Origin: Acidimicrobiia bacterium
GTDB lineage: Bacteria > Actinomycetota > Acidimicrobiia > UBA2766
Assembly: GCA_020850945.1 (NCBI GenBank)
Contig: JADZDR010000032.1
Span: 62,001 to 126,000, forward strand
Direction of reading: 5' to 3'
Length of the DNA: 64,000 bases
Program-made: the position numbers and the translations under genes
Part shown: one piece after another, positions 1-64,000 of the stretch
Numbering within the stretch: position 1 is the first letter of the stretch
Layout: each line of letters starts with the position of its first letter
Notes under the pieces: model-generated
What the model saw: the letters and a program-made list of their open reading frames with translations, nothing else
Database searches by the model: none
Told to the model about the DNA's origin: nothing

Positions 1-575
1 CGCTCCACGAGGTCGTCGGGATCCGTGGGGAGGGCGACCCCGTTCGAGTAGGACGCCGCGAGATAGCCCACGAACTGCGTCGATCCGTCGAGTGCGTGCC
101 ACCTGAATACGGTGCGCTCGATGTCCGACGGGACGCCCCGCCACAGAACCGCGCGGTGGAAGCCGAACTGGGCGAGGATCTGGGGCATCTGCGCTGTGTG
201 GCCGAACATGTCGGGCATGTAGGCGACGTCCATGCAGGGGCCGATCTCGGCCGCTCGCTCCATGCCGCTCTGCAGGTTGCGCACGATCGTCTCGGCCGAG
301 ACGAGGAGGGTGTCGGGTAGGGCAGTCCAGGGCCCCACGTCGAGGAGTCCGCGGCGAGCGTGGCGTGAGAAGTCCTCGGCCCTCTCGGGTCGTACCGCGA
401 GGTAGTCGTCGATCATGGCAGCTTGGCCGTCGAGCATGAAGCGGTAGCCGGGTTCGGCTTCGAGGATCTCGAAGAGGGTGTCGAGGGTGGGAACGAGCTT
501 GCGGCGGAAGTCCTGGAACGGCAGGTACCACTCCCGGTCCCAATGTGTGTGCGGGACGACGTGCACCACTGGCAT
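1..575 (-). CDS. GH38 alpha-mannosidase, N-terminal part (truncated by window edge)
   Basis: Reading down from the ATG at 575, about 191 codons run off the left edge without a stop. The N-terminus carries HTHWDREWY (residues 9-17). In GH38 enzymes the second His and the Asp of this motif (here H11 and D13) bind the catalytic zinc. Further on are LDGQ, a GPW motif and YMPDMFGHTAQ, whose first Asp is the nucleophile position of the family. The protein should hydrolyse terminal alpha-mannosides, as bacterial MngB-type enzymes do; substrate and location cannot be told from this part. No signal peptide is visible. The start is supported by TACCCT six bases upstream, which suggests a leaderless mRNA. 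Confidence 0.9.
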   Translation of the reverse strand, partial: MPVVHVVPHTHWDREWYLPFQDFRRKLVPTLDTLFEILEAEPGYRFMLDGQAAMIDDYLAVRPERAEDFSRHARRGLLDVGPWTALPDTLLVSAETIVRNLQSGMERAAEIGPCMDVAYMPDMFGHTAQMPQILAQFGFHRAVLWRGVPSDIERTVFRWHALDGSTQFVGYLAASYSNGVALPTDPDDLVE

Positions 576-581
576 GGCCGG

Positions 582-587
582 AGGGTA
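582..587 (-). promoter_or_regulatory. -10 element (TACCCT) of leaderless mannosidase gene
   Basis: TACCCT fits the TAnnnT -10 hexamer and ends six bases before the ATG at 575, so the transcript would begin at or next to the start codon. No Shine-Dalgarno sequence is present. Inferred from pattern only. Confidence 0.5.
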
Positions 588-626
588 GCCACACACCGCG
601 TGGACGGGTGCAGGGTGCGGCACGGG

Positions 627-1754
627 TCAGGAGGCGGGCCGGAGCCATGCGCCGATGTGACGCGCGGCCTCGAAGGCTCCCCAGGCGACGACGGTCACGA
701 GGGAGGCGTCGTCGCCGCCGGCTCGGCGGACGGTGTGGATGTCGGCGTCCGCGGCCTGCCACGAACCGAGCGCTGTGAGGAGGGCGAGCCGTGCCGCGGG
801 GGCATCGGCCAGGCCGAGGTCAGTCGTCACTTCCTCCACCCAGGCCTTGGTGAGGCCGGGGGGGTCTCCCTGCCAGGCACCGACGCGTTCGATGACGGCC
901 GAGACCGCAGCCTCGGACATGACCTCGCGCACGAGGTCGTTCGTCACATGCGCGAGGCGTGCGTATGCCTGCGCCACGGCAGGGACGGGTGCGGCCCACG
1001 AGAGATCGGCGGGGAGGACTCGCCCGGAATCGGTGGCAGGGGGCAGGGCGAGGGCGAGACCGGGTTCGAGGCTACGCCGGGCGAGCCCACGGCCGAGGCT
1101 CGCCGCCACGAGTCGACGTACCGCTCCCCGGAGGCCCTGGGGGACGGGTACCGGTACGGCCGAATCCGTGAGAAGCACGTTCGCGACGCGGTTCGTCATG
1201 TGGAAGAAGACGGCGAGTGCGATCGCCGCCGTGACGTCCGCCTTCGCGAACGGAGGGTCGGCCACGATCTCGGCCCCGGGCGTGAGTGAGGCAGCCGCCC
1301 ATGCGACGGCATCCCCGTTCTGTCCGGGCTCGGTCGGGTGCCGCGGGTGGGAGCGGAGCCACTCCGCTGTCTCGGGGTCGCCTGCGCCGTGCAGGAACAT
1401 GGTGTGGGCATCGATGCAGTACGGGCAGTCGTTCACACACGAGACGGTTGCCGCGATCGCCTCGGCCGTGGCCGGCGGGAGGGCAGCGGCGAGCCACGAC
1501 TCGCGTGCGACAGCCCACACCGCGGTGAGGAGGCGGGGCTGTGGTGAGTAGACCGTGAGCGGAGGCAGGAGTCCGACCTCGGCGCGCATCTGGGCATAGA
1601 CGGCGGCGACGTCACCGCTCGCCTCACCGGGGTGCACGGCGGTGACGTGCCGTATGTTCGCACGCATCGACCGGCGCGCGACGAGGCCGCGCATGAGCCG
1701 CACCGGCACCTCGGTCATGTGTGCCCTGAAGCGGGAGGGTGGCGGAGCTGGCAT
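627..1754 (-). CDS. AhpD-like / carboxymuconolactone decarboxylase-family protein
   Basis: A 375-residue protein with CVNDCPYCIDAHT near residue 135. This is the CxxC redox motif plus following His typical of AhpD-like proteins, which act as thiol-disulfide reductants or peroxidases. The C-terminal half looks like a second alpha-helical copy of the fold without a CxxC pair, so the protein is probably a tandem fusion with one active site. There is no signal peptide. Several in-frame starts exist (ATG at 1754, 1718, 1694, 1667). I chose 1754 because TAGAAC lies six bases before it, in the spacing of the leaderless genes here. It is divergent from alaS. The exact substrate is unknown. Confidence 0.75.
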   Translation of the reverse strand: MPAPPPSRFRAHMTEVPVRLMRGLVARRSMRANIRHVTAVHPGEASGDVAAVYAQMRAEVGLLPPLTVYSPQPRLLTAVWAVARESWLAAALPPATAEAIAATVSCVNDCPYCIDAHTMFLHGAGDPETAEWLRSHPRHPTEPGQNGDAVAWAAASLTPGAEIVADPPFAKADVTAAIALAVFFHMTNRVANVLLTDSAVPVPVPQGLRGAVRRLVAASLGRGLARRSLEPGLALALPPATDSGRVLPADLSWAAPVPAVAQAYARLAHVTNDLVREVMSEAAVSAVIERVGAWQGDPPGLTKAWVEEVTTDLGLADAPAARLALLTALGSWQAADADIHTVRRAGGDDASLVTVVAWGAFEAARHIGAWLRPAS

Positions 1755-1816
1755 GCGGGTGTTCTACCGCGTATCCCCCCTGCCGTATCGCAGGCGGTCC
1801 CGTTCGAGGGTGCGGC

Positions 1817-1822
1817 TACCCT
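1817..1822 (+). promoter_or_regulatory. -10 element (TACCCT) of leaderless alaS
   Basis: TACCCT is followed by seven bases and then the GTG at 1830. There is no Shine-Dalgarno sequence in front of that codon, so a leaderless start is the simplest reading. The same hexamer and spacing precede the mannosidase gene at 575. Confidence 0.5.
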
Positions 1823-1829
1823 GACGGCG

Positions 1830-4502
1830 GTGTCACACGTCATGGAAACAGCGCAGATCCGACGCAACTTCATCGACTTCTTCGCCGCGCGCGGCCACGA
1901 GATCGTACCGTCGTCGTCGCTCATCCCCGTCGATCCGACCCTGCTCCTCACGAACGCGGGCATGGTCCAGTTCAAGCCCTACATGGTCGGCGACGAAGTC
2001 GCGCCGTGGCCGCGGGCCGTGTCCGTGCAGAAGTGCGCGCGGGCGGGGGGCAAACACAACGACCTGGAGCAGGTGGGGCGGACAGCGCGTCATCTCACCT
2101 TCTTCGAGATGCTCGGCAACTTCAGCTTCGGCGACTACTTCAAGGAGAAGGCGATCCCCTGGGCCTGGGAGCTCGTGACGGAGGCGTGGGGGGTGGACCC
2201 CGAACTGCTCTGGGTGACCGTGCACGAGACCGACGACGAAGCCGTGCAGATCTGGCACGACACGGTCGGGCTCCCCGCATCACGGCTCCAGCGCTTCGAC
2301 AGCGACAACTGGTGGACGATGGGGGTGGCGGGGCCGTGCGGGCCCTCGAGCGAGATCTTCTTCGACAAGGGACGGGACTTCGGCGTCGACGGAGGGCCGG
2401 CCGCCGACGAAGCGCGCTACGTGGAGATCTGGAACCTCGTCTTCATGCAGTACCTCATGGACGACTCCGGCGCCGTCCTGGGCGAGCTCCCCCAGAGGAA
2501 CATCGACACGGGGGCAGGCCTCGAGCGTGTGTCAGCCACCCTCAACCGTCTCGATTCGGTCTTCGACATCGACACGATCCGGCCCGTCATCGCGGCAGCG
2601 GAGAGCGCGTCGGGTGTCTCCTACGGCAACGACGGGCGGTCCGACGTGTCCCTGCGGATCCTCGGGGACCACGCCCGGTCGAGCACGTTCCTCGTGACGG
2701 ACGGGGTGTTCCCCTCGAACGAGGAGCGCGGATTCGTCCTGCGCAAGATCATCCGCCGGGCCGTGCGCCACGCCTGGCTGCTGGACATCGAGGAGACGAT
2801 CATGCCCCGGCTCGCCACACAGGTGGCAGAGCACCTGGGTGACGCTTATCCCGAGGTGGGCCGCAGCCTCGACACGACACGCGAGATACTCGGCAACGAG
2901 GAGGAGCGGTTCCGGGCGACGTTGCGGGCGGGCATGCAGCTCATCGAGTCGGAGCTCGACGCCGTGGAAGGCGAGGTCCTGAGCGGCGCTGTCGCCTTCC
3001 GCCTCCACGACACCTTCGGTTTCCCGATCGAGGTGACGAAGGAGGTCGCCGCCGAGCGCGGACTGCGTATCGACGAATCCGAGTTCGAGGCGGAGATGGC
3101 GGCACAGAGGCAACGTGCGAAGGAGGCTGCCCGCGACGGCGCGGCACCGGACGCGAGCGCCCTGGAGACCTTCCGGAGCATCGCCACCGAGGGTGCGTCC
3201 ACACGTTTCGTGGGTTACGAGGGGACGCGAGCACACGCGCGGATCATCGCCCTCGTCGCCGGTGACGTCCGGGTCGACTCGGCACCTGCCGGCGCGCAGA
3301 TCGACGTGTTCACGGATGTGACACCCTTCTACGCCGAGGCGGGCGGTCAGGTGGGGGACACGGGCACGATCGAGGCGGGAGACACAGCGCTCGAGGTCGA
3401 GGACACGCAGTACGCCCTGCCGGGGCTGGTGCGGCACCGCTGTACCGTGCGGGAAGGTGTCGTACGTGTCGGCGCCGACGTGGAGCTGTGCGTCGATGCC
3501 GAGCGCAGAGCCGGTGTGCGCCGCCACCACACGGCCACCCACCTCCTGCACTGGGCGTTGCGGGAGACGCTGGGTGACCACGTGCGTCAGCACGGCTCTC
3601 TCGTGGAGCCGGACCGGCTCCGTTTCGATTTCAGCCACTTCGCGGCCGTGACACCGGCTGAGCTCGCCGAGGTGGAGCGGCTCGCGAACCGTGAGATGCT
3701 CACGAACGAGGCGGTGCTCAACTACGAGACCTCCAAGACCGAGGCCGACGAAGCAGGCGTGATCGCGTTCTTCGGGGACAAGTACGGGGACACGGTGCGG
3801 GTGCTCGAAGCCGGATCCCACTCGCGCGAGTTGTGCGGGGGGACCCACGTGAGCTCCCTCGGTGAGATAGGCCCGATCGTGATCACGTCCGAATCGTCGA
3901 TCGGCTCGAACCTGCGTCGCATCGAGGCGCTCGCCGGCGCGCCGGCGTTCGAGTACCTGCAGCAACGTCGCCTCCTCCTCGCTGAGGCGGCAGAGGCGCT
4001 CCACACACGTCCGCGGGAGGTCCCGGCGCAGATCGAGCGGCGCCTCGGTGAGCTCCAGGAGGCCCGCAAGCAGGTCGAGGCTCTCTCCGCCCGGCTCGCG
4101 GCAGGCGAGGTGACGGATCTGCTCGAGGACGCCTTCGATATCGGCGGTGACCGTGACGGAGCCACCCGGGCGGTGGTCATGAGGATCGAGAGCGTCGCAG
4201 GTCCCAAGGACCTGCAGCGGCTCGCGACAGAGGTACGCGGTCGCCTCGGGAGCGGCGTAGCCGTCCTCGGCGCCGACTTTGCGGGCAAGGCGAGCCTCGT
4301 CGCAGCCGTGTCGAAGGATCTGCAGGATCGCGGTCTGTCGGCGGCCGACATAGTGCGCCCCGCGGCTGTGGTCGTGGGTGGGGGCACGGGGAACAATCCC
4401 GATGTCGCCATGGCAGGCGGACCGCGCGGATCGGAGATCGACCACGCCCTCTCCGCTGCCCGGGACGCTCTGGCCGGCTGGCAGCCGAACGGCTCGGGAT
4501 GA
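1830..4502 (+). CDS. alaS: Alanyl-tRNA synthetase
   Basis: Charges tRNA-Ala with alanine in the cytoplasm and edits misacylated Ser/Gly. The order is complete: class II catalytic core beginning at TAQIRRNFIDFF, an editing domain with HHTATHLLH (H567 and H571 of the HxxxH motif), the CGGTH zinc motif (C669, H673), and a C-terminal C-Ala/DHHA1 domain ending in GGGTGNNPDVAMAGG. The usual glycine run of that last motif is varied. Length is 890 residues, normal for the family. GTG 1830 is preferred because of the -10 hexamer seven bases upstream; ATG 1842 is the alternative. It heads a tight run with ruvX and mltG. Confidence 0.97.
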   Translation: MSHVMETAQIRRNFIDFFAARGHEIVPSSSLIPVDPTLLLTNAGMVQFKPYMVGDEVAPWPRAVSVQKCARAGGKHNDLEQVGRTARHLTFFEMLGNFSFGDYFKEKAIPWAWELVTEAWGVDPELLWVTVHETDDEAVQIWHDTVGLPASRLQRFDSDNWWTMGVAGPCGPSSEIFFDKGRDFGVDGGPAADEARYVEIWNLVFMQYLMDDSGAVLGELPQRNIDTGAGLERVSATLNRLDSVFDIDTIRPVIAAAESASGVSYGNDGRSDVSLRILGDHARSSTFLVTDGVFPSNEERGFVLRKIIRRAVRHAWLLDIEETIMPRLATQVAEHLGDAYPEVGRSLDTTREILGNEEERFRATLRAGMQLIESELDAVEGEVLSGAVAFRLHDTFGFPIEVTKEVAAERGLRIDESEFEAEMAAQRQRAKEAARDGAAPDASALETFRSIATEGASTRFVGYEGTRAHARIIALVAGDVRVDSAPAGAQIDVFTDVTPFYAEAGGQVGDTGTIEAGDTALEVEDTQYALPGLVRHRCTVREGVVRVGADVELCVDAERRAGVRRHHTATHLLHWALRETLGDHVRQHGSLVEPDRLRFDFSHFAAVTPAELAEVERLANREMLTNEAVLNYETSKTEADEAGVIAFFGDKYGDTVRVLEAGSHSRELCGGTHVSSLGEIGPIVITSESSIGSNLRRIEALAGAPAFEYLQQRRLLLAEAAEALHTRPREVPAQIERRLGELQEARKQVEALSARLAAGEVTDLLEDAFDIGGDRDGATRAVVMRIESVAGPKDLQRLATEVRGRLGSGVAVLGADFAGKASLVAAVSKDLQDRGLSAADIVRPAAVVVGGGTGNNPDVAMAGGPRGSEIDHALSAARDALAGWQPNGSG

Positions 4503-4509
4503 GCGCCGC

Positions 4510-4926
4510 GTGATACACCTCGGCGTCGACCTCGGTGAGAGGCGCGTCGGGGTCGCCGTCTCCGATCCGGAGGGGCGCGTGGCGGTGCCGAGCGGCGTGG
4601 TCGAGCGTCGTGACGGGGGCGATCTCGCCGACCTCATCCGTCCCTGGCTCGAGACGTACGAGGTCGGCGTGGTCGTCGTGGGTGTACCTGTGCGCACCGA
4701 CGGCACGCACGGTATCGAGGCCCGCGAGGCATGTGCGGAGGCTGCTGACCTGGGTCTTCGTCTTGGCCTACCCGTGAAAACCTTCGATGAGCGCTTCACG
4801 TCGCGTATCGTGCACGACGCAGCGGTGAAGAGTGGCGTGACGGCGAGGAGCCGGCGGGGCCGGATCGACGACAAGGCTGCCGCCGTCATGCTCCAGGGTT
4901 ACCTCGACAGCAGCCGAGACGATTAG
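4510..4926 (+). CDS. ruvX: RuvX/YqgF-family Holliday-junction resolvase-like nuclease
   Basis: A 138-residue RNase H-fold protein starting GTG seven bases after alaS. The acidic residues of the family active site are visible: D7 in GVDLG, E94 in FDERFTS, and D120 in RIDDKAA. YqgF proteins take part in pre-16S rRNA 5'-end maturation in E. coli, and family members have Holliday-junction resolvase activity in vitro. The neighbours alaS and mltG match the common alaS-ruvX-mltG-aroE order. It lies one base before mltG, so the two are almost certainly co-translated. Confidence 0.93.
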   Translation: MIHLGVDLGERRVGVAVSDPEGRVAVPSGVVERRDGGDLADLIRPWLETYEVGVVVVGVPVRTDGTHGIEAREACAEAADLGLRLGLPVKTFDERFTSRIVHDAAVKSGVTARSRRGRIDDKAAAVMLQGYLDSSRDD

Positions 4927-4927
4927 C

Positions 4928-6184
4928 GTGACAGAACGAACGACGACGCGAGGACCCTCCTTGGGAGCCGAATCCCCCCCGACCGGTTCGGGGCGAGTGA
5001 GACGTGTCGGCCCGGACGGCAGACCGATCGGACCACATGCACCCGCGGGCGCCGGTGTGTCCGACTCGCCGCCCGACATGCCGGCATCCGACCGTGTGGC
5101 ACGTGACAGCGGGGTCGACCTGCGCCCCAGCGAGCCCGCGGTCGTAGAGGTCGCGCGTCCCCGCAGGGCGCGGCGGCGGTACCGACCCCTCTTCTGGATC
5201 CTCAGCCTCGTGCTCGTCGCCGTCGTCGTGGGCGGGGTGGTGGGCGGGCTCTGGTTCCTCGAGCAGATGCGCCCGGGTGATTCGGGTGGGGAGGTGTCAC
5301 TGGTCCTCCCGGACGGGATGACCACCGGCGAGGTCGTCGACCGCCTCGATCACGAAGGTGTCCTCAAGTCGGCTACCGCCTTCCGTCTCTACCTCAAGGT
5401 GCGTTCCCTCGGCCGCGTCGCCGGCGGCGAGTACCTGTTCGTGAAGAACCAGGACTTCGCCGGGGTCCTCGAGACGTTGCGAGCCGGACCCCTCGTGAGC
5501 ACGCAGACGATCACGTACCCCGAGGGCTACTCGATAGTGCGCATGGCCGAGGCGACCGCCGAGGTGTTCCCGGGTGTCGAGGCCGAGGCCTACAGGGCGG
5601 CCGCGACGGACGGTTCGATCACGTCCGGGTGGCAGCCCGATGGTGTCACCAGCCTCGAGGGCCTGCTCTTCCCCGACACCTACACGCTCGACGAGGAAGT
5701 GACCGCAGAGGACGTGATCCGGCGTCAGCTCGAGCGGTTCGACGAGATTGCGAGCGAGACGGGGCTCGGCCACAGCACGACGGTGACCCCGTACGAGGCG
5801 CTGATCGTGGCGTCGATCATCGAGCGGGAGGTGAAGCGGCCCGAGGACCGACCGAAGGTGGCGCGTGCCATCTACAACCGGCTCGCCAAGGGTATGAAGC
5901 TCCAGATCGACGCAACCGTCTTCTACGGTCAGGCGCCTGATCTGCCGTTCGAGCAGGCTGTCGAGAATGTGACGTCCTGGAACACGTACAGGATCGCAGG
6001 CCTGCCGGCGACCCCGATCGCGAACCCGGGGCGGGAGTCGATCATGGCGGCCCTCCAGCCGGCCGAAGGGAACTGGCTCTACTGGGTGACGGTCGACAAG
6101 GAGACGGGTGCGACTGTCTTCAACGAGAGCTACGAGGCCCACAAGCAGGCCATCGCGGATGCGCGGGCAGCCGGAACATACTGA
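4928..6184 (+). CDS. mltG: Endolytic murein transglycosylase MltG (YceG family)
   Basis: A 418-residue membrane protein that cuts nascent glycan strands at the cytoplasmic membrane. It has a long, Pro/Arg-rich cytoplasmic tail (about residues 1-83), one membrane segment (about 84-108), then the LysM-like and YceG domains. SIIEREVKRPEDRPKVA carries the catalytic Glu (E299), followed by YNRLAKGMKLQIDATVFYG, typical of the family. The start is GTG one base after ruvX. The N-terminal tail is longer than in E. coli, which is common in actinobacteria. The 3' end overlaps aroE by 26 bases. Confidence 0.95.
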   Translation: MTERTTTRGPSLGAESPPTGSGRVRRVGPDGRPIGPHAPAGAGVSDSPPDMPASDRVARDSGVDLRPSEPAVVEVARPRRARRRYRPLFWILSLVLVAVVVGGVVGGLWFLEQMRPGDSGGEVSLVLPDGMTTGEVVDRLDHEGVLKSATAFRLYLKVRSLGRVAGGEYLFVKNQDFAGVLETLRAGPLVSTQTITYPEGYSIVRMAEATAEVFPGVEAEAYRAAATDGSITSGWQPDGVTSLEGLLFPDTYTLDEEVTAEDVIRRQLERFDEIASETGLGHSTTVTPYEALIVASIIEREVKRPEDRPKVARAIYNRLAKGMKLQIDATVFYGQAPDLPFEQAVENVTSWNTYRIAGLPATPIANPGRESIMAALQPAEGNWLYWVTVDKETGATVFNESYEAHKQAIADARAAGTY

Positions 6185-6983
6185 GCCGGGCCGCGAGGTC
6201 ACCGCGCGCACGCAGGTCGCCGGCATCGTGGGGGATCCCGTGCACCACTCCCTCTCGCCCGTCATGCACAATGCAGCGTTTGCCCACCTCGACCTCGACT
6301 GGGTCTACGTCGCTTTCCCCGTCGCGACTCCCGACGCGGAGCCGGTTCTCGACGCGGCCTGGCAGATGGGTGTAGCGGGTCTGTCCGTGACGATGCCGCA
6401 CAAGCAGGCCGCGGCCCGCGTCGCAGTCGAACGCGACACCCTTGTCGAAGAGCTCGGGGCGGCCAACACTCTCGTGCGGTGCGAAGGCGGCTGGGTTGCG
6501 CACAACACCGACGTGCCCGGGTTCCGACGCTGGGTCGAGGAGGACATCGGCCTCGACGTCGAGAGTGCCACCGTCGGTGTGCTCGGGGCCGGGGGTGTGG
6601 CGGGTGCCGTCGTCGCAGCCGTGCGGGATGCAGCCGCAACCGTCGTGTGGAACCGCACACGGGCGAAGGCCGTCGCCCTCGCGGGTGGCGCGTGTGTGCT
6701 CGACGATCCGGCCCAGCTCACCGAGTGCACGCTTGTCGTGTCCTGCGTGCCGACGCATGCAGTGCCGCCCGGACTGCAGTTCCGGGCGGGCCAGGTCGTG
6801 CTGGATCTCGTCTACCACCCGACGCAGACCGCGCTGCTCGAGGCCGCCCGGACCTGCGGGGCCGAAGTCCACAACGGGTTGGGTCTCCTCGTGCATCAGG
6901 GCGCAGCGCAGTTCGAGCTCTGGACCGGCCGGGAGGCGCCCCTCGACGTGATGCGCGCGGCCGTCTACCGCGCCACCGGGTAG
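6159..6983 (+). CDS. aroE: Shikimate 5-dehydrogenase
   Basis: Reduces 3-dehydroshikimate to shikimate with NADPH. The substrate-binding domain has HHSLSPVMHNAAF and VTMPHK (the conserved Lys) followed by GAANTLV and the HNTD motif; the Rossmann domain has GVLGAGGVAGA. Length is 274 residues from ATG 6159, the only standard start that keeps the full N-terminus. No Shine-Dalgarno is seen, so it is probably translated by coupling to mltG, which it overlaps. The remaining aro genes lie at 23646-26963. Confidence 0.93.
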   Translation: MRGQPEHTEPGREVTARTQVAGIVGDPVHHSLSPVMHNAAFAHLDLDWVYVAFPVATPDAEPVLDAAWQMGVAGLSVTMPHKQAAARVAVERDTLVEELGAANTLVRCEGGWVAHNTDVPGFRRWVEEDIGLDVESATVGVLGAGGVAGAVVAAVRDAAATVVWNRTRAKAVALAGGACVLDDPAQLTECTLVVSCVPTHAVPPGLQFRAGQVVLDLVYHPTQTALLEAARTCGAEVHNGLGLLVHQGAAQFELWTGREAPLDVMRAAVYRATG

Positions 6984-7133
6984 CCGGGTCGGGCCGGGGG
7001 CCGGGGGTTCTCAAGCCTCGCGCGCGTGGTGCCGACACTCCATGTGGAAGGGACGCATGTCCCTGTGCGTGTCACCCGTCCTGGTGGGGAGGGTGAGCTC
7101 AGCGGAGCAGGCCGACGTGTGAAGGAGCACGGA

Positions 7134-7787
7134 ATGAGGACTCGCGGCGAGCAGATCGCCGAAGCGCTCGACAGCTTCCTGCAGTCATGCCCGGACGTGG
7201 AGGGCGCCGCCATCATGTCCGCCGACGGGCTGCCCATGGCATCGGCGCTGCCGGAGGGATTCCAGGAGGAGCGGATCGCGGCGATGGCGGCCGCCATGCT
7301 CGGCCTCGGTGAGAAGGCGGCCGAAACGCTGGGGCGGGGATCGATGCGTCAGCTCTTCGTCGAGGGGGATCACGGCTTCATCTACCTCATGAGTGCGGGG
7401 CCGTCTGCCGTCCTCTGCGCCGTGAGCCGTCCGTCCGGCAAGACCGGTCTCGTCCTCTACGAGATGAAGGAGGCGGCGGGCCGGATCGCGAGGGCGCTCA
7501 CCCCACTGCCGCGCCAGGTGCAGCCGGAACGACCGACCCCTGTGGCGGAGACGGCCCCCCGTGAGCCCACACCCGTGCAGGCGGAGCGCCAGATGCCCGT
7601 TGAGCGGGAGGTGGCAGCCACGCAGCAGGCGCGCCCGGCGGAACCACCCGGTGTCGAGATCGCGGATGCCGAGACGACGGGAGACGGCTCGAGAGCCGGC
7701 ACGAAGGGCGGCGGGACCGAACCCGGACCCGCGGCACCGGTGTCCGGCCTCCACGCGGTGGCGGCACCACCGGTGATGTCCCCGTGA
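7134..7787 (+). CDS. Roadblock/LC7-domain protein with proline-rich tail
   Basis: A 217-residue cytoplasmic protein. Residues about 1-115 form a Roadblock/LC7 domain (PDVEGAAIMSADGLPMAS and the following helix-strand pattern). Such proteins act as scaffolds or regulators of small GTPases in bacteria, for example MglB-like proteins in polarity and motility. The rest is a Pro/Glu/Ala-rich low-complexity tail. ATG 7134 is chosen because AAGGAG lies seven bases upstream. It is followed by a DUF4388 gene at 38 bases, a pairing that suggests a joint signalling role. No MglA-type GTPase is seen in the window, so the partner is unknown. Confidence 0.8.
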   Translation: MRTRGEQIAEALDSFLQSCPDVEGAAIMSADGLPMASALPEGFQEERIAAMAAAMLGLGEKAAETLGRGSMRQLFVEGDHGFIYLMSAGPSAVLCAVSRPSGKTGLVLYEMKEAAGRIARALTPLPRQVQPERPTPVAETAPREPTPVQAERQMPVEREVAATQQARPAEPPGVEIADAETTGDGSRAGTKGGGTEPGPAAPVSGLHAVAAPPVMSP

Positions 7788-7825
7788 GCACCGCGTGGCA
7801 AGTGAGCGACGGGAACTGAGGAACG

Positions 7826-9262
7826 ATGTCGTTTCAGGGATCGCTGGACACCGTAGGGCTCGAGGATGTGTTCCAGCTCTTCTCGTTCAGCCGCAAGTCG
7901 GGGGCCCTGCGTCTCGAACGAGACGAAGACCGAGGTGCCGTCTACTTCCACGAGGGTGAGGTCTATTACGCGACCACGAATCCGAGCGAGGGGATAGGCA
8001 AGGGCCTCGTCAACGCCGGTGTGATCGGGAGTGACGACTGGAAGGCCGTGCTCGCGCGCACGCGTGGCAACGACGTGACGCAGGGGAAGGCCCTCGTCGA
8101 GCAGGCGGGGGTGGATGCGGCGCTCGTCGAGGCGTTCGTGCGCGAGCGCGTGGAGGATGCGATCTTCAAGCTCCTGCAGTGGGGGACGGGCGACTTCGCC
8201 CTGCAGGAGGAGGTGCATCCCCTCGGGCCCGTGTTCGTGTTCGCGTCCGAGCCACTCCTCAACGAGGGGCGCAAGCGCCTCGAGATCTGGAACGAGATCA
8301 AAGACCGGATCCCGTCGACCGCGATGGGGGTGGGATTGCGGCGGGACGTCGGCGAGGACGTCGAGTCGGTCGTTCTCGACCGGGACGAATGGCGTGTCGT
8401 CGCCACGCTGACGCCGGGTGTGAGCATCGAGGATCTGTCGGCGGCACTCGGTGACACCGAGTACGCGACGTGTCGCATCCTCCACCGCATGCTCGATCGG
8501 GACATCCTCGACCTGCACAGTCCCGAGAAGCTCGAGGTGATCCGGCGGCTCATGAACTCAGCCCAGAGCCTCGACATGGCGACGGGCGACGACGTGTCGG
8601 CATCCCAGGACGTCTCGGACGTGGAGGATGCGGTCGCCGAGGTCGTCGTCGAGCAGTCCGACGCGCCGTACGCGCCGGACCTCGAGGAGCCGACTCCACC
8701 CTCTGACGTTGACGGGGTGGACGCGGCACCTGCCGAGGCGGCAGCGGCGACGGTCACGGCCCATGTCGAGTTGGAGGATGCGCACGGGGACGTCCTGGGG
8801 GAGGGCGCCGGCATGGACACCGAGGATCCCGAGACGGAGCCGCGGGACGAGGATGGCCTGTCACAGAAGGTGAGTCTCGCCGACCTCGCCGCCGCCGCCG
8901 AGGAGGGAGACGAGCCGGAGGCGTACGCCGATCCCGGCATGGTCCACACGGACGGCCCGGACGCATACGCAGCCGGTACCGAGGCGGTCGAGACCGCCGA
9001 GACGTGGCAGCACGCCCCACCACAGGCGGAGGTGTCGACTCAATACGAGTACCAGGCGCCAGGGGCCGACGAGATGGTGGACCCGCACGCCTTCGCGGCG
9101 CCGGCCGAGCACGGGATCGTGGAGGCACCCCCGCCCCCTACGGATCCGGAGTCGGGCCTGGGCGATGCGGGTGAGGGAGTCCCCGAGGCGAGTGGGGAGG
9201 GGGGCGAGGAGCTCGACAAGGGCCTGATCCTCCGTCTCATCGCGGGTGTGCGCAGCCTCTGA
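7826..9262 (+). CDS. DUF4388 (PATAN-type) domain protein with long acidic tail
   Basis: A 478-residue cytoplasmic protein. The N-terminus, MSFQGSLDTVGLEDVFQLFS, followed by KSGALRLERDEDRGAVYFHEG, is the DUF4388/PATAN fold, found in bacterial signalling proteins linked to gliding and pili. A winged-helix-like region follows to about residue 245. Residues about 250-460 are highly acidic and low in complexity. The last residues form a short amphipathic motif (LDKGLILRLIAGVRSL) after that linker, perhaps a docking peptide. Its place directly upstream of the pilus cluster suggests a role in pilus control; this is inference. Confidence 0.75.
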   Translation: MSFQGSLDTVGLEDVFQLFSFSRKSGALRLERDEDRGAVYFHEGEVYYATTNPSEGIGKGLVNAGVIGSDDWKAVLARTRGNDVTQGKALVEQAGVDAALVEAFVRERVEDAIFKLLQWGTGDFALQEEVHPLGPVFVFASEPLLNEGRKRLEIWNEIKDRIPSTAMGVGLRRDVGEDVESVVLDRDEWRVVATLTPGVSIEDLSAALGDTEYATCRILHRMLDRDILDLHSPEKLEVIRRLMNSAQSLDMATGDDVSASQDVSDVEDAVAEVVVEQSDAPYAPDLEEPTPPSDVDGVDAAPAEAAAATVTAHVELEDAHGDVLGEGAGMDTEDPETEPRDEDGLSQKVSLADLAAAAEEGDEPEAYADPGMVHTDGPDAYAAGTEAVETAETWQHAPPQAEVSTQYEYQAPGADEMVDPHAFAAPAEHGIVEAPPPPTDPESGLGDAGEGVPEASGEGGEELDKGLILRLIAGVRSL

Positions 9263-9273
9263 GCCGCACCTGA

Positions 9274-9305
9274 ATCGACAGAAATCAATATTGATACTTG
9301 TCGAT
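9274..9305. promoter_or_regulatory. 32-bp two-part inverted repeat, probable ArsR-type operator
   Basis: Outer arms ATCGACA (9274-9280) and TGTCGAT (9299-9305) flank an inner perfect palindrome ATCAATATTGAT (9284-9295), with three-base spacers. It is much richer in AT than the surroundings and overlaps the -35 of the arsM promoter, so it is placed to repress. ArsR/SmtB-family regulators bind AT-rich dyads of this kind. No arsR gene is present in the window. Confidence 0.7.
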
Positions 9306-9319
9306 ATAGGTGCTAGTGT
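9291..9319 (+). promoter_or_regulatory. arsM promoter
   Basis: TTGATA (9291-9296) and TAGTGT (9314-9319) are separated by exactly 17 bases and resemble -35 and -10 elements. The -35 lies inside the inverted repeat at 9274-9305, which explains how a bound repressor would shut the gene off. Confidence 0.55.
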
Positions 9320-9347
9320 CCTGTCGACACGACATCGGAGGCGAAAC

Positions 9348-10082
9348 ATGACCGACAGGATCAAGGCGAGTGTGAGAGCCCGGTACGCAAGTGCCGCGAG
9401 CAGGTTCCTCGACAGGCTGCCGTCCCAGGGCTGCTGTGCGAGCCCCCCCCGAGTGCCCGGATACGGTGCCGACGTGTACGAGCACGACGAGACCGACGCG
9501 GTACCCGACGAGGCCGTTCTCGCCTCCCTCGGCTGTGGCAACCCGACGGCCGTCGCCGAACTGCGTGAGGGAGAGACCGTCCTCGACCTCGGGTCCGGAG
9601 GCGGCCTCGACGTCCTCCTCTCCGCCCGCCGCGTCGGCCCCACGGGCAAGGCCTACGGGCTGGACATGACGGCTGAGATGCTCGAGCTCGCCCGCCGCAA
9701 CCAGGCCGAGGCCGGCATCGAGAACGCCGAGTTCCTCGCGGGGGAGATCGAGGACCTCCCCCTTCCCGACGACTCCGTCGACGTGATCATCTCGAACTGC
9801 GTGATCAACCTCTCCGCCGACAAGGGCCGCGTCTTCAGCGAGGCGCACCGCGTGCTGAGGAGCGGGGGCCGCTTCGCCGTGAGTGATGTCGTCGCACGGC
9901 GCGACTTCACGCAGGCGGAGAAGGAGGACCTCGCCCAGTGGGCGGGCTGCATGTCGGGTGCGCTCACGGAGGACGCATACCGGGCGGGTCTCGAGAAGGC
10001 GGGATTCGACGATGTCGAGGTCGTCGTGAGCCACGACCTCGGCCCAGACCTGTTCAGCGCGATCGTGCGGGCACGCGCCTGA
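9348..10082 (+). CDS. arsM: Arsenite S-adenosylmethionine methyltransferase
   Basis: A 244-residue class I methyltransferase that converts As(III) to methylated arsenicals. SAM-binding motif I is LDLGSGGGLDVL. The cysteines that bind arsenic in ArsM are present in their usual contexts: GCC near the N-terminus (residues about 28-29), SNCVINLSADK, and QWAGCMSGAL. The start is ATG 9348, with CGGAGG seven bases upstream. It appears to be a single-gene unit with its own operator, lying between the DUF4388 gene and pilB, and looks like an insertion into the pilus neighbourhood. Confidence 0.9.
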   Translation: MTDRIKASVRARYASAASRFLDRLPSQGCCASPPRVPGYGADVYEHDETDAVPDEAVLASLGCGNPTAVAELREGETVLDLGSGGGLDVLLSARRVGPTGKAYGLDMTAEMLELARRNQAEAGIENAEFLAGEIEDLPLPDDSVDVIISNCVINLSADKGRVFSEAHRVLRSGGRFAVSDVVARRDFTQAEKEDLAQWAGCMSGALTEDAYRAGLEKAGFDDVEVVVSHDLGPDLFSAIVRARA

Positions 10083-10097
10083 AACGGGTCGAACGAC

Positions 10098-10127
10098 TTA
10101 AAGACGGGTCTTCCCCCAGGCCGATGA
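10098..10127 (+). promoter_or_regulatory. Possible sigma-28/WhiG-type promoter of pilB
   Basis: TTAAAG (10098-10103), 16 bases, then GCCGATGA (10120-10127). The -10 half matches the GCCGATAA consensus of sigma-28 family factors. The spacer is about two bases longer than the classic one, but it is identical to that in front of the second prepilin gene. Also here are AAGAC/GTCTT arms (10101-10112) that may end arsM transcription. Confidence 0.45.
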
Positions 10128-10196
10128 ACCAATTGACCGGGGCGGGAGATTCGGCCTGAAGCGTCGGACCCGTACCTCCTCGGCACAGGGTCACGC

Positions 10197-10201
10197 GGAG
10201 G
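10197..10201 (+). promoter_or_regulatory. Ribosome binding site indicating a CTG start for pilB
   Basis: GGAGG ends six bases before CTG 10208. After the in-frame stop at 10157 there is no ATG, GTG or TTG until GTG 10352, which would delete the first half of a conserved N-terminal domain. Confidence 0.55.
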
Positions 10202-10207
10202 TGTTCC

Positions 10208-11899
10208 CTGAGCACCACGGAGACAGTTCAACTCGTCCACTTCCTGAGGGACCAGGCGGTCTGCACGCCCGAGCAGGCGGACCAGGCGCTCGCGGAGGAG
10301 TACTCGAATCCCGGCGCGCGGCCGATCACGGCGATCCTCGTCGGTGTCGGTGTGAGCGAGTCGGCCCTCCTCGCATCCCTCGCGAGTGCCGTGGGCATGG
10401 AGTTCTACGACCTGGGCGAGGTCGACATCGATCCGTCCGCTGTCGCCTTGGTGCCCGAGACGATGTGCCGACGCCTCGGCTGCCTGCCCATCGCCTACGA
10501 CGGCCGCACGCTCGTCGTGGCGATGTCCGATCCCACGAACGTCCTCGCCAAGGACGACCTGCGCGCGGTCACGCGCTCGGAGATCAGCGTCGTCCTCGCC
10601 ACACAGGAGGACATCGAGGGGGCGATCAACCGTTTCCACCGCATGGACGAGTCCTTCGACACGATCACGGAGGGCCTCGACGTCGAAGGTGGCATCGAAT
10701 CGGTAGAGGACATCGCCGGCAGTGAGATCGTCGACGAGGCACCCGTCGTCAAGCTCGTCAACCTCCTCATAACGCAGGCCGTCAACGACCGCGCATCCGA
10801 CATCCACGTCGAACCCCAGGAGAAGGACGTGCGCGTGCGGTACCGCATCGACGGAGTCCTGCACGAGGTGATGCGGTCACCCAAGACGATCCAGAACGGT
10901 GTCATCAGCCGTCTCAAGATCATGGCGGACCTCGACATCGCCGAACGCCGTGTCCCCCAGAGCGGCCGCATCTCGGTGAAGGTGGCCCACAGGGCGGTCG
11001 ACCTGCGTGTGGAGACGCTGCCGACAGTCCATGGCGAGAAGATCGTCATGCGGCTCATCGACAAGTCGGCCGGCCTCCTCGACATCAACGACATGGGGCT
11101 GTCGGAGACCGACATGGCGCGCTACAGGTGGGCGACGAGTCTGCCCTACGGTGCGATCATCGCCTCGGGACCGACGGGGTCGGGCAAGTCGACGACTCTC
11201 TACGCGAGCCTCAACCTCCTCAACGACGCGTCGCGCAACATCATCACGGTCGAGGACCCGGTCGAGCAGAAGATCGCCGGGCTCAACCAGGTGCAGGTGA
11301 ACACGAAGGCGGGCATGACCTTCGCGTCGGCGCTGCGCTCGATGTTGCGGGCCGACCCCGACGTCGTGATGGTCGGTGAGATGCGTGACAAGGAGACTGC
11401 CAAGATCGGGATCGAAGCCGCCCTCACCGGTCACCTCGTCCTTTCCACGATCCACACGAACGACGCTCCGTCGGTCATGACACGACTCATCGAGATGGGG
11501 GTCGAACCCTTCCTCGTCGCGAGCGCCATCGACTGCGTGATCGGCCAGCGCCTCGCCCGGCGTCTCTGCCTGAAGTGCAGGCAGTCCTACCAGCCGACCG
11601 TCGAGACTCTCGTCGAGGCGGGCTGGGAGGGAGCGGGGGATCTCGAGGAGATCCCCGCCATGTATCAGGCGGTCGGGTGCCAGGCCTGTGCCAAGACCGG
11701 ATACTCGGGCCGGATCGCGATCTTCGAGATCCTCCTCGTCACGGAGGAGATCGAGCGGCTCTGCGCCGAGCGCGTGAGCTCGGACGAGATCAAGCGGATC
11801 GCGATCGGCCAGGGCATGACGACACTGCGCCAGGACGCCCTCGGCAAGGCCGTGCAGGGGATCACGTCGATCGAGGAGGTCCTGCGTGTGACGGCGTGA
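10208..11899 (+). CDS. pilB: Type IV pilus extension ATPase PilB
   Basis: The hexameric motor that drives pilus polymerisation at the cytoplasmic face. The order is an N-terminal MshEN/T2SSE_N domain (residues about 1-150), then a GspE-type ATPase with GPTGSGKST (K327), GEMRD with E391 of Walker B, and a zinc motif of two CxxC pairs (C454/C457 and C491/C494). Length from CTG 10208 is 563 residues, as expected for PilB. Starting at GTG 10352 would cut 48 residues of the MshEN domain. It begins the pilus cluster but is separated from pilT by a palindrome-bracketed insertion. Confidence 0.92.
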   Translation: MSTTETVQLVHFLRDQAVCTPEQADQALAEEYSNPGARPITAILVGVGVSESALLASLASAVGMEFYDLGEVDIDPSAVALVPETMCRRLGCLPIAYDGRTLVVAMSDPTNVLAKDDLRAVTRSEISVVLATQEDIEGAINRFHRMDESFDTITEGLDVEGGIESVEDIAGSEIVDEAPVVKLVNLLITQAVNDRASDIHVEPQEKDVRVRYRIDGVLHEVMRSPKTIQNGVISRLKIMADLDIAERRVPQSGRISVKVAHRAVDLRVETLPTVHGEKIVMRLIDKSAGLLDINDMGLSETDMARYRWATSLPYGAIIASGPTGSGKSTTLYASLNLLNDASRNIITVEDPVEQKIAGLNQVQVNTKAGMTFASALRSMLRADPDVVMVGEMRDKETAKIGIEAALTGHLVLSTIHTNDAPSVMTRLIEMGVEPFLVASAIDCVIGQRLARRLCLKCRQSYQPTVETLVEAGWEGAGDLEEIPAMYQAVGCQACAKTGYSGRIAIFEILLVTEEIERLCAERVSSDEIKRIAIGQGMTTLRQDALGKAVQGITSIEEVLRVTA

Positions 11900-11905
11900 C
11901 CCGCA

Positions 11906-11955
11906 CCGACTGGGTACCTGAGCGGCGATATATCGCCGCTCAGGTACCCAGTCGG
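11906..11955. repeat. Perfect 50-bp palindrome, copy 1 of 2
   Basis: Every base from 11906 to 11955 pairs with its mirror base around the centre at 11930/11931. The half-core reads CTGGGTACCTGAGCGGCGAT and then A at the centre. The 42-bp core (11910-11951) is identical to that of copy 2 at 13764-13805. The four outer bases on each side (CCGA/TCGG) differ from copy 2 but still pair with each other. It starts six bases after the pilB stop. There is no T-run, so it is not a plain Rho-independent terminator. Confidence 0.95.
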
Positions 11956-11963
11956 GACTCTGG

Positions 11964-12134
11964 GCCCACGCCGACTGGTGGCGTCCGGTGGCGGTTGCCG
12001 GAGCGGGGGTATCGCTCGTGCTGTCCGCGCTGTTCTTCAGCGTTTGGCTGATCTTCGCCGTGGCTTTGGATGTCGGCTTGATCGTGGGGATCGTGTGGCT
12101 GAACTGGCCGGCCCAGACGACGATCGGCGCGTGA
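11964..12134 (+). pseudogene. Remnant of a membrane-protein gene (3' end only)
   Basis: An open frame from the edge of the palindrome to TGA 12132-12134 encodes AHADWWRPVAVAGAGVS followed by a nearly continuous hydrophobic stretch that could form one or two membrane helices, then WLNWPAQTTIGA and stop. It has no start codon, no ribosome binding site and no upstream part: reading back, the frame enters the palindrome and hits a TGA within it. It looks like the 3' tail of a gene whose front was lost. A chance open frame cannot be excluded, and the family is not recognised. Confidence 0.5.
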
Positions 12135-12207
12135 TGCGCGCCGCAGTCAGGCGTGTTCCTGCGGGGATTTCGAGCCGTTCTCGGCCTCGACGACTTCGGG
12201 AAGGCCT

Positions 12208-12239
12208 GAGCATCGTTGTAGCATACTACAACGATGCTC
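12208..12239. promoter_or_regulatory. Operator of the toxin-antitoxin operon
   Basis: Arms of 14 bases, GAGCATCGTTGTAG (12208-12221) and its exact complement (12226-12239), flank CATA. The right arm covers the antitoxin start codon. CATACT (12222-12227) ends six bases before the ATG, so the dyad probably contains the -10 of a leaderless message. A bound antitoxin would block its own transcription. Confidence 0.7.
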
Positions 12240-12479
12240 ACCGTCCCCGAGGCCGCCCGCCGCACGGGCAAGAACGCCGAGACCATTCGCCGCTGGATCC
12301 GGGAGGGACGCCTCCGTTCGCAGAGGGTCGGAACCCAGTACCTCATCGACGAGGACGCGTTGGCGGAGGCAGTCGGGGAGGCCGAGCTGATCCCACGCGT
12401 AGGGGGAGACGAATCGGCGACGGGTGAGACCCTGCCGAACCTCCTCGCCGCACTCCAGCGTTCGCGATCCGGAAGATGA
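12234..12479 (+). CDS. Antitoxin with excisionase/MerR-like helix-turn-helix
   Basis: An 81-residue protein. The N-terminus MLTVPEAARRTGKNAETIRR and the following WIREGRLRSQRVG form the winged helix-turn-helix seen in excisionase-like regulators. The C-terminal part (about 50-81) should bind and neutralise the toxin. The gene overlaps the toxin by four bases (ATGA) and its start lies in a perfect dyad, both typical of autoregulated toxin-antitoxin pairs. No Shine-Dalgarno is seen. Confidence 0.85.
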   Translation: MLTVPEAARRTGKNAETIRRWIREGRLRSQRVGTQYLIDEDALAEAVGEAELIPRVGGDESATGETLPNLLAALQRSRSGR

Positions 12480-12886
12480 GACTCGTCCTGGACGCAAGCG
12501 CCGCGCTCTACGAGCTCGTGTCCCCGACAGGCTGGACGCCGGTCGAAGCCGCGAACGATCTGCTCGCCCCCGTCCGCATCCTTTCCGAGATCACCTCCGT
12601 CCTGAGCGAGACGACCTGGCGAGGGGAGATCAGCCGGGAGCTGGCCGACGTGGCGTTCTTCCGCCTGCGGGACTCGAACATCGAGACGTCATCGGACTTC
12701 GGGCTATACGAGGACGCCCGACAGGTGGCTGCCCTGCGCGGCTGGGCCAAGACAAATGATGCCGAGTACGTGGCGCTGGCCATGCGCGAATCCGCGCCGT
12801 TGTTCACGCGCGATGCCCGGTTGGCGCGGGGGGTGGCCGACCTTGTCGCCGTGCTGGGGCCGGACGACGTCGCCAGATCGGACTGA
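12476..12886 (+). CDS. PIN-domain toxin (VapC-like ribonuclease)
   Basis: A 136-residue PIN nuclease. The acidic residues that hold the metal in PIN domains are visible: D6 (LVLDASAA), E38 (ILSEITSVL), D95 (TNDAEYVALA) and D113 (FTRDARLA). VapC-type toxins cleave specific RNAs when the antitoxin is lost; the target here is unknown. It overlaps the antitoxin gene and lies in the palindrome-bracketed cassette inside the pilus cluster. Confidence 0.9.
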   Translation: MRLVLDASAALYELVSPTGWTPVEAANDLLAPVRILSEITSVLSETTWRGEISRELADVAFFRLRDSNIETSSDFGLYEDARQVAALRGWAKTNDAEYVALAMRESAPLFTRDARLARGVADLVAVLGPDDVARSD

Positions 12887-12910
12887 GCCCGCAGAATCGC
12901 ACCCGACTTC

Positions 12911-13696
12911 TCAGGCCGGCCGCCGTGCCGTGAAGAGGATCCGCTTGAACGTGAAGAGGTACGGCCCGGGGTCGGGAAGCAACGCCTCGACGCGGCGTCT
13001 GTAGGCGTCGACGAAGGCTGCGCGACGGTCCTCGGGCAGGCGGTCGAGGTACCAGTTGAGAAGCGTGCCCCGCATCCAGTCCACGAGCGCACACGTGCTC
13101 GGCAACACGTGCGGGTACACGCGCAGGATGACTTCGAGGTCCTCGAAACCGAGCGCGTGGAGCACCTCGACGTACTCCTCCGGGCCGAGGACATCCGGTG
13201 GTCGACCCGAGTCGCCGAGGAGGTCCGCCCACGGCTCCTCCCGGCACAGGTCGCGTGCCAGGGTTTGGGAGGGGTGGTCGGTGTTCGCGGGGACCTGCAC
13301 TGCGAGCCGGCCACACGGAGCCACGAGGTGCGAGACGGAGGGCAGAAGTGAGCGGTGGTCGGGGAGCCACTGGAGGGCGGCGTTGGAGAACACGACGTCG
13401 AAGGGGCCGGCCTCGAGCCAGCGGTCGACGTCGGCGAGGTCCCCCTGCGCGAACCGGATCCCGTCGCGGTCGTGCGCGGCGCAGGCGGCGATCATCGCCG
13501 GGCTCGAGTCGACGCCGAGAGTCGCGGCGAGACCCAACCCGACGTGCAGGTCGGCCGTGAGACGCCCTGTCCCGCAGCCGAGGTCGATGCCCTTCCCACC
13601 CGGCACGGGGTCGAGCCCCGCGAGGAGGTCACGGAACGGCATCTCCCGCTCGGCGCGGAACTCCTCGTACTTCACGGGGTCCCAGTCGTGTGGCAT
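12911..13696 (-). CDS. tam: Trans-aconitate 2-methyltransferase-like enzyme
   Basis: A 261-residue class I SAM methyltransferase. MPHDWDPVKYEEFRAEREMP at the start and GIDLGCGTGRLTADL (motif I) match Tam, which methylates trans-aconitate, an inhibitor formed from the citrate-cycle intermediate cis-aconitate. FSNAALQWLPDH is also characteristic. ATG 13696 aligns with Tam starts; an upstream ATG at 13723 would run into short tandem repeats. It converges on the toxin gene with 24 bases between stops. Substrate identity rests on similarity alone. Confidence 0.8.
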   Translation of the reverse strand: MPHDWDPVKYEEFRAEREMPFRDLLAGLDPVPGGKGIDLGCGTGRLTADLHVGLGLAATLGVDSSPAMIAACAAHDRDGIRFAQGDLADVDRWLEAGPFDVVFSNAALQWLPDHRSLLPSVSHLVAPCGRLAVQVPANTDHPSQTLARDLCREEPWADLLGDSGRPPDVLGPEEYVEVLHALGFEDLEVILRVYPHVLPSTCALVDWMRGTLLNWYLDRLPEDRRAAFVDAYRRRVEALLPDPGPYLFTFKRILFTARRPA

Positions 13697-13703
13697 GGCG
13701 CAA

Positions 13704-13754
13704 GCCTGCCACAGGCCTGCCACAGAGCCGGGATCGCGTCAGGGATCGCGTCAG
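13704..13754. repeat. Short tandem repeats beside the second palindrome
   Basis: GCCTGCCACAG occurs twice in tandem (13704-13714, 13715-13725), and GGATCGCGTCAG occurs twice in tandem (13731-13742, 13743-13754). A partial third unit (GGCTCGTG) leads into the palindrome at 13761. Such tandem duplications are what slippage or repeated end-joining next to a long hairpin would leave. Confidence 0.85.
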
Positions 13755-13760
13755 GGCTCG

Positions 13761-13808
13761 TGTCTGGGTACCTGAGCGGCGATATATCGCCGCTCAGGTA
13801 CCCAGACA
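13761..13808. repeat. Perfect 48-bp palindrome, copy 2 of 2
   Basis: All bases from 13761 to 13808 are self-complementary around 13784/13785. The 42-bp core 13764-13805 is identical to 11910-11951. The outer three bases (TGT/ACA) differ from copy 1 (CGA/TCG in the same places) yet still pair. It ends 83 bases before pilT. Confidence 0.95.
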
Positions 13809-13891
13809 GTGCGTGACGGTGCGCGCACGGGGTGACATGAGCCGAAAGGACCAGAGCGTCTGGGTCGACTGTTCAAGGAAAGGCCTCGTCC

Positions 13892-15577
13892 GTGTCGATC
13901 CAGACGGCGAGAAAGGGGCATCGTTTGCAGACGACAACATCCGGCCTCGCTCAGGCCCTGCGCGAGCGCCATGTGCTCGCGGACCAGGAGCTCGACACCT
14001 ATCTCCAGCGGGAGCAGATCGAGCAGATCCCGCTCGACCAGTTGCTCCTCCGCGACGGGCGTGTCTCCGAGAAGCAGCTCGCCGAGCTGCGCGCGGCCGA
14101 GCTCGGCCTGCCGTTCATCGATCTCGAGCTCGTGCAACCGGGTGCCGAGGCCGTCGCCCTCGTACCGGCCGACGTCATGCGCGCGCACCGTGCGCTGCCC
14201 CTGCACGTGAGCGAGGACGGTCTCTTCGTAGCCGTCGCCCATGCCGACTTCACGGAGGCTGCCCAAGCCGTCGCCCACGCCTCGAACCTGCCTGTACACG
14301 TCGCGCTCACGTCGGCGTCGGACCTGGAGGTGTTCCTCGGACGTGTCCTCGCCGACGCCCCGCGAACGGAATCGGTCCCGGCCGCAGCGCCACCGGTCCC
14401 GCCCGTCGCGGAAGCTGTGCCCGTGGCCGGCGGGGCGGGCGAGAGCGGCCTCATCGAGATGCCCACCATCCTCGAGTCCGACGCGGGCGAGGATGTGCAC
14501 GAGGTCACCTTCGAGCTCCACATCAACGACCTCCTCGAGAAGGTCCTCGAGGTCGGAGCCTCCGACTTGCATCTCACCGAGGGTGCACCCCCCGAGGTGC
14601 GCGTGCACGGCGACCTCATGCCCGTCCCCGGCTACGACGTGCTCGACGCCCAGACGCTGCGCCGCCTCATCTACGCCATCCTCACGCAGAAGCAGCGCGA
14701 GCGCTTCGAGGAGGACTGGGAGCTCGACCTGTCCCACCCCCTGCCCGGCAAAGCGCGCTTCCGCGTGAACCTGTTCGTGCAGAAGGGGTCGTTCGGGGCG
14801 GTGCTGCGCACGATCCCGGACCAGATCGTCCCGATCGAACAGCTCGGCCTCCCCAAGATCGTGCGGGAGTTCGCCGACATTCCCCGCGGCCTCGTCCTCG
14901 TCACCGGCCCCACGGGATCGGGCAAGTCGACGACCCTCGCCTCCGTCGTCGACATCGTGAACTCGACGAAGCCGGTCCACATCATGACCGTCGAGGACCC
15001 GATCGAGTTCCTCCACCACCACAAGCGGGCGATCGTGAACCAGCGCGAGATCGGCGAGGACACGAAGTCGTTCTCCAACGCCCTGCGTCACGTGTTGCGC
15101 CAGGACCCGGACGTGATCCTCGTCGGCGAGATGCGCGACCTCGAGACGATCCAGACCGCACTCACGGCGGCCGAGACCGGCCACCTCGTCTTTGCGACCC
15201 TCCACACGCAGGACGCACCCCAGTCCATCGACCGCGTGATCGACGTCTTCCCGCCCCACCAGCAGCAGCAGGTACGGGTCCAGCTCGCCACGTCACTCCA
15301 GGCGATCATGACACAGCAGCTCATCCGCACCTCGGATGCGCGGGGGCGGTGCGTCGCGACGGAGGTCATGGTGGCGACGCCCGCGATCCGCAACCTGATC
15401 CGGGAGGGAAAGATCTACCAGATCTACTCGGCGATGCAGGCCGGTGGTCAGCACGGCATGCAGACCATGGACCAGTCGCTCGCCGATCTCGTGAAACAGC
15501 GCCGCATCACCTACGACCTGGCGCTCGAACGGTGTGCCAACCAGACGGACCTGGCCCGGCTCTGCGGACGCATGTGA
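13892..15577 (+). CDS. pilT: Type IV pilus retraction ATPase PilT with extra N-terminal MshEN-like domain
   Basis: A 561-residue motor ATPase. Residues about 215-545 match PilT: GASDLHLTEG, GPTGSGKST (K345), GEMRD and the AIMTQQLI stretch typical of PilT rather than PilB; the zinc-binding CxxC pairs of PilB are absent. Residues about 15-160 form an MshEN/T2SSE_N-like region (LGLPFIDLEL, AHRALPLHVSEDGLFVAVA), followed by a Pro/Ala linker. Ordinary PilT is about 350 residues and lacks this region. The start is GTG 13892, with AAGGAAAGG about eight bases upstream. Retraction or motor-exchange function is inferred. Confidence 0.88.
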   Translation: MSIQTARKGHRLQTTTSGLAQALRERHVLADQELDTYLQREQIEQIPLDQLLLRDGRVSEKQLAELRAAELGLPFIDLELVQPGAEAVALVPADVMRAHRALPLHVSEDGLFVAVAHADFTEAAQAVAHASNLPVHVALTSASDLEVFLGRVLADAPRTESVPAAAPPVPPVAEAVPVAGGAGESGLIEMPTILESDAGEDVHEVTFELHINDLLEKVLEVGASDLHLTEGAPPEVRVHGDLMPVPGYDVLDAQTLRRLIYAILTQKQRERFEEDWELDLSHPLPGKARFRVNLFVQKGSFGAVLRTIPDQIVPIEQLGLPKIVREFADIPRGLVLVTGPTGSGKSTTLASVVDIVNSTKPVHIMTVEDPIEFLHHHKRAIVNQREIGEDTKSFSNALRHVLRQDPDVILVGEMRDLETIQTALTAAETGHLVFATLHTQDAPQSIDRVIDVFPPHQQQQVRVQLATSLQAIMTQQLIRTSDARGRCVATEVMVATPAIRNLIREGKIYQIYSAMQAGGQHGMQTMDQSLADLVKQRRITYDLALERCANQTDLARLCGRM

Positions 15578-15611
15578 CGTGACCGGGTGACATAGCAGCG
15601 AGGGACGACGC

Positions 15612-16835
15612 ATGAGCGAGACGTTCAAGTACAAGGTGAGGGATCGGTCCGGTGCCGTCCTCGAGGGCGAGCTCGATGCCGACAACGTGTCCGTTGTCGC
15701 AGCCCGCCTCCGCCAGGAGGGCTACATCCCGATCGAGATCGACCGCAAGGGCTCGGGCGGCCTGCAGGCGGACCTCTCGATCCCGGGTATCACGGACCGC
15801 ATCAAGCTGAAGGACCTTGCCGTCTTCAGCCGCCAGTTCGCGACGATGATCAACTCCGGCCTCTCGCTGATCCGGGCGCTCGGCATCCTCGCCGAGCAGA
15901 CGGAGAACAAGCAGCTCGCCAAGATCATCGGTGAGGTGCGCCAGGACATCGAGACCGGCACGGGCCTCTCGGCTGCGCTCGCCAAGCACCCGAAGGCGTT
16001 CAACGACCTCTATGTGTCCATGGTGAAGGCGGGTGAGTCCGGCGGTGTGCTCGACTCCGTCCTCCTGCGCCTCGCCGACACGATGGAGAAGCAGGTCGCG
16101 CTGCGCCAGAAGGTGAAGTCGGCCATGACCTACCCGGTTATGGCGATGTCGCTGATCCTCCTCATCACGGCGGCGATGCTGATCTTCATCGTCCCCATGT
16201 TCGAGAACCTCTACAACTCGCTCGGCGGCACCCTGCCCCTGCCGACGCGGATCCTCATGGGTGTCTCGTCCTTCGTCGCCGGCCCCGGCGGCCTCGTGAT
16301 CTTCGCCCTCCTCGTCGGCGGCATCGTCTTCCTCGTGAAGTGGAACAAGACCGAGAACGGCAAGCGCGTCCTCGACCGGGTCAAGCTGCGCATCCCGGTC
16401 TTCGGTGCGGTCGTGCACAAGACGGCCCTCGCCCGCTTCGCCCGCACGCTCAGCGTCCTCCTCCGGTCGGGTGTCCCGATCCTCGAGGCGCTCGAGATCG
16501 TCTCGGACACCGTGAACAACAACGTGATGCGGGACGCCATCGAAGACGTGAAGCTCGCCGTGAAGCGAGGCGACAGCCTCGCCCGGCCCCTGACCGAGCA
16601 CGACGTGTTCCCACCGATGGTCGTGCAGATGATGGCCGTGGGTGAGGAGACGGGGGCGCTCGACACGATGCTCGAGAAGATCGCCGTGTTCTACGAGGGT
16701 GAGGTCGAGGCCCTCGTCCAGGCCCTCACGAGCCTCATCGAGCCCCTCCTCATCCTCGTCATGGGCCTCGCCGTGGGCGGAATGCTCATCGCCCTCTACA
16801 TGCCCATGTTCAACATCATCAACCTCATCCAGTGA
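15612..16835 (+). CDS. pilC: Type IV pilus inner-membrane platform protein PilC
   Basis: A 407-residue GspF/PilC-family protein on which the motors act. Two repeats of the GspF cytoplasmic domain (about 70-190 and 275-395) are each followed by hydrophobic segments, with membrane spans near 175-200, 225-250 and 380-400. The motifs FSRQFATMINSGLSL and LSVLLRSGVPILEAL are the paired signatures. ATG 15612 has GAGGGA upstream and lies 34 bases after pilT, so both probably share a transcript. Confidence 0.95.
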   Translation: MSETFKYKVRDRSGAVLEGELDADNVSVVAARLRQEGYIPIEIDRKGSGGLQADLSIPGITDRIKLKDLAVFSRQFATMINSGLSLIRALGILAEQTENKQLAKIIGEVRQDIETGTGLSAALAKHPKAFNDLYVSMVKAGESGGVLDSVLLRLADTMEKQVALRQKVKSAMTYPVMAMSLILLITAAMLIFIVPMFENLYNSLGGTLPLPTRILMGVSSFVAGPGGLVIFALLVGGIVFLVKWNKTENGKRVLDRVKLRIPVFGAVVHKTALARFARTLSVLLRSGVPILEALEIVSDTVNNNVMRDAIEDVKLAVKRGDSLARPLTEHDVFPPMVVQMMAVGEETGALDTMLEKIAVFYEGEVEALVQALTSLIEPLLILVMGLAVGGMLIALYMPMFNIINLIQ

Positions 16836-17007
16836 GGTCGTGAGAAGAGGGCAGCCGGGATCCGCGGGCAGTTCTACCCACAGCGCGCATGACCCATTCG
16901 GGCTTGGGTCAGTGGCACCATTTCGCCACAGCTCGCCCGGAAACGGGAGCACTCTGCCGATATCGGATACAGGGCGACGCGGGACGGCTCCGGACAAGGC
17001 CGTGACG

Positions 17008-17493
17008 ATGACGAACCGGGCATCTCGAAACCGGGCATCTCGGGGGGACAGGGGATTCTCCCTCGTCGAGTTGATGGTGGTGATCCTCATCATCGGCATC
17101 CTCATCGGGATCGCGATCCCCGTCTGGTACTCCGTGCGCCAGCGCACGCAGGACAGGGCGGCGCAGTCCGAGCTGCGCACGGCAGCCGGCGCGCAGATGG
17201 CGTGGTACGGAGGGGCACAGATGTTCACGGCGAACCCGGTCGAGCTCGCCTCGATGGAGTCGGCGCTCGACTTCGTCGCCGCCCCCTCGACGGATCCCCA
17301 GGAAGTCAGCCTCTTCCTCGACCCGGTTGCGCCCTGGCCGGGCGCGACAGTGATCATGGGTTCACGGTCGAACACGGGTCGGTGCTTCTACCTGCGCCTC
17401 ACGCACGACAGCTCCCTCCGCTTCGGCTCGACGGGCTACCAGGCGGTATGTGACGTGAACGCCGCCGCCGCGGCCTGGACCGACTCGTGGTGA
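17008..17493 (+). CDS. Type IV prepilin-like protein (first of two)
   Basis: A 161-residue prepilin. A short basic leader ends in RGDRG, followed by FSLVELMVVILIIGILIGIA; PilD would cut after the Gly and methylate the Phe, and Glu5 of the mature protein is present. The globular part has two Cys (GRCFYL and YQAVCDV) able to form a C-terminal disulfide loop. GTG 17002 is an alternative start in frame. It could be the major or a minor pilin; the second prepilin is similar in size and is the one under riboswitch control. A GCCGATAT element lies at 16957-16964. Confidence 0.9.
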   Translation: MTNRASRNRASRGDRGFSLVELMVVILIIGILIGIAIPVWYSVRQRTQDRAAQSELRTAAGAQMAWYGGAQMFTANPVELASMESALDFVAAPSTDPQEVSLFLDPVAPWPGATVIMGSRSNTGRCFYLRLTHDSSLRFGSTGYQAVCDVNAAAAAWTDSW

Positions 17494-17494
17494 C

Positions 17495-17521
17495 GGTCGG
17501 GCGCCGGTAGGTCGCCCGACC
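17495..17521 (+). terminator. Hairpin after the first prepilin gene
   Basis: Arms GGTCGGGCG (17495-17503) and CGCCCGACC (17513-17521) pair perfectly around a nine-base loop, two bases after the stop codon. No T-run follows, so it may stabilise the 3' end of the message rather than end transcription by itself. Confidence 0.55.
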
Positions 17522-17538
17522 CAAATCGGTGTCCGACC

Positions 17539-17568
17539 TTCAAGTGCGGAGGTCAGGACGGCCGATAT
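17539..17568 (+). promoter_or_regulatory. Possible sigma-28/WhiG-type promoter of the second prepilin
   Basis: TTCAAG (17539-17544), 16 bases, GCCGATAT (17561-17568). The same layout precedes pilB. It lies about 30 bases upstream of the riboswitch, in the right place to start its transcript. Confidence 0.45.
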
Positions 17569-17600
17569 GCACGTAACAGAAGCAAGCGGCCTGGCCGGTC

Positions 17601-17706
17601 CAGTCAAAGGCACACTCGCAGCGATGCGGGGTCGCAAAGCCACGGGACTCACAGCGGCAGTCGATTGGCATTCGTTGTCCAGTCGCAACGAGTCCGCCGG
17701 GCTACC
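17601..17706 (+). ncRNA. Cyclic di-GMP-I (GEMM) riboswitch
   Basis: The hallmarks occur in the family order. AAAGGCACAC (17606-17615) is followed by a hairpin of ACTCGCA and TGCGGGGT closed by the GNRA tetraloop GCGA (17621-17624). Then comes the conserved GTCGCAAAGCC (17631-17641) with ACGGGACT. A second helix forms from GGACTC (17645-17650) with GAGTCC (17690-17695). The element closes with GCCGGGCTACC (17696-17706). The outer P1 helix is less clear. It lies in a 312-base leader that holds no gene and ends at the prepilin start 17806, so c-di-GMP binding should set prepilin expression. The direction of control cannot be told by eye. Confidence 0.85.
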
Positions 17707-17805
17707 TGGCCGGCGCATCCACCCGTGCGGTGGGACGTCTCCCAGTCAGGCATCACGGCCACCAGACGCTTGCGGACCAGCTACCGCAATCCACGGAGGT
17801 GGACC

Positions 17806-18279
17806 GTGTACAAGCGCCTTGCGGCGTTGAAGGACAAGGAAGAGGGATTCACGCTCATCGAGCTCATGGTCGTGGTCCTCATCATCGCCATCCTGATCGC
17901 CATCGCCATCCCGACCTTCCTCGGCGCCCGACAGCGTGCCCAGGACCGTGCCGCGCAGAGCGACATCAGAAACGCGTTCACGGCCGAGAAGACGCACTAC
18001 ACCGACACAGAGGCCTACACGGACGTGGGAGCGACGATCGACGCCATCGAGCCCTCGCTCACGTACCAGGACAACAGCCTCAACCCGCCGGCGAACACGG
18101 TCGGACTCGACCTCGGTGCGAGCGCACAGGAGGTCTGTGTCGTCAAGCAGTCCAACTCGGGCCAGTGGTTCGGTCTGAGGGACCAGGCCACGGGCGCCGG
18201 CTCCGGCACCACCTACTTCTCAGGTGCGGCTGCGCCGGGAGCGTGCAACGCTGCGACGTTCGCCCTGACCGAGTGGTGA
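17806..18279 (+). CDS. pilA: Type IV prepilin PilA (second; riboswitch-controlled)
   Basis: A 157-residue prepilin. The leader MYKRLAALKDKEEG is followed by FTLIELMVVVLIIAILIAIA; cleavage falls after the Gly and Glu5 is present. GARQRAQDRAAQSDIRNAFT continues the long N-terminal helix. Two Cys (EVCVVK and GACNAA) could form the C-terminal disulfide. The start is GTG 17806, with GGAGG six bases upstream. It is probably the major pilin, because it has its own promoter, a c-di-GMP riboswitch and a strong following hairpin. Confidence 0.93.
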   Translation: MYKRLAALKDKEEGFTLIELMVVVLIIAILIAIAIPTFLGARQRAQDRAAQSDIRNAFTAEKTHYTDTEAYTDVGATIDAIEPSLTYQDNSLNPPANTVGLDLGASAQEVCVVKQSNSGQWFGLRDQATGAGSGTTYFSGAAAPGACNAATFALTEW

Positions 18280-18323
18280 CAACCCACCTGACCTGAACAG
18301 GTCGAGACAAGACAGAGAGAACC

Positions 18324-18358
18324 GGGAGGGGGAGCGGACTCGATCCGCTCCCCCTCCC
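18324..18358 (+). terminator. Strong hairpin after pilA
   Basis: A 15-bp perfect stem (GGGAGGGGGAGCGGA and its complement) with loop CTCGA lies 44 bases after the pilA stop. There is no T-run, as is common for actinobacterial terminators. Confidence 0.75.
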
Positions 18359-18413
18359 GCGCGCGGCAGGAGGGTGTGGGTCGACATCCGCGGGTGATGT
18401 AGGGTCCCGCTCG

Positions 18414-19226
18414 ATGCCGGCCACAACAGCGGACACCCTTGCCCTCGTCCTCGTGGGCGTTCTCGGCCTCGTCGTCGGGTCGTTCCTGAACGTCGTGATC
18501 GCGCGGGTTCCGGCGGGCGAGTCGATCGTGGCGCCCCCGTCAGCCTGCCCCGAGTGCAAGACGGAGATCAAGCCCTACGACAACATCCCCGTGCTCTCGT
18601 ACCTCATCCTGCGGGGCCGGTGCCGTAGTTGTGGTGCCCGCATCTCGGTCCAGTACCCGCTCGTCGAGGTAGGCTGCGCCGCCCTCTGGATAGTCGTATT
18701 CCTCCGTTTCGACGGCCTCACGTGGTCCTTTGTGCTCGCCGCCGTCCTCCTCGCCTCCCTCCTCGCCCTCGCCGTGGTCGACGCACAGACGTTCCGGCTC
18801 CCCAACGCGATCACTTACACGACGTTCGTGATGGGCCTCGTCCTCGTCGTGACAGCCTCGGCCGCCACCGGCGAATGGAATCGCCTCCGCGACGCCGTGA
18901 TATCCGCCGGGGCCGCATTCCTGCTCTTCTGGCTCATCGCCGCCGTCGGCGGGGCTGCCTTCGGCGAGGACGCGATGGGTTTCGGTGACGTGAAGCTCGC
19001 GGCCGTCCTCGGCCTCTATCTCGGCTGGCTCGGACCCCGCTTCGTCGTGATCGGCCTCTTCCTCGGCTTCCTCGTCGGTGCAGTGGCCGGCATCGCCCTC
19101 CGGGCTGCCGGCAGGAAGAAGAAGCGGGATCCCATCCCCTTCGGTGTGTTCCTCGCGATCGGCGCTTTCCTCGGCATGCTCGTCGCCGACCCCATCGCAG
19201 ATCTCTATCTGAGCGGCCTCCACTGA
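18414..19226 (+). CDS. pilD: Prepilin peptidase / N-methyltransferase PilD
   Basis: A 270-residue polytopic membrane protein that removes prepilin leaders and methylates the new N-terminus. It has the zinc-binding pairs CPEC and CRSC in the first cytoplasmic loop, and the two aspartates of the protease active site in VVDAQTFRLPN and GFGDVKL. About seven or eight hydrophobic segments are visible. The start is ATG 18414; TAGGGT lies eight bases upstream, so it may be leaderless. It would process both prepilins just upstream. Confidence 0.95.
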   Translation: MPATTADTLALVLVGVLGLVVGSFLNVVIARVPAGESIVAPPSACPECKTEIKPYDNIPVLSYLILRGRCRSCGARISVQYPLVEVGCAALWIVVFLRFDGLTWSFVLAAVLLASLLALAVVDAQTFRLPNAITYTTFVMGLVLVVTASAATGEWNRLRDAVISAGAAFLLFWLIAAVGGAAFGEDAMGFGDVKLAAVLGLYLGWLGPRFVVIGLFLGFLVGAVAGIALRAAGRKKKRDPIPFGVFLAIGAFLGMLVADPIADLYLSGLH

Positions 19227-19311
19227 GGCCGAGCGGTGTCACCCCGCCGCCGCTGGGCCGAACGGGCCACACCGCACCTGAGTCGGCAGCACCCCCGACG
19301 ATGAGCCGAAC

Positions 19312-19340
19312 GTCAAGGTTTCGCGGCCAGACGCCGACCC
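19312..19340 (+). promoter_or_regulatory. Weak sigma-28-like promoter candidate before pilM
   Basis: GTCAAG (19312-19317), 15 bases, GCCGACCC (19333-19340). Only the GCCGA half of the -10 is conserved. Reported because it recurs at the pilus genes. Confidence 0.3.
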
Positions 19341-19380
19341 ATGAGATGTACCACATTCCCGCGTTTGGGAGGGTCGCCGC

Positions 19381-20451
19381 ATGGGTCGCAGCGGTGTCAT
19401 CGGACTCGATATCGGAAGCAGCGCAGTACGCGCAGCAGAGGTGGACATCAAGCGGAATCCACCTGTGCTCACACGTTTCGGGCAGGTCATGCTGCCACCC
19501 GGAGCGGTGGCCGACGGGGAGATCATCGAGGAGCAGGCTGTCGGCGAGACGATCGCGGATCTCTGGAAGCGCGTCGGGTTCCGTTCGAGAAACGTGATCG
19601 CCGGCGTCGCGAACCAGCGTGTGATCGTGCGTCAGATCGAGATGCCCTACATGGAGGAACCAGAGCTCGAGTCGAGCCTCCCCTTCCAGGTGCAGGAGCA
19701 GCTCCCCATCCCGGTCGACGAGGCCATCCTCGACTTCCAGGTGCTCGAGGAGATCGTGACTCCCGACAACGAGCGGCTGATCCGCCTCCTCCTCGTGGCC
19801 GCGCAGCGGGACATGATCGAGAGCCTCCTGCGCACCCTGGATCATGCCGGGCTGAACGCCTCGATCGTCGACCTCGTCCCCCTCGCCCTCCTCCGTACAC
19901 TCGGAGAACCGGGCCAGTCGTCGTTCGAGACGGGTTACGGCGGTTTCGGCGAAGGCGCCGAGGCGATCGTCGACATCGGGGCCGGTGTCACGAACATCGT
20001 CGTGCACGAGAACGGCATGCCCCGCTTCGTGCGCATCCTCGTGTCAGGCGGCCAGCACGTAACCGACGCCCTCGCCACGGCACTGCAGACATCGCCCGAG
20101 GAAGCCGAGCTCCTCAAGCGTCAGGCCGCCTTCGGCGGAGTACCCGAGGAGGCCACCCGCATCATCGAGGACCGCACGAACAGCGTCCTCGAGGAGGTGC
20201 GGGGCTCCCTCGACTACTACAGCGCCCAGCCCGAGTCCACGGCCCTCTCCCGGGTCGTGCTCACGGGCGGCGGTTCGTGCATCGAGGACCTCGCGCCCCG
20301 GCTCGCGACGGCGACCGGAGTCGCGACCGAATACGGACACCCGTTGGCGTCGGTCAGTCTCGGTCCGATCGGGCTCACCCCCGAACAGCTCGCCGAGGCG
20401 GAGCCGCTCATCTCGGTCCCCGTCGGTCTCGCCCTGGGAGAGAGGCAATGA
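19381..20451 (+). CDS. pilM: Type IV pilus assembly protein PilM
   Basis: A 356-residue actin-like (FtsA-fold) cytoplasmic protein. GLDIGSSAVRAAEV is the phosphate-1 motif, VDIGAGVTNIVVHENG phosphate-2 and VVLTGGGSCIEDLAPRLA the adenosine motif. PilM binds the N-terminal tail of PilN and links the motor to the inner-membrane ring. The start is ATG 19381 with GGGAGG upstream. It overlaps pilN by four bases (ATGA), making a pilMNO operon. Confidence 0.95.
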   Translation: MGRSGVIGLDIGSSAVRAAEVDIKRNPPVLTRFGQVMLPPGAVADGEIIEEQAVGETIADLWKRVGFRSRNVIAGVANQRVIVRQIEMPYMEEPELESSLPFQVQEQLPIPVDEAILDFQVLEEIVTPDNERLIRLLLVAAQRDMIESLLRTLDHAGLNASIVDLVPLALLRTLGEPGQSSFETGYGGFGEGAEAIVDIGAGVTNIVVHENGMPRFVRILVSGGQHVTDALATALQTSPEEAELLKRQAAFGGVPEEATRIIEDRTNSVLEEVRGSLDYYSAQPESTALSRVVLTGGGSCIEDLAPRLATATGVATEYGHPLASVSLGPIGLTPEQLAEAEPLISVPVGLALGERQ

Positions 20452-21341
20452 CAGCAACACAGACGTCGCCCGCCACCACGCGGCCCGATACCCGACCACC
20501 CGAGTACACGGAGATCAAGCCGGCGGACGGGGGCCTGCGGACGGCCACTCCCGTGAAGCCACGTCGCATCAATCTCCTGCCCCCCGAGATCGGGCGGCAA
20601 CGGGCGCAGGCCAAGATCAAGTTCTACGTGTTCGGCGGTGTGGGCCTGCTCGTCGTCCTCCTCGCCGCCCTGTACGTGCTCAAGACGATGCAGATCTCGG
20701 CGGCGCAGGAGGAGCTGGCGGACCAGAAGACCAAGAACGAGGCCCTGCAGTCCCAGGTCGACGACCCCGCCCTGCAGGCGGTCGTGGCGAAGCAGGCGGA
20801 CGCGCAGGCGAGGGCGGGGGCACTGAGTGGTGTCGTGACCGGCGAGGTGTCGCTGCCTGCCCTCCTCAACCAGCTCTCGATCGTGATTCCCGACGGCACG
20901 TGGCTGGCATCCCTCAACTTCACCGGTGGAGGCGGCGCTCAGGCCGGTGCGGGGTCGACGGGCACATCGGCCGGGGCATCAGCCGCTCCGACCCAACAGG
21001 CAGGTGCAGCCGGGGCGCCGCCCGCTGAGGCTGCAGCGGGACCGATCGGCACCCTGCAGGTGAACGGGTCGGGTCTCGGCAACCAGCAGATGGAATGCTC
21101 CCACGACGTCTCGGCGATCTGGCTGCAGACGATGCAGGCGTGGCCCGCAATATCGAAGGTGTGGGTGTCGACCTCGACGAAGTCGGGGGAGGGGCTCTGC
21201 AACGTGGTCGACTTCACGTCCGACATGGAGCTGAGCTCGACCCTCGAGACCGGACGGTCGGGCCGGTTCGCGAGCTCGGCCGGGCCGGCGGCACCGACTT
21301 CGCCCGGGACGGCATCGACGGGGACGGGAGGGTCGCAGTGA
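20448..21341 (+). CDS. pilN: Type IV pilus assembly protein PilN
   Basis: A 297-residue bitopic membrane protein. The cytoplasmic tail contains RINLLPPEI, the conserved PilM-binding INLLP motif (about residues 43-51). One membrane segment follows (about 63-82), then a coiled coil and a periplasmic domain. A Gly/Ala/Ser/Thr-rich insertion (about 162-200) splits the periplasmic domain, and a second low-complexity stretch forms the C-terminus. Two Cys (MECSHD and GLCNVV) may pair outside the membrane. It overlaps both neighbours. Confidence 0.9.
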   Translation: MTATQTSPATTRPDTRPPEYTEIKPADGGLRTATPVKPRRINLLPPEIGRQRAQAKIKFYVFGGVGLLVVLLAALYVLKTMQISAAQEELADQKTKNEALQSQVDDPALQAVVAKQADAQARAGALSGVVTGEVSLPALLNQLSIVIPDGTWLASLNFTGGGGAQAGAGSTGTSAGASAAPTQQAGAAGAPPAEAAAGPIGTLQVNGSGLGNQQMECSHDVSAIWLQTMQAWPAISKVWVSTSTKSGEGLCNVVDFTSDMELSSTLETGRSGRFASSAGPAAPTSPGTASTGTGGSQ

Positions 21342-21967
21342 AGACCAAAGCCCTCTCCATCGTGGGTGTCCTCGTGGCGCTCATCATCGCTCTCGCCTGG
21401 TTCATGTTCCTCTACAAGCCTGCAAGCGACAAGCTCGGCAAGGTCAACACCGAGATCGAGGACGCCAAGGCCGAGGAGATCACCCTCCAAGGCGAGCTCG
21501 CCTCCCTGAAGGAGCTCGCCGCGCAGGAGGCGACGATCGACAGCAGCCTCGCCTCCCTGCAGCAGGCGGCGCCGGACGTCGCCGACGAACAGGGCCTCAT
21601 CGCCGCCCTGCAGAAGACGGCGTACGACAACAATGTCGAGCTGTCCAGCGTCACGGTGTCGGAGCCGACCCCGGGTGGCGACATCTCGACGCTGAGCTTC
21701 CAGCTCGAGGCGAGTGGGAGCTTCCGTGACGTGACGAACTTCTTCGCCGCCCTCCTCGACCCGGCCGTGATGCCACGAGTCGTGACGTTCGACCAGATGC
21801 AGGTGACACCGGCCGAGACCGGCACGGGGGACGGACCGACCATCAACATCGTGTCCGTGTCCCTGTCGGGTCGGGCGTTCACGACAGAGGGTGCGGGTGC
21901 TGCGCCTACACAGGGCGCGGCCCCGACCGAGGCGGGCGCGACCGCGACCGCACCCAGCGGACAGTGA
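21338..21967 (+). CDS. pilO: Type IV pilus assembly protein PilO
   Basis: A 209-residue bitopic protein with one membrane segment (about 7-26), a coiled coil (about 30-80) and a ferredoxin-like periplasmic domain (about 85-185) containing LSFQLEASGSFRDVTNFFAA. PilO pairs with PilN in the alignment ring. GTG 21338 overlaps the pilN stop by four bases. The tail is Ala/Thr/Gly-rich. Confidence 0.9.
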   Translation: MKTKALSIVGVLVALIIALAWFMFLYKPASDKLGKVNTEIEDAKAEEITLQGELASLKELAAQEATIDSSLASLQQAAPDVADEQGLIAALQKTAYDNNVELSSVTVSEPTPGGDISTLSFQLEASGSFRDVTNFFAALLDPAVMPRVVTFDQMQVTPAETGTGDGPTINIVSVSLSGRAFTTEGAGAAPTQGAAPTEAGATATAPSGQ

Positions 21968-21982
21968 CGGAGGACACCGGAG

Positions 21983-22435
21983 ATGGCCAAGCTGGAGATG
22001 ACCAAGTCGGGTGAGGGAGCCAAGGAGGGGCCGAACAAGGCCCTCCTGATCATCCTCGGCGTCCTCTGCGCCGTCGCCCTGTTCATGTTCGTCGTCAAGC
22101 CCCTCGTCTTCAGCGGGGACAAGGAGCCTTCCGGGGGTAGTCCCGAGGCGTCATCTCCCGCCCAGACCGACGCCCAGACCGACAGCGGGGCAGGCTCAGG
22201 CACGGATTCCGGCACCGGCGCCGGTGCGGCAACGACCACACCGGGGAGTACGACGGGTGAAGGGGGAGGGACGACGGAGAGTCCGGCCGGACCTGCGGCC
22301 GGCGCCGGAAGCAGTGTGGAGGCGGCGGCCGCCGAGTTGCCGGCTGCGTTCGCCGGCAAGGGGGCACGCGAGGACCCGTTCCTCTCGCTCGCCCCCGACA
22401 CCGCCACGGGCAGCGAATCCTCCACCTCTCCCTGA
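21983..22435 (+). CDS. Small membrane-anchored protein, possible PilP counterpart
   Basis: A 150-residue protein with one membrane segment (about 21-41), a long Ser/Gly/Thr/Ala-rich linker and the C-terminal motif KGAREDPFLSL. In PilP proteins a short RDPF motif in an extended tail binds the PilN/PilO pair. The gene follows pilO by 15 bases and has GGAGAT before the ATG. I take it as a reduced PilP-like linker without the usual C-terminal beta-domain. There is no secretin gene here. Confidence 0.6.
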   Translation: MAKLEMTKSGEGAKEGPNKALLIILGVLCAVALFMFVVKPLVFSGDKEPSGGSPEASSPAQTDAQTDSGAGSGTDSGTGAGAATTTPGSTTGEGGGTTESPAGPAAGAGSSVEAAAAELPAAFAGKGAREDPFLSLAPDTATGSESSTSP

Positions 22436-22478
22436 CGCTCACGCCGTTCGCGCCGTTTGCATCACCACTTTCTCCTGC

Positions 22479-22525
22479 ACGTGGGCGTACTCAACCACGC
22501 TCAGCGTGGTTGAGTACGCCCACGT
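22479..22525. repeat. Perfect 47-bp palindrome, family 2, copy 1
   Basis: It is self-complementary from 22479 to 22525 around the single centre base 22502. The arm reads ACGTGGGCGTACTCAACCAC and then GCT. It forms the last eleven codons and the stop of the AbiEi/DUF559-like gene on the minus strand. Related copies lie at 23504-23552 and 23565-23615, on the other side of that gene. Confidence 0.95.
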
Positions 22526-23432
22526 AACGCTTTCGCGCGTGGAGTGCCGCGTCGACGAGAGCCACAGCACGTGCCGGTTCGGTGAGGACGAGGAGACGCG
22601 TGATGCGCAGCGTCTCCCAGCCCGCTTCGATGAGTAGAGCGTCCCTGTGCGCGTCGAACTCGGCCTGTTCCTGGAGGAGGTGGTGGCGGCCGTCGATCTC
22701 GACGGCGAGACGAACCGCGGGGAACGCGAAGTCGATCTCGAAGGAGCGCTCGCGAGTGACGACAGGCTGGTGGTGGACCCACTGGTGCGGCCAGTGGACC
22801 GATGCTAGAGCCTCGAAGGCGGTCTCGCCGTCGCTGTCGTGTTCCTCGAGGTTGAGCGGCTGCATCTCGAGGCGGCGGCGGAGGCGCTTCTGGCCATGAT
22901 GCCCTCGAGACCTCCTTGCGAAGAGGCAGAGCTCCTCGCGTGTCGCCTTCCCGTCTCGAACTGCGAGGTCGGCCGTGCTCGGCAGCTCTCTCGGGTGTAT
23001 GTGCGCCACGTCGAGCACCGTGCGTGCGACGCTCGTGCAGCGGAGCCCGTCGACGACCACGACGTCCAGCTTCTGCGGTGCCCGGCACCTGTGGACGATC
23101 ACGCCGGTTGGGATTCGCTTCTGCCAGTGGGCCGAGAACACGTTGATCTCCTTGGGCCGAGCCCGGCGCAGTCCGAGGCGGTAGGCAGCGCTCCGATGGG
23201 AGAGGCAGCCGTACTTCCCAGCCGCGAGCACGGCGGCCATCTCGAGGAGATCCGGTGTCTCGGGAGTAGTCGAAGCGCGGTAGACGCCCACGTGGATCTG
23301 CACCCACTTTCCCGATTCGAGGTGGTACTCGATCTGGCGTCTCGTGAGCCCGGTGGAAAGTGCTGTTTCGTGGGAGAAGGCGCCGTGCGACGCCGCGGAA
23401 TGTTGGGCAAGTAGGCATTCGGGATGTGACAT
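22491..23432 (-). CDS. AbiEi-type winged helix plus DUF559 nuclease-fold protein
   Basis: A 313-residue protein. The N-terminal part (HGAFSHETALSTGLTRRQI, then YHLESGKWVQIHVGVYR) is the winged helix of type IV AbiEi-like antitoxin/regulator proteins. The C-terminal part has FEIDFAFPAVRLAVEIDG, then HRDALLIEAGWETLRIT, the restriction-endonuclease-like DUF559 fold with plausible acidic active-site residues. The start is ATG 23432 after a purine-rich AAAGGGGGGCTC. The last residues (VGVLNHAERG) are encoded by a long palindrome, so the original C-terminus may have been replaced. Function is unknown. Confidence 0.8.
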   Translation of the reverse strand: MSHPECLLAQHSAASHGAFSHETALSTGLTRRQIEYHLESGKWVQIHVGVYRASTTPETPDLLEMAAVLAAGKYGCLSHRSAAYRLGLRRARPKEINVFSAHWQKRIPTGVIVHRCRAPQKLDVVVVDGLRCTSVARTVLDVAHIHPRELPSTADLAVRDGKATREELCLFARRSRGHHGQKRLRRRLEMQPLNLEEHDSDGETAFEALASVHWPHQWVHHQPVVTRERSFEIDFAFPAVRLAVEIDGRHHLLQEQAEFDAHRDALLIEAGWETLRITRLLVLTEPARAVALVDAALHARKRYVGVLNHAERG

Positions 23433-23503
23433 GAGCCCCCCTTTCGGTGGCCTCATCCTCCCTGCGGGGTGTGACACATCGCGCGCTGTTGCCGCTCTCC
23501 AGC

Positions 23504-23552
23504 CACGTGGGCGTACTGACCCACGCTGGTTGTGTTTGAGTACGCCCACGTG
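23504..23552. repeat. Inverted repeat, family 2, copy 2
   Basis: Arms CACGTGGGCGTACT (23504-23517) and AGTACGCCCACGTG (23539-23552) pair perfectly. The 21-base centre holds a decayed version of the copy 1 centre (CCCACGCTGGTTGTG). Confidence 0.93.
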
Positions 23553-23564
23553 AGGGGTAGGCAG

Positions 23565-23615
23565 CCATGTGGGCGTACTTACCCACGCTGGTTGTGGTTG
23601 AGTACGCCCACGTGG
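23565..23615. repeat. Inverted repeat, family 2, copy 3
   Basis: Arms CCATGTGGGCGTACT (23565-23579) and AGTACGCCCACGTGG (23601-23615), with one mismatch. The centre resembles copy 2. It ends 30 bases before the aroC start and 18 bases before its -10 element. Confidence 0.93.
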
Positions 23616-23633
23616 ATGGAGAGGTGGGACTTG

Positions 23634-23639
23634 TAGGCT
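23634..23639 (+). promoter_or_regulatory. -10 element (TAGGCT) of leaderless aroC
   Basis: TAGGCT ends six bases before ATG 23646, leaving no room for a ribosome binding site. Its -35 region would fall at the edge of the inverted repeat ending at 23615. Confidence 0.5.
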
Positions 23640-23645
23640 GAGGCG

Positions 23646-24797
23646 ATGCTTCGCTTCCTTACCGCCGGGGAGTCCCATGGCCCCGGGCTGACCGTGATCC
23701 TCGAAGGCATGCCTGCCGGAGTCCCCGTGACGGAGCAGGACATCACCGCCGAGCTCGCGCGGCGCCGACTCGGCTTCGGCCGCGGACCCCGCATGGCGCT
23801 CGAACAGGACGAGCTCGAGCTCCTCGGCGGTCTGAGGCACGGGCGTACCCTCGGATCCCCCGTCTCGGTCCTCATCCGCAACACCGAGTGGTGGAAGTGG
23901 GAGGAGGAGATGTCCCCGCACCCCGGGAGCGCCAGACGCCGCCTCACCGAACCCCGCCCCGGCCACGCCGACCTCGCCGGCATGCAGAAGTACGACTTCG
24001 ACGACGCCCGCAACATCCTCGAGCGGGCATCGGCACGCGAGACCGCGGCGCGGGTCACAGCCGGCGTGTTCGCGAAGGCCCTGCTGCGCGCCGTCGGCGT
24101 CGAGATCGTGAGCCACGTCGTCTCGATCGGCAGCGTCTCCGCCGCCGGCGAGGCGCAACCGGCACCGGGTGACCTCGCCGAAGTCGACGCATCCCCCGTG
24201 CGATGTTGGGACAAGCAGGCAGAGGCCGCCATGGTCGAGGCGATCGAGGAGGCCAAGGCAAAGCAGGAGAGTCTGGGCGGCGTCTTCGAGATCCTCGGCT
24301 ACGGGCTGCCACCGGGCATCGGCAGCCATGTGCACTGGGATCGCCGTCTCGACGGCCTGCTCGCGCAGGCGATCTGCAGCATCCAGGCCGTGAAGGGAGT
24401 CGAGATCGGCGACGCGTTCGACGTCGCGGGCGAACTCGGATCCCGCGCGCACGACGAGATCGGATGGGACCCGGATTCCGGCTACGTCCGCCATTCGCAC
24501 CGGGCAGGCGGAATCGAAGGCGGCATGACGAACGGCGACCTCCTCGTCGTGCGTGGCCACATGAAACCGATTTCGACGCTGCCCAAGCCGCTGCGCACCG
24601 TCGACACGGACACGAAGGAGGAGTCGGTGGCGTTCAAGGAGCGCACCGATGCCGTCGCCGTCCCCGCCGGGGGTGTCGTGGGTGAGACGATGGTCGCATT
24701 GACTCTCGCCAACGCCTTCGTCTCCCAGTTCAGCAGTGACACCCTCGATGATCTCGTCGCCGCGGTCGACCGGTACAGGGAGCGCGTCCGGCAGTGA
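23646..24797 (+). CDS. aroC: Chorismate synthase
   Basis: Makes chorismate from EPSP with reduced FMN, the last shared step of aromatic synthesis. The N-terminus MLRFLTAGESHGPGLTVILE holds signature 1, RPGHADLAG signature 2 and ASARETAARV signature 3. Length is 383 residues, typical for actinobacteria. It overlaps aroK by four bases and heads the aroC-aroK-aroB-aroQ operon. Confidence 0.97.
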   Translation: MLRFLTAGESHGPGLTVILEGMPAGVPVTEQDITAELARRRLGFGRGPRMALEQDELELLGGLRHGRTLGSPVSVLIRNTEWWKWEEEMSPHPGSARRRLTEPRPGHADLAGMQKYDFDDARNILERASARETAARVTAGVFAKALLRAVGVEIVSHVVSIGSVSAAGEAQPAPGDLAEVDASPVRCWDKQAEAAMVEAIEEAKAKQESLGGVFEILGYGLPPGIGSHVHWDRRLDGLLAQAICSIQAVKGVEIGDAFDVAGELGSRAHDEIGWDPDSGYVRHSHRAGGIEGGMTNGDLLVVRGHMKPISTLPKPLRTVDTDTKEESVAFKERTDAVAVPAGGVVGETMVALTLANAFVSQFSSDTLDDLVAAVDRYRERVRQ

Positions 24798-25327
24798 GTG
24801 CCGACCACGTCGCGATCGTCGGCATGCCTGCCACGGGCAAGTCGGCTGTGTGCGATCTCGTGGCGGCGGACCTGGGCGTGGCATCGGCACATCTCGACGA
24901 GATCGTCGAGTCGGCTGCCGCCATGCCTGTCGAAGAGATCTTCGCGACGCAGGGCGAGACGCGCTTTCGCGAGATCGAATCGGCCTGCCTGTTCGAGCTC
25001 CTCGACGCCGAGGAGCCGACTGTCATCGCCTGCGGGGGTGGGGTTCCGACGGTGGACTCCAACGTCTCGCGTCTCCGGGGCGGCGACGTGCACGTCGTCT
25101 GGTTGACTGCGCTCCCGGCCACACTCCGGGAGCGTCTCGCCGATGACGTACAGCGGCGCCCGCTCCTTGCGGACATGACGGACGTCGACCGCCTGTACCG
25201 GGAGCGGCGCCATCTCTACTGGCGGGTGGCCGATGTCGTGGTCCCCACCGACCGACGAGCACCTACGACCGTGGCCACGGTCGTACGCGGGCGTCTCGTC
25301 GCGTCCGGATTCTCCGTGGGGGAGTGA
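24794..25327 (+). CDS. aroK: Shikimate kinase
   Basis: Phosphorylates shikimate at O3. It has Walker A GMPATGKSA (K16), the GETRFREIES shikimate-binding Arg segment, the GGG motif and RPLL of the lid. The family's usual DxD just after the first strand-helix is reduced to LDEIVE, leaving only one Asp, so Mg binding may differ. 177 residues from GTG 24794; both ends overlap the neighbouring genes by four bases. Confidence 0.9.
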   Translation: MSADHVAIVGMPATGKSAVCDLVAADLGVASAHLDEIVESAAAMPVEEIFATQGETRFREIESACLFELLDAEEPTVIACGGGVPTVDSNVSRLRGGDVHVVWLTALPATLRERLADDVQRRPLLADMTDVDRLYRERRHLYWRVADVVVPTDRRAPTTVATVVRGRLVASGFSVGE

Positions 25328-26436
25328 CCATGCCGCGTGCCGTGACGATTCCCGTGGGGGACAGGGAGTACGAGGCGGTCGTGGGCCGGGGCACGTTCGC
25401 CGGTGTGGGGGAGGCGGCGTCAGCGTTCGGTCCGCGCCGCGCCGGTCTCGTCACCCAGCACGCCGTGTCGGCCTATGCAGACGACGTCGAGGAGTCCCTC
25501 GTGAGCTGCGGCCTCGAGGTCGTGCGCTGCGTCATGGGGGAGGGCGAGGCCGAGAAGTCGTGGGAGACGGCGGGTTCCCTCCTCGAACGGCTTGCCGCCG
25601 CGGAGCTGCACAGGGACGACGTCGTTGTGGGAGTCGGTGGCGGTGCCGTGACCGACACAGCCGGCTTCGTCGCCGCCACACTGCTGCGCGGCGTGAGGTG
25701 GATCGCGTGCTCGACGACGGTCCTCGGGGCCCTCGACGCCGCGGTGGGCGGCAAGACCGGCGTGAACCTGCGGGCCGGGAAGAACCTCGCCGGGGCCTTC
25801 TGGCAACCGTCGGCTGTCTTCGTCGACACGTCGGCATTCGACTCCCTGCCGCGGGACGAGGTCATGGGTGGCCTGGCCGAGGCCGTCAAGTACGGCTTCA
25901 TCGCAGACCCCGAGATCCTCGACGTGATCGCCCGGTGGGGAGACGCCACCGCCGCCGACCCCGTTCACAGGGCTGAGGACGATCTGGACAGCGTGATCGC
26001 CCGCGGCATCGCCGTGAAGGCGGGAGTCGTCGCCGAGGACGAGCGCGAATCAGGTCGCCGCGCGATCCTCAACTACGGCCACACGCTCGGTCACGCGCTC
26101 GAGACCGCGACCGACTTCCGTCTCGGTCACGGCGCCGCCATCGCGGTCGGCATGGCCTTCGCCGCCGAGCTCGCACACGCGACGGGGCGAATCGACAGCG
26201 ACATCGTGGGCCTCCACCGGCACGTGCTACGCCGCCTCGACCTGCCGGTCTCGGCTCCCCGTCGAGACATCGAAGCGGCCCTGCCCCTCATGCGCCGCGA
26301 CAAGAAGGCGACACGGCAGGGGCTGCGCTTCGTTCTCCTCGAAGGACTCGCTCGACCCGCCATTGTGGGTGATGTCCCCGAAGCTATGGTGGAGATCGCC
26401 GCCGCCCGGGTGAGCGACCCGGCGGCCAATCCCTGA
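25324..26436 (+). CDS. aroB: 3-dehydroquinate synthase
   Basis: Converts DAHP to 3-dehydroquinate with NAD and a metal. It has GGGAVTDTAGFVAATLLRGV (NAD and substrate binding), KTGVNLRAGKN, the metal-ligand Glu in GLAEAVKYGFI and the His pair in NYGHTLGHALE. 370 residues from GTG 25324, which overlaps the aroK stop; ATG 25330 is also possible. Confidence 0.96.
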   Translation: MTMPRAVTIPVGDREYEAVVGRGTFAGVGEAASAFGPRRAGLVTQHAVSAYADDVEESLVSCGLEVVRCVMGEGEAEKSWETAGSLLERLAAAELHRDDVVVGVGGGAVTDTAGFVAATLLRGVRWIACSTTVLGALDAAVGGKTGVNLRAGKNLAGAFWQPSAVFVDTSAFDSLPRDEVMGGLAEAVKYGFIADPEILDVIARWGDATAADPVHRAEDDLDSVIARGIAVKAGVVAEDERESGRRAILNYGHTLGHALETATDFRLGHGAAIAVGMAFAAELAHATGRIDSDIVGLHRHVLRRLDLPVSAPRRDIEAALPLMRRDKKATRQGLRFVLLEGLARPAIVGDVPEAMVEIAAARVSDPAANP

Positions 26437-26450
26437 GAGGAGACCCTTCC

Positions 26451-26963
26451 ATGGCATTGAGGGGACGAAAGGACGACGTGCCGGTCGAGGCGGATGCCGC
26501 AGGCGAGCCGGCGCCGAGCCTGATCCGGATCCTGCACGGCCCGAACCTGAACCTGCTCGGAGAGCGGGACCCGGAGCACTACGGGTCCGAGACACTCGCC
26601 GAGATCGAACACCTGGCGATGCAGCGAGGCGAGGTTCTCGGTCTCGCGACCGAGTTCTTCCACACGAACCACGAGGGCGAGCTCGTCGAAGCCGTGCAGG
26701 CCGCGGGACGCCAGGCGCAGGGGATCATCATCAATCCCGGGGCCCTGACCCACTACTCGCGGGCCCTCGCAGACGCCATCGATGCGGTGGACATCCCCGT
26801 CGTCGAGGTGCACCTCTCGAACATCCACGCCCGTGACGAGTGGAGACGGACGTCAGTCACGGCGCCGTGCGTCACTGCGATCATCGCGGGATTCCGCCAG
26901 ATGGGATATGTCTTCGCGATCGATGCCATGTCGGGCTTCCTGAACGAATTCGCTGCCGCCTGA
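26451..26963 (+). CDS. aroQ: Type II 3-dehydroquinate dehydratase
   Basis: Dehydrates 3-dehydroquinate. ILHGPNLNLLGERDPEHYG carries the catalytic Arg and Tyr, NPGALTHYS the conserved Asn, and EVHLSNIHARDEWRRTS the catalytic His and lid. About 23 extra residues precede the usual N-terminus; GAGAGG upstream of ATG 26451 supports the longer form. 170 residues. Confidence 0.95.
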   Translation: MALRGRKDDVPVEADAAGEPAPSLIRILHGPNLNLLGERDPEHYGSETLAEIEHLAMQRGEVLGLATEFFHTNHEGELVEAVQAAGRQAQGIIINPGALTHYSRALADAIDAVDIPVVEVHLSNIHARDEWRRTSVTAPCVTAIIAGFRQMGYVFAIDAMSGFLNEFAAA

Positions 26964-26969
26964 CCTCGC

Positions 26970-28058
26970 GTGGACTTCGGCGCGCGCCTCGAATCCGTCC
27001 GCACACAGCTCGGCGCGCGTGACCTGCCTGCGTTGCTCGTGTCGGACGCGTTCAACCTCCGTTGGATCACGGGATTCACAGGGTCGAGCGCCTGGCTTGT
27101 CGTCTCGGAGTCGGCGGCGACGCTCGTCACCGACGGGCGCTACACCATGCAGGCGGGGGCCGAGCTCGACGCGGCGGGACTCACGGATGCCGTCACGGTG
27201 TCCGTCGGCACCGACGCCGGCTGGGATCGCGTGCTGCAGTCGGTGGCCTCGTGTCCGGTCCTCGGGGTGGAGGCAGCCTCGCTCTCGTGGGCGGACGCAC
27301 GCCGCCTCGAGGAGGGGCTGGACACGACGCTCGTGCCCACGCACGGCCTGGTCGAAGCACTGCGCATGACGAAGGAACCGGAAGAGATCGAGGTGATCGC
27401 CGCCGCCGTCGCCCTGGCCGACGCGGCGCTCACCACCGTCGTGGCGGGGGACTGGGTGGGGCGGACGGAGATGGAGCTCGCCGCCGCACTCGAATGGGAG
27501 GCGCGGGGAAGGGGAGCGTCCGGGACGAGCTTCCCGACGATCGTGGCGTCCGGCCCGCACGGCGCCCTGCCGCATGCGACACCGCGCGCAGAGCGGATCG
27601 AAGCCGGGGCACCGGTCGTCGTCGACTTCGGCTGTCTTCTCGACGGCTACTGCTCGGATGCGACCCGGACGGTGGTCTGGGGCGAGGTTCCGGACGACCT
27701 CGCCGCGATCCATGCCGTGGTCGCCGCTGCGCAGGACGCGGCCCGGGACGAGACGCGGGCCGGGGCGGACTGCAGGGCCGTGGATGCGGCTGCACGGTCG
27801 GTGATCGAAGAAGCGGGCTGGGGGGACCACTTCGTGCACGGGACAGGGCACGGTGTGGGACTTGCCGTGCACGAGCCGCCCCGCATCGCGGCAACGTCGG
27901 ACATGACGCTCGAGACAGGCTTCGTCGTCACGATCGAACCGGGTATCTATGTTCCAGGGTTGGGCGGCGTGCGGATCGAGGATCTCGTCGTGGTCGGGGA
28001 ATCAGGCTGTCGCACGCTCACGTCGCTTCCCCGGGGCCTTGCCGACCTCACCGCCTGA
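26970..28058 (+). CDS. Xaa-Pro aminopeptidase-like M24B metallopeptidase
   Basis: A 362-residue creatinase/prolidase-fold enzyme that removes N-terminal residues next to proline. Metal ligands are visible: two Asp in VDFGCLLDGYCSDATRT, His in GTGHGVGLAVHEPP, Glu in TIEPGIY and Glu in GGVRIEDLV. The N-terminal domain has NLRWITGFTGSSAWL. The start is GTG 26970, six bases after aroQ. The aroQ-pepP-efp-nusB order is common in Gram-positive bacteria. Confidence 0.93.
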   Translation: MDFGARLESVRTQLGARDLPALLVSDAFNLRWITGFTGSSAWLVVSESAATLVTDGRYTMQAGAELDAAGLTDAVTVSVGTDAGWDRVLQSVASCPVLGVEAASLSWADARRLEEGLDTTLVPTHGLVEALRMTKEPEEIEVIAAAVALADAALTTVVAGDWVGRTEMELAAALEWEARGRGASGTSFPTIVASGPHGALPHATPRAERIEAGAPVVVDFGCLLDGYCSDATRTVVWGEVPDDLAAIHAVVAAAQDAARDETRAGADCRAVDAAARSVIEEAGWGDHFVHGTGHGVGLAVHEPPRIAATSDMTLETGFVVTIEPGIYVPGLGGVRIEDLVVVGESGCRTLTSLPRGLADLTA

Positions 28059-28191
28059 CTCTCACCCCGCGTCCTGCATGCGAGAGGAGGCCGGGCCCCG
28101 CGCCATACTCGGGGTTGCCCCGCCTGCCGTCCCGTGACGTGACGGGCGGGACTGCCGGCCAGGATCCCAGTCCCAGGCAAAGGATCACCGC

Positions 28192-28755
28192 GTGAGGACG
28201 ATCTCGACGAACGATCTGAAGACAGGTGTGGCACTCCAGATCGACGACGGCCTCTGGCAGGTCGTGGACTTCCAGCATGTGAAGCCGGGGAAGGGACACG
28301 CGTTCGTGCGCACCCGCCTCAAGAACATCGAGACCGGAGCCGTCGTCGACAAGACGTTCCGCTCCGACGAGAAGGTCCCGCAGGCCATCATCGACAGACG
28401 CGAGATGCAGTACCTCTACCGGGACGGCGCCGACCTCGTCTTCATGGACAACGAGACCTACGACCAGGTGCACGTCGCATCGGACGTAGTCGGCGAACAG
28501 GTCGACTACATGGTCGAGAGCGACAACGTGACCGTCGTGTTCCACGATTCCCGCGCCCTCGGGGTCGAGTTGCCCGCAGCCGTGGTGCTCGAGGTCACGG
28601 ATACCGAACCCGGCGTGAAGGGCGACCGTGTCTCGGGTGCGACGAAGCCCGCGACACTCCAGACGGGGAAGGTGGTCGCCGTGCCTCTCTTCGTCGAGGT
28701 GGGCGAGAAGGTGAAGGTCGACACGCGGGACGGGTCCTATCTCTCCCGTGGGTGA
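28192..28755 (+). CDS. efp: Translation elongation factor P
   Basis: Relieves ribosome stalling at polyproline. 187 residues with the KOW-like, OB and C-terminal domains (GDRVSGATKPATLQTG). The loop that enters the peptidyl-transferase centre is KPGKGHAF with K34; His replaces the more usual Gly or Gln after it. GTG 28192. The 133-base leader holds CATACT at 28104-28109, a possible -10, and small GC hairpins. Several proteins in this window are very rich in polyproline, which fits a need for EF-P. Confidence 0.96.
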   Translation: MRTISTNDLKTGVALQIDDGLWQVVDFQHVKPGKGHAFVRTRLKNIETGAVVDKTFRSDEKVPQAIIDRREMQYLYRDGADLVFMDNETYDQVHVASDVVGEQVDYMVESDNVTVVFHDSRALGVELPAAVVLEVTDTEPGVKGDRVSGATKPATLQTGKVVAVPLFVEVGEKVKVDTRDGSYLSRG

Positions 28756-28785
28756 CCGAGCGGGGACGTGGCGGAGGAGCGCGGC

Positions 28786-29214
28786 ATGAGCAGAGACGAG
28801 GGGCGCCGCAGGCGCAGAGCCCGCCGGGCCGCGCTCGAGGCCCTGTACGCCGCTGATGTCGCCGGCCTCGACGCGGGGGAGGTGCTCACCCGCGAGGCCG
28901 AGGTCGAGGGTGGGGCGGGGTCGCCTGACCCCTTCGCGAGACGCCTCGTCGACGGGGTCTGTGCCAATCGGGAAGAGCTCGACCGGCGCATCGGGGAAGT
29001 GGCGGAGCACTGGCGTCTCGATCGCATGCCTCCCGTCGACCGTGCGCTCCTGCGCATCGCCCTCTACGAGATCGATGCCTGCGACGACATCCCCGTCGGG
29101 GCGACGATCAACGAGGCCGTGGAGCTCGCCCGCTGCTTCTCCACGACGGAGTCGGGCCGGTTCGTGAACGGACTGCTCGGCCGCCTCGCCCAGAGCGCCC
29201 CGTCCGGTTCCTGA
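28786..29214 (+). CDS. nusB: Transcription antitermination factor NusB
   Basis: A 142-residue all-helical RNA-binding protein that, with NusE (S10), supports rRNA antitermination. RRRRARRAALEALYAAD and DRALLRIALYEI with NEAVELARCFS match the family. ATG 28786 is chosen because GGAGGAG lies six bases upstream; GTG 28768 is the alternative. It follows efp closely. Confidence 0.95.
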   Translation: MSRDEGRRRRRARRAALEALYAADVAGLDAGEVLTREAEVEGGAGSPDPFARRLVDGVCANREELDRRIGEVAEHWRLDRMPPVDRALLRIALYEIDACDDIPVGATINEAVELARCFSTTESGRFVNGLLGRLAQSAPSGS

Positions 29215-29270
29215 GGTACTCGCCTCGCGACGGTTTGCGATCGACCGCGGTGATCTCCGAACATCTGCGC

Positions 29271-31789
<2,519 letters not shown>

Positions 31790-31793
<4 letters not shown>

Positions 31794-33109
31794 CGCGCAT
31801 CGCCCTGCGCGGTGGCCGCGTGTGGACGGGTGCCGGCACCGAGGTAGCCGACATCGTGGTCGCCGACGGGAGTGTCGTCGCGGTCGGGCCGGCAGCAGCA
31901 GCGGGATCAGGCACGGACGACCTCGATGCGAGCGGTTGCCTCGTGCTTCCGGGTTTCGTCGATCTCCACGTGCACCTGCGTGTGCCCGGCGGAGAGGACG
32001 CCGAGGACGTGTGGACGGGGTCGGCCGCGGCAGCGGCAGGCGGCTTCTGCGACATCGTCGCGATCGGGAACACGCAGCCGCCGTACGACACGGCGTCGGT
32101 TGTCCGCACAGTCCGGGCGGAGGCAGAAGCAGCGGGCCTCGTGCGCGTGCACCCGGCCGGCTGCGTGACGCGGGGCCGGAACGGGAAGGACCTCGCCGAG
32201 CTCCACGAGCTGCACAGGGCGGGATGCCGCGTCTTCACGGACGACGGCACACCGGTCGCCGATGCCGCGATCATGCGCCGTGCCCTCGAGTACGTGAAGG
32301 GGTTCGACGGCGTGGTCGCCGACCACTGCGAGGAGCGATCGCTGACCGACGGCGCGCAGATGCACGAGGGCCGCGTGTCGGGACGCCTCGGTCTGCAGGG
32401 CTGGCCGGCTGCCGCCGAGGAGATCATCGTCGCCCGCGACATCGTCCTCGCCGAGCACACGGGTTCCCGCGTCCATCTCCAGCACTTGTCCACGGCAGGC
32501 TCTGTCGAGATGGTGCGTCAGGCCAAGGCGCGTGGCGTACGGGTCACGGCCGAGGTGACGCCTCACCACCTCACCCTCACGGACGATCTCGTGGAGGGCT
32601 TCGATCCCGTCTTCAAGGTGAATCCACCGATCCGGGGGGAGGAGCACGTGCTCGCAGTGCGGACGGGCCTCGCCGACGGCACCATCGACGCCGTCGCCAC
32701 AGACCACGCCCCGCACACGGCCGAGGTCAAGGAGGAGTGGACGGATGCGGCATGCGGCATGCTCGGACTCGAAACCGCGGCATCCCTCGTGTGGAACCTC
32801 GTGGCGGACGGAACGATCACGCTCGACCGCATGGTGCACGCCATGTGCACGAACCCCGCCCGCATCGCATCCCTGCCCGTGCGGGACGCCATCACACCCG
32901 GCGTGACGGCCGACCTGTGCGTGTTCGATCCCGAGGCGACATGGGAGGTCGACGCCGTGGGGCTGCGCTCGAAGGCGACGAACAGTCCCTATGCGGGCAT
33001 GACGTTGACGGGCCGCGTGCGCCACACGCTGCTCGACGGCCGACCCACGCTCCGGGATGGCGAGATCGCGGCTCCTGTCCCGCCTGTGGGTGGGAGCAGG
33101 GCATGGTGA
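31790..33109 (+). CDS. pyrC: Dihydroorotase (class I)
   Basis: Cyclises carbamoyl aspartate to dihydroorotate. 439 residues. Metal and substrate residues are in DLHVHLRVPG, TDDGTPV, the two later His (VADHCEE, HLQHLSTAG) and TDHAPH. ATG 31790 overlaps pyrB by four bases, and the end overlaps carA by seven. Confidence 0.96.
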
Positions 33110-34341
33110 GAGACGGCGGCCTCTTCGGGGCCGAACCGGCCTGTCTCGTCCTCGCGGACGGTAGCGTCTTCCACGGCGAGGCACTCGCCGTGGAAGACGT
33201 GGCCGGCGTGACCGGAGGGAAGACAGCCTACGGGGAGGTCGTCTTCAACACCGCCCTGACCGGGTACCAGGAGGTCCTCTCCGACCCGTCCTATGCCGGC
33301 CAGATCGTCGTCATGACGTACCCGCACATCGGGAACTACGGGGCGAACCCGGACGACGACGAGGCGGCACAGGTCGCGGCCAAGGGCCTCGTCGTACGGG
33401 ACGTGTCGCGGGTGGCCTCGAACCATCGGGCCGCGGAGACCTTCGACGCGTGGCTGAGACGACAGGGTGTCACGGCGATCACCGGGGTCGACACGCGGCG
33501 TCTCACACGCCACATCCGATCCGTGGGGGCGATGTGCGGCGGGATCTTCACAGGCGAGCTCGCGAGGGGGGCGGTCGACGATCTCGTCGACCGTGTGCGG
33601 GCCGAGCCCGGCATGGAGGGACGCAACCTCGTGACCGAGGTGACGTGCCGTGAACCGTACGAGTCACCCTTCGAGCCCGGCTCCCGCGCCTTCCGTGTGC
33701 ATCTCGTCGACTACGGAGTGAAGCGCACGATCCTGCGCCGCTTGGCGGCGCAGGGATGTGCAGTCACGGTCTTCCCGGCCGGGACACCACCTGCCGCCCT
33801 CCTCGACGGCGGGCCCGACGGTGTCATGCTCTCCAACGGCCCCGGCGATCCCACCGCCGTGACGGGTGCACGCGAACAGGTGGCGGCCCTCCTCGGTCGC
33901 GTGCCGGTGTTCGGCATCTGCCTCGGCCATCAGATCCTGTCGCTGGTGCTCGGCGCGCAGAGCGAGAAGCTGCCCTTCGGGCATCACGGCGCGAATCATC
34001 CGGTCATGGACCTGGCCACGCAGAGGGTCGAGATCACGAGCCAGAACCACGGGTTCAACATCACGTTCGAGCACGCGGGGACGGCGTCTGGGGGCGATGC
34101 GGTTCCGGAGCCGGCATTCGTGGGTGCACGCCGCCGGCGCGATGCGGGGGCCGAGCGCGTGGAGACAGAGCTCGGTGCGGTCGAGGTGACGCACCGCAAC
34201 CTCAACGACGGCACACTCGAGGGAATCCGCTGTCTCGAGATTCCCGCGTTCTCGGTCCAGTACCACCCCGAGGCGGGTCCGGGACCGCGCGACGCCTCGC
34301 ACCTCTTCGCTCACTTCTGCGAGCTCATGGAGGCGGGCTGA
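33103..34341 (+). CDS. carA: Carbamoyl-phosphate synthase small (glutaminase) subunit
   Basis: Releases ammonia from glutamine for CarB. The N-terminal domain has [20 protein letters not shown]. The class I amidotransferase triad is the Cys of FGICLGHQ and the His and Glu of [12 protein letters not shown]. The length of 412 residues exceeds the usual 360-380: about 34 residues, rich in Arg, Ala and Glu, are inserted (nt 34081-34185) between the [10 protein letters not shown] strand and [13 protein letters not shown]. The insertion keeps the frame and spares the triad. Confidence 0.95.
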
Positions 34342-37300
34342 TGCCGCGCCGCGACGACCTGCGCCGCATCCTGATCATCGGGTCGGGCCCGATCGTCATC
34401 GGCCAGGCATGCGAGTTCGACTACTCGGGGACGCAGGCTGTACGTGTCCTCGAATCCCTCGGTTACGACGTGGTCCTCGTGAACTCGAACCCGGCGACGA
34501 TCATGACGGATCCCGAGCTCGCGCATGCCACGTACCTCGAGCCACTCACACCGGACTTCGTCGCCAAGATCATCGAACGGGAGCGTCCCGATGCCCTTCT
34601 GCCGACCATGGGTGGACAGACGGCGTTGAACGTAACGGTCGACCTCGCCGCGAACGGGGTGCTCGACGAGTACGGCGTCGAGCTCATCGGCGCGAAGCTC
34701 GACGCGATCCGCACGGCGGAGGACAGGGAGGCGTTCAAGCGGGCGATGGTCGACATCGGTCTCGAGGTCCCGCGATCCGGCACGGTGAACAGCATCGAGG
34801 CCGCGGTCGCTCTCGCCCGCGAGGTCGGCTATCCGGTGGTCGTGCGGCCCGCTTTCACCCTCGGTGGCGGAGGAGGCGGAACCGCCCGCGACGAGGCTGC
34901 CCTGCGCCGCATCGTGGAGGAGGGACTGCGACTCTCGCCGGTCGACCAGGTGCTCGTCGAGGAGTCCGTGCACGGTTGGAAGGAGTTCGAGCTCGAGGTC
35001 ATGCGCGACCTCAACGACAACGTCGTCATCATCTGCTCGATCGAGAACGTCGATCCGATGGGAGTGCACACGGGCGACTCGATCACCGTCGCGCCTGCCC
35101 AGACATTGAGCGACATCGAATACCAGCACATGCGTGACGCGGCGGTCGCCTGCATCAGGCGCATCGGGGTCGAGACGGGCGGATCGAACATCCAGTTCGC
35201 CGTCGACCCCGCCACGGGGCGGATGGTCGTGATCGAGATGAACCCGCGGGTGAGCCGTTCGTCCGCGCTCGCCTCGAAGGCGACCGGCTTCCCGATCGCG
35301 AAGATGGCGGCACAGCTCGCCGTCGGCATGACGCTCGACGAGATCCCCAACGACATCACGAAGAAGACACCGGCGAGCTTCGAGCCGGTGATCGACTACG
35401 TGGTGACGAAGGTCCCGCGCTGGGCGTTCGAGAAGTTCCCGGGTTCGCACGACGAGCTCGGCACGACGATGCGCTCCGTCGGCGAGGTCATGGCGATCGG
35501 CCGCACGTTTCCCGAATCCCTCCAGAAGGCGATCCGGTCGCTCGAGACAGGGCGAGCCGGACTCAATGCCGACGCGGGTGAGCGGGCATTCACGCTCGGC
35601 CGGGACGCTCTGCTCGAGCGTCTCGGTGTGCCCACACCTGACCGCATCTTCTACGTGGAGGCCGCTCTGCGCTGCGGCGCGACGGTCGAGGAGGTGGCGG
35701 GCCGCTCGGGGATCGATCCATGGTTCCTCGACGGGATCGCCCGTTTGGGTGAGGCACGAGCCCGTCTCGAGACACTCGACCTCGAGACGTGCAGTGCCCC
35801 GGCGATGCGCGACGCGAAGCGACTCGGCTTCTCGGATGCGCAGCTCGCCTGGGTCTGGAACACGGACGAGGAGAGGGTGAGGGCACACCGACGCGGTCTC
35901 GGGGTGCTCCCCGTCTACAAGACGGTCGACACGTGTGCCGCCGAGTTCGAGGCCCACACGCCGTACCACTACTCGACGTGGGAGGACACGTCGGAGGTGA
36001 CCGTGTCGGAGCGCCCCCGCGTGATGATCCTCGGGTCGGGGCCGAACCGGATCGGCCAGGGTGTCGAGTTCGACTACTGCTGCGTGCGGGCCGTCCTCGC
36101 CCTCGAGGAGGCCGGCTACGAGACGGTGATGGTGAACTGCAACCCCGAGACCGTCTCGACCGACTACGACACGGCGTCGCAGCTCTTCTTCGAACCGCTC
36201 ACCCTCGAGGACGTCATCGGCGTGGTGGACGCGGTCTCACCTGTGGCTGTGCTCGTACAGCTCGGCGGTCAGACACCCCTCAAACTCGCGTCCGGACTCG
36301 CCGCAGCCGGTGTACCGCTGGCCGGCACACCGCCCGACGCGATCGACGGCGCCGAGGACAGGGAGAGGTTCGCGGAGGTGTGCCGCGAGCTCGGCCTCAC
36401 GCAGCCACCGGGAGGCACGGCGCCCGACCCGGCCGCCTGCGCGGGAATCGCCGCCGAGATCGGCTATCCCGTGCTCGTACGGCCCAGCTACGTGCTCGGT
36501 GGGCGGGCGATGGAGATCATCTACGGGGTCGATGACCTCGTTCTCGCCGCGGAGCGCATGGCGCAGGACGGCGCCTTCGATTCGGGCCCGCTTCTCATCG
36601 ACCGGTTCCTCGAGGACGCCGTGGAGGTCGACGTCGACGCCTGCTTCGACGGGCGCACCTTCCTGCTCGGTGGGATCATGGAGCACATCGAGGAGGCAGG
36701 TGTGCACTCGGGCGACTCCGCGTGCGTGGTTCCACCCCCCACGCTGTCGGTGGACGTGCAACGCAGGATCGCACAGGGTACGGAACAGCTCGCACGACGC
36801 CTCGGTGTGCGGGGGCTCATCAACGTGCAGTGGGCGGTGCGGGGTGACGACCTCTACGTACTCGAGGCGAACCCGCGTGCGTCGCGAACGATCCCCTTCG
36901 TCTCCAAGGCCCTCGACATCCCCCTCGCCCCGATCGCCGCTCGCGTCATGCTCGGCGAAGGTATCGACACCATGCTCGAGTCGGGTGTGTTCGCGGCCCC
37001 ACTCGAGGTGGGCGAGACGGTGCCCTACCTGTCGATCAAGGAGGCGGTGCTGCCGTTCACGCGGTTCCCCGGGGCGGACGCCCTGATCGGTCCCGAGATG
37101 CGATCGACAGGTGAGGTCATGGGCATCGACACGCGTTTCGGTGTGGCCTTCTCGAAGTCCCAGGCGGCGGCGGGACAACGCCTTCCCGCAAAGGGCAGGA
37201 TCTTCCTCAGCCTCTCGGACCGCGACAAGCGGCGAGATGTCGTCGCCGCCGCCCGCGAGCTCTCGGAGGCGGGTTTCGAGCTCGTCGCGACGCGTGGTAC

Positions 37301-37646
37301 TGCCGAATGGCTGCGCAGCGGCGGCCTCGAGGTGTCCGAGGTCGTGGACAAGGTCGGGACGGGCGAGAAGCCCGAGTTCGGCCGCACGGCTGTCGACCTC
37401 ATTCGCGAGCACCGCCTCGATGTCGTCGTGAACACCCCGAGTGGCCGCGGTGCGCGGGCCGACGGTGACTACATCCGCTCGGCAGCCGTGGCAGCCGGGG
37501 TGCCGGTCATCACGACGATCGCCGGCGCCCGCGCCACCGTCGCGGCCGTGGCGGCGGAACGGAACGAGATCGGTGTGCGCAGCCTCCAGGACTGGCATGC
37601 CCTCCTGCGCGAGCATCGCGGTGTCTCCGGAACAGGAGCCGGATGA
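34341..37646 (+). CDS. carB: Carbamoyl-phosphate synthase large subunit
   Basis: Makes carbamoyl phosphate from ammonia, bicarbonate and two ATP. 1101 residues with two homologous halves: [18 protein letters not shown] and, about 560 residues on, [18 protein letters not shown], each followed by an ATP-grasp domain. The end is the MGS-like allosteric domain ([17 protein letters not shown]). ATG 34341 overlaps the carA stop by one base. Confidence 0.98.
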
Positions 37647-38623
37647 GTCCCGAACGCGACGTCGACACGCAGGTCGCGGTCGGAGACGTCGTGCTCCCCA
37701 CACCCGTGATGGCGGCGGCGGGCTGTTTCGGCACCGGGGCCGAGCTCCTCGGCACGGTGGACGTGGCCCGTCTCGGTGCCGTCGTCACGAAGTCGATGTC
37801 CGAGCAGGCGTGGCCGGGGAATCCCCCTCCTCGCCTCGTACCCGGTGACGGCGGCACGATGCTCAACGCCGTCGGACTCCAGAATCCGGGTGTCACACCC
37901 TGGGTCGAGCGTGAGCTCCCCCGTCTCCTGGAGGCGGGTGCCCGTGTCGTCGCCAGCATCTGGGGCAGGTCGCCGGAGGACTTCGCCGGCGCCGCGGCTG
38001 CCCTGGCGGCGACGGCTGTGCCTGGCCGTGACGGCACGGGCCTCGTGGCCGTGGAGGTGAACCTCTCGTGCCCGAACGTCGAGGCGGCAGGAGACGTCTT
38101 CGCCCACGACGCCGGTCGTGTGGATGACGTCGTGAGGCGTGTCGTGGCCGAGCTCGGTGACCTGCCGGCGTGGGCGAAGCTCTCGCCCAACGTGCCGAGT
38201 GCGCTACCCGCCGCCAGGGCTGCACGCGACGCCGGTGCGGCGGCAATCGTGCTCGTGAACACGGTCATCGGGATGAGCATCGACATCGAGGCGGCACGGC
38301 CTGCGCTCGCCAACGGCACGGGCGGCTTGTCCGGCCCGCCCATCCGTCCCGTCGCAGTGCGCCACATCTACGACGTGCACGCGGCGATGCCCGACGTCCC
38401 CGTCGTCGGGGTCGGCGGTGTGACGTGCGCCGCGCATGCCGTCGAGCTCATGATGGCAGGGGCGAGCGCGGTCCAGATGGGCACAGCGCACCTCGCGGAT
38501 CCCCACGCCGGGATCCGGTGTGCTCGCGACCTCCGCAAATGGGCGGCCCGCCACGGTGTCACCCGCCTCGCAGATCTCACCGGGGCCGCGCACGGTCGTG
38601 CCGGCAGGCAGGAGCGGACGTGA
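37643..38623 (+). CDS. pyrD: Dihydroorotate dehydrogenase, class 1 (1B-like)
   Basis: A 326-residue FMN TIM barrel oxidising dihydroorotate. The catalytic base is Cys in [10 protein letters not shown], which defines class 1. The protein begins with [20 protein letters not shown] and has no membrane-anchoring N-terminus. Class 1B enzymes normally work with the iron-sulfur flavoprotein PyrK, encoded next to pyrD, but there is no pyrK in this operon or window. It overlaps carB by four bases. Confidence 0.94.
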
Positions 38624-39393
38624 CCGGGCAGGCACACGACCTGCCCCGCCCTTCACTGGCCGTCGCGCTCGATGTGCCCGACCTCGCGCAGGCCGTCGAC
38701 CTCGCACGGCGTGTGCGCGACTCGGCCGACATGTTCAAGGTCGGCCTCGAGCTCCTCTGGGGAGCGGGCCTCGCCGCGCTCGAGGAGGTGGCGGCACTCG
38801 GCAGGCCGGTCTTCGCGGACACGAAGCTCGACGACATCCCCCGCACGGCACAGGCCGCGGCCGCCAACCTCGCCCGCCTGCCCGTCGCCATGTTCACCGT
38901 CCACACGTCAGGCGGCGTCGACATGTGCGCCGCAGCCCTGGAAGGTGCCGCAGGCGCAGCAGGGCCGGATCGGCCGCGGCCGCTCGTGGTCGGAGTCACA
39001 GTGCTCACGAGCCACGATCGGGCTGTCCTCACCGAGACCGGGGTCGACGCCGCCGTGGCCGATGTCATACGGCGCCGTGTCGAGCTCGCCGCCGTGGCCG
39101 GCTTGGACGGGATCGTGTGCGCCCCGTCCGACCTCGCGCTGATCGCAGGCGTCCACCCTGATCTCATCCGCGTGACGCCGGGCGTGCGGCCCGCCTCGGC
39201 AATGGCGCCAGGGGGTGGGGCGGGACGTTCCGGGGGTGACGACCAACGCCGCGTCGCCACGCCCGAGGCGGCTTTGGATGCCGGTGCCGACGTTCTCGTG
39301 GTGGGCCGTCCGATCACGATGGCGTCGGATTCGGCGGCCGCCGCGGCGGAATTCTCGGCGAGGGTCATCGCCAGACGCGAAATTGCTGGTTAG
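38620..39393 (+). CDS. pyrF: Orotidine 5'-phosphate decarboxylase
   Basis: Makes UMP. 257 residues with VALDVPDL, the catalytic FADTKLDDIPRT (Lys and Asp network), TPGVRP and VVGRPIT. A Gly/Arg-rich extension lies after the TPGVRP loop (PGGGAGRSGGDDQ). It starts with GTG 38620, overlapping pyrD by four bases, and ends the pyrimidine genes. Confidence 0.95.
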   Translation: MTGQAHDLPRPSLAVALDVPDLAQAVDLARRVRDSADMFKVGLELLWGAGLAALEEVAALGRPVFADTKLDDIPRTAQAAAANLARLPVAMFTVHTSGGVDMCAAALEGAAGAAGPDRPRPLVVGVTVLTSHDRAVLTETGVDAAVADVIRRRVELAAVAGLDGIVCAPSDLALIAGVHPDLIRVTPGVRPASAMAPGGGAGRSGGDDQRRVATPEAALDAGADVLVVGRPITMASDSAAAAAEFSARVIARREIAG

Positions 39394-39396
39394 AAT
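39391..39396 (+). promoter_or_regulatory. Probable -10 element (TAGAAT) of mihF
   Basis: TAGAAT matches TATAAT at five of six bases and overlaps the pyrF stop codon. The resulting leader would be about 50 bases with AGGAGG at 39445-39450. No good -35 is visible. Confidence 0.4.
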
Positions 39397-39454
39397 CCCG
39401 CGGCACGGGAGGTCGTCCGCTTTGGGCGGCCCGGGCATACAACCAGGAGGCATG

Positions 39455-39769
39455 ATGCCAGCTCCTCCTCAACTCACTCCGGAGCAGCGACAGGCGGCTC
39501 TGGAGAAGGCGGCTGCTGCACGCAGGGAACGCGCAGAGCTCAAGGAAAAGCTCAAGATGGGCTCCATCAAGCTGTCCGATCTCTTCGCGCAGGCGGGCAA
39601 CAACGACATCATCGCCAAGACGAAGGTGGTGTCCGTTCTCGAGTCCCTGCCCGGAGTGGGCAAGGTGAAGGCGCGGCGCATCATGCAAGACCACGAGATC
39701 TCCGAGACACGCAAGATCCGTGGGCTCGGCGCCAAACAGCGGGAAGCGCTCCTCGCCGAGTTCGACTGA
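39455..39769 (+). CDS. mihF: Actinobacterial integration host factor mIHF
   Basis: A 104-residue nucleoid-associated DNA-binding protein specific to Actinomycetota. PQLTPEQRQAALEKAAAARR, then KVVSVLESLPGVGKVKARRI (helix-two-turn-helix) and RKIRGLGAKQREALLAEF fit mIHF. ATG 39455 lies four bases after AGGAGG; ATG 39452 is too close. It directly abuts gmk (TGAATG). Confidence 0.96.
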   Translation: MPAPPQLTPEQRQAALEKAAAARRERAELKEKLKMGSIKLSDLFAQAGNNDIIAKTKVVSVLESLPGVGKVKARRIMQDHEISETRKIRGLGAKQREALLAEFD

Positions 39770-40351
39770 ATGCCCCCCGCCCCACGCGGCCGTGTCCTGT
39801 TCGTGACGGGTGTGTCGGGGGGTGGCAAGGGGACGGTCATCGAGGGCCTGCGGCGGCGTCATCCCGATCTCGCGTGGTCGGTTTCGCTCACGACACGGGC
39901 CCCGCGACCCGGGGAAGTGGACGGTGAGCACTACCACTTCGTGGACGACGCCACGTTCGACGACGTGATCGAGACCGCCGGCTTCGTCGAATGGGAGAAG
40001 GTGTACGGACATCGGTCCGGTACCCCACGAGCTCCCATCGACGCATGGCTCGGGGAGGGACGTGACGTTCTCGCCGAAGGCGACCCGCGGGGTGCGCGGG
40101 CGCTCAAGGCCGCCTACCCGGGTGCCGTGGTCGTGTTCCTGCGCCCCCCCGACATGGCCGCGCAGCGCGAACGTCTCGTCGCGCGGGGAACGACGGGGGT
40201 CGATCTCGAGCGCCGTCTCGACGCGGCCGCCCGCGAGCTCGACATGGCGGCGGATTTCGACGCCGTCGTGGTGAACGACACCGTCGATGGGACGATCTGC
40301 CAGGTCGAGCGCCTATTCTCGTTGTCTGACGCATCCACGGAAGAGGACTGA
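39770..40351 (+). CDS. gmk: Guanylate kinase
   Basis: Phosphorylates GMP to GDP. A 193-residue protein with LTTRAPRPGEVDGEHYHFV, the GMP-binding block. It departs from the family: the P-loop reads GVSGGGKGT, with Gly after the Lys instead of Ser or Thr; the usual NYYGT region reads YGHRSGTP; and the DIDVQGA motif reads EGDPRGA. It may be a diverged but active enzyme, supported by its usual place between mihF and rpoZ. Confidence 0.9.
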   Translation: MPPAPRGRVLFVTGVSGGGKGTVIEGLRRRHPDLAWSVSLTTRAPRPGEVDGEHYHFVDDATFDDVIETAGFVEWEKVYGHRSGTPRAPIDAWLGEGRDVLAEGDPRGARALKAAYPGAVVVFLRPPDMAAQRERLVARGTTGVDLERRLDAAARELDMAADFDAVVVNDTVDGTICQVERLFSLSDASTEED

Positions 40352-40357
40352 TCCACG

Positions 40358-40612
40358 GTGATGATGGAACCCCCCGTCGAGGAGTTGACGGAGAAGCTCG
40401 AAGTCGGCAAGTACTCGCTCGTCACGCTGGCCGCGAAGCGGGCCCGCCAGATCAACTCCTACTACAGCCAGCTCGGCGACGGGATCGGGCGGTACATCCC
40501 ACCCCAGGTGATCTCGCAGGGCAAGCCGCTCAGCATCGCATTCCAGGAGATCTCCGAGGACAAGCTGATCGCGGCCGTGCCCGAGCCGGTCCCGGTTACG
40601 GAAGACGACTGA
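40358..40612 (+). CDS. rpoZ: RNA polymerase omega subunit
   Basis: An 84-residue subunit that helps RpoC fold and assemble. [20 protein letters not shown] is the conserved helix. GTG 40358 is followed directly by two in-frame ATGs; GAGGA upstream fits the GTG best. Six bases after gmk, in the typical gmk-rpoZ-coaBC order. Confidence 0.95.
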
Positions 40613-40661
40613 CGGGGCGGGATGGGCGTGTGGACCCGGCTGCGTGACCGGAGGTCGTGAC

Positions 40662-41888
40662 ATGCCCAGGAGTCCCCTGGCCGGCGCGAGGGTGGTTCTC
40701 GGGGTCTCCGGGGGTATCGCGGCATACAAGGCGGTCGAGCTCCTCCGTCTCCTCACCGCGGCAGGGGCGGACGTGCAGGTGGTCATGACGGAGGCAGCGA
40801 CGCAGTTCGTGGGGCCGCTCACGTTCACGGCCCTGTCCGGCCGTACCGCCCGTACCGACCTCTTCGGCGCGGACGACCCGATCCCGCACACGCGACTCGG
40901 GCAGTGGGGAGACCTCGTTGTGGTCGCACCCGCCACGGCGAATCTCCTCGGACGCCTCGCGGGCGGCCACGCCGACGACCTCCTCACGAACGTGCTCCTC
41001 GCCACGCGTGCCCCGATCGTCGTGGCGTGCGCCATGCACACCGAGATGTGGGAGCAGCCGTCCGTGCAGCGCAACCTCGACACGTTGCGCGGTGACGGCG
41101 TCCGCTGTATCGAGCCCGAGAAAGGCCGCCTCGCCGGCGGGGACGAGGGAGTGGGGCGCATGGCGGAGCCGCCCGCGATCCTCGCCGTGTGCGAGGAGGT
41201 CGTCGCCGCGTCCGGGCCTGGGCCCCACGGTCAGGACACCGAGCGTCTGCACGGCCGGCGTGTGCTCGTCACGGCCGGTGGGACACGGGAGGCCATCGAT
41301 CCGGTGCGGTACGTGGGCAATCGCTCCACGGGCAAGATGGGCCATCTCGTCGCCGTCGAGGCACACCGGCGCGGCGCCGACGTCACACTCGTCACCACAC
41401 GTCCCGAAGACGCCCCACGCGGAGTCGAGGTCGTCGCCGTCGAGTCTGCCCGCGAGATGGAGATCGAGACCCTGAGCCGCTTCGAGGACGTCGACTGCGT
41501 CGTCATGGCAGCGGCCGTGGCCGACTTCAGGCCGGCCGCGCCCGCCACCGAGAAGCTGAAGAAGCACACCGGGCCACCCGCCATCGTCCTCGAACCGACG
41601 ACGGACATCCTCGTCGAGATGGGCAAACGCAAGACCCACCAACTCCTCGTCGGCTTCGCCGCAGAGACGGAGAACGTGGCAGAGACAGGATGCGCCAAGC
41701 TCGCAGCGAAGAACCTGGACCTTCTCGTCGCGAACCTCGTCGGTGTCGAAGACTCCGGCTTCGGGACGGACACGAACACGGCCTGGCTCTGCCGGCCGGG
41801 CGAGCCGCCCGAGGACCTGGGCAAGACGACGAAGGCCGCGCTCGCGGCCACGATCTGTGATGCCCTCACCGCTCGGCTGCGGGGATGA
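40662..41888 (+). CDS. coaBC: Bifunctional phosphopantothenoylcysteine decarboxylase / synthetase
   Basis: Two consecutive steps of coenzyme A synthesis. The CoaC half (about 1-185) has VSGGIAAYKAVELLR, the flavin-site Asn in PATANLLG and ACAMHTEMW in place of the PAMN motif. The CoaB half (about 195-408) has GGTREAIDPVRYVGNRSTGK and AAVADFRP followed by KLKK. ATG 40662 lies seven bases after GGAGG; the upstream GTG 40644 is less likely. 408 residues. Confidence 0.95.
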   Translation: MPRSPLAGARVVLGVSGGIAAYKAVELLRLLTAAGADVQVVMTEAATQFVGPLTFTALSGRTARTDLFGADDPIPHTRLGQWGDLVVVAPATANLLGRLAGGHADDLLTNVLLATRAPIVVACAMHTEMWEQPSVQRNLDTLRGDGVRCIEPEKGRLAGGDEGVGRMAEPPAILAVCEEVVAASGPGPHGQDTERLHGRRVLVTAGGTREAIDPVRYVGNRSTGKMGHLVAVEAHRRGADVTLVTTRPEDAPRGVEVVAVESAREMEIETLSRFEDVDCVVMAAAVADFRPAAPATEKLKKHTGPPAIVLEPTTDILVEMGKRKTHQLLVGFAAETENVAETGCAKLAAKNLDLLVANLVGVEDSGFGTDTNTAWLCRPGEPPEDLGKTTKAALAATICDALTARLRG

Positions 41889-42024
41889 GGTTCACCGGCT
41901 GGTACCGACGCAGGGTGTGAGGGCAGCATTGGCGAATCTCGTGTGAGACGCCGCCTCCGCACGCCCGCAGCCGGTGTCCCCGCGTCACACCGCGACGCCT
42001 TCGAACCGAACCAGGAGATGCCCC

Positions 42025-43221
42025 GTGTCCAAGATGCTCTTCACGTCCGAGTCCGTCACCGAGGGGCACCCGGACAAGATGGCCGACCAGATCTCGGACT
42101 CCGTCCTCGACGCGATCTTCACTGAGGATCCGGCAGCCCGCGTCGCCTGTGAGACCCTCGTGACCACCGGCCTCGCGTTCGTCGCAGGTGAGATCTCGAC
42201 GAACGCGTACGTGGACATACCCCGAGTCGTCCGCGACACGATCCTCGGCATCGGCTACAACAACGCCACGTACGGGATCGACGGTCGCACGTGCGGGGTC
42301 CTCACGTCGATCGACGAGCAGTCACCCGACATCGCCCAAGGCGTGGACAAGGCCCTCGAGGTGAGAGAGGACGGGGCCGACGACATCCTGAACGAACAGG
42401 GTGCGGGCGACCAGGGCATGATGTTCGGCTATGCCTGCAACGAGACGGACGACCTCATGCCGCTGCCGATCTGGCTCGCGCACCGCCTCGCCCGCAGACT
42501 CGCCGAGGTGCGCCGGGCCGGGGTCGTGCCCTACCTCCGTCCCGACGGCAAGACACAGGTCACGGTCGAGTACGAGGACGGCAGACCGAAGCGCATCGAC
42601 ACGATCCTCATCTCGACCCAGCACGACGGGGAGATCGACATCGACACCCTCCTCCGGCCGGACCTCGTGGACCACGTGATCCACCCCATGCTTCCCGACG
42701 GGGTGGAGTCAGAGGGCCTGCGCGTGCTCACGAACCCGACAGGCCGGTTCGAGCTCGGTGGCCCCCACGCCGACTGCGGTCTCACGGGGCGCAAGATCAT
42801 CGTCGATACCTACGGGGGAGCGGCTCGGCACGGGGGTGGGGCCTTCAGCGGCAAGGATCCGTCCAAGGTGGACCGGTCGGCTGCCTACGCGGCCCGATGG
42901 GTCGCCAAGAACATCGTCGCAGCCGGTGTCGCGGCCCGGGCCGAGGTGCAGATCGCATACGCCATCGGCAAGGCCGCCCCCGTCTCTTTCATGGTCGAGA
43001 CGTTCGGTACGAGCGAGATCGACGAGGTCAAGCTGAGCGAGATCGCACGTGACATCTTCGATCTGCGGCCGGCCGCGATCGTGCGCGACCTCGACCTCCT
43101 CCGTCCGATCTACAGGAAGACGGCGGCATACGGTCATTTCGGGCGCCACGAGAAGGAGTTCACGTGGGAGCACACGGACCGGGCCGCCCAGATCAAGGCG
43201 GCGGCCGAGTCCGTGGCCTGA
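42025..43221 (+). CDS. metK: S-adenosylmethionine synthetase
   Basis: Makes SAM from methionine and ATP. 398 residues with [32 protein letters not shown] and [19 protein letters not shown], all family signatures. GTG 42025 lies seven bases after AGGAG. The 136-base gap before it shows no SAM riboswitch or other structure I recognise. It converges on priA with 16 bases between stops. Confidence 0.97.
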
Positions 43222-43237
43222 CACGACCGACTCCCTG

Positions 43238-45103
43238 TCACAGGGGATCGAGGGGGTCGACCTCGACGCGGATCTTCACGTCGGGATGAGCCGCGACCAC
43301 TCCTCGGACTGCGGTGACCGTCTCTGCCCATGACGTGACGTCGCACAGGCCGAGCAGTCCCGGCCGGCCCTCGAGGCGGGGACCGAAAACCTCGGCCCGG
43401 CAAGCGGCGAGGGCGGCTGCGATGTCGGTGAGCACCTCGGGATCCGCGCAGTGCACCTCCACGGCGCGGCGCCACGGCGGCAGGCCCGTGACCTCTCGTT
43501 CGGACAGGAGAAGCCCCTCGTACTCTGCGCAGGTGTGCGTCGCCAGGGCCCGGATCGCGGGGTGGTCCGGGCGACGTGTCTGCACGAGTACGTGGCCGCC
43601 TTGCGGCGTTCCCTTGGCGGTGCCCACCGCGTCGACGAGGACGTGGAAGGCGGACTCCTCGCCCCGGATCCCCGGCCGAGAGAGTGCGGAGTCGGGATCG
43701 ACGAGGACGACGAGATCGAAGCGTCTCCTGTGGCGCACGGCAACCTGTGTCGCGACGACGATGCCACCCGGTAGCGGGGTGGCCGCGGCGACGCTCGCCG
43801 CGCCCTCACCTGCCGCCTCCACCACCTGCACCGTACCGAACGCGGCGGCGAGCTCCGTGCGCAGCTTCGTGACGCCGATCCCGAGGAGGCGCACTCGGTC
43901 CGCGCCGCAGGCCGGGCAGGCCACGAAGGGGAGTCGCGTGCCGCAGCGCACGCATGCCATCTCGGTGTCGCTCGGTCTGAGGAGCCCACCGCAGGCGGTA
44001 CAGCCGGCCATACGCCCGCACGCGCGGCAGACGAGGGACCGTGCGATCCCGCGACGGTTCAGGAACACGAGGACGGAACCGTCTCTGTCCAGGACGGAAC
44101 GAACGGCCTGGAAGAACCGCGAGCCGAGCGCACCCACCGTGGGCTCCGCCGTGAGGTCCGTGACCTCGACCACGGGCCAGCGACCCGCGGCGTGGGGGAC
44201 GGTGAGCTCGACGGGACTGCGTCCCTCGACCGCGAGGGCGGCCCGGATGCCCTCGGGGCCGACGGGGCTCGTCGGCCCGATCTCGACGAAGGGAACCGCG
44301 GCGAGCTCCGCACGTGCCCGCGCGATGACGCGCGCGTCGAGAGCGGGTGTGCGTTCGTCCTTGTGCCACGGCATGTGGCTCTGACAGACCGCCACGAAAC
44401 CGAGGTTCGGAATCGGGACGAGGGGGCCGTGCCGGCCCGCCACGACGAGGCGGGCAGCACCGGACACAGCCGTCTCCCAGGCCCGTGTGCGCTCCGTGTC
44501 CGTCTCGGCGAACAGCTCGACGGCGCCGGGAACACGAGGCGCGAAGGCAGGGGGCGTGATGACGAGCCCACATCGTCCGGGGGGCAGGGCGGCTGTGAGG
44601 GGGGCGATCGTGCCGGCCGCGTCGTCACCTGGCCACGTGCGCACGAAGGCCTCGACAGAACGGGAGGCGGCGATCGCGTCGGTCACGGCGGGTATGGAGC
44701 GTGGTTCCACGTCGGGCGTTCCCGGCGGCGGGCGTCGCACGTGCGGGAGGGGACGCGGGGTGCCCCACGCGAGGATCGTCGCCTCCGGTCCGGCGTAGCG
44801 CGCCGCTGACCACTCGGCGAGCCGGATCGTCTCGGCATCCGCCACGCGGATCTCGGTCACCTTCGACGCGACCGGCCTGAGGCGAGGGCGCACGTCAGGC
44901 GGCACGTCGGCCACCGTCCTGAACGCGACTACCCAGCCCCGCACGCGCCGTCCCTGCAGGGGTACGCGCACGAGCGATCCGATCTCGAGGTCGGGCACAC
45001 CCTCGTTCAGGAGATAGTCGAGCGGTTCGGTGATGGGACGCACGTCCACGACGATCTGTGCAACAGGCGTGGACGGGTCCGCGCCGGCCTCTGTCTCGGT
45101 CAC
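43238..45103 (-). CDS. priA: Primosomal protein PriA lacking helicase motifs
   Basis: About 621 residues. The N-terminal DNA-binding domain (AQIVVDVRPITEPLDYLL, then VRVPLQGRRVRGWVV) and the zinc region with four CxxC pairs (CRACG, CTACG, CVRCG, CPACG) are intact. The helicase core is degenerate: there is no GxxxxGKT Walker A, and the DEEH box is VCQSH. Actinobacterial PriA proteins share this loss, so it probably loads the replisome at forks without unwinding. Start GTG 45103 is my choice; the frame stays open upstream to 45205. Confidence 0.88.
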   Translation of the reverse strand: MTETEAGADPSTPVAQIVVDVRPITEPLDYLLNEGVPDLEIGSLVRVPLQGRRVRGWVVAFRTVADVPPDVRPRLRPVASKVTEIRVADAETIRLAEWSAARYAGPEATILAWGTPRPLPHVRRPPPGTPDVEPRSIPAVTDAIAASRSVEAFVRTWPGDDAAGTIAPLTAALPPGRCGLVITPPAFAPRVPGAVELFAETDTERTRAWETAVSGAARLVVAGRHGPLVPIPNLGFVAVCQSHMPWHKDERTPALDARVIARARAELAAVPFVEIGPTSPVGPEGIRAALAVEGRSPVELTVPHAAGRWPVVEVTDLTAEPTVGALGSRFFQAVRSVLDRDGSVLVFLNRRGIARSLVCRACGRMAGCTACGGLLRPSDTEMACVRCGTRLPFVACPACGADRVRLLGIGVTKLRTELAAAFGTVQVVEAAGEGAASVAAATPLPGGIVVATQVAVRHRRRFDLVVLVDPDSALSRPGIRGEESAFHVLVDAVGTAKGTPQGGHVLVQTRRPDHPAIRALATHTCAEYEGLLLSEREVTGLPPWRRAVEVHCADPEVLTDIAAALAACRAEVFGPRLEGRPGLLGLCDVTSWAETVTAVRGVVAAHPDVKIRVEVDPLDPL

Positions 45104-45164
45104 GTCACATGGGTAGCAGGCCAACGGCGCGCCGGGGGCACGGGTGAGGCCGGTTGGGGGTGGT

Positions 45165-46853
45165 TCAGGCCGGGGCAGGGCCGCTGTCGCCGGTGGTGGC
45201 AGCACCGGCGAACGCTCCCTCCTCGTAGCGTTGTCGTGTCAGGGAGCGCTGCAGCTTGCCGCTCGAGGTCTTCGGTAGGCAGCCCGGCGCCACGAGTACG
45301 ACGTCTCGGGGCGCGAGTCCGACGGACTCACGAATCGCGCGGGCGACCTCCGCAGCCGCCCCGCGTGCGTCCTTGGTCTCGAGGCGGGTCTCGGCGACGA
45401 GGACGATCGCTTCCTTGGAGGGGCGACGCTCGATCCCGAAGGCGACGGCGTTGCCGGCTCGGACGCCCGGTACGGACTGGGCTGCGGCTTCGACGTCCTG
45501 CGGCCAGATGTTGCGGCCACCCACGATGATCATGTCCTTGGAGCGGCCACACAGGTAGAGGTCTCCGCCGGCGACGTAACCGATGTCGCCCGTCCAGAGC
45601 CATCCGTCCCGCAGGGTCCGAGCCGTAGCGGTGGGATGGCCGTCGTAGCCCTGCATGAGCGACGACGAGGCGACGAGGACCTCACCTGCCTGGCGCTCGG
45701 GCAGGTCGGTCCCGTGCACGTCGACGATGCGCACGGCTGTGCCGCGGAGAGGCCCACCCAAGGCGACCATCTCCTTGCCGTGGGGACCGGAGGCACACGG
45801 TTCCGCGTGCCGTTCGTGCTCGAGTGCGGTCCGGTTCACCGTGTCGGAGTGCATCCCGTCGAACGTGTGGGGGAAGGTGACGGCGAGAGTCGCCTCGGCG
45901 AGCCCGTAGCAGCAGAAGGGTGTCGACGCAGGGAGTCCGAAGGGTCGCCCGGCTTCGACGTACGTCCGGATGGTGTCGGCGTCGATGGGTTCGGCCCCGC
46001 AGAGCGAGACCCGCAGCCGTCCGAGGTCGAGGCCGGTCGCCCGCCGCAGGCCGCGTGCGGCGAGCGCGTACGCGAAGTTCGGTGCCGCCGTGAGGGTGCC
46101 GCCCTGTGCGCTCGTGAGCTCCATCCAGGATGCAGGCCGGGAGAGGAACGACTGGGGGGAGAGGAGCGTGAGGGGTGTGCCTGTCGTCGCCGGGACGAAG
46201 ACGGTGCCGATGAGACCCATGTCGTGGTACAGCGGCAGCCAGGAGACGACGTGGTCGTCGCCGGGGGTGATCTGCGCCGCGTCCACTATCGAGGTCGCGT
46301 TCGCGCAGATCGCGCCGTGGTGTAGGCGCACGGCTCGGGGGTCGGCGGTCGATCCTGACGTGAACTGGAGGACGGCCAGATCGGACGGCGCGGCACGGAC
46401 GCGCTCGAAGCGGGGGGTCCCGAGACCCGCTTCGAGATCGGAGAGGGAGACGACCGGTGGATCCGACGGGGCCGGCTCGTACTGGGAGCCGAGGAAGTCG
46501 TCGACGACGAGGACGTCGGCGCGGGCGGCGGCGATGCGTCCTCGCGTCGCCTCGACGAAGGCGGCCTGGCTGCCGAGGCGCATGGGGAGGGGGAGGACCG
46601 TGACGGCCGCGCCGCACATCACGCTGCCGAGGATCGTCTCGACGAGGGGTCGGGAGGTGAGGCCGAGGACGGCGACGCGGGAACCGGGTCCGATGTCCCG
46701 CGACTGGAGTCGGGCCGCCCGACCACGCGCATGATCGAGGACCTCCGGCCAGCTCGACTTCTCGCATGTCCCGTCAGCGTCCCAGAACGTGACCGGGGCC
46801 GACGCAGCCGCTCCGGAGACGGCATCGAAGCGGTCCAGCAGGTTCGAGCTCAA
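45165..46853 (-). CDS. Fatty-acyl-AMP ligase (FAAL/FadD32-like)
   Basis: A 562-residue adenylating enzyme. FTSGSTADPRAV is the P-loop, SWLPLYHDMGLIG the FAAL signature, TGDIGY the hinge region, and PKTSSGKLQR holds the C-terminal catalytic Lys. FAALs activate long-chain acids as adenylates for transfer to acyl carrier or polyketide proteins in complex-lipid synthesis. No such partner gene lies nearby. The start is TTG 46853, with AGGAG five bases upstream. The 114 bases to def form a divergent promoter region. Confidence 0.9.
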   Translation of the reverse strand: MSSNLLDRFDAVSGAAASAPVTFWDADGTCEKSSWPEVLDHARGRAARLQSRDIGPGSRVAVLGLTSRPLVETILGSVMCGAAVTVLPLPMRLGSQAAFVEATRGRIAAARADVLVVDDFLGSQYEPAPSDPPVVSLSDLEAGLGTPRFERVRAAPSDLAVLQFTSGSTADPRAVRLHHGAICANATSIVDAAQITPGDDHVVSWLPLYHDMGLIGTVFVPATTGTPLTLLSPQSFLSRPASWMELTSAQGGTLTAAPNFAYALAARGLRRATGLDLGRLRVSLCGAEPIDADTIRTYVEAGRPFGLPASTPFCCYGLAEATLAVTFPHTFDGMHSDTVNRTALEHERHAEPCASGPHGKEMVALGGPLRGTAVRIVDVHGTDLPERQAGEVLVASSSLMQGYDGHPTATARTLRDGWLWTGDIGYVAGGDLYLCGRSKDMIIVGGRNIWPQDVEAAAQSVPGVRAGNAVAFGIERRPSKEAIVLVAETRLETKDARGAAAEVARAIRESVGLAPRDVVLVAPGCLPKTSSGKLQRSLTRQRYEEGAFAGAATTGDSGPAPA

Positions 46854-46954
46854 TTCGTCTCCTTGTCGCCGGTGGGGCGTTCCGGTCGGACGAGGCATCG
46901 GGCAGAGGCCTGAGGAGTCGTGTACTCAGACCCCGCGAGCGGTGGCAGGGTTAC

Positions 46955-46960
46955 TACGAT
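46955..46960 (+). promoter_or_regulatory. -10 element (TACGAT) of leaderless def
   Basis: TACGAT ends seven bases before ATG 46968. It also argues against the in-frame ATG at 46959, which overlaps the hexamer. Confidence 0.5.
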
Positions 46961-46967
46961 GCGGGAC

Positions 46968-47525
46968 ATGGCTGTACTGCCCATCCGTCTCTTCGGGGAC
47001 CCCGTCCTGCGCGAGAAGGGAAGACCTGTCACCGAGTTCGATGCGGCCCTGGACAGGTTGGTCGAGGACATGGTCGAGACGATGTACGCCGCGCGGGGTG
47101 CCGGTCTCGCCGCCCCCCAGGTGGGCGTCCTCAAGCGCATGTTCGTGTACGACATCGGTGACGGCGAGGGTGTCCACGTCGTCTGCAACCCGGAGCTCTC
47201 CGACTACGCGGGGGAGTGGACCTACGAGGAGGGGTGTCTCTCCCTGCCCGGCGTGTACGTGGAGGTGGAGCGGCCGATGGAGGTGACGTGTCGCTTCCAG
47301 GACGAGCGGGGTGACACGCACGAGGTGCGGGCGGAAGAGCTGCTCGGACGGGTCTTCCAGCACGAGACGGACCACTGCGACGGCATCTGGTTCGTCGACA
47401 GGGCGGAGAAGTCGAAACGGCGGGCCGCCCTGCGCGAGCTCCGCCGTCGTTTCGCCGACGGCACGACGCAGTGGCTTCCCGACCCGGACCGCCCTCGCGC
47501 CGACCACGAGGAAGCCGCCCTCTGA
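46968..47525 (+). CDS. def: Peptide deformylase
   Basis: Removes the formyl group from new proteins. 185 residues with GAGLAAPQVG (motif 1), EEGCLSLPG with the metal Cys (motif 2) and QHETDHCDG with the two metal His (motif 3). Cys stands where most have Leu in motif 3. The basic C-terminal extension (SKRRAALRELRRRF) is usual in type 2-like actinobacterial forms. fmt, its partner, lies 0.8 kb downstream. Confidence 0.95.
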   Translation: MAVLPIRLFGDPVLREKGRPVTEFDAALDRLVEDMVETMYAARGAGLAAPQVGVLKRMFVYDIGDGEGVHVVCNPELSDYAGEWTYEEGCLSLPGVYVEVERPMEVTCRFQDERGDTHEVRAEELLGRVFQHETDHCDGIWFVDRAEKSKRRAALRELRRRFADGTTQWLPDPDRPRADHEEAAL

Positions 47526-47531
47526 CCACAG

Positions 47532-47582
47532 GGGGTTGTGCGGATCTGTCCCGCGCATACGTGGACGGATCCTCACAACCCC
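47532..47582. terminator. Bidirectional hairpin between def and the HAD gene
   Basis: GGGGTTGTGCGGATC (47532-47546) pairs with GATCCTCACAACCCC (47568-47582) at 14 of 15 positions around a 21-base loop, between two convergent stop codons (47525 and 47587). CACAACCCC is repeated again just inside the HAD gene. Confidence 0.75.
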
Positions 47583-47586
47583 TCCC

Positions 47587-48252
47587 TCACAACCCCTGCA
47601 AGTCGGAGACGGAGAGCTCCGTCAGGGAGTCGACGACGATGTCGGCGGCGAGCTCGTCGTGTGTGGTGCGCACGCCGATGCAGGGAACGCCGGCACGCCT
47701 CGCCCCTTCGACGCCGGCAGGGGCGTCCTCGACAACGACACATCCTGCTGGCGGGACACCTACCCGGGCAGCCGCCGTGAGGAAGATCTCCGGGTCGGGC
47801 TTGCCGTGCGCGACGTCCTCGGCTGAGACGACGGCCGCAAATGTGGCGGCGGTTCCCGTCACGTCGAGGATCGTGTCCACGTTCGCGCGTGGCGCCGACG
47901 ATGCGATGACCTGGCGCCATCCCGCTGCGTCGAGACCTGCGAGCAACTCGCCTGCGCCCGGCAGGAGGTCGATCCCGTGCGTTCGGACTGCCGCCCGGTA
48001 CGCCGTCTCCTTCGCCTCGGAGATCTCGACGACGTCGCCCGGGCTCAGGTCCGGTCCCGCGATGTGCGCCAGGATCGCGTCGTTGCGCCAGCCGAACGTC
48101 TCGAGGAACTGCTCGTGCGTGACTGCAACTCCCGCCTTCCGCAGGGCCTCGTGCCACGCCTCCCAGTGCATCTCCTGGCTGTCGACGAGAGTCCCGTCGA
48201 CATCCCAGAGCACTGCCCGCAGGGCGCCATCTCGCGCTGGTCCATGCGCCAT
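47587..48252 (-). CDS. HAD-superfamily phosphatase/phosphoglucomutase-like protein
   Basis: A 221-residue HAD protein. Motif I is LWDVDGTLVDS (nucleophile and acid Asp), motif II IASSAPR, motif III the Lys of GKPDPEIFL, and motif IV VVEDAPAGVEGA. A helical cap (about 30-95) suggests small-molecule phosphates as substrates, as in beta-phosphoglucomutase-like proteins. Start ATG 48252 has TACCGT six bases upstream, a leaderless arrangement. Specific substrate unknown. Confidence 0.88.
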   Translation of the reverse strand: MAHGPARDGALRAVLWDVDGTLVDSQEMHWEAWHEALRKAGVAVTHEQFLETFGWRNDAILAHIAGPDLSPGDVVEISEAKETAYRAAVRTHGIDLLPGAGELLAGLDAAGWRQVIASSAPRANVDTILDVTGTAATFAAVVSAEDVAHGKPDPEIFLTAAARVGVPPAGCVVVEDAPAGVEGARRAGVPCIGVRTTHDELAADIVVDSLTELSVSDLQGL

Positions 48253-48258
48253 GCAGGC

Positions 48259-48264
48259 ACGGTA
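48259..48264 (-). promoter_or_regulatory. -10 element (TACCGT) of leaderless HAD gene
   Basis: TACCGT ends six bases before the ATG at 48252; the same hexamer and spacing precede fpg. Confidence 0.5.
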
Positions 48265-48276
48265 GCGAACGCGCGG

Positions 48277-48310
48277 CCAGAATCTCGCCCATGCCAGAAT
48301 CTCGCCCATG
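48277..48310 (+). repeat. 17-bp tandem duplication covering the fmt start codon
   Basis: CCAGAATCTCGCCCATG occurs at 48277-48293 and again at 48294-48310. The second ATG (48308) starts fmt. The first (48291) opens a six-codon frame whose TGA (48309-48311) overlaps that start. Confidence 0.95.
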
Positions 48311-49246
48311 AAGGTCGTGTTCCTCGGCACCCCGGCGCTTGCGATCCCGGCGCTCGACAGGCTCCTCGCGTCGGAACACGACGTGGTCGCGGTCCTGACC
48401 CGGCCCGACAGGCCGGCAGGCCGGCATCGGGCGCCCAACCCCCCTCCCGTGAAGTCGCATGCGCTGGAACGAGGCATCCCCGTGTGGCAGCCGGACAAGG
48501 CACGAGAGGCCGTCGACGACATCGAGGTCGCAGGTGCCGACGTCCTCGCCGTGGTCGCCTACGGCGGTTGGCTGCCGCCACCCGTGCTCGACGTGGCTCC
48601 CCACGGCTGCGTGAACGTGCATCCGTCTCTCCTGCCACGGTGGCGGGGTGCGGCCCCGATCGAACGGGCGATCATGGCCGGCGATCCGGTGACGGGGGTC
48701 ACGACGATGCAGATCGACGAAGGCCTGGACACGGGGCCGCTCTACCTCAACGAGGTGGTCGAGATAGCCGCAGAGGAGACGGCCGGGGAGCTCGCCTTGC
48801 GCCTCGCCGAAGTCGGTGCCGGCCTCCTCGTGCGGACCCTCGACGGTGTGGCGGCCGGAGAGCTGGCCCCGTCGCCCCAGTCGGAGGTGGGCGTCACGTA
48901 CGCCGAGAAGCTCACCCCTGACGAATGCGAGGTCGACTGGGCGGTTCCCGCCCTGACCGTCGACGGCCTCGTGCGTGGTGCCAACCCGCGGCCCGGCGCC
49001 TGGACCGTCTTCGCCGGCCGGCGTGTGAAGCTCTGGAGGACACGGCTCAGCGGATGCGAAGGTGACAGCGGAGGACATCTGCCCGGGACCGTGATCGGGA
49101 CCTCGCCCCTGCAGGTGGCGTGCGGTTCGGGCTGCGTGGAAATCGTCGAGCTACAACCAGAGGGACGCCGGGCGATGCTCGCGGCTGACTTCTGCCTCGG
49201 CCACGACCTCCGTGGGGCTCGCTTCGGCAGACATGGCGACACCTGA
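48308..49246 (+). CDS. fmt: Methionyl-tRNA formyltransferase
   Basis: Formylates initiator Met-tRNA. 312 residues with VVFLGTPALAIPAL, the catalytic block NVHPSLLPRWRGAAPIERAI and QIDEGLDTGPLY. The C-terminal OB-like domain is present. No ribosome binding site precedes ATG 48308; the overlapping mini-frame from the tandem duplication may couple translation. Confidence 0.96.
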   Translation: MKVVFLGTPALAIPALDRLLASEHDVVAVLTRPDRPAGRHRAPNPPPVKSHALERGIPVWQPDKAREAVDDIEVAGADVLAVVAYGGWLPPPVLDVAPHGCVNVHPSLLPRWRGAAPIERAIMAGDPVTGVTTMQIDEGLDTGPLYLNEVVEIAAEETAGELALRLAEVGAGLLVRTLDGVAAGELAPSPQSEVGVTYAEKLTPDECEVDWAVPALTVDGLVRGANPRPGAWTVFAGRRVKLWRTRLSGCEGDSGGHLPGTVIGTSPLQVACGSGCVEIVELQPEGRRAMLAADFCLGHDLRGARFGRHGDT

Positions 49247-49268
49247 GATGAAGGTACGCTTGCGGCGC

Positions 49269-49973
49269 ATGGTCAAGATCGCCCCCTCGGTCCTCTCGGC
49301 CGACTTCGCACATCTCGCTGCCGCCATCGAGGCCGTCGAGACCGAATCCGATGTCATCCACGTCGACGTGATGGACGGGCACTTCGTGCCGAACATCTCG
49401 ATCGGGCCACCTGTGGTGGCGAGCCTGCGGCGGGTGACGTCCCTTCCCCTCGACTGCCACCTCATGATCTCCGACCCGGGTGCGTATCTCGACGCCTTCG
49501 CCGACGCCGGCGCCGACTCGTGCACGATCCACATAGAGGCGGTGCCCGATCCCACCGTGTTGTTCGAACGGTTCGACGCGCTCGGCCTCGGTCGCGGTCT
49601 CGCTCTCGATCCCGACACGCCCTTCGAGTGCATCGAGCCGTTCCTAGACCGCGTCGACCTCGTTCTCGTGATGACCGTCCAGCCCGGCTTCGGCGGCCAG
49701 TCCTTCCGAGAGGATGTCCTGCCCAAGGTCGAGCGGTGCGCCACATATCTGCGGGACCACGACCTGCCGGCCGAGGTGGAGGTCGACGGGGGTGTCTCGG
49801 CCACGACTGTGCGTCGTGTGGCGGATGCCGGCGCGGACATCCTCGTTGCCGGTTCCGCCGTGTTCGGTGCTTCCGAGCCGGGCAGGGTCGCAGCCGAGCT
49901 GCGCGCTCTGGCAGCGGAGGCACGTTCAGGTCGGGGTGCCCGCCGGCCGATCAAGCAGCAACGAACAGCATGA
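49269..49973 (+). CDS. rpe: Ribulose-phosphate 3-epimerase
   Basis: Interconverts ribulose 5-phosphate and xylulose 5-phosphate. 234 residues of TIM barrel with KIAPSVLSADFAHL, VDVMDGHFVPN (metal His/Asp), MTVQPGFGGQSF and VDGGVSATTV. The start is ATG 49269 by comparison with the family; ATG 49248, two bases after the fmt stop, is in frame. TACGCT lies eight bases before 49269. The common rsmB gene is missing between fmt and rpe. Confidence 0.95.
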   Translation: MVKIAPSVLSADFAHLAAAIEAVETESDVIHVDVMDGHFVPNISIGPPVVASLRRVTSLPLDCHLMISDPGAYLDAFADAGADSCTIHIEAVPDPTVLFERFDALGLGRGLALDPDTPFECIEPFLDRVDLVLVMTVQPGFGGQSFREDVLPKVERCATYLRDHDLPAEVEVDGGVSATTVRRVADAGADILVAGSAVFGASEPGRVAAELRALAAEARSGRGARRPIKQQRTA

Positions 49974-49991
49974 TGTGGTTGACTGGGAACC

Positions 49992-50975
49992 GTGAGTGAC
50001 GAGGCGCACGGCCACGTGCAAGACGGCCTGATGCTCGATTTCGAGCGTGAGCGCGTCCTGATCGTGGACGACGACGTCGACATCTGCCGGTACGTCCAGG
50101 TGAACCTGGTCCTCGACGGTTACCTCGTCGACATCGCCAACGACGGGGAGGAAGGCCTACGCAAGGCCGTCGATCTTCAACCCGATCTCGTGCTCCTCGA
50201 CGTGATGATGCCCGGCCTCGACGGCACGGAGGTGTGTCGGCGCATGCGGGAGGATCCCCGCACCCTCAACACACCGATCATCTTCCTGACCGCCAAGTCG
50301 CAGTCCACGGACAAGATCACCGGCCTCTCGGCCGGCGCAGACGACTACATCGCGAAGCCGTTCGATCCGCCCGAGCTCACGGCACGGGTGCGATCCGCTC
50401 TGAGACGCAACAAGGCGATGCGTGACGTCTCGCCGTTGACAGGCCTGCCCGGCAACACGTCTGTCACCGCTGAGCTCGAGCGGCGCGTCCTGGACCGGGC
50501 GACGCCGTTCGCCGTCTGCTGGTGTGATCTCGACGACTTCAAGGCGTTCAACGACCACTACGGCTTCCTGCGCGGCGACGAGGCCATCCAGCTCACCGCC
50601 CGGGTCCTCACGTCTGCCCTCGACGTGCATCCGTGGCCGCACAACATGGCCGGTCACATCGGCGGCGACGACTTCGTCCTCGTGTGCGATCCGGACCAGG
50701 TCGAGAGCCTCTGCCGCATGGCAACCGACATGTTCGACGAGAGGGTTCTCGACCTGTACGACTCCGACGACGTGGCACAGGGCTACATCGAGGTGTCGGA
50801 CCGCCGTGGCGAGAGCAGCAGCTTCCCCGTGATGGGTCTGTCCATCGGTGTCGCGACTTCACTCGTGCGGTCGTTCAACTCGCGTGCCGAGTTGTCCGAA
50901 GTTGCTACAGAGATGAAGGCGTTCGCGAAAGCGGCGCCCGGCTCCGCGTACGAGATCGACCGCCGGCGGCAGTGA
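49992..50975 (+). CDS. Response regulator with GGDEF-family output domain
   Basis: 327 residues. The receiver (about 20-138) has the DDD acid pocket, phospho-acceptor D70 in LLDVMMPG and the conserved Lys in AKPFDP. The GGDEF-type domain (about 155-320) has DLDDFKAFNDHYGF and the signature G224-G225-D226-D227-F228. The second acidic position is Asp instead of Glu, so diguanylate cyclase activity is uncertain. It is the only c-di-GMP-related enzyme seen here, alongside a c-di-GMP riboswitch at 17601-17706. Confidence 0.88.
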   Translation: MSDEAHGHVQDGLMLDFERERVLIVDDDVDICRYVQVNLVLDGYLVDIANDGEEGLRKAVDLQPDLVLLDVMMPGLDGTEVCRRMREDPRTLNTPIIFLTAKSQSTDKITGLSAGADDYIAKPFDPPELTARVRSALRRNKAMRDVSPLTGLPGNTSVTAELERRVLDRATPFAVCWCDLDDFKAFNDHYGFLRGDEAIQLTARVLTSALDVHPWPHNMAGHIGGDDFVLVCDPDQVESLCRMATDMFDERVLDLYDSDDVAQGYIEVSDRRGESSSFPVMGLSIGVATSLVRSFNSRAELSEVATEMKAFAKAAPGSAYEIDRRRQ

Positions 50976-51012
50976 CGCTTCTGCGTGGCCCGGGTGGACG
51001 AGGAGGGTTGCC

Positions 51013-51453
51013 GTGACACGCGTCATGGTCATCGATGACGACAGGGACATCCGGTTCGTGATCCGCATGAACCTCGAAGCCGAGGGTTACGACGTGATCG
51101 AGTGCGAGGACGGCTTCTCGGCGCTCGAGGCCGTGCAGACCGAGCGTCCCGACATGATCGTCTGCGACATCATGATGCCCGGCCTCGACGGGTACGGTGT
51201 GCTCGAGGAGCTGCGCAGCCGCTCGGAGACGGCCGAGATCCCCATCGTGTTCCTGTCGGCGAAGGGAACCGACACCGAGATCTGGACTGGGTGGCAGGCG
51301 GGTGCCGACTACTACCTCACGAAGCCGTTCGACCCGGAGGAGCTCCTCGCCTTCGTGCGCTACATAGAGGAGTCCCGCCTTGCCGGCACCGCACCGGCGG
51401 AGGGCGGCGGGTACGACGCGGGGCCTCAGGACTGGCAGCCCGGACACCAGTAG
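51013..51453 (+). CDS. Single-domain response regulator
   Basis: A 146-residue receiver with acidic pocket VIDDDRDIR, phospho-acceptor D52 in VCDIMMPGLDG and Lys in LTKPFDP. There is no DNA-binding domain; the tail is short and Gly-rich. GTG 51013 has GAGGAGG upstream. It lies 37 bases after the GGDEF regulator, so the two may share a kinase; the only kinase in the window is at 58667. Confidence 0.92.
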   Translation: MTRVMVIDDDRDIRFVIRMNLEAEGYDVIECEDGFSALEAVQTERPDMIVCDIMMPGLDGYGVLEELRSRSETAEIPIVFLSAKGTDTEIWTGWQAGADYYLTKPFDPEELLAFVRYIEESRLAGTAPAEGGGYDAGPQDWQPGHQ

Positions 51454-52226
51454 ACAGAGACGCCGCCCTGCTTCACGCGTTCCACCGGCGTCCCGCAACG
51501 CGGGCACGGCTCCCCGTCGCGCTGGTACACGTCGAGATGCATCGTGAACCTGCCGGGATCCCCCTCGCTCGTCACGTAGAGCCCGTCGCGGGTGGTCGTT
51601 CCCCCTGCGGCCAGAGCCTCGCCGAGGACCCTGCGGATCGCCCGTGCGAGGCGGCGGCTCTCGGTGGAGTCGAGGCTGCCTGCGGGCCGGTCCGAGGCGA
51701 GGCGGGCTCGCCACAGGATCTCGTCCGCGTACATGTTGCCGATGCCGGCGAGCACGGCCTGGTTGCAGAGGGCGGCCTTGAGGCGCCCTCTGCGTGAGGC
51801 GAGGCACCGCCGCAGGTCGTCGACCCGGATCGTGTCGGCCTCGGGGCCGAGGCGGGCATCGAGGAGACCCACGTCGAGCTGCTCCCACACGAGCAGCTCG
51901 CCGAACCGGCGTTGGTCGACGAAGTCGAGACGAGTGCCGTCGTCGAAGTGGAGCGACGCCCGCGGCGGCCGTGCCGTGTCGGTGTCGAAGAGGAGCTGCC
52001 CGCTCATGCGCATGTGCAGCACGAGGTAGAGGTCCTGCATCCGGCACAGGATCCACTTGCCGCGCCGCGCCACGTCCGTGACGCGGCCACCGATGAGGGA
52101 CGCGGGAGGAATGGCGGAGCGGGAGACGAGTTTCGGATCGTGGACGTCGAGGCGCACGAGTGTGCGTCCCGTGAGCCGGTCGGCGAGCCCGCGGCGCACG
52201 GTCTCCACTTCGGGCAGCTCGGGCAT
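51426..52226 (-). CDS. fpg: Formamidopyrimidine-DNA glycosylase
   Basis: Excises oxidised purines such as 8-oxoguanine. 266 residues: the catalytic N-terminus PELPEVETVRRGL (Pro after Met removal, then Glu), GRRGKW-type Lys in VARRGKWIL, and the C-terminal zinc finger CPRCGTPVERVKQGGVSVYW followed by CPGC. The 3' end overlaps the response regulator gene by 28 bases on the opposite strand. Start ATG 52226 has TACCGT six bases upstream. Confidence 0.95.
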   Translation of the reverse strand: MPELPEVETVRRGLADRLTGRTLVRLDVHDPKLVSRSAIPPASLIGGRVTDVARRGKWILCRMQDLYLVLHMRMSGQLLFDTDTARPPRASLHFDDGTRLDFVDQRRFGELLVWEQLDVGLLDARLGPEADTIRVDDLRRCLASRRGRLKAALCNQAVLAGIGNMYADEILWRARLASDRPAGSLDSTESRRLARAIRRVLGEALAAGGTTTRDGLYVTSEGDPGRFTMHLDVYQRDGEPCPRCGTPVERVKQGGVSVYWCPGCQS

Positions 52227-52232
52227 GGTCTC

Positions 52233-52238
52233 ACGGTA
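52233..52238 (-). promoter_or_regulatory. -10 element (TACCGT) of leaderless fpg
   Basis: TACCGT ends six bases before ATG 52226, leaving no space for a ribosome binding site. Confidence 0.5.
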
Positions 52239-52295
52239 GCCGGGAGGGCTTTCCGGCGGCTTGTGTGTACCCCGCCGGACGCGTCCTAGGATTCG

Positions 52296-54212
52296 ATGAA
52301 CCCCTCGCGAGAAAGGCTTCGCAGCACAGTGCCCGACGACTCGACTGCCGTCGCAGATCCAAGATCCGATCGCCCCGCCCACAAGGTCGAGCACGTCGTC
52401 GTCAGGTTCGCGGGGGACTCCGGCGACGGGATGCAGCTCACGGGAGACCGGTTCACGCTCGCATCCGCGATCTTCGGCAACGACCTCGTGACGTTCCCGA
52501 GCTTCCCGGCCGAGATCCGGGCGCCGGCCGGGACGCTCGCCGGTGTTTCGTCGTTCCAGGTCCACTTCAGCGATTCCGACATCCACACGCCCGGGGACAA
52601 GCCCAATGTCCTCGTTGCCATGAACCCGGCGGCACTGAGTGCCAACGTCGGTGACCTGCCACCGGGCGGCACGGTCATCGTGAACATCGACGCCTTCGAC
52701 GAGCGCAACCTCCAGAAGGCCGGGTACGAGACGAATCCGCTCGAGGACGGGTCTCTCGACGCCTACGTCGTGTACCCCGTCCCGATGACGACGATCACGG
52801 TCGAGGTCGCCAAGGAGACGGGCGCCAAACCCCGCGAGGCGGAACGGTCGAAGAACTTCTTCGCCCTCGGGCTCGTGTCGTGGATGTACTCACGTCCACT
52901 CGAACCGACCATCCGCTGGAACGAGGAGAAGTTCGGTCGGAACAGGACCGTGGCCGACTCGAACCGGGCTGCCCTCGAGGCCGGCTGGAACTTCGGGGAG
53001 ACGACGGAAGTCATTGCCGACCGCTACGAGGTCTCGCCCGCCCCTCTCGCAGCCGGGGAGTACCGCTCGATCAACGGGAACACGGCCACGGCGTACGGCA
53101 TCATCACCGCCGGGCAACTCGCGAACCTGCCCGTCTTCCTCGCCAGCTACCCGATCACGCCGGCGAGCGACATCCTTCACGAGCTCGCCCGGCACAAGAA
53201 CTTCGGCGTGCGCACGATGCAGGCCGAGGACGAGATCGCCGCTGTGGGCGCCGCCCTCGGCGCCGCGTTCGGCGGCCACCTCGGCGTGACGACGACCAGC
53301 GGTCCCGGCCTCGACCTCAAGTCCGAGACGCTCGGGCTTGCAGTCCAGCTCGAGATCCCGATGCTCATCGTGGATGTGCAGCGGGGCGGTCCGTCCACGG
53401 GACTGCCGACCAAGACGGAGCAGGCCGATCTCCTCGCGGCGATGTTCGGTCGCCACGGCGAGTCCCCGATCCCGATCCTCGCAGCCCGCACACCCGGCGA
53501 CTGCTTCTACGCCGCGGTCGAGGCCGCGCGCATCGCCATCGGGCACATGACGCCGGTGATCCTCCTCACCGACGGCTACCTCGCGAACGGGAGCGAGCCG
53601 TGGCTCATCCCCGACCCCGAATCGCTCGACGCGTTCCCTGCCGAGTTCGTGACCGAGCCCAACGGTGCGGACGGCCAGTACCTTCCCTACTTGCGCGACG
53701 GGCGTTACGTGCGACCATGGGCCCTGCCCGGCACACCCGGTCTCGAACACCGCATCGGCGGTATCGAGCACGAGGACGGGACGGGCAACGTGAGCTATGA
53801 CCCTGCGAACCACGCCCACATGGTCGAGGTGCGCGCAGCCAAAGTCGCGAGGATCGCCGACGACATCCCGGACGCCGCCGTCGAGGGCGACCAGGACGCG
53901 GACATCCTCGTCATCGGATGGGGTTCGACGTACGGATCGATCCGGGCGGGTGTCGAGCAGGCGGCGCAGGCCGGAGCACGTGCGGCTCACGTGCACCTGC
54001 GCCACCTCAACCCGTTCCCGAAGAACCTGGGTGCGCTCCTCGGCCGGTACGACAGGGTGCTCGCACCCGAGATGAACCGGGGTCAGCTCGCCATGCTCCT
54101 GCGGAGCCGGTTCCTCGAGGACGTGCAGACGCTCTCGAAGATGGAGGGGTCGCCGTTCCTCGCCGAAGAGATCGCCGCCAAGATCCAGGAGATTGCGGAA
54201 GCACGATCATGA
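52296..54212 (+). CDS. korA: 2-oxoacid:ferredoxin oxidoreductase, fused gamma-alpha subunit (KorA)
   Basis: 638 residues. The gamma domain (about 35-220) begins VVVRFAGDSGDGMQLTGD, and the alpha pyrimidine-binding domain (about 250-620) has YPITPASDILHEL and QRGGPSTGLPTKTEQAD. With KorB it oxidises 2-oxoglutarate to succinyl-CoA with ferredoxin, as in mycobacteria. ATG 52296 has AGGA close by. TAGGAT at 52287-52292 could be a -10, in which case GTG 52329 would be the true start. It overlaps korB by four bases. Confidence 0.94.
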   Translation: MNPSRERLRSTVPDDSTAVADPRSDRPAHKVEHVVVRFAGDSGDGMQLTGDRFTLASAIFGNDLVTFPSFPAEIRAPAGTLAGVSSFQVHFSDSDIHTPGDKPNVLVAMNPAALSANVGDLPPGGTVIVNIDAFDERNLQKAGYETNPLEDGSLDAYVVYPVPMTTITVEVAKETGAKPREAERSKNFFALGLVSWMYSRPLEPTIRWNEEKFGRNRTVADSNRAALEAGWNFGETTEVIADRYEVSPAPLAAGEYRSINGNTATAYGIITAGQLANLPVFLASYPITPASDILHELARHKNFGVRTMQAEDEIAAVGAALGAAFGGHLGVTTTSGPGLDLKSETLGLAVQLEIPMLIVDVQRGGPSTGLPTKTEQADLLAAMFGRHGESPIPILAARTPGDCFYAAVEAARIAIGHMTPVILLTDGYLANGSEPWLIPDPESLDAFPAEFVTEPNGADGQYLPYLRDGRYVRPWALPGTPGLEHRIGGIEHEDGTGNVSYDPANHAHMVEVRAAKVARIADDIPDAAVEGDQDADILVIGWGSTYGSIRAGVEQAAQAGARAAHVHLRHLNPFPKNLGALLGRYDRVLAPEMNRGQLAMLLRSRFLEDVQTLSKMEGSPFLAEEIAAKIQEIAEARS

Positions 54213-55240
54213 CAGACACGACCACCGAGAGCACGACACGCACCCGCAAGGACTTCCAGACGGACCAAGAAGTCCGTTGGTGTCCGGGCTGCGGTGACTA
54301 CACGATCCTCGCGTCCGTCCAGAACTTCCTCGTCGACACCGGCGCCGATCCGGCCAAGACGGTCTTCGTGAGTGGGATCGGCTGTTCGAGCCGCTTCCCG
54401 TACTACATGAACACGTACGGGATGCACAGCATCCACGGGAGGGCACCGGCCATCGCCACGGGCCTCGCATCCGCCCGCCCGGACCTCGACGTGTGGGTCG
54501 TGACCGGGGACGGGGATGCCCTCTCGATCGGTGGGAACCACTTCATCCATGCCCTGCGCCGCAACGTGAACCTCAAGATCCTCCTCTTCAACAACCAGAT
54601 CTACGGCCTCACGAAGGGGCAGTACTCGCCGACGAGCGAGCCGGGGAAGGTGACGAAGTCGACGCCGTTCGGCTCGATCGACCAGCCCTTCAACCCGATC
54701 AGCCTCGCGCTCGGGGCCGAGGCCACCTTCGTCGCCCGCACGCTCGACATGGATCGTCCTCACACGGCTGAGATCCTTCGTGCGGCGGGAGCGCATCGCG
54801 GTGCGGTCCTCGTGGAGATCTGGCAGAACTGCAACGTGTTCAACGACAAGGCCTTCGAGCTCGTCACGGGCAAGGCGTCGCGTGACGAGAACCAGATTCG
54901 CCTCGAGCACGGCGCTCCGATCCGGTTCGGTCCCGAGAGCGAGCACGGTGTCGTGTTCACCTCACGGGGGCGAGCCGAGATCGTCGAGGTGTCCGAGGTC
55001 GGCGAGGAGGCGATCGCCGTCCACGATGCGCACAGGGACGACCCCTCTCTCGCCTTCACCCTCTCCCGGCTCTCGAACGGGCCCTACGGTCCCACACCGA
55101 TCGGTGTCTTCCGCCAAGTCGAACGTCCCACGTACGACGAGCAGATGGCCCAGCAGCTCGCCGCCGCACAGAAGCGGAGTGGTCCGGGCGATCTCGCAAC
55201 GCTCTACCGGACGGGAGGCACCTGGGCCGTCTCCGCCTGA
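54209..55240 (+). CDS. korB: 2-oxoacid:ferredoxin oxidoreductase beta subunit (KorB)
   Basis: 343 residues carrying the thiamine-diphosphate site: CPGCGDYTIL, GIGCSSRFPYY and VVTGDGDALSIGGNHFIHAL. The N-terminal Cys motif and a later Cys (QNCNVFND) are consistent with an iron-sulfur ligand set, but I see no separate ferredoxin domain. It works with KorA directly upstream. Confidence 0.95.
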   Translation: MTDTTTESTTRTRKDFQTDQEVRWCPGCGDYTILASVQNFLVDTGADPAKTVFVSGIGCSSRFPYYMNTYGMHSIHGRAPAIATGLASARPDLDVWVVTGDGDALSIGGNHFIHALRRNVNLKILLFNNQIYGLTKGQYSPTSEPGKVTKSTPFGSIDQPFNPISLALGAEATFVARTLDMDRPHTAEILRAAGAHRGAVLVEIWQNCNVFNDKAFELVTGKASRDENQIRLEHGAPIRFGPESEHGVVFTSRGRAEIVEVSEVGEEAIAVHDAHRDDPSLAFTLSRLSNGPYGPTPIGVFRQVERPTYDEQMAQQLAAAQKRSGPGDLATLYRTGGTWAVSA

Positions 55241-55308
55241 TCCGCTCGCGGACCCGGGGCGTGAGGGCGGTCGCGGGTAGCGGTGATGTGGGTGGGGCAT
55301 GCCGGCTG

Positions 55309-55314
55309 TAGGTT
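55309..55314 (+). promoter_or_regulatory. -10 element (TAGGTT) of a leaderless gene
   Basis: TAGGTT ends six bases before GTG 55321; no ribosome binding site is present. Confidence 0.5.
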
Positions 55315-55320
55315 TGCATC

Positions 55321-55893
55321 GTGAACCAGCCGATGCAGCAGCCGTACCTTCAGCCACAACAGGGGACGATGGTCCCCGGTCCGCCGCCGAGCGCGCCTTC
55401 AGGCCCTGCGACGGGCTCCACGCCGAAGACTCCGCGGAAGGGCGTGTCCGTCTGGATCGCATACGCGTGCGCCGCCGTGGGTGTTCTCGTGGGCATCTGG
55501 GGTTTCTGGCTCGCCTTCCAGTGGCAGGACAGAGCCGAACGAGCCGAAGACGAGTACAGGACCGTCGCAGGTCAACTCGGCCTGAGCGAGTCGGACAATC
55601 AGGAGCTCGTCGAGTCGCAGCAGAAGCTCGCGGCCGAGAAGGCTGCCATAGAGGACGAGAGGGTCGCGCTCGAGACCGAGAAGGAACAGCTCGAGGAACA
55701 GGGCAGAGAGCTCTCCGAGACACTCGACCTCGTGGCCCAGGTGGCACGCAAGTACAACGAGTGCTCGGTCGGATACTCCAAGGTGATCGAAGACCTCGCC
55801 GCCGACACGGTCACGGACGCGACTGTGCAGACGGCAAACGCCGCTGATGCCGCGTGCACGGAGGCTGCGAGGCTCGCGAGCCGCCTGCGGTGA
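55321..55893 (+). CDS. Membrane-anchored coiled-coil protein
   Basis: 190 residues: a Pro/Gln-rich cytoplasmic start, one membrane segment (about 43-66), a long coiled coil rich in Glu, Lys and Gln (about 70-140), and a C-terminal part with two Cys (NECSVG and DAACTE) that could form a disulfide outside the cell. I do not recognise a family. The following protease gene overlaps its stop (GTGA), so the two may act together at the envelope. Confidence 0.7.
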   Translation: MNQPMQQPYLQPQQGTMVPGPPPSAPSGPATGSTPKTPRKGVSVWIAYACAAVGVLVGIWGFWLAFQWQDRAERAEDEYRTVAGQLGLSESDNQELVESQQKLAAEKAAIEDERVALETEKEQLEEQGRELSETLDLVAQVARKYNECSVGYSKVIEDLAADTVTDATVQTANAADAACTEAARLASRLR

Positions 55894-56666
55894 GTCCCCC
55901 ACCCGACTCGAACGGACCTGGCGGTACCGCCCCTCCGCTCGGCGCGGCCGTCCGTCAACTCAGCCGCACGGCCCTCTCCATGGTCGTTCCTGTATTGCTC
56001 GCCTGCAGCCTCATCGCGTGTGCCGTGATCAGGCCGGATATCGGCGGGCCGGACTACGGGGAGACATCGGTCGCGGCGGATTCGCCGGAACGGCGGGCGG
56101 AGCAGGCCACAGTCCGCATTCGCAACCTCGGTTGCGGTGCCATCTCTCTCGGATCAGGTGTCGTGATAGGGGCACGGCGGCTCCTCACGAACGCGCATGT
56201 GATCGCGGGGGCGGAGCGACTCGAGGTGAACCTCTGGGACGGCACCACGGTCGATGCCCGCGTCGTCGGCGCGTCGGTGGAGGGTGACCTCGCGATAGTC
56301 GAGGTCGAGGAGGATCTGGTGACACAGAACGACGCGGCGGTGGCGGATCTCGCCCCCGCTGACCCGACGGAGGGGCAGCCACTCATGGTCTTCGGCTTTC
56401 CCGAGGGAGGCCGTTTCAGGATCTCGCGTGGCCGCCTCATGGGCTACGAGGACATCGACGGGCAGCGCAGCCTCGTCCTCTCGAACCGTGTCGAGGAGGG
56501 CAACTCGGGTGGGCCCGTCTTCGACATGGAGGGTCGGGTCGTCGGGATCGTGCGCGCGAAGTTCGTCGACTCGGGTGAGGCGATCGCGATTCCCGTCTCC
56601 ACGCTCCGCTCTCTCGTCTCGGGCTCGGCCGCGTCAGGTCCCGTTCCCGAGTGTGGCGCCTTCTGA
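55890..56666 (+). CDS. Trypsin-like serine protease, probable lipoprotein
   Basis: 258 residues. A hydrophobic segment ending in LIAC (lipobox) near residue 44 follows an unusually long Pro-rich start, suggesting export and lipid anchoring. The chymotrypsin-fold triad is visible: H103 in TNAHVIAG, D133 in GDLAIVEV and S206 in EGNSGGPVFD. There is no PDZ domain, unlike DegP/HtrA. GTG 55890 overlaps the previous stop. Target unknown. Confidence 0.87.
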   Translation: MSPPPDSNGPGGTAPPLGAAVRQLSRTALSMVVPVLLACSLIACAVIRPDIGGPDYGETSVAADSPERRAEQATVRIRNLGCGAISLGSGVVIGARRLLTNAHVIAGAERLEVNLWDGTTVDARVVGASVEGDLAIVEVEEDLVTQNDAAVADLAPADPTEGQPLMVFGFPEGGRFRISRGRLMGYEDIDGQRSLVLSNRVEEGNSGGPVFDMEGRVVGIVRAKFVDSGEAIAIPVSTLRSLVSGSAASGPVPECGAF

Positions 56667-56674
56667 CAGGGCAA

Positions 56675-56706
56675 GCAGGGAAGGAGCGAAGGACATCCTT
56701 GCCTGC
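56675..56706. terminator. Hairpin between convergent genes
   Basis: GCAGGGAAGGA (56675-56685) pairs with TCCTTGCCTGC (56696-56706) with one mismatch around a ten-base loop, between the protease stop and the stop of the minus-strand peptidase. Confidence 0.6.
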
Positions 56707-56716
56707 AGGAGGGGCC

Positions 56717-57286
56717 TCACACCGGCAATGCCTTTTCGAGGTGCACGCGGACGGCGAGCCCCGCGTTCGGGTCGGCGCCCTCTAGCACTTCGACATGGAT
56801 GTGGTCCGTGTGGGGGTTCGGTCCCGTGTAGACCCTCACATTGGCCTGGCCGCTCCGCCAGATGCGGCGCCTCCAGATGAGGAGCTGAACATCGAGAGCG
56901 TCGGCGTTGGCGAGGAGCCAATCCGCGATCATGTCCCCCCGGGATGAGCCGACCATGACGTCGAGGGCGCGTCCGACAGCGTGGACGGACAGCCGGGATC
57001 GATTCGCTGTGTTCGGACGGCACGCGTATCCCCCGATGTCCTCGAGGCGGAAGAGGCGGGCCAAGAGAGTGCGCAGGCTCGCCGCACCGACCGTGAGCCC
57101 GCCTGTGCAGGCATTCCCCGCGGGGTCGTAGCGGCCCGGGGTGCGGGCGGCGCGGGCGAGCACCGCGGGGGACGGCACCCAGGCATCCTCTCCACTTGCC
57201 GGCGCGGAGGCGGGCAGGAGGGCGAGGAGGGCGAGGACGGCGCCGAGGAGACGGTGGTGACTGAGGGATCGGGCGGAGCGGGACAT
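56717..57286 (-). CDS. Secreted M15-like (LAS-type) peptidase
   Basis: 189 residues. A signal peptide covers about 1-31 (LLGAVLALLALLPASAPAS). The metal site of LAS-type peptidases is present as SVHAVGRALDVMVG (His and Asp) and HTDHIHVEV (final His). Two Cys (NACTGG and GYACRP) probably pair. Such proteins trim peptidoglycan peptides or are actinobacterial relatives of unknown substrate. ATG 57286 lies after GAGGAGG. Confidence 0.8.
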   Translation of the reverse strand: MSRSARSLSHHRLLGAVLALLALLPASAPASGEDAWVPSPAVLARAARTPGRYDPAGNACTGGLTVGAASLRTLLARLFRLEDIGGYACRPNTANRSRLSVHAVGRALDVMVGSSRGDMIADWLLANADALDVQLLIWRRRIWRSGQANVRVYTGPNPHTDHIHVEVLEGADPNAGLAVRVHLEKALPV

Positions 57287-57441
57287 GGGACCTCCTCGGG
57301 TGCGCGAAGGAGGCCCGGTCGTCGGGCGAGGGGCCACGTCTCTGTTCCGGCCCGACGAGTCAGAGGAAGTGGGAGAAGCAGGACAAACCTAGCGAATCGA
57401 CGCGGCTCTGTCCGGCCCCATGGCCTGAATGGGCCATCTGC

Positions 57442-57471
57442 CTTTAGCCATCCGGGCCATGCGGCCGATGA
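57442..57471 (+). promoter_or_regulatory. Possible sigma-28/WhiG-type promoter of the glycosidase gene
   Basis: CTTTAG (57442-57447), 16 bases, GCCGATGA (57464-57471). The -10 octamer and spacing are the same as before pilB. The ATG at 57482 would give a leader of only a few bases. Confidence 0.35.
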
Positions 57472-57481
57472 CTTGGGTGTG

Positions 57482-58618
57482 ATGTCGGACCGCGGAGATC
57501 GACTGCAGACGGGGGCGCGTGCGCAAGTGGGGCGGCGCGCCTTCATGCGCCGGGCCGGCCAGGCGCTCACCGCGTTGGCGGTCGCGCCCGTCCTCGGCGC
57601 CACGACGCTGAAGGAGTGCCGCCCGGGGGATCCGAGCACGTGGGGTGGCTCGCCGGCCGCTCCGCCGAGAACCACGACGACGACGACCACGACGACGACG
57701 ACCACAGCACCGCCGACATCGCGCGCCTTGCCCGGATACAACCTCTTCTCCTGGTCCAGCGCCGATCCCGGGGCCGTGCGGGGTGTCGAGACCATGCAGC
57801 CCGGGATGGTCCGCTGGATCGTCGAGTGGGACCGTTACCAGCCGTCCCCGAGTCCGGTCGACTGGTCACCAACGGCACCCTTTCTCGCTGCTCTCGGGGC
57901 GGTCGGCGCCGTCCTGTACTTGCAGATCTGGACGCAGCGGGGTGTTCCCGCCTGGGCTCGCACGCACACCTATCAGAACATCCCGACACCGGGGACGTAC
58001 GAGCGGTTCGTCGCCGATCTCGAGGCGTTCGTTGCGGAGTTCGACATCGAGGTCATCTGGGGCATGTACAACGAGCCGGATCTGCGCTTCGGCCTGAAGA
58101 ACATCGACGGGACGTTCTACACGGGTCCCGGAGCCCCCGAGAACTACCACACGCCGTGGACGTGGAGTCTCACGGACCCATTCCGTGGCCATGCATTCTG
58201 GACCGGTGGATTCGGGGAGCCCTGGGACCGTCTCCACGCAGGGGGCGCCAACCGCGTGCACACGACCAACGGGATGGTCAAGCCGGCCTGGATCGCGGCG
58301 ACTGCCCGTCACTACGACATCGTCGATCTCCACATCTACATGGCCGGCCAAGACGTCGACAACTACCTCACCCGAGTCCGACAACAACTCGGTGTATGGG
58401 ACTCGGTCAGGCCGGGTCTGCCCTTCGTCATCGGCGAGATCGCGACCGCGCCCGGGCCGGACGTACCCGGCCTGCCCAACACCACCCCGGCGGAGAAGGG
58501 CCTCATCCGCGCGCGCCACGAGGCAGTGGCCGACACGTTGGGTGACCGGTACCTGGGCATGCTGAGCCTTTCGGAGGGGCAGCGCTGGAACGATACGGTC
58601 GGCTGGTGGGCGGCCTGA
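57482..58618 (+). CDS. Tat-exported glycoside hydrolase-like protein (clan A TIM barrel)
   Basis: 378 residues. The N-terminus has a twin-arginine motif and hydrophobic stretch (GRRAFMRRAGQALTALAVAP), then a Pro/Thr linker with a run of 12 Thr (about residues 64-75). The TIM barrel has WGMYNEPDL with the acid/base Glu E198 and FVIGEIA with the nucleophile E319, the arrangement of clan A (GH5/GH39-like) enzymes. Substrate unknown. No ribosome binding site is seen at ATG 57482. Confidence 0.75.
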   Translation: MSDRGDRLQTGARAQVGRRAFMRRAGQALTALAVAPVLGATTLKECRPGDPSTWGGSPAAPPRTTTTTTTTTTTTAPPTSRALPGYNLFSWSSADPGAVRGVETMQPGMVRWIVEWDRYQPSPSPVDWSPTAPFLAALGAVGAVLYLQIWTQRGVPAWARTHTYQNIPTPGTYERFVADLEAFVAEFDIEVIWGMYNEPDLRFGLKNIDGTFYTGPGAPENYHTPWTWSLTDPFRGHAFWTGGFGEPWDRLHAGGANRVHTTNGMVKPAWIAATARHYDIVDLHIYMAGQDVDNYLTRVRQQLGVWDSVRPGLPFVIGEIATAPGPDVPGLPNTTPAEKGLIRARHEAVADTLGDRYLGMLSLSEGQRWNDTVGWWAA

Positions 58619-58653
58619 TCGCCGGATCGCCGTCAAGAGCTCGAAAAATGGGC

Positions 58654-58659
58654 GATAAT
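58654..58659 (+). promoter_or_regulatory. -10 element (GATAAT) of the leaderless kinase gene
   Basis: GATAAT ends seven bases before ATG 58667 and overlaps the alternative ATG 58658, ruling that one out. GGCGATAA here also resembles a sigma-28 -10, with TCAAG 13 bases upstream. Confidence 0.5.
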
Positions 58660-58666
58660 GGGAGCG

Positions 58667-60166
58667 ATGTCGACTCGTGCCCGGTCCTCCGCCTCCGGCT
58701 CGTCCCTTCTGCGACGCTACACGTGGGGCGCGGTCGCGGTCTTCTGCCTTGTCGGTGGTCTCCTCTATCTGCTCCTGACGCAGGCGGCCCAGAACGAGAT
58801 GCGACAGCGTTCACGGTCCTTCGCGACGATCATCTCGGCAGCGATCACGAGCTCGGGTGAGGTGCAGGCCCAGCATCTGGAGCGGGGTCTCACGGTCGAG
58901 GAACTGCTTCCCCTCTGGCGCGTTGCCGGTGGCGTCAACGTCGAGACGATCGACGACTGGGAGGCCGTTCGCATCATCTCCGCCGACGGTGTCGTCGTGG
59001 TCGCCGACCAGGTGGGGGCGATCGGCGAGCAGGTCGAGGTCACGCCCGCACTGGCCGCGGCCTCCCGCGGAGAAGTGCGCCAGGTTGTGATGGATTCGTC
59101 CAGTGATGCGCTCGGCGGACTGCCGGCGGGACGCAAGCTGGCCACATACGTCCCGTTCCGTCTCGAGGGTGAGGCTGTCGGGGCCCTCGAGCTCGTGCAG
59201 GACGTGGACCGTGACAACGGGCTCGTACAGCGCCGCGTGCTCGGCCAACTCGCGACGGTAGGGGTGGGGCTGGCACTCCTCTACATGGGGCTCTTCTGGA
59301 TCGTGCGCCGTGCATCACGCGTGCAGCGTGAGCAGGACCGGCGGGCGGAGGAACTGCTCGAGCAGGAGCGCGAACAGGTCGCACGCCTCCAGGAGATCGA
59401 TGCCGCGAAGGACGATCTCCTCGCCTTCTCGGCACACGAGTTCCGTACTCCCCTCACCTCCCTTCTCGGCTTCGCACAGACCCTCGAATCGAGGCGGAAC
59501 GAGCTCAGTGACGAGCTCGTGGACGAATACCTGCAGACGATCGTGCGTCAGGCGAGACGTCTGCAGCGGGTCGCCGACGACTTCCTCGATGTCGCTGCCA
59601 TCGAGGCAGGCCGCCTCGAAGTGATCCTGTCACCCACCCCGCTCAACACCGTCCTCAGGGACGTGGTCGGCGAGTTCGGCCCCCCCGTGGTTCTCGACAC
59701 GTCACTCGAGGACACGACTGTGGTGAATGCGGACAGGGAGAGGCTGGAGCAGGTGTTCACGAACCTGATCCGCAACGCCATGCACCACGGACCCGCGAAC
59801 GGCACGGTCGTGGTGGAGGCGCGTGCCGGGGACGGTGAATGCCACATCGCGGTCGTCGACGAGGGCTCGGGTTTCACGGCGGAGGAAGCGGTGCGCTGCT
59901 CCGCGAAGTTCGCGCGCGGTGAAGGACGCGCGCGCGGGTCGGGGCTCGGCCTGTTCCTCGCCCGGCATCTCGTCGAGGCACACGGGGGTCGGCTCGACGT
60001 CGACGCAGCCGCGCCGACGACCACGTTCGTCGTGGCACTCCCCCTGTTCGAGGCAGGGGAAGTGGCGGGAAGCGAGATCAGCGCCGTGGGCCGACGTGCA
60101 GGGGCGGATGACGGCGGTGAGGGCCGTCGCGCGGCTCCGCGTGAGACCCCCGCCCACATGCGATGA
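58667..60166 (+). CDS. Membrane sensor histidine kinase
   Basis: 499 residues. Membrane segments lie at about 20-40 and 195-215, with an extracytoplasmic sensor domain between. The HisKA domain has FSAHEFRTPLTSLLGF with phospho-acceptor H257. The HATPase domain has NLIRNAMHHGP (N box), DEGSGF (G1) and GSGLGLFLARHLVEAHGG (G2). No response regulator gene is adjacent; the nearest candidates are at 49992 and 51013. It overlaps the LCP gene by four bases, suggesting a role in sensing the cell wall. Confidence 0.92.
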   Translation: MSTRARSSASGSSLLRRYTWGAVAVFCLVGGLLYLLLTQAAQNEMRQRSRSFATIISAAITSSGEVQAQHLERGLTVEELLPLWRVAGGVNVETIDDWEAVRIISADGVVVVADQVGAIGEQVEVTPALAAASRGEVRQVVMDSSSDALGGLPAGRKLATYVPFRLEGEAVGALELVQDVDRDNGLVQRRVLGQLATVGVGLALLYMGLFWIVRRASRVQREQDRRAEELLEQEREQVARLQEIDAAKDDLLAFSAHEFRTPLTSLLGFAQTLESRRNELSDELVDEYLQTIVRQARRLQRVADDFLDVAAIEAGRLEVILSPTPLNTVLRDVVGEFGPPVVLDTSLEDTTVVNADRERLEQVFTNLIRNAMHHGPANGTVVVEARAGDGECHIAVVDEGSGFTAEEAVRCSAKFARGEGRARGSGLGLFLARHLVEAHGGRLDVDAAAPTTTFVVALPLFEAGEVAGSEISAVGRRAGADDGGEGRRAAPRETPAHMR

Positions 60167-61359
60167 AACCCACACCCCCGAAGATCCACCTCCGCAGCCC
60201 CGCGACGCCGCCGCCCGCGCCTCCAGAGGGGTTGTCGCCGCCGAAGCGTCGTACGCGGCCCCCGGGCATGCCCGAGCCTGTGCTCAGGACGGAATACCGG
60301 CAGCCTCGTCTGCACATCGGCCGTCCGCGGCGACGCCGAGCCCGCCCGGTGGTACGCGAGGCGCCCCAGACGGCGCCGCCGCGAACGCGACGCAGGCGTC
60401 GGACGCGAACCCTACGCCGTGTCGTTGCGGCTCTGCTCCTCGTTCCCGTCGTCGCGATCGGGGCCGGCCTCCTCTACGGCTGGTTCCAGTGGAATCGCAT
60501 TCCCCGTGAGGAGTCCCTGGGGGAACTGCCGGCCCCCGGTGATGTCGAGACGATCCTGCTCGTGGGCAGCGACACCCGCGCGGATCTCGCGGACGGCGAC
60601 GCCCGCTTCGGGGCCGTCGAGGGCCAGCGGGCCGACAGCATCGTGCTCCTCGTCCTCCCACCCGGTCACCAGAAGGCGACGATGCTGTCCATTCCCAGAG
60701 ACCTGCGCGTCGACATCCCCGGGCGGGGAGTCGGCAAGATCAACGGGGCGTTCAACGGCGGAGCTCCCATGATGGTCGCCGCGGTTCAGGCGGCGACAGG
60801 CCTCTCCGTGAACCACTACGTAGAGGTCAACTTCGACGGCTTCAGGGAGCTCTCCAGTGCGGTAGGTGGGGTAGAGATCTGCGTTGACGTACCCGTACGG
60901 GACCAGTACAGCCTCCTCGACCTCGAGGCGGGCTGCCATGTGCTCACCGGCGACTCGGCTCTCGCCTGGGTGCGCGCGCGCCACCTCGAGAGGTTCGAGA
61001 ACGGAGCGTGGCGCTCGGATCCGACCGGGGATTTCGGCCGTATGCAGAGACAGCAGGAGTTCCTGCAAAAGCTCCTGGGGAAGATGGGATCCCCTTCGTC
61101 CGTCCTGCATCTTCCCGCGATCGCATCAGCCGCCCAAGCCGCTTTCCGGATCGACCCCGGCTTCAGCTACTGGCATGCGCTGCGTCTCGGCTTGCGCTTC
61201 GCCCCGTCACCGGGGGCCAAGCTGCAGTTCGCGACACTGCCGTCCGAACCCAAGAACATCGGTGGCGTTGCCTACGTCGTGCCGACCGAACCCACTGCCG
61301 GGCAGTTGCTCGAACAGTTGCGGTCCGGGCAGGTGCCCGCGGTCGAAGCGTCCGAGTAG
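60163..61359 (+). CDS. LytR-CpsA-Psr family cell-wall glycopolymer ligase
   Basis: 398 residues: a long, basic, Pro-rich cytoplasmic tail (1-85), one membrane segment (about 87-108) and the LCP domain (about 125-320) with LLVGSDTRAD, QRADSIVLLVL, SIPRDLRVDIPGRGVGKIN and WVRARHLE, the phosphate- and Mg-binding residues. It would transfer undecaprenyl-linked polymers such as arabinogalactan-like chains to peptidoglycan. ATG 60163 overlaps the kinase stop. Confidence 0.93.
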   Translation: MKPTPPKIHLRSPATPPPAPPEGLSPPKRRTRPPGMPEPVLRTEYRQPRLHIGRPRRRRARPVVREAPQTAPPRTRRRRRTRTLRRVVAALLLVPVVAIGAGLLYGWFQWNRIPREESLGELPAPGDVETILLVGSDTRADLADGDARFGAVEGQRADSIVLLVLPPGHQKATMLSIPRDLRVDIPGRGVGKINGAFNGGAPMMVAAVQAATGLSVNHYVEVNFDGFRELSSAVGGVEICVDVPVRDQYSLLDLEAGCHVLTGDSALAWVRARHLERFENGAWRSDPTGDFGRMQRQQEFLQKLLGKMGSPSSVLHLPAIASAAQAAFRIDPGFSYWHALRLGLRFAPSPGAKLQFATLPSEPKNIGGVAYVVPTEPTAGQLLEQLRSGQVPAVEASE

Positions 61360-61382
61360 GCGCCCCGCCGAACCGGTTGCCG

Positions 61383-61913
61383 TCATTCTCCCTGGGACAG
61401 GTATGTGTCGAGTGCGTGGGCCGTGCCCTCGAGGTTCGGTTTGATGAGGTTCACGACGAACTTCTCGACAGTTGGGGCCGCCCGGCGTGAGATCATGTTC
61501 GGCACACCCGGGAAGTTGTGCAGGTCGAGATCGAGACGGCCCTTGATGGCGAGAACGGTCGTGCCGTCCGCGGTCTCCTCGTACGTGTTGCGGCCCGCGA
61601 TGTCGACACGCTCGGGCAGGAAGGACGGTTCCATGCGCCACTCGCACGACCAGTCCGCCTCGTCCCAGGTGGCGTAGTCGTGCCAGCTCAAGCCGTCGCC
61701 GGGAAAGAAGGGACGGGCGATCTTGGGCACGGCAGCACTCGCATGCCAGATGTTGACGAACTCGACGCGGCCGGTGCTGGGGTCCTTGCGTTCGAGGATC
61801 TCGACCGCGTCGACGTTGGGCATCGACTCGACGACTTCGAGGAGGTCGTCGCGCAGAGTGCGGAAGGCGATCTCCCGCGGGTGCGCGATTGGTGCCTCGA
61901 CTTCGAACTCCAT
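61383..61913 (-). CDS. SRPBCC/START-like protein (DUF2505-like)
   Basis: 176 residues with the helix-grip pattern: FEVEAPIAHPREIAFRTL at the start, DWSCEWRMEPSFLPERV in the middle and a long C-terminal helix. Such proteins bind hydrophobic ligands; this arrangement resembles DUF2505. There is no signal peptide. ATG 61913 has AAGG six bases upstream and lies 11 bases after the proline-rich gene, so they share a transcript. Ligand unknown. Confidence 0.7.
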   Translation of the reverse strand: MEFEVEAPIAHPREIAFRTLRDDLLEVVESMPNVDAVEILERKDPSTGRVEFVNIWHASAAVPKIARPFFPGDGLSWHDYATWDEADWSCEWRMEPSFLPERVDIAGRNTYEETADGTTVLAIKGRLDLDLHNFPGVPNMISRRAAPTVEKFVVNLIKPNLEGTAHALDTYLSQGE

Positions 61914-61924
61914 GTCGGCCTTGC

Positions 61925-62788
61925 TCAGCCGGGCCGCCCGTCCGCCTCGCCGTCCGGCGGAGGGGGCGGTGGTGCGTACTGGGGATCGACCTGCGGCGGT
62001 GGAGGCTGGACCCCGGCTCCTCCGGCGGGAGGGGGTGGGGTGGGGAACTGCTGAGGTGGCGGTGCTTGGCCGGGTCCGGGTGGGGGTGTCCCCTGGGGTG
62101 GGAACTGGCCGGGTCCGGGTGGGGGTGCTTGGCCGGGTCCGGGTGGAGGTGCTTGGCCGGGTCCGGGTGGAGGTGCTTGGCCGGGTCCGGGTGGGGGTGC
62201 TTGGCCGGGTCCGGGTGGAGGTGCTTGGCCGGGTCCGGGTGGAGGTGCTTGGCCGGGTCCGGGTGGAGGTGCTTGGCCGGGTCCGGGCGGAGGCTGGGGT
62301 GTGACCTCACCCAGCGGCGGACCCTGGGCGGCCAGGGCGAAGTCCCCGCCGGGGGGTGGCGGAGCCTGCGCGGCAGCCGGGGCGAAGCCACCGCCGGGGG
62401 GCGGCGGAGTCTGGGCGGTCGGGACAGGCTGGGCCTGGGGTTGCGGCTGTCCGCCGGGTGGCGGTGGCGCGGCCTCGGGGCCCGGTGTGGCACCCTGAGG
62501 TGCACCGGCAGGCTGCGCCTGGGGGGCCCCGGCCGGCTGCTGCTGCCGGGCCGCCATCTGGGCCTGGTAAGCCGCCTGCTGGACCTCGTAGATCGCCATG
62601 TCGACCTCGTACATGGCATGTATGAGACGCTCCACCTCGTCCGGAGGGACCTGCTTCGCGGTCCGCTCACCGTAGAGCGCGTAGCCGAGATCCTTGGCGA
62701 GACCATCCATCTTGTGACGCAACTGGAATTCGTCGGCCTTGGCACTGCCTTGGTCGACCACACCCTTCACCTTGTCCATAAACCCCAT
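61925..62788 (-). CDS. Protein with conserved helical head and proline-rich repeat tail
   Basis: 287 residues. The first 90 or so (MGFMDKVKGVVDQGSAKADE and a helical region with DLGYALYG) form a compact conserved-looking head. The rest is almost entirely Pro, Gly, Gln and Ala, with eight or more units of APPPGPGQ encoded by 24-bp tandem repeats. ATG 62788 is chosen for GGGAG upstream. No membrane segment or signal peptide is present, so the tail is cytoplasmic and probably a scaffold; function unknown. Confidence 0.75.
   Translation of the reverse strand: MGFMDKVKGVVDQGSAKADEFQLRHKMDGLAKDLGYALYGERTAKQVPPDEVERLIHAMYEVDMAIYEVQQAAYQAQMAARQQQPAGAPQAQPAGAPQGATPGPEAAPPPPGGQPQPQAQPVPTAQTPPPPGGGFAPAAAQAPPPPGGDFALAAQGPPLGEVTPQPPPGPGQAPPPGPGQAPPPGPGQAPPPGPGQAPPPGPGQAPPPGPGQAPPPGPGQAPPPGPGQFPPQGTPPPGPGQAPPPQQFPTPPPPAGGAGVQPPPPQVDPQYAPPPPPPDGEADGRPG
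62061..62291 (-). repeat. 24-bp tandem repeats in the proline-rich gene
   Basis: Eight near-identical 24-bp units: one at 62061-62084, then a 39-base variant spacer (62085-62123), then seven at 62124-62291. They differ only by single G/A or T/C changes, so the array is recent or homogenised and likely to vary in copy number between strains. Eight codons per unit keep the frame. Confidence 0.93.
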
Positions 62789-62869
62789 GTCCACTCCCAA
62801 GCCAAACGATGCGGTCACCCTAGCTGTTCGAAAGCCCCGCCAACAGAAGCCGCGTCGGGAGACTCGACC

Positions 62870-64000
62870 TCAGAAGAGCCCGAGTGGCCTTGCGGCGCTG
62901 CCGGCGTCGGGGAAGATGTCCGACGCTGCCACGCCCAAGTGCGCTTCACAGACCGCTCCGAGCACACGCCGGAAATCCGTCGTGACGCGCAGGTTGCCTG
63001 CCTCGTCCAGATCCGACAGCGGTGGTGGCTCGCCGTGATGACCGGCTTTGACCCGCGGGCCGAGGACGAGGACCGGCCCCGCCGCGCCGTGGTCGGTGCC
63101 CGAGCCGTTGGGTTGCACGCGTCGCCCGAACTCCGACCATACGACCACCGTCACCTGCGGGGCGTCCGCGTCGAGTGCCTCGAAGAACGCGACGAGACCC
63201 GACGCGAGGTCCCCAAGGAGGCGGTCATGCGTCGTCTCCTGTCCCGTGTGCGTATCGAAGCCCCCGAGTGTCACGGCCACCACACGTGTGCCGAATCCAC
63301 CGCTGAGGATACGTGCGGCCTCCTCGGTCGCCACCGTGAGGGCTCCTCGCCCCGACTCCCCGCCCTGTCCGGATCCACCCGGAGTCCCCTCCTCGCCTTC
63401 TCCGAGCTTCTCGCGGAGCACCCCGAGGTCGAGAACGGATCGTGCCATCGCCGCGTCGAGCGAGTCCCCGTCCACAGCGGAGCTCGCGAGGTCGGTCCAG
63501 GCGTCTGCGAGGCCATCCTCGGCGGGCATGCCGAGGCCCCCGACCTCCACGGCTGACCCTGCGCGGGCGGATCCGACGAGCATCTGCGGCAGGGCGGAAC
63601 CAACCGATATGGCACGCAGAGGGTCGTGGTCCTGCAGCGTGTCGAGCCAGCGGCCCAACCACCCGGTCGGATCGCCGGCGTCGCTCAGGCCCGTGTGCCA
63701 TGTCGCCATGGAAGCGAAGTGGGAGAGGTTCACGTCCGGTGTCCCGACACCGTGCACGATCGCCATTCGCCCGTCCTCCCACATGGGGCGGAGCGGCTCG
63801 AGTTGCGGTGCGAGCGCGAACCCCTCACCTATGGCGAACGTCGTGTCGGCGGGTACGGCGAGATCGCGACGCAACCCGGCGTAGTCGCTGTCCCCCACGG
63901 GAACGATCGTGTTCAAGCCGTCGTTGCCGCCGGTCAGGGTGACGACGACGAGGGCCTGCTCTGTGGCGGACGGGGACGTCGTCGAGCCGCCGTCCCCGCC
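62870..64000 (-). CDS. DUF1501 family protein, N-terminus beyond window
   Basis: The frame runs from the stop at 62870 to the right edge; at least 376 codons are present. LVVVTLTGGNDGLNTIVPV and RMAIVHGVGTPDVNLSHF near the visible start and VTLGGFDTHTGQ, WSEFGRR, GTDHGAAGPVLVLG later are DUF1501 signatures, an alkaline-phosphatase/sulfatase-like exported family. An inner low-complexity Gly/Glu stretch follows KLGEGEEG. The TTG at 63916 lies inside a conserved motif and is not the start. Function unknown. Confidence 0.88.
   Translation of the reverse strand, partial: GGDGGSTTSPSATEQALVVVTLTGGNDGLNTIVPVGDSDYAGLRRDLAVPADTTFAIGEGFALAPQLEPLRPMWEDGRMAIVHGVGTPDVNLSHFASMATWHTGLSDAGDPTGWLGRWLDTLQDHDPLRAISVGSALPQMLVGSARAGSAVEVGGLGMPAEDGLADAWTDLASSAVDGDSLDAAMARSVLDLGVLREKLGEGEEGTPGGSGQGGESGRGALTVATEEAARILSGGFGTRVVAVTLGGFDTHTGQETTHDRLLGDLASGLVAFFEALDADAPQVTVVVWSEFGRRVQPNGSGTDHGAAGPVLVLGPRVKAGHHGEPPPLSDLDEAGNLRVTTDFRRVLGAVCEAHLGVAASDIFPDAGSAARPLGLF

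Follow-up and report, generated by a model that had tools for sequence, protein, structure and literature searches.

A 42-bp perfect palindrome flanking a toxin-antitoxin pair at a pilus locus of an Acidimicrobiia bacterium is probably a recently spread, REP-like mobile repeat

Among described systems, the closest to the repeat reported here are the REPs, palindromic sequences of 20-40 bp which lie between genes, are enriched between unidirectional and convergent genes and occasionally occur inside genes (PMC3733652). REP types are defined by a GTAG or CGTC end (PMC3733652; PMC8266576), and for the CGTC-tagged REPs, which are likewise short palindromic repeats, no dedicated transposase is known (PMC3733652). 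The 42-bp palindrome described below has the features by which REPs are recognised, as it is short, palindromic, multi-copy, intergenic and biased to the 3' sides of genes, and with the REP/RAYT (TnpA-REP) system, REPtrons, BIMEs and REPINs it further shares the preference for convergent gene pairs and a rare copy inside a gene. In contrast to REP/RAYT and BIMEs it has neither GTAG nor a loop or bulge, its perfect symmetry leaves no strand-specific end, and its copies are solitary instead of being arranged in BIMEs. A RAYT-type REP was rejected because the palindrome lacks a GTAG end and the genome lacks a Y1 transposase (Y1_Tnp/RAYT, PF01797, was absent from the 98%-complete genome, with 5 of 14 control genomes positive; a search for Y2 transposases gave no signal in the control genomes). 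The CGTC-tagged type, which also is a short palindrome with no known transposase, was rejected since the hairpin end carries no CGTC and instead has A/T at position +1 (97%); neither GTAG (or a variant of it) nor CGTC was present at the palindrome ends, outside which the bases are variable. MITEs are likewise small, non-autonomous and bounded by inverted repeats, the palindrome being nothing but such repeats, but were rejected because we found no target-site duplication of 1-15 bp and no end of a parent insertion sequence (half-site with ≤1 mismatch). Three other groups can be likened to it by description only. The small dispersed repeats of cyanobacteria, reportedly described by Elhai in 2008 as about 20-27 nt long and thought to be mobile, are also tiny and dispersed and, to our knowledge, have no known enzyme, but are not 42-bp perfect palindromes. 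The palindromic elements of Rickettsia are imperfect, 90-150 nt long and can sit in frame inside genes; they share with our repeat the dispersed hairpins and, with one of its copies, the in-frame position. Mitochondrial GC clusters and double-hairpin elements are dispersed hairpins as well.

The window, by which we mean the whole 64,000-nt stretch analysed (G000:C32:62001-126000), belongs to the 3.9-Mb genome under study (G000) and contains the core CTGGGTACCTGAGCGGCGATATATCGCCGCTCAGGTACCCAG in two identical copies 1,854 bp apart (Table 1). A search for its 26-bp centre with ≤3 mismatches gave two matches in the window versus none in 100 shuffles, and the RNA of copy 1 (11890-11975) folds with a predicted -69.6 kcal/mol (z -10.6). 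The original prediction of an exact 42-bp core present twice about 1.85 kb apart, within stems of 48-50 bp, was confirmed at the positions listed, and Pfam agrees with its reading of a PIN toxin, an antitoxin and a methyltransferase between the palindromes and of pilus genes outside them.

Table 1. Features of the palindrome pair and its surroundings in the window (positions are those of the window).
Feature	Position	Strand	Description	Context
Palindrome copy 1	11906-11955 (core 11910-11951)		Perfect stem of 50 bp, 25-bp arms, outer bases CCGA/TCGG	10 nt 3' of the pilB stop
Palindrome copy 2	13761-13808 (core 13764-13805)		Perfect stem of 48 bp, 24-bp arms, outer bases TGT/ACA	Between the start of the methyltransferase gene (minus strand) and the second pilus ATPase gene
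PilB/GspE-type ATPase	10352-11899	+	Pfam: MshEN and T2SSE	Left neighbour
3' fragment of a putative membrane-protein gene	11956-12137	+		Frame open from palindrome copy 1 onwards
HTH_17/excisionase-like antitoxin of the toxin-antitoxin pair	12234-12479	+	Pfam	Outside the repeat
PIN-domain toxin	12476-12886	+	Pfam	Outside the repeat
Tam-like SAM methyltransferase	12911-13723	-	Pfam	
Second pilus ATPase, PilB/PilT family	13892-15577	+	MshEN and T2SSE	Right neighbour

The membrane-protein fragment had no homologue in G000-G003 and no Pfam match, the PIN toxin had no ortholog in G001-G003, and the antitoxin had no counterpart in G001 or G002 and one weak match in G003 (51% over 37 aa). Apart from this match, the toxin-antitoxin pair and the fragment are specific to G000 among the four genomes. 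Several further features were observed in the window: the fragment begins right at palindrome copy 1, a possible rearrangement junction; an inverted repeat with 15-bp arms (12207-12240) overlaps the start of the antitoxin gene and is probably the antitoxin operator; a c-di-GMP-I riboswitch-like match at 17600-17710 (51.9 bits versus a gathering score of 59) precedes a pilin-like gene at 17806 by about 100 bp; and 24-bp tandem repeats at about 62060-62290 encode the proline-rich repeat CACCCGGACCCGGCCAAGCACCTC.

The two palindromes are members of a genome-wide repeat. Searching the whole genome yielded 57 matches to the 26-bp centre (≤3 mismatches) and 55 to the 42-mer, and about 45 of the 57 copies stand singly. 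Of the 54 copies that were complete, 43 agree at all 42 positions, nine have one substitution, copy L128 carries compensatory changes in two pairs, and copy L131, at a contig end, differs from the core at four positions. Such divergence of well below 1% among copies points to a recent, lineage-specific expansion. All nine single substitutions break a base pair and L128 is the sole fully compensatory copy, so for the core the suggested drift of sequence under preserved symmetry is not borne out. Apart from contig ends and mutated copies, no 17-bp half-site (≤1 mismatch) was found on its own; for ends with ≤1 mismatch, the repeat thus consists of the palindrome alone and does not form the terminus of a bigger insertion sequence.

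Some copies and some other repeats of this genome deserve separate mention. The starts of contigs C72 (L130, 1-200) and C82 (L131, 1-120) carry nearly the same flanks, inverted, around palindromes with differing core variants, a likeness that may reflect strain variation, duplication or end-of-contig errors. At L139 (about 5058) and L140 (about 5021) the flanks of the two copies, which are paralogous gene ends, resemble each other for tens of bases on either side; here the palindromes are identical and the flanks have diverged. A second, unrelated hairpin repeat (CACGTGGGCGTACTCAACCAC, a short loop and GTGGTTGAGTACGCCCACGT) is located at 22479-22525 and about 23530-23615 of the window and is also found genome-wide. 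With ≤3 mismatches allowed, its half-site was counted 58 times in forward and 54 times in reverse orientation, frequently as tandem arrays whose period is 61 bp; it is more diverged than the 42-bp family. At four or more places the genome also carries arrays of a third dispersed motif, GCGCGCGA..TCGCGC together with AGAACGCGGTTCGCGCGCAA (L038 about 459, L040 about 1109, L045 about 6348 and L137 about 6544).

Outside the genome under study the repeat was not found. None of the 394 other genomes of the class that were searched, including one of the same genus (G001) and two of the same family, contains the palindrome, the 42-mer had no copy in 59 other relatives, and the exact 34-mer had no match in a wider collection of genome contigs. 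A 20-mer matched in that collection only in Rheinheimera and in a cyanobacterium, at one place each, which we judged to be chance or unrelated. Furthermore, a 22-mer was not found in viral contigs (IMG/VR), plasmid BLAST gave no match, and our literature search found no description of a 42-bp palindrome repeat. Empty sites are provided by G001: at five loci whose flanks are conserved on both sides (L002, L007, L010, L041 and L043), it is collinear and has no palindrome; as the genes of the two species share about 80% nucleotide identity, these sites are not base-exact. In 222 kb of G001 no other dispersed 18-mer repeat was found.

The placement of the copies was analysed with genes called by a simple script that had been trained on the codon usage of G000, so that individual distances are approximate. 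Although coding sequence makes up about 90% of the DNA sampled, a single copy of 54 (L043) lies inside a gene, where it is read in frame within an epimerase-family gene and faces a gap of 21 aa in the alignment with the G001 ortholog (64% identity). Of the placed copies, 73% lie within 45 nt of a gene 3' end, after the stop codon, versus 22% for random intergenic points. Where both neighbours were called (n=48), 15 copies are between convergent genes (5.8 expected by length, a 2.6-fold excess), 8 between divergent genes (13.0 expected) and 25 between co-directional genes, and 21 of these 25 are nearer to the end of the upstream gene. In nine cases the predicted stop is the palindrome's own TGA, for example in a glycosidase that ends in YVGQGTITG in G001 versus YVGLGT in G000. 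The families scanned in 98 genes next to copies are ordinary, many of them housekeeping (including gyrB, uvrB, dnaB and ffh), and no associated transposase was among the 25 most frequent families listed per library for these genes.

The sequences next to the palindrome carry a signature of about 9 weakly conserved bp per side. Position +1 is A/T in 101 of 104 flanks, +2 is mostly C or G, G is favoured on both sides at +6 (65/104, p=4e-8) and +8 (74/104, p=3e-13), and T is favoured on both sides at +9; of the 51 centre dinucleotides obtained by joining the flanks, 34 are TA and 10 are AT. The original prediction had also noted that the outer bases pair within each copy, and this holds genome-wide as a statistical excess that peaks at the three bases next to the core: at +1, +2 and +3 the opposite flanks were complementary in 44, 30 and 25 of 51 copies, versus 29.4, 19.8 and 14.2 in shuffles. 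Runs of at least four paired flank bases occurred 10 times versus 2.6 in shuffles with +1 held fixed (p<2e-4), and 11 of the next 12 flank bases are paired at L043 and 8 of 8 at L044. Direct repeats of n=1-15 showed no excess, with a deficit at n=1-3. These flanks fit insertion at weakly palindromic W^W-centred targets, for which the strict A/T at +1 argues, and/or template switching on the hairpin that adds a few inverted bases, for which the variable lengths of the paired runs argue; both may act. Hairpin template switching is described as a way of lengthening and repairing palindromes in PMC7202029 and PMC8794818.

The pair at the pil locus had been taken for the brackets of a cassette, and possibly for a non-autonomous palindromic element acting pairwise to capture and move small cargo. 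Neighbouring copies ≤2.5 kb apart are indeed somewhat more frequent than expected (6 versus 2.2, p=0.016), a modest clustering, and the G000-specific stretch of membrane fragment and toxin-antitoxin pair has one boundary, the left one only, at palindrome copy 1. However, most copies are single, and the six close pairs bracket unrelated genes (GlsB-like, DUF559-like, DUF6036/AbiEii-like with a small partner, a DEAD-box helicase, a metallophosphoesterase and the toxin-antitoxin/methyltransferase group), some of which have G001 relatives at 56-65% identity that are possible orthologs. Moreover, at the pil locus of G001 the order is pilB, a minus-strand Tam-like methyltransferase, a glycosyltransferase-like gene (an assignment made by reading the sequence itself) and the second ATPase, and both the palindromes and the toxin-antitoxin pair are missing there; similarity to the methyltransferase starts 25 nt after pilB, and the protein has 58% aa identity to that of G000. 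A second ATPase also follows soon after pilB in G003 and, by a weaker match, probably in G002. Since the methyltransferase follows pilB in the palindrome-free G001, it is older than the palindromes and did not come as their cargo; it and the toxin-antitoxin pair are neighbours of the repeat. A composite or cargo element was thus rejected on account of the unrelated bracketed genes, the lack of a common cargo rule and the age of the methyltransferase, and pairwise capture appears highly improbable. What stands of the original prediction is a mobile-looking palindromic element with no transposase nearby; what fell is the mobilisation of cargo, as the two palindromes proved to be 2 of about 57, mostly single at gene ends throughout the genome, an outcome that the prediction itself had named as speaking against paired brackets.

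That the copies are functional 3'-end signals (bidirectional terminators or stabilisers of mRNA 3' ends) kept by selection, with their spread being secondary, would agree with their concentration just past stop codons and between convergent genes and with a hairpin so stable as RNA that it could influence transcript ends. We consider this unlikely, since the flanks contain no T-run after the hairpin, on which ground a classical intrinsic terminator was rejected, and no terminator-like prediction fell at the palindromes; a terminator does not require identity over 42 nt, the sister species has no palindromes at the same genes, 8 of the 48 placed copies lie between divergent genes, and the one-mismatch copies break their pair without compensation. 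In searches for known RNA families the palindrome gave only sub-threshold matches to microRNAs and viral elements, as any strong hairpin would. Perfect dyad symmetry, the conserved flanks and the many housekeeping neighbours could also suggest an operator-like site of a dimeric DNA-binding protein that organises the nucleoid, acts in segregation or controls a regulon; the flank preferences would then belong to the site. This is very unlikely given that the copies lie after genes and not at promoters, that they are absent from the species of the same genus and all other searched genomes of the class, and that 42 invariant bases far exceed the need of known operators. Finally, repeated perfect palindromes look like junction adapters, and no fewer than six contig ends coincide with a copy or lie within one; an artefact of assembly or library preparation, such as a palindromic linker, is nevertheless hardly credible when a single copy in 54 interrupts a gene in DNA that is mostly coding, the flanking genes are collinear with G001, and the copies have diverged, one of them with compensatory changes.

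We therefore favour, with a probability of roughly three in four, the reading that the palindromes are members of a recently spread, REP-like mobile repeat of 42 bp with about 57 copies and not the ends of a cassette. The recurrence throughout the genome, the restriction to this lineage, the placement, the empty sites and the failure of the cassette idea are established by the data; mobility, its mechanism and what the symmetric flanks mean are inferred. A trans-acting enzyme might insert the hairpin where the target is weakly palindromic and has A/T at its centre, mostly T^A; alternatively, it may be copied by hairpin foldback or template switching, which would also account for the short inverted complementarity of the flanks. 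In its most specific form, this mobile repeat would be a pure 42-bp palindrome which an enzyme outside the known REP-mobilising families inserts into weakly symmetric sites (consensus CRCNNNSW^WSNNNGYG) at their dyad centre, without duplicating the target but leaving short inverted flank duplications as the sign of hairpin-foldback copying, a tentative proposal that is rather doubtful as a whole. Insertions would be retained chiefly in untranslated 3' regions, which would tolerate a strong hairpin; there it may help to end or protect transcripts. The palindrome reshapes gene ends, as the stop codon of nine predicted genes is supplied by the element. As the roughly 57 copies are nearly identical, the sister species offers empty sites, the flank signature is sharp and one insertion is in frame, the insertion rule becomes measurable, and what appears to be a very young palindrome expansion in a lineage without a Y1 (RAYT-type) transposase would offer a clean system for the study of RAYT-less repeat spread.
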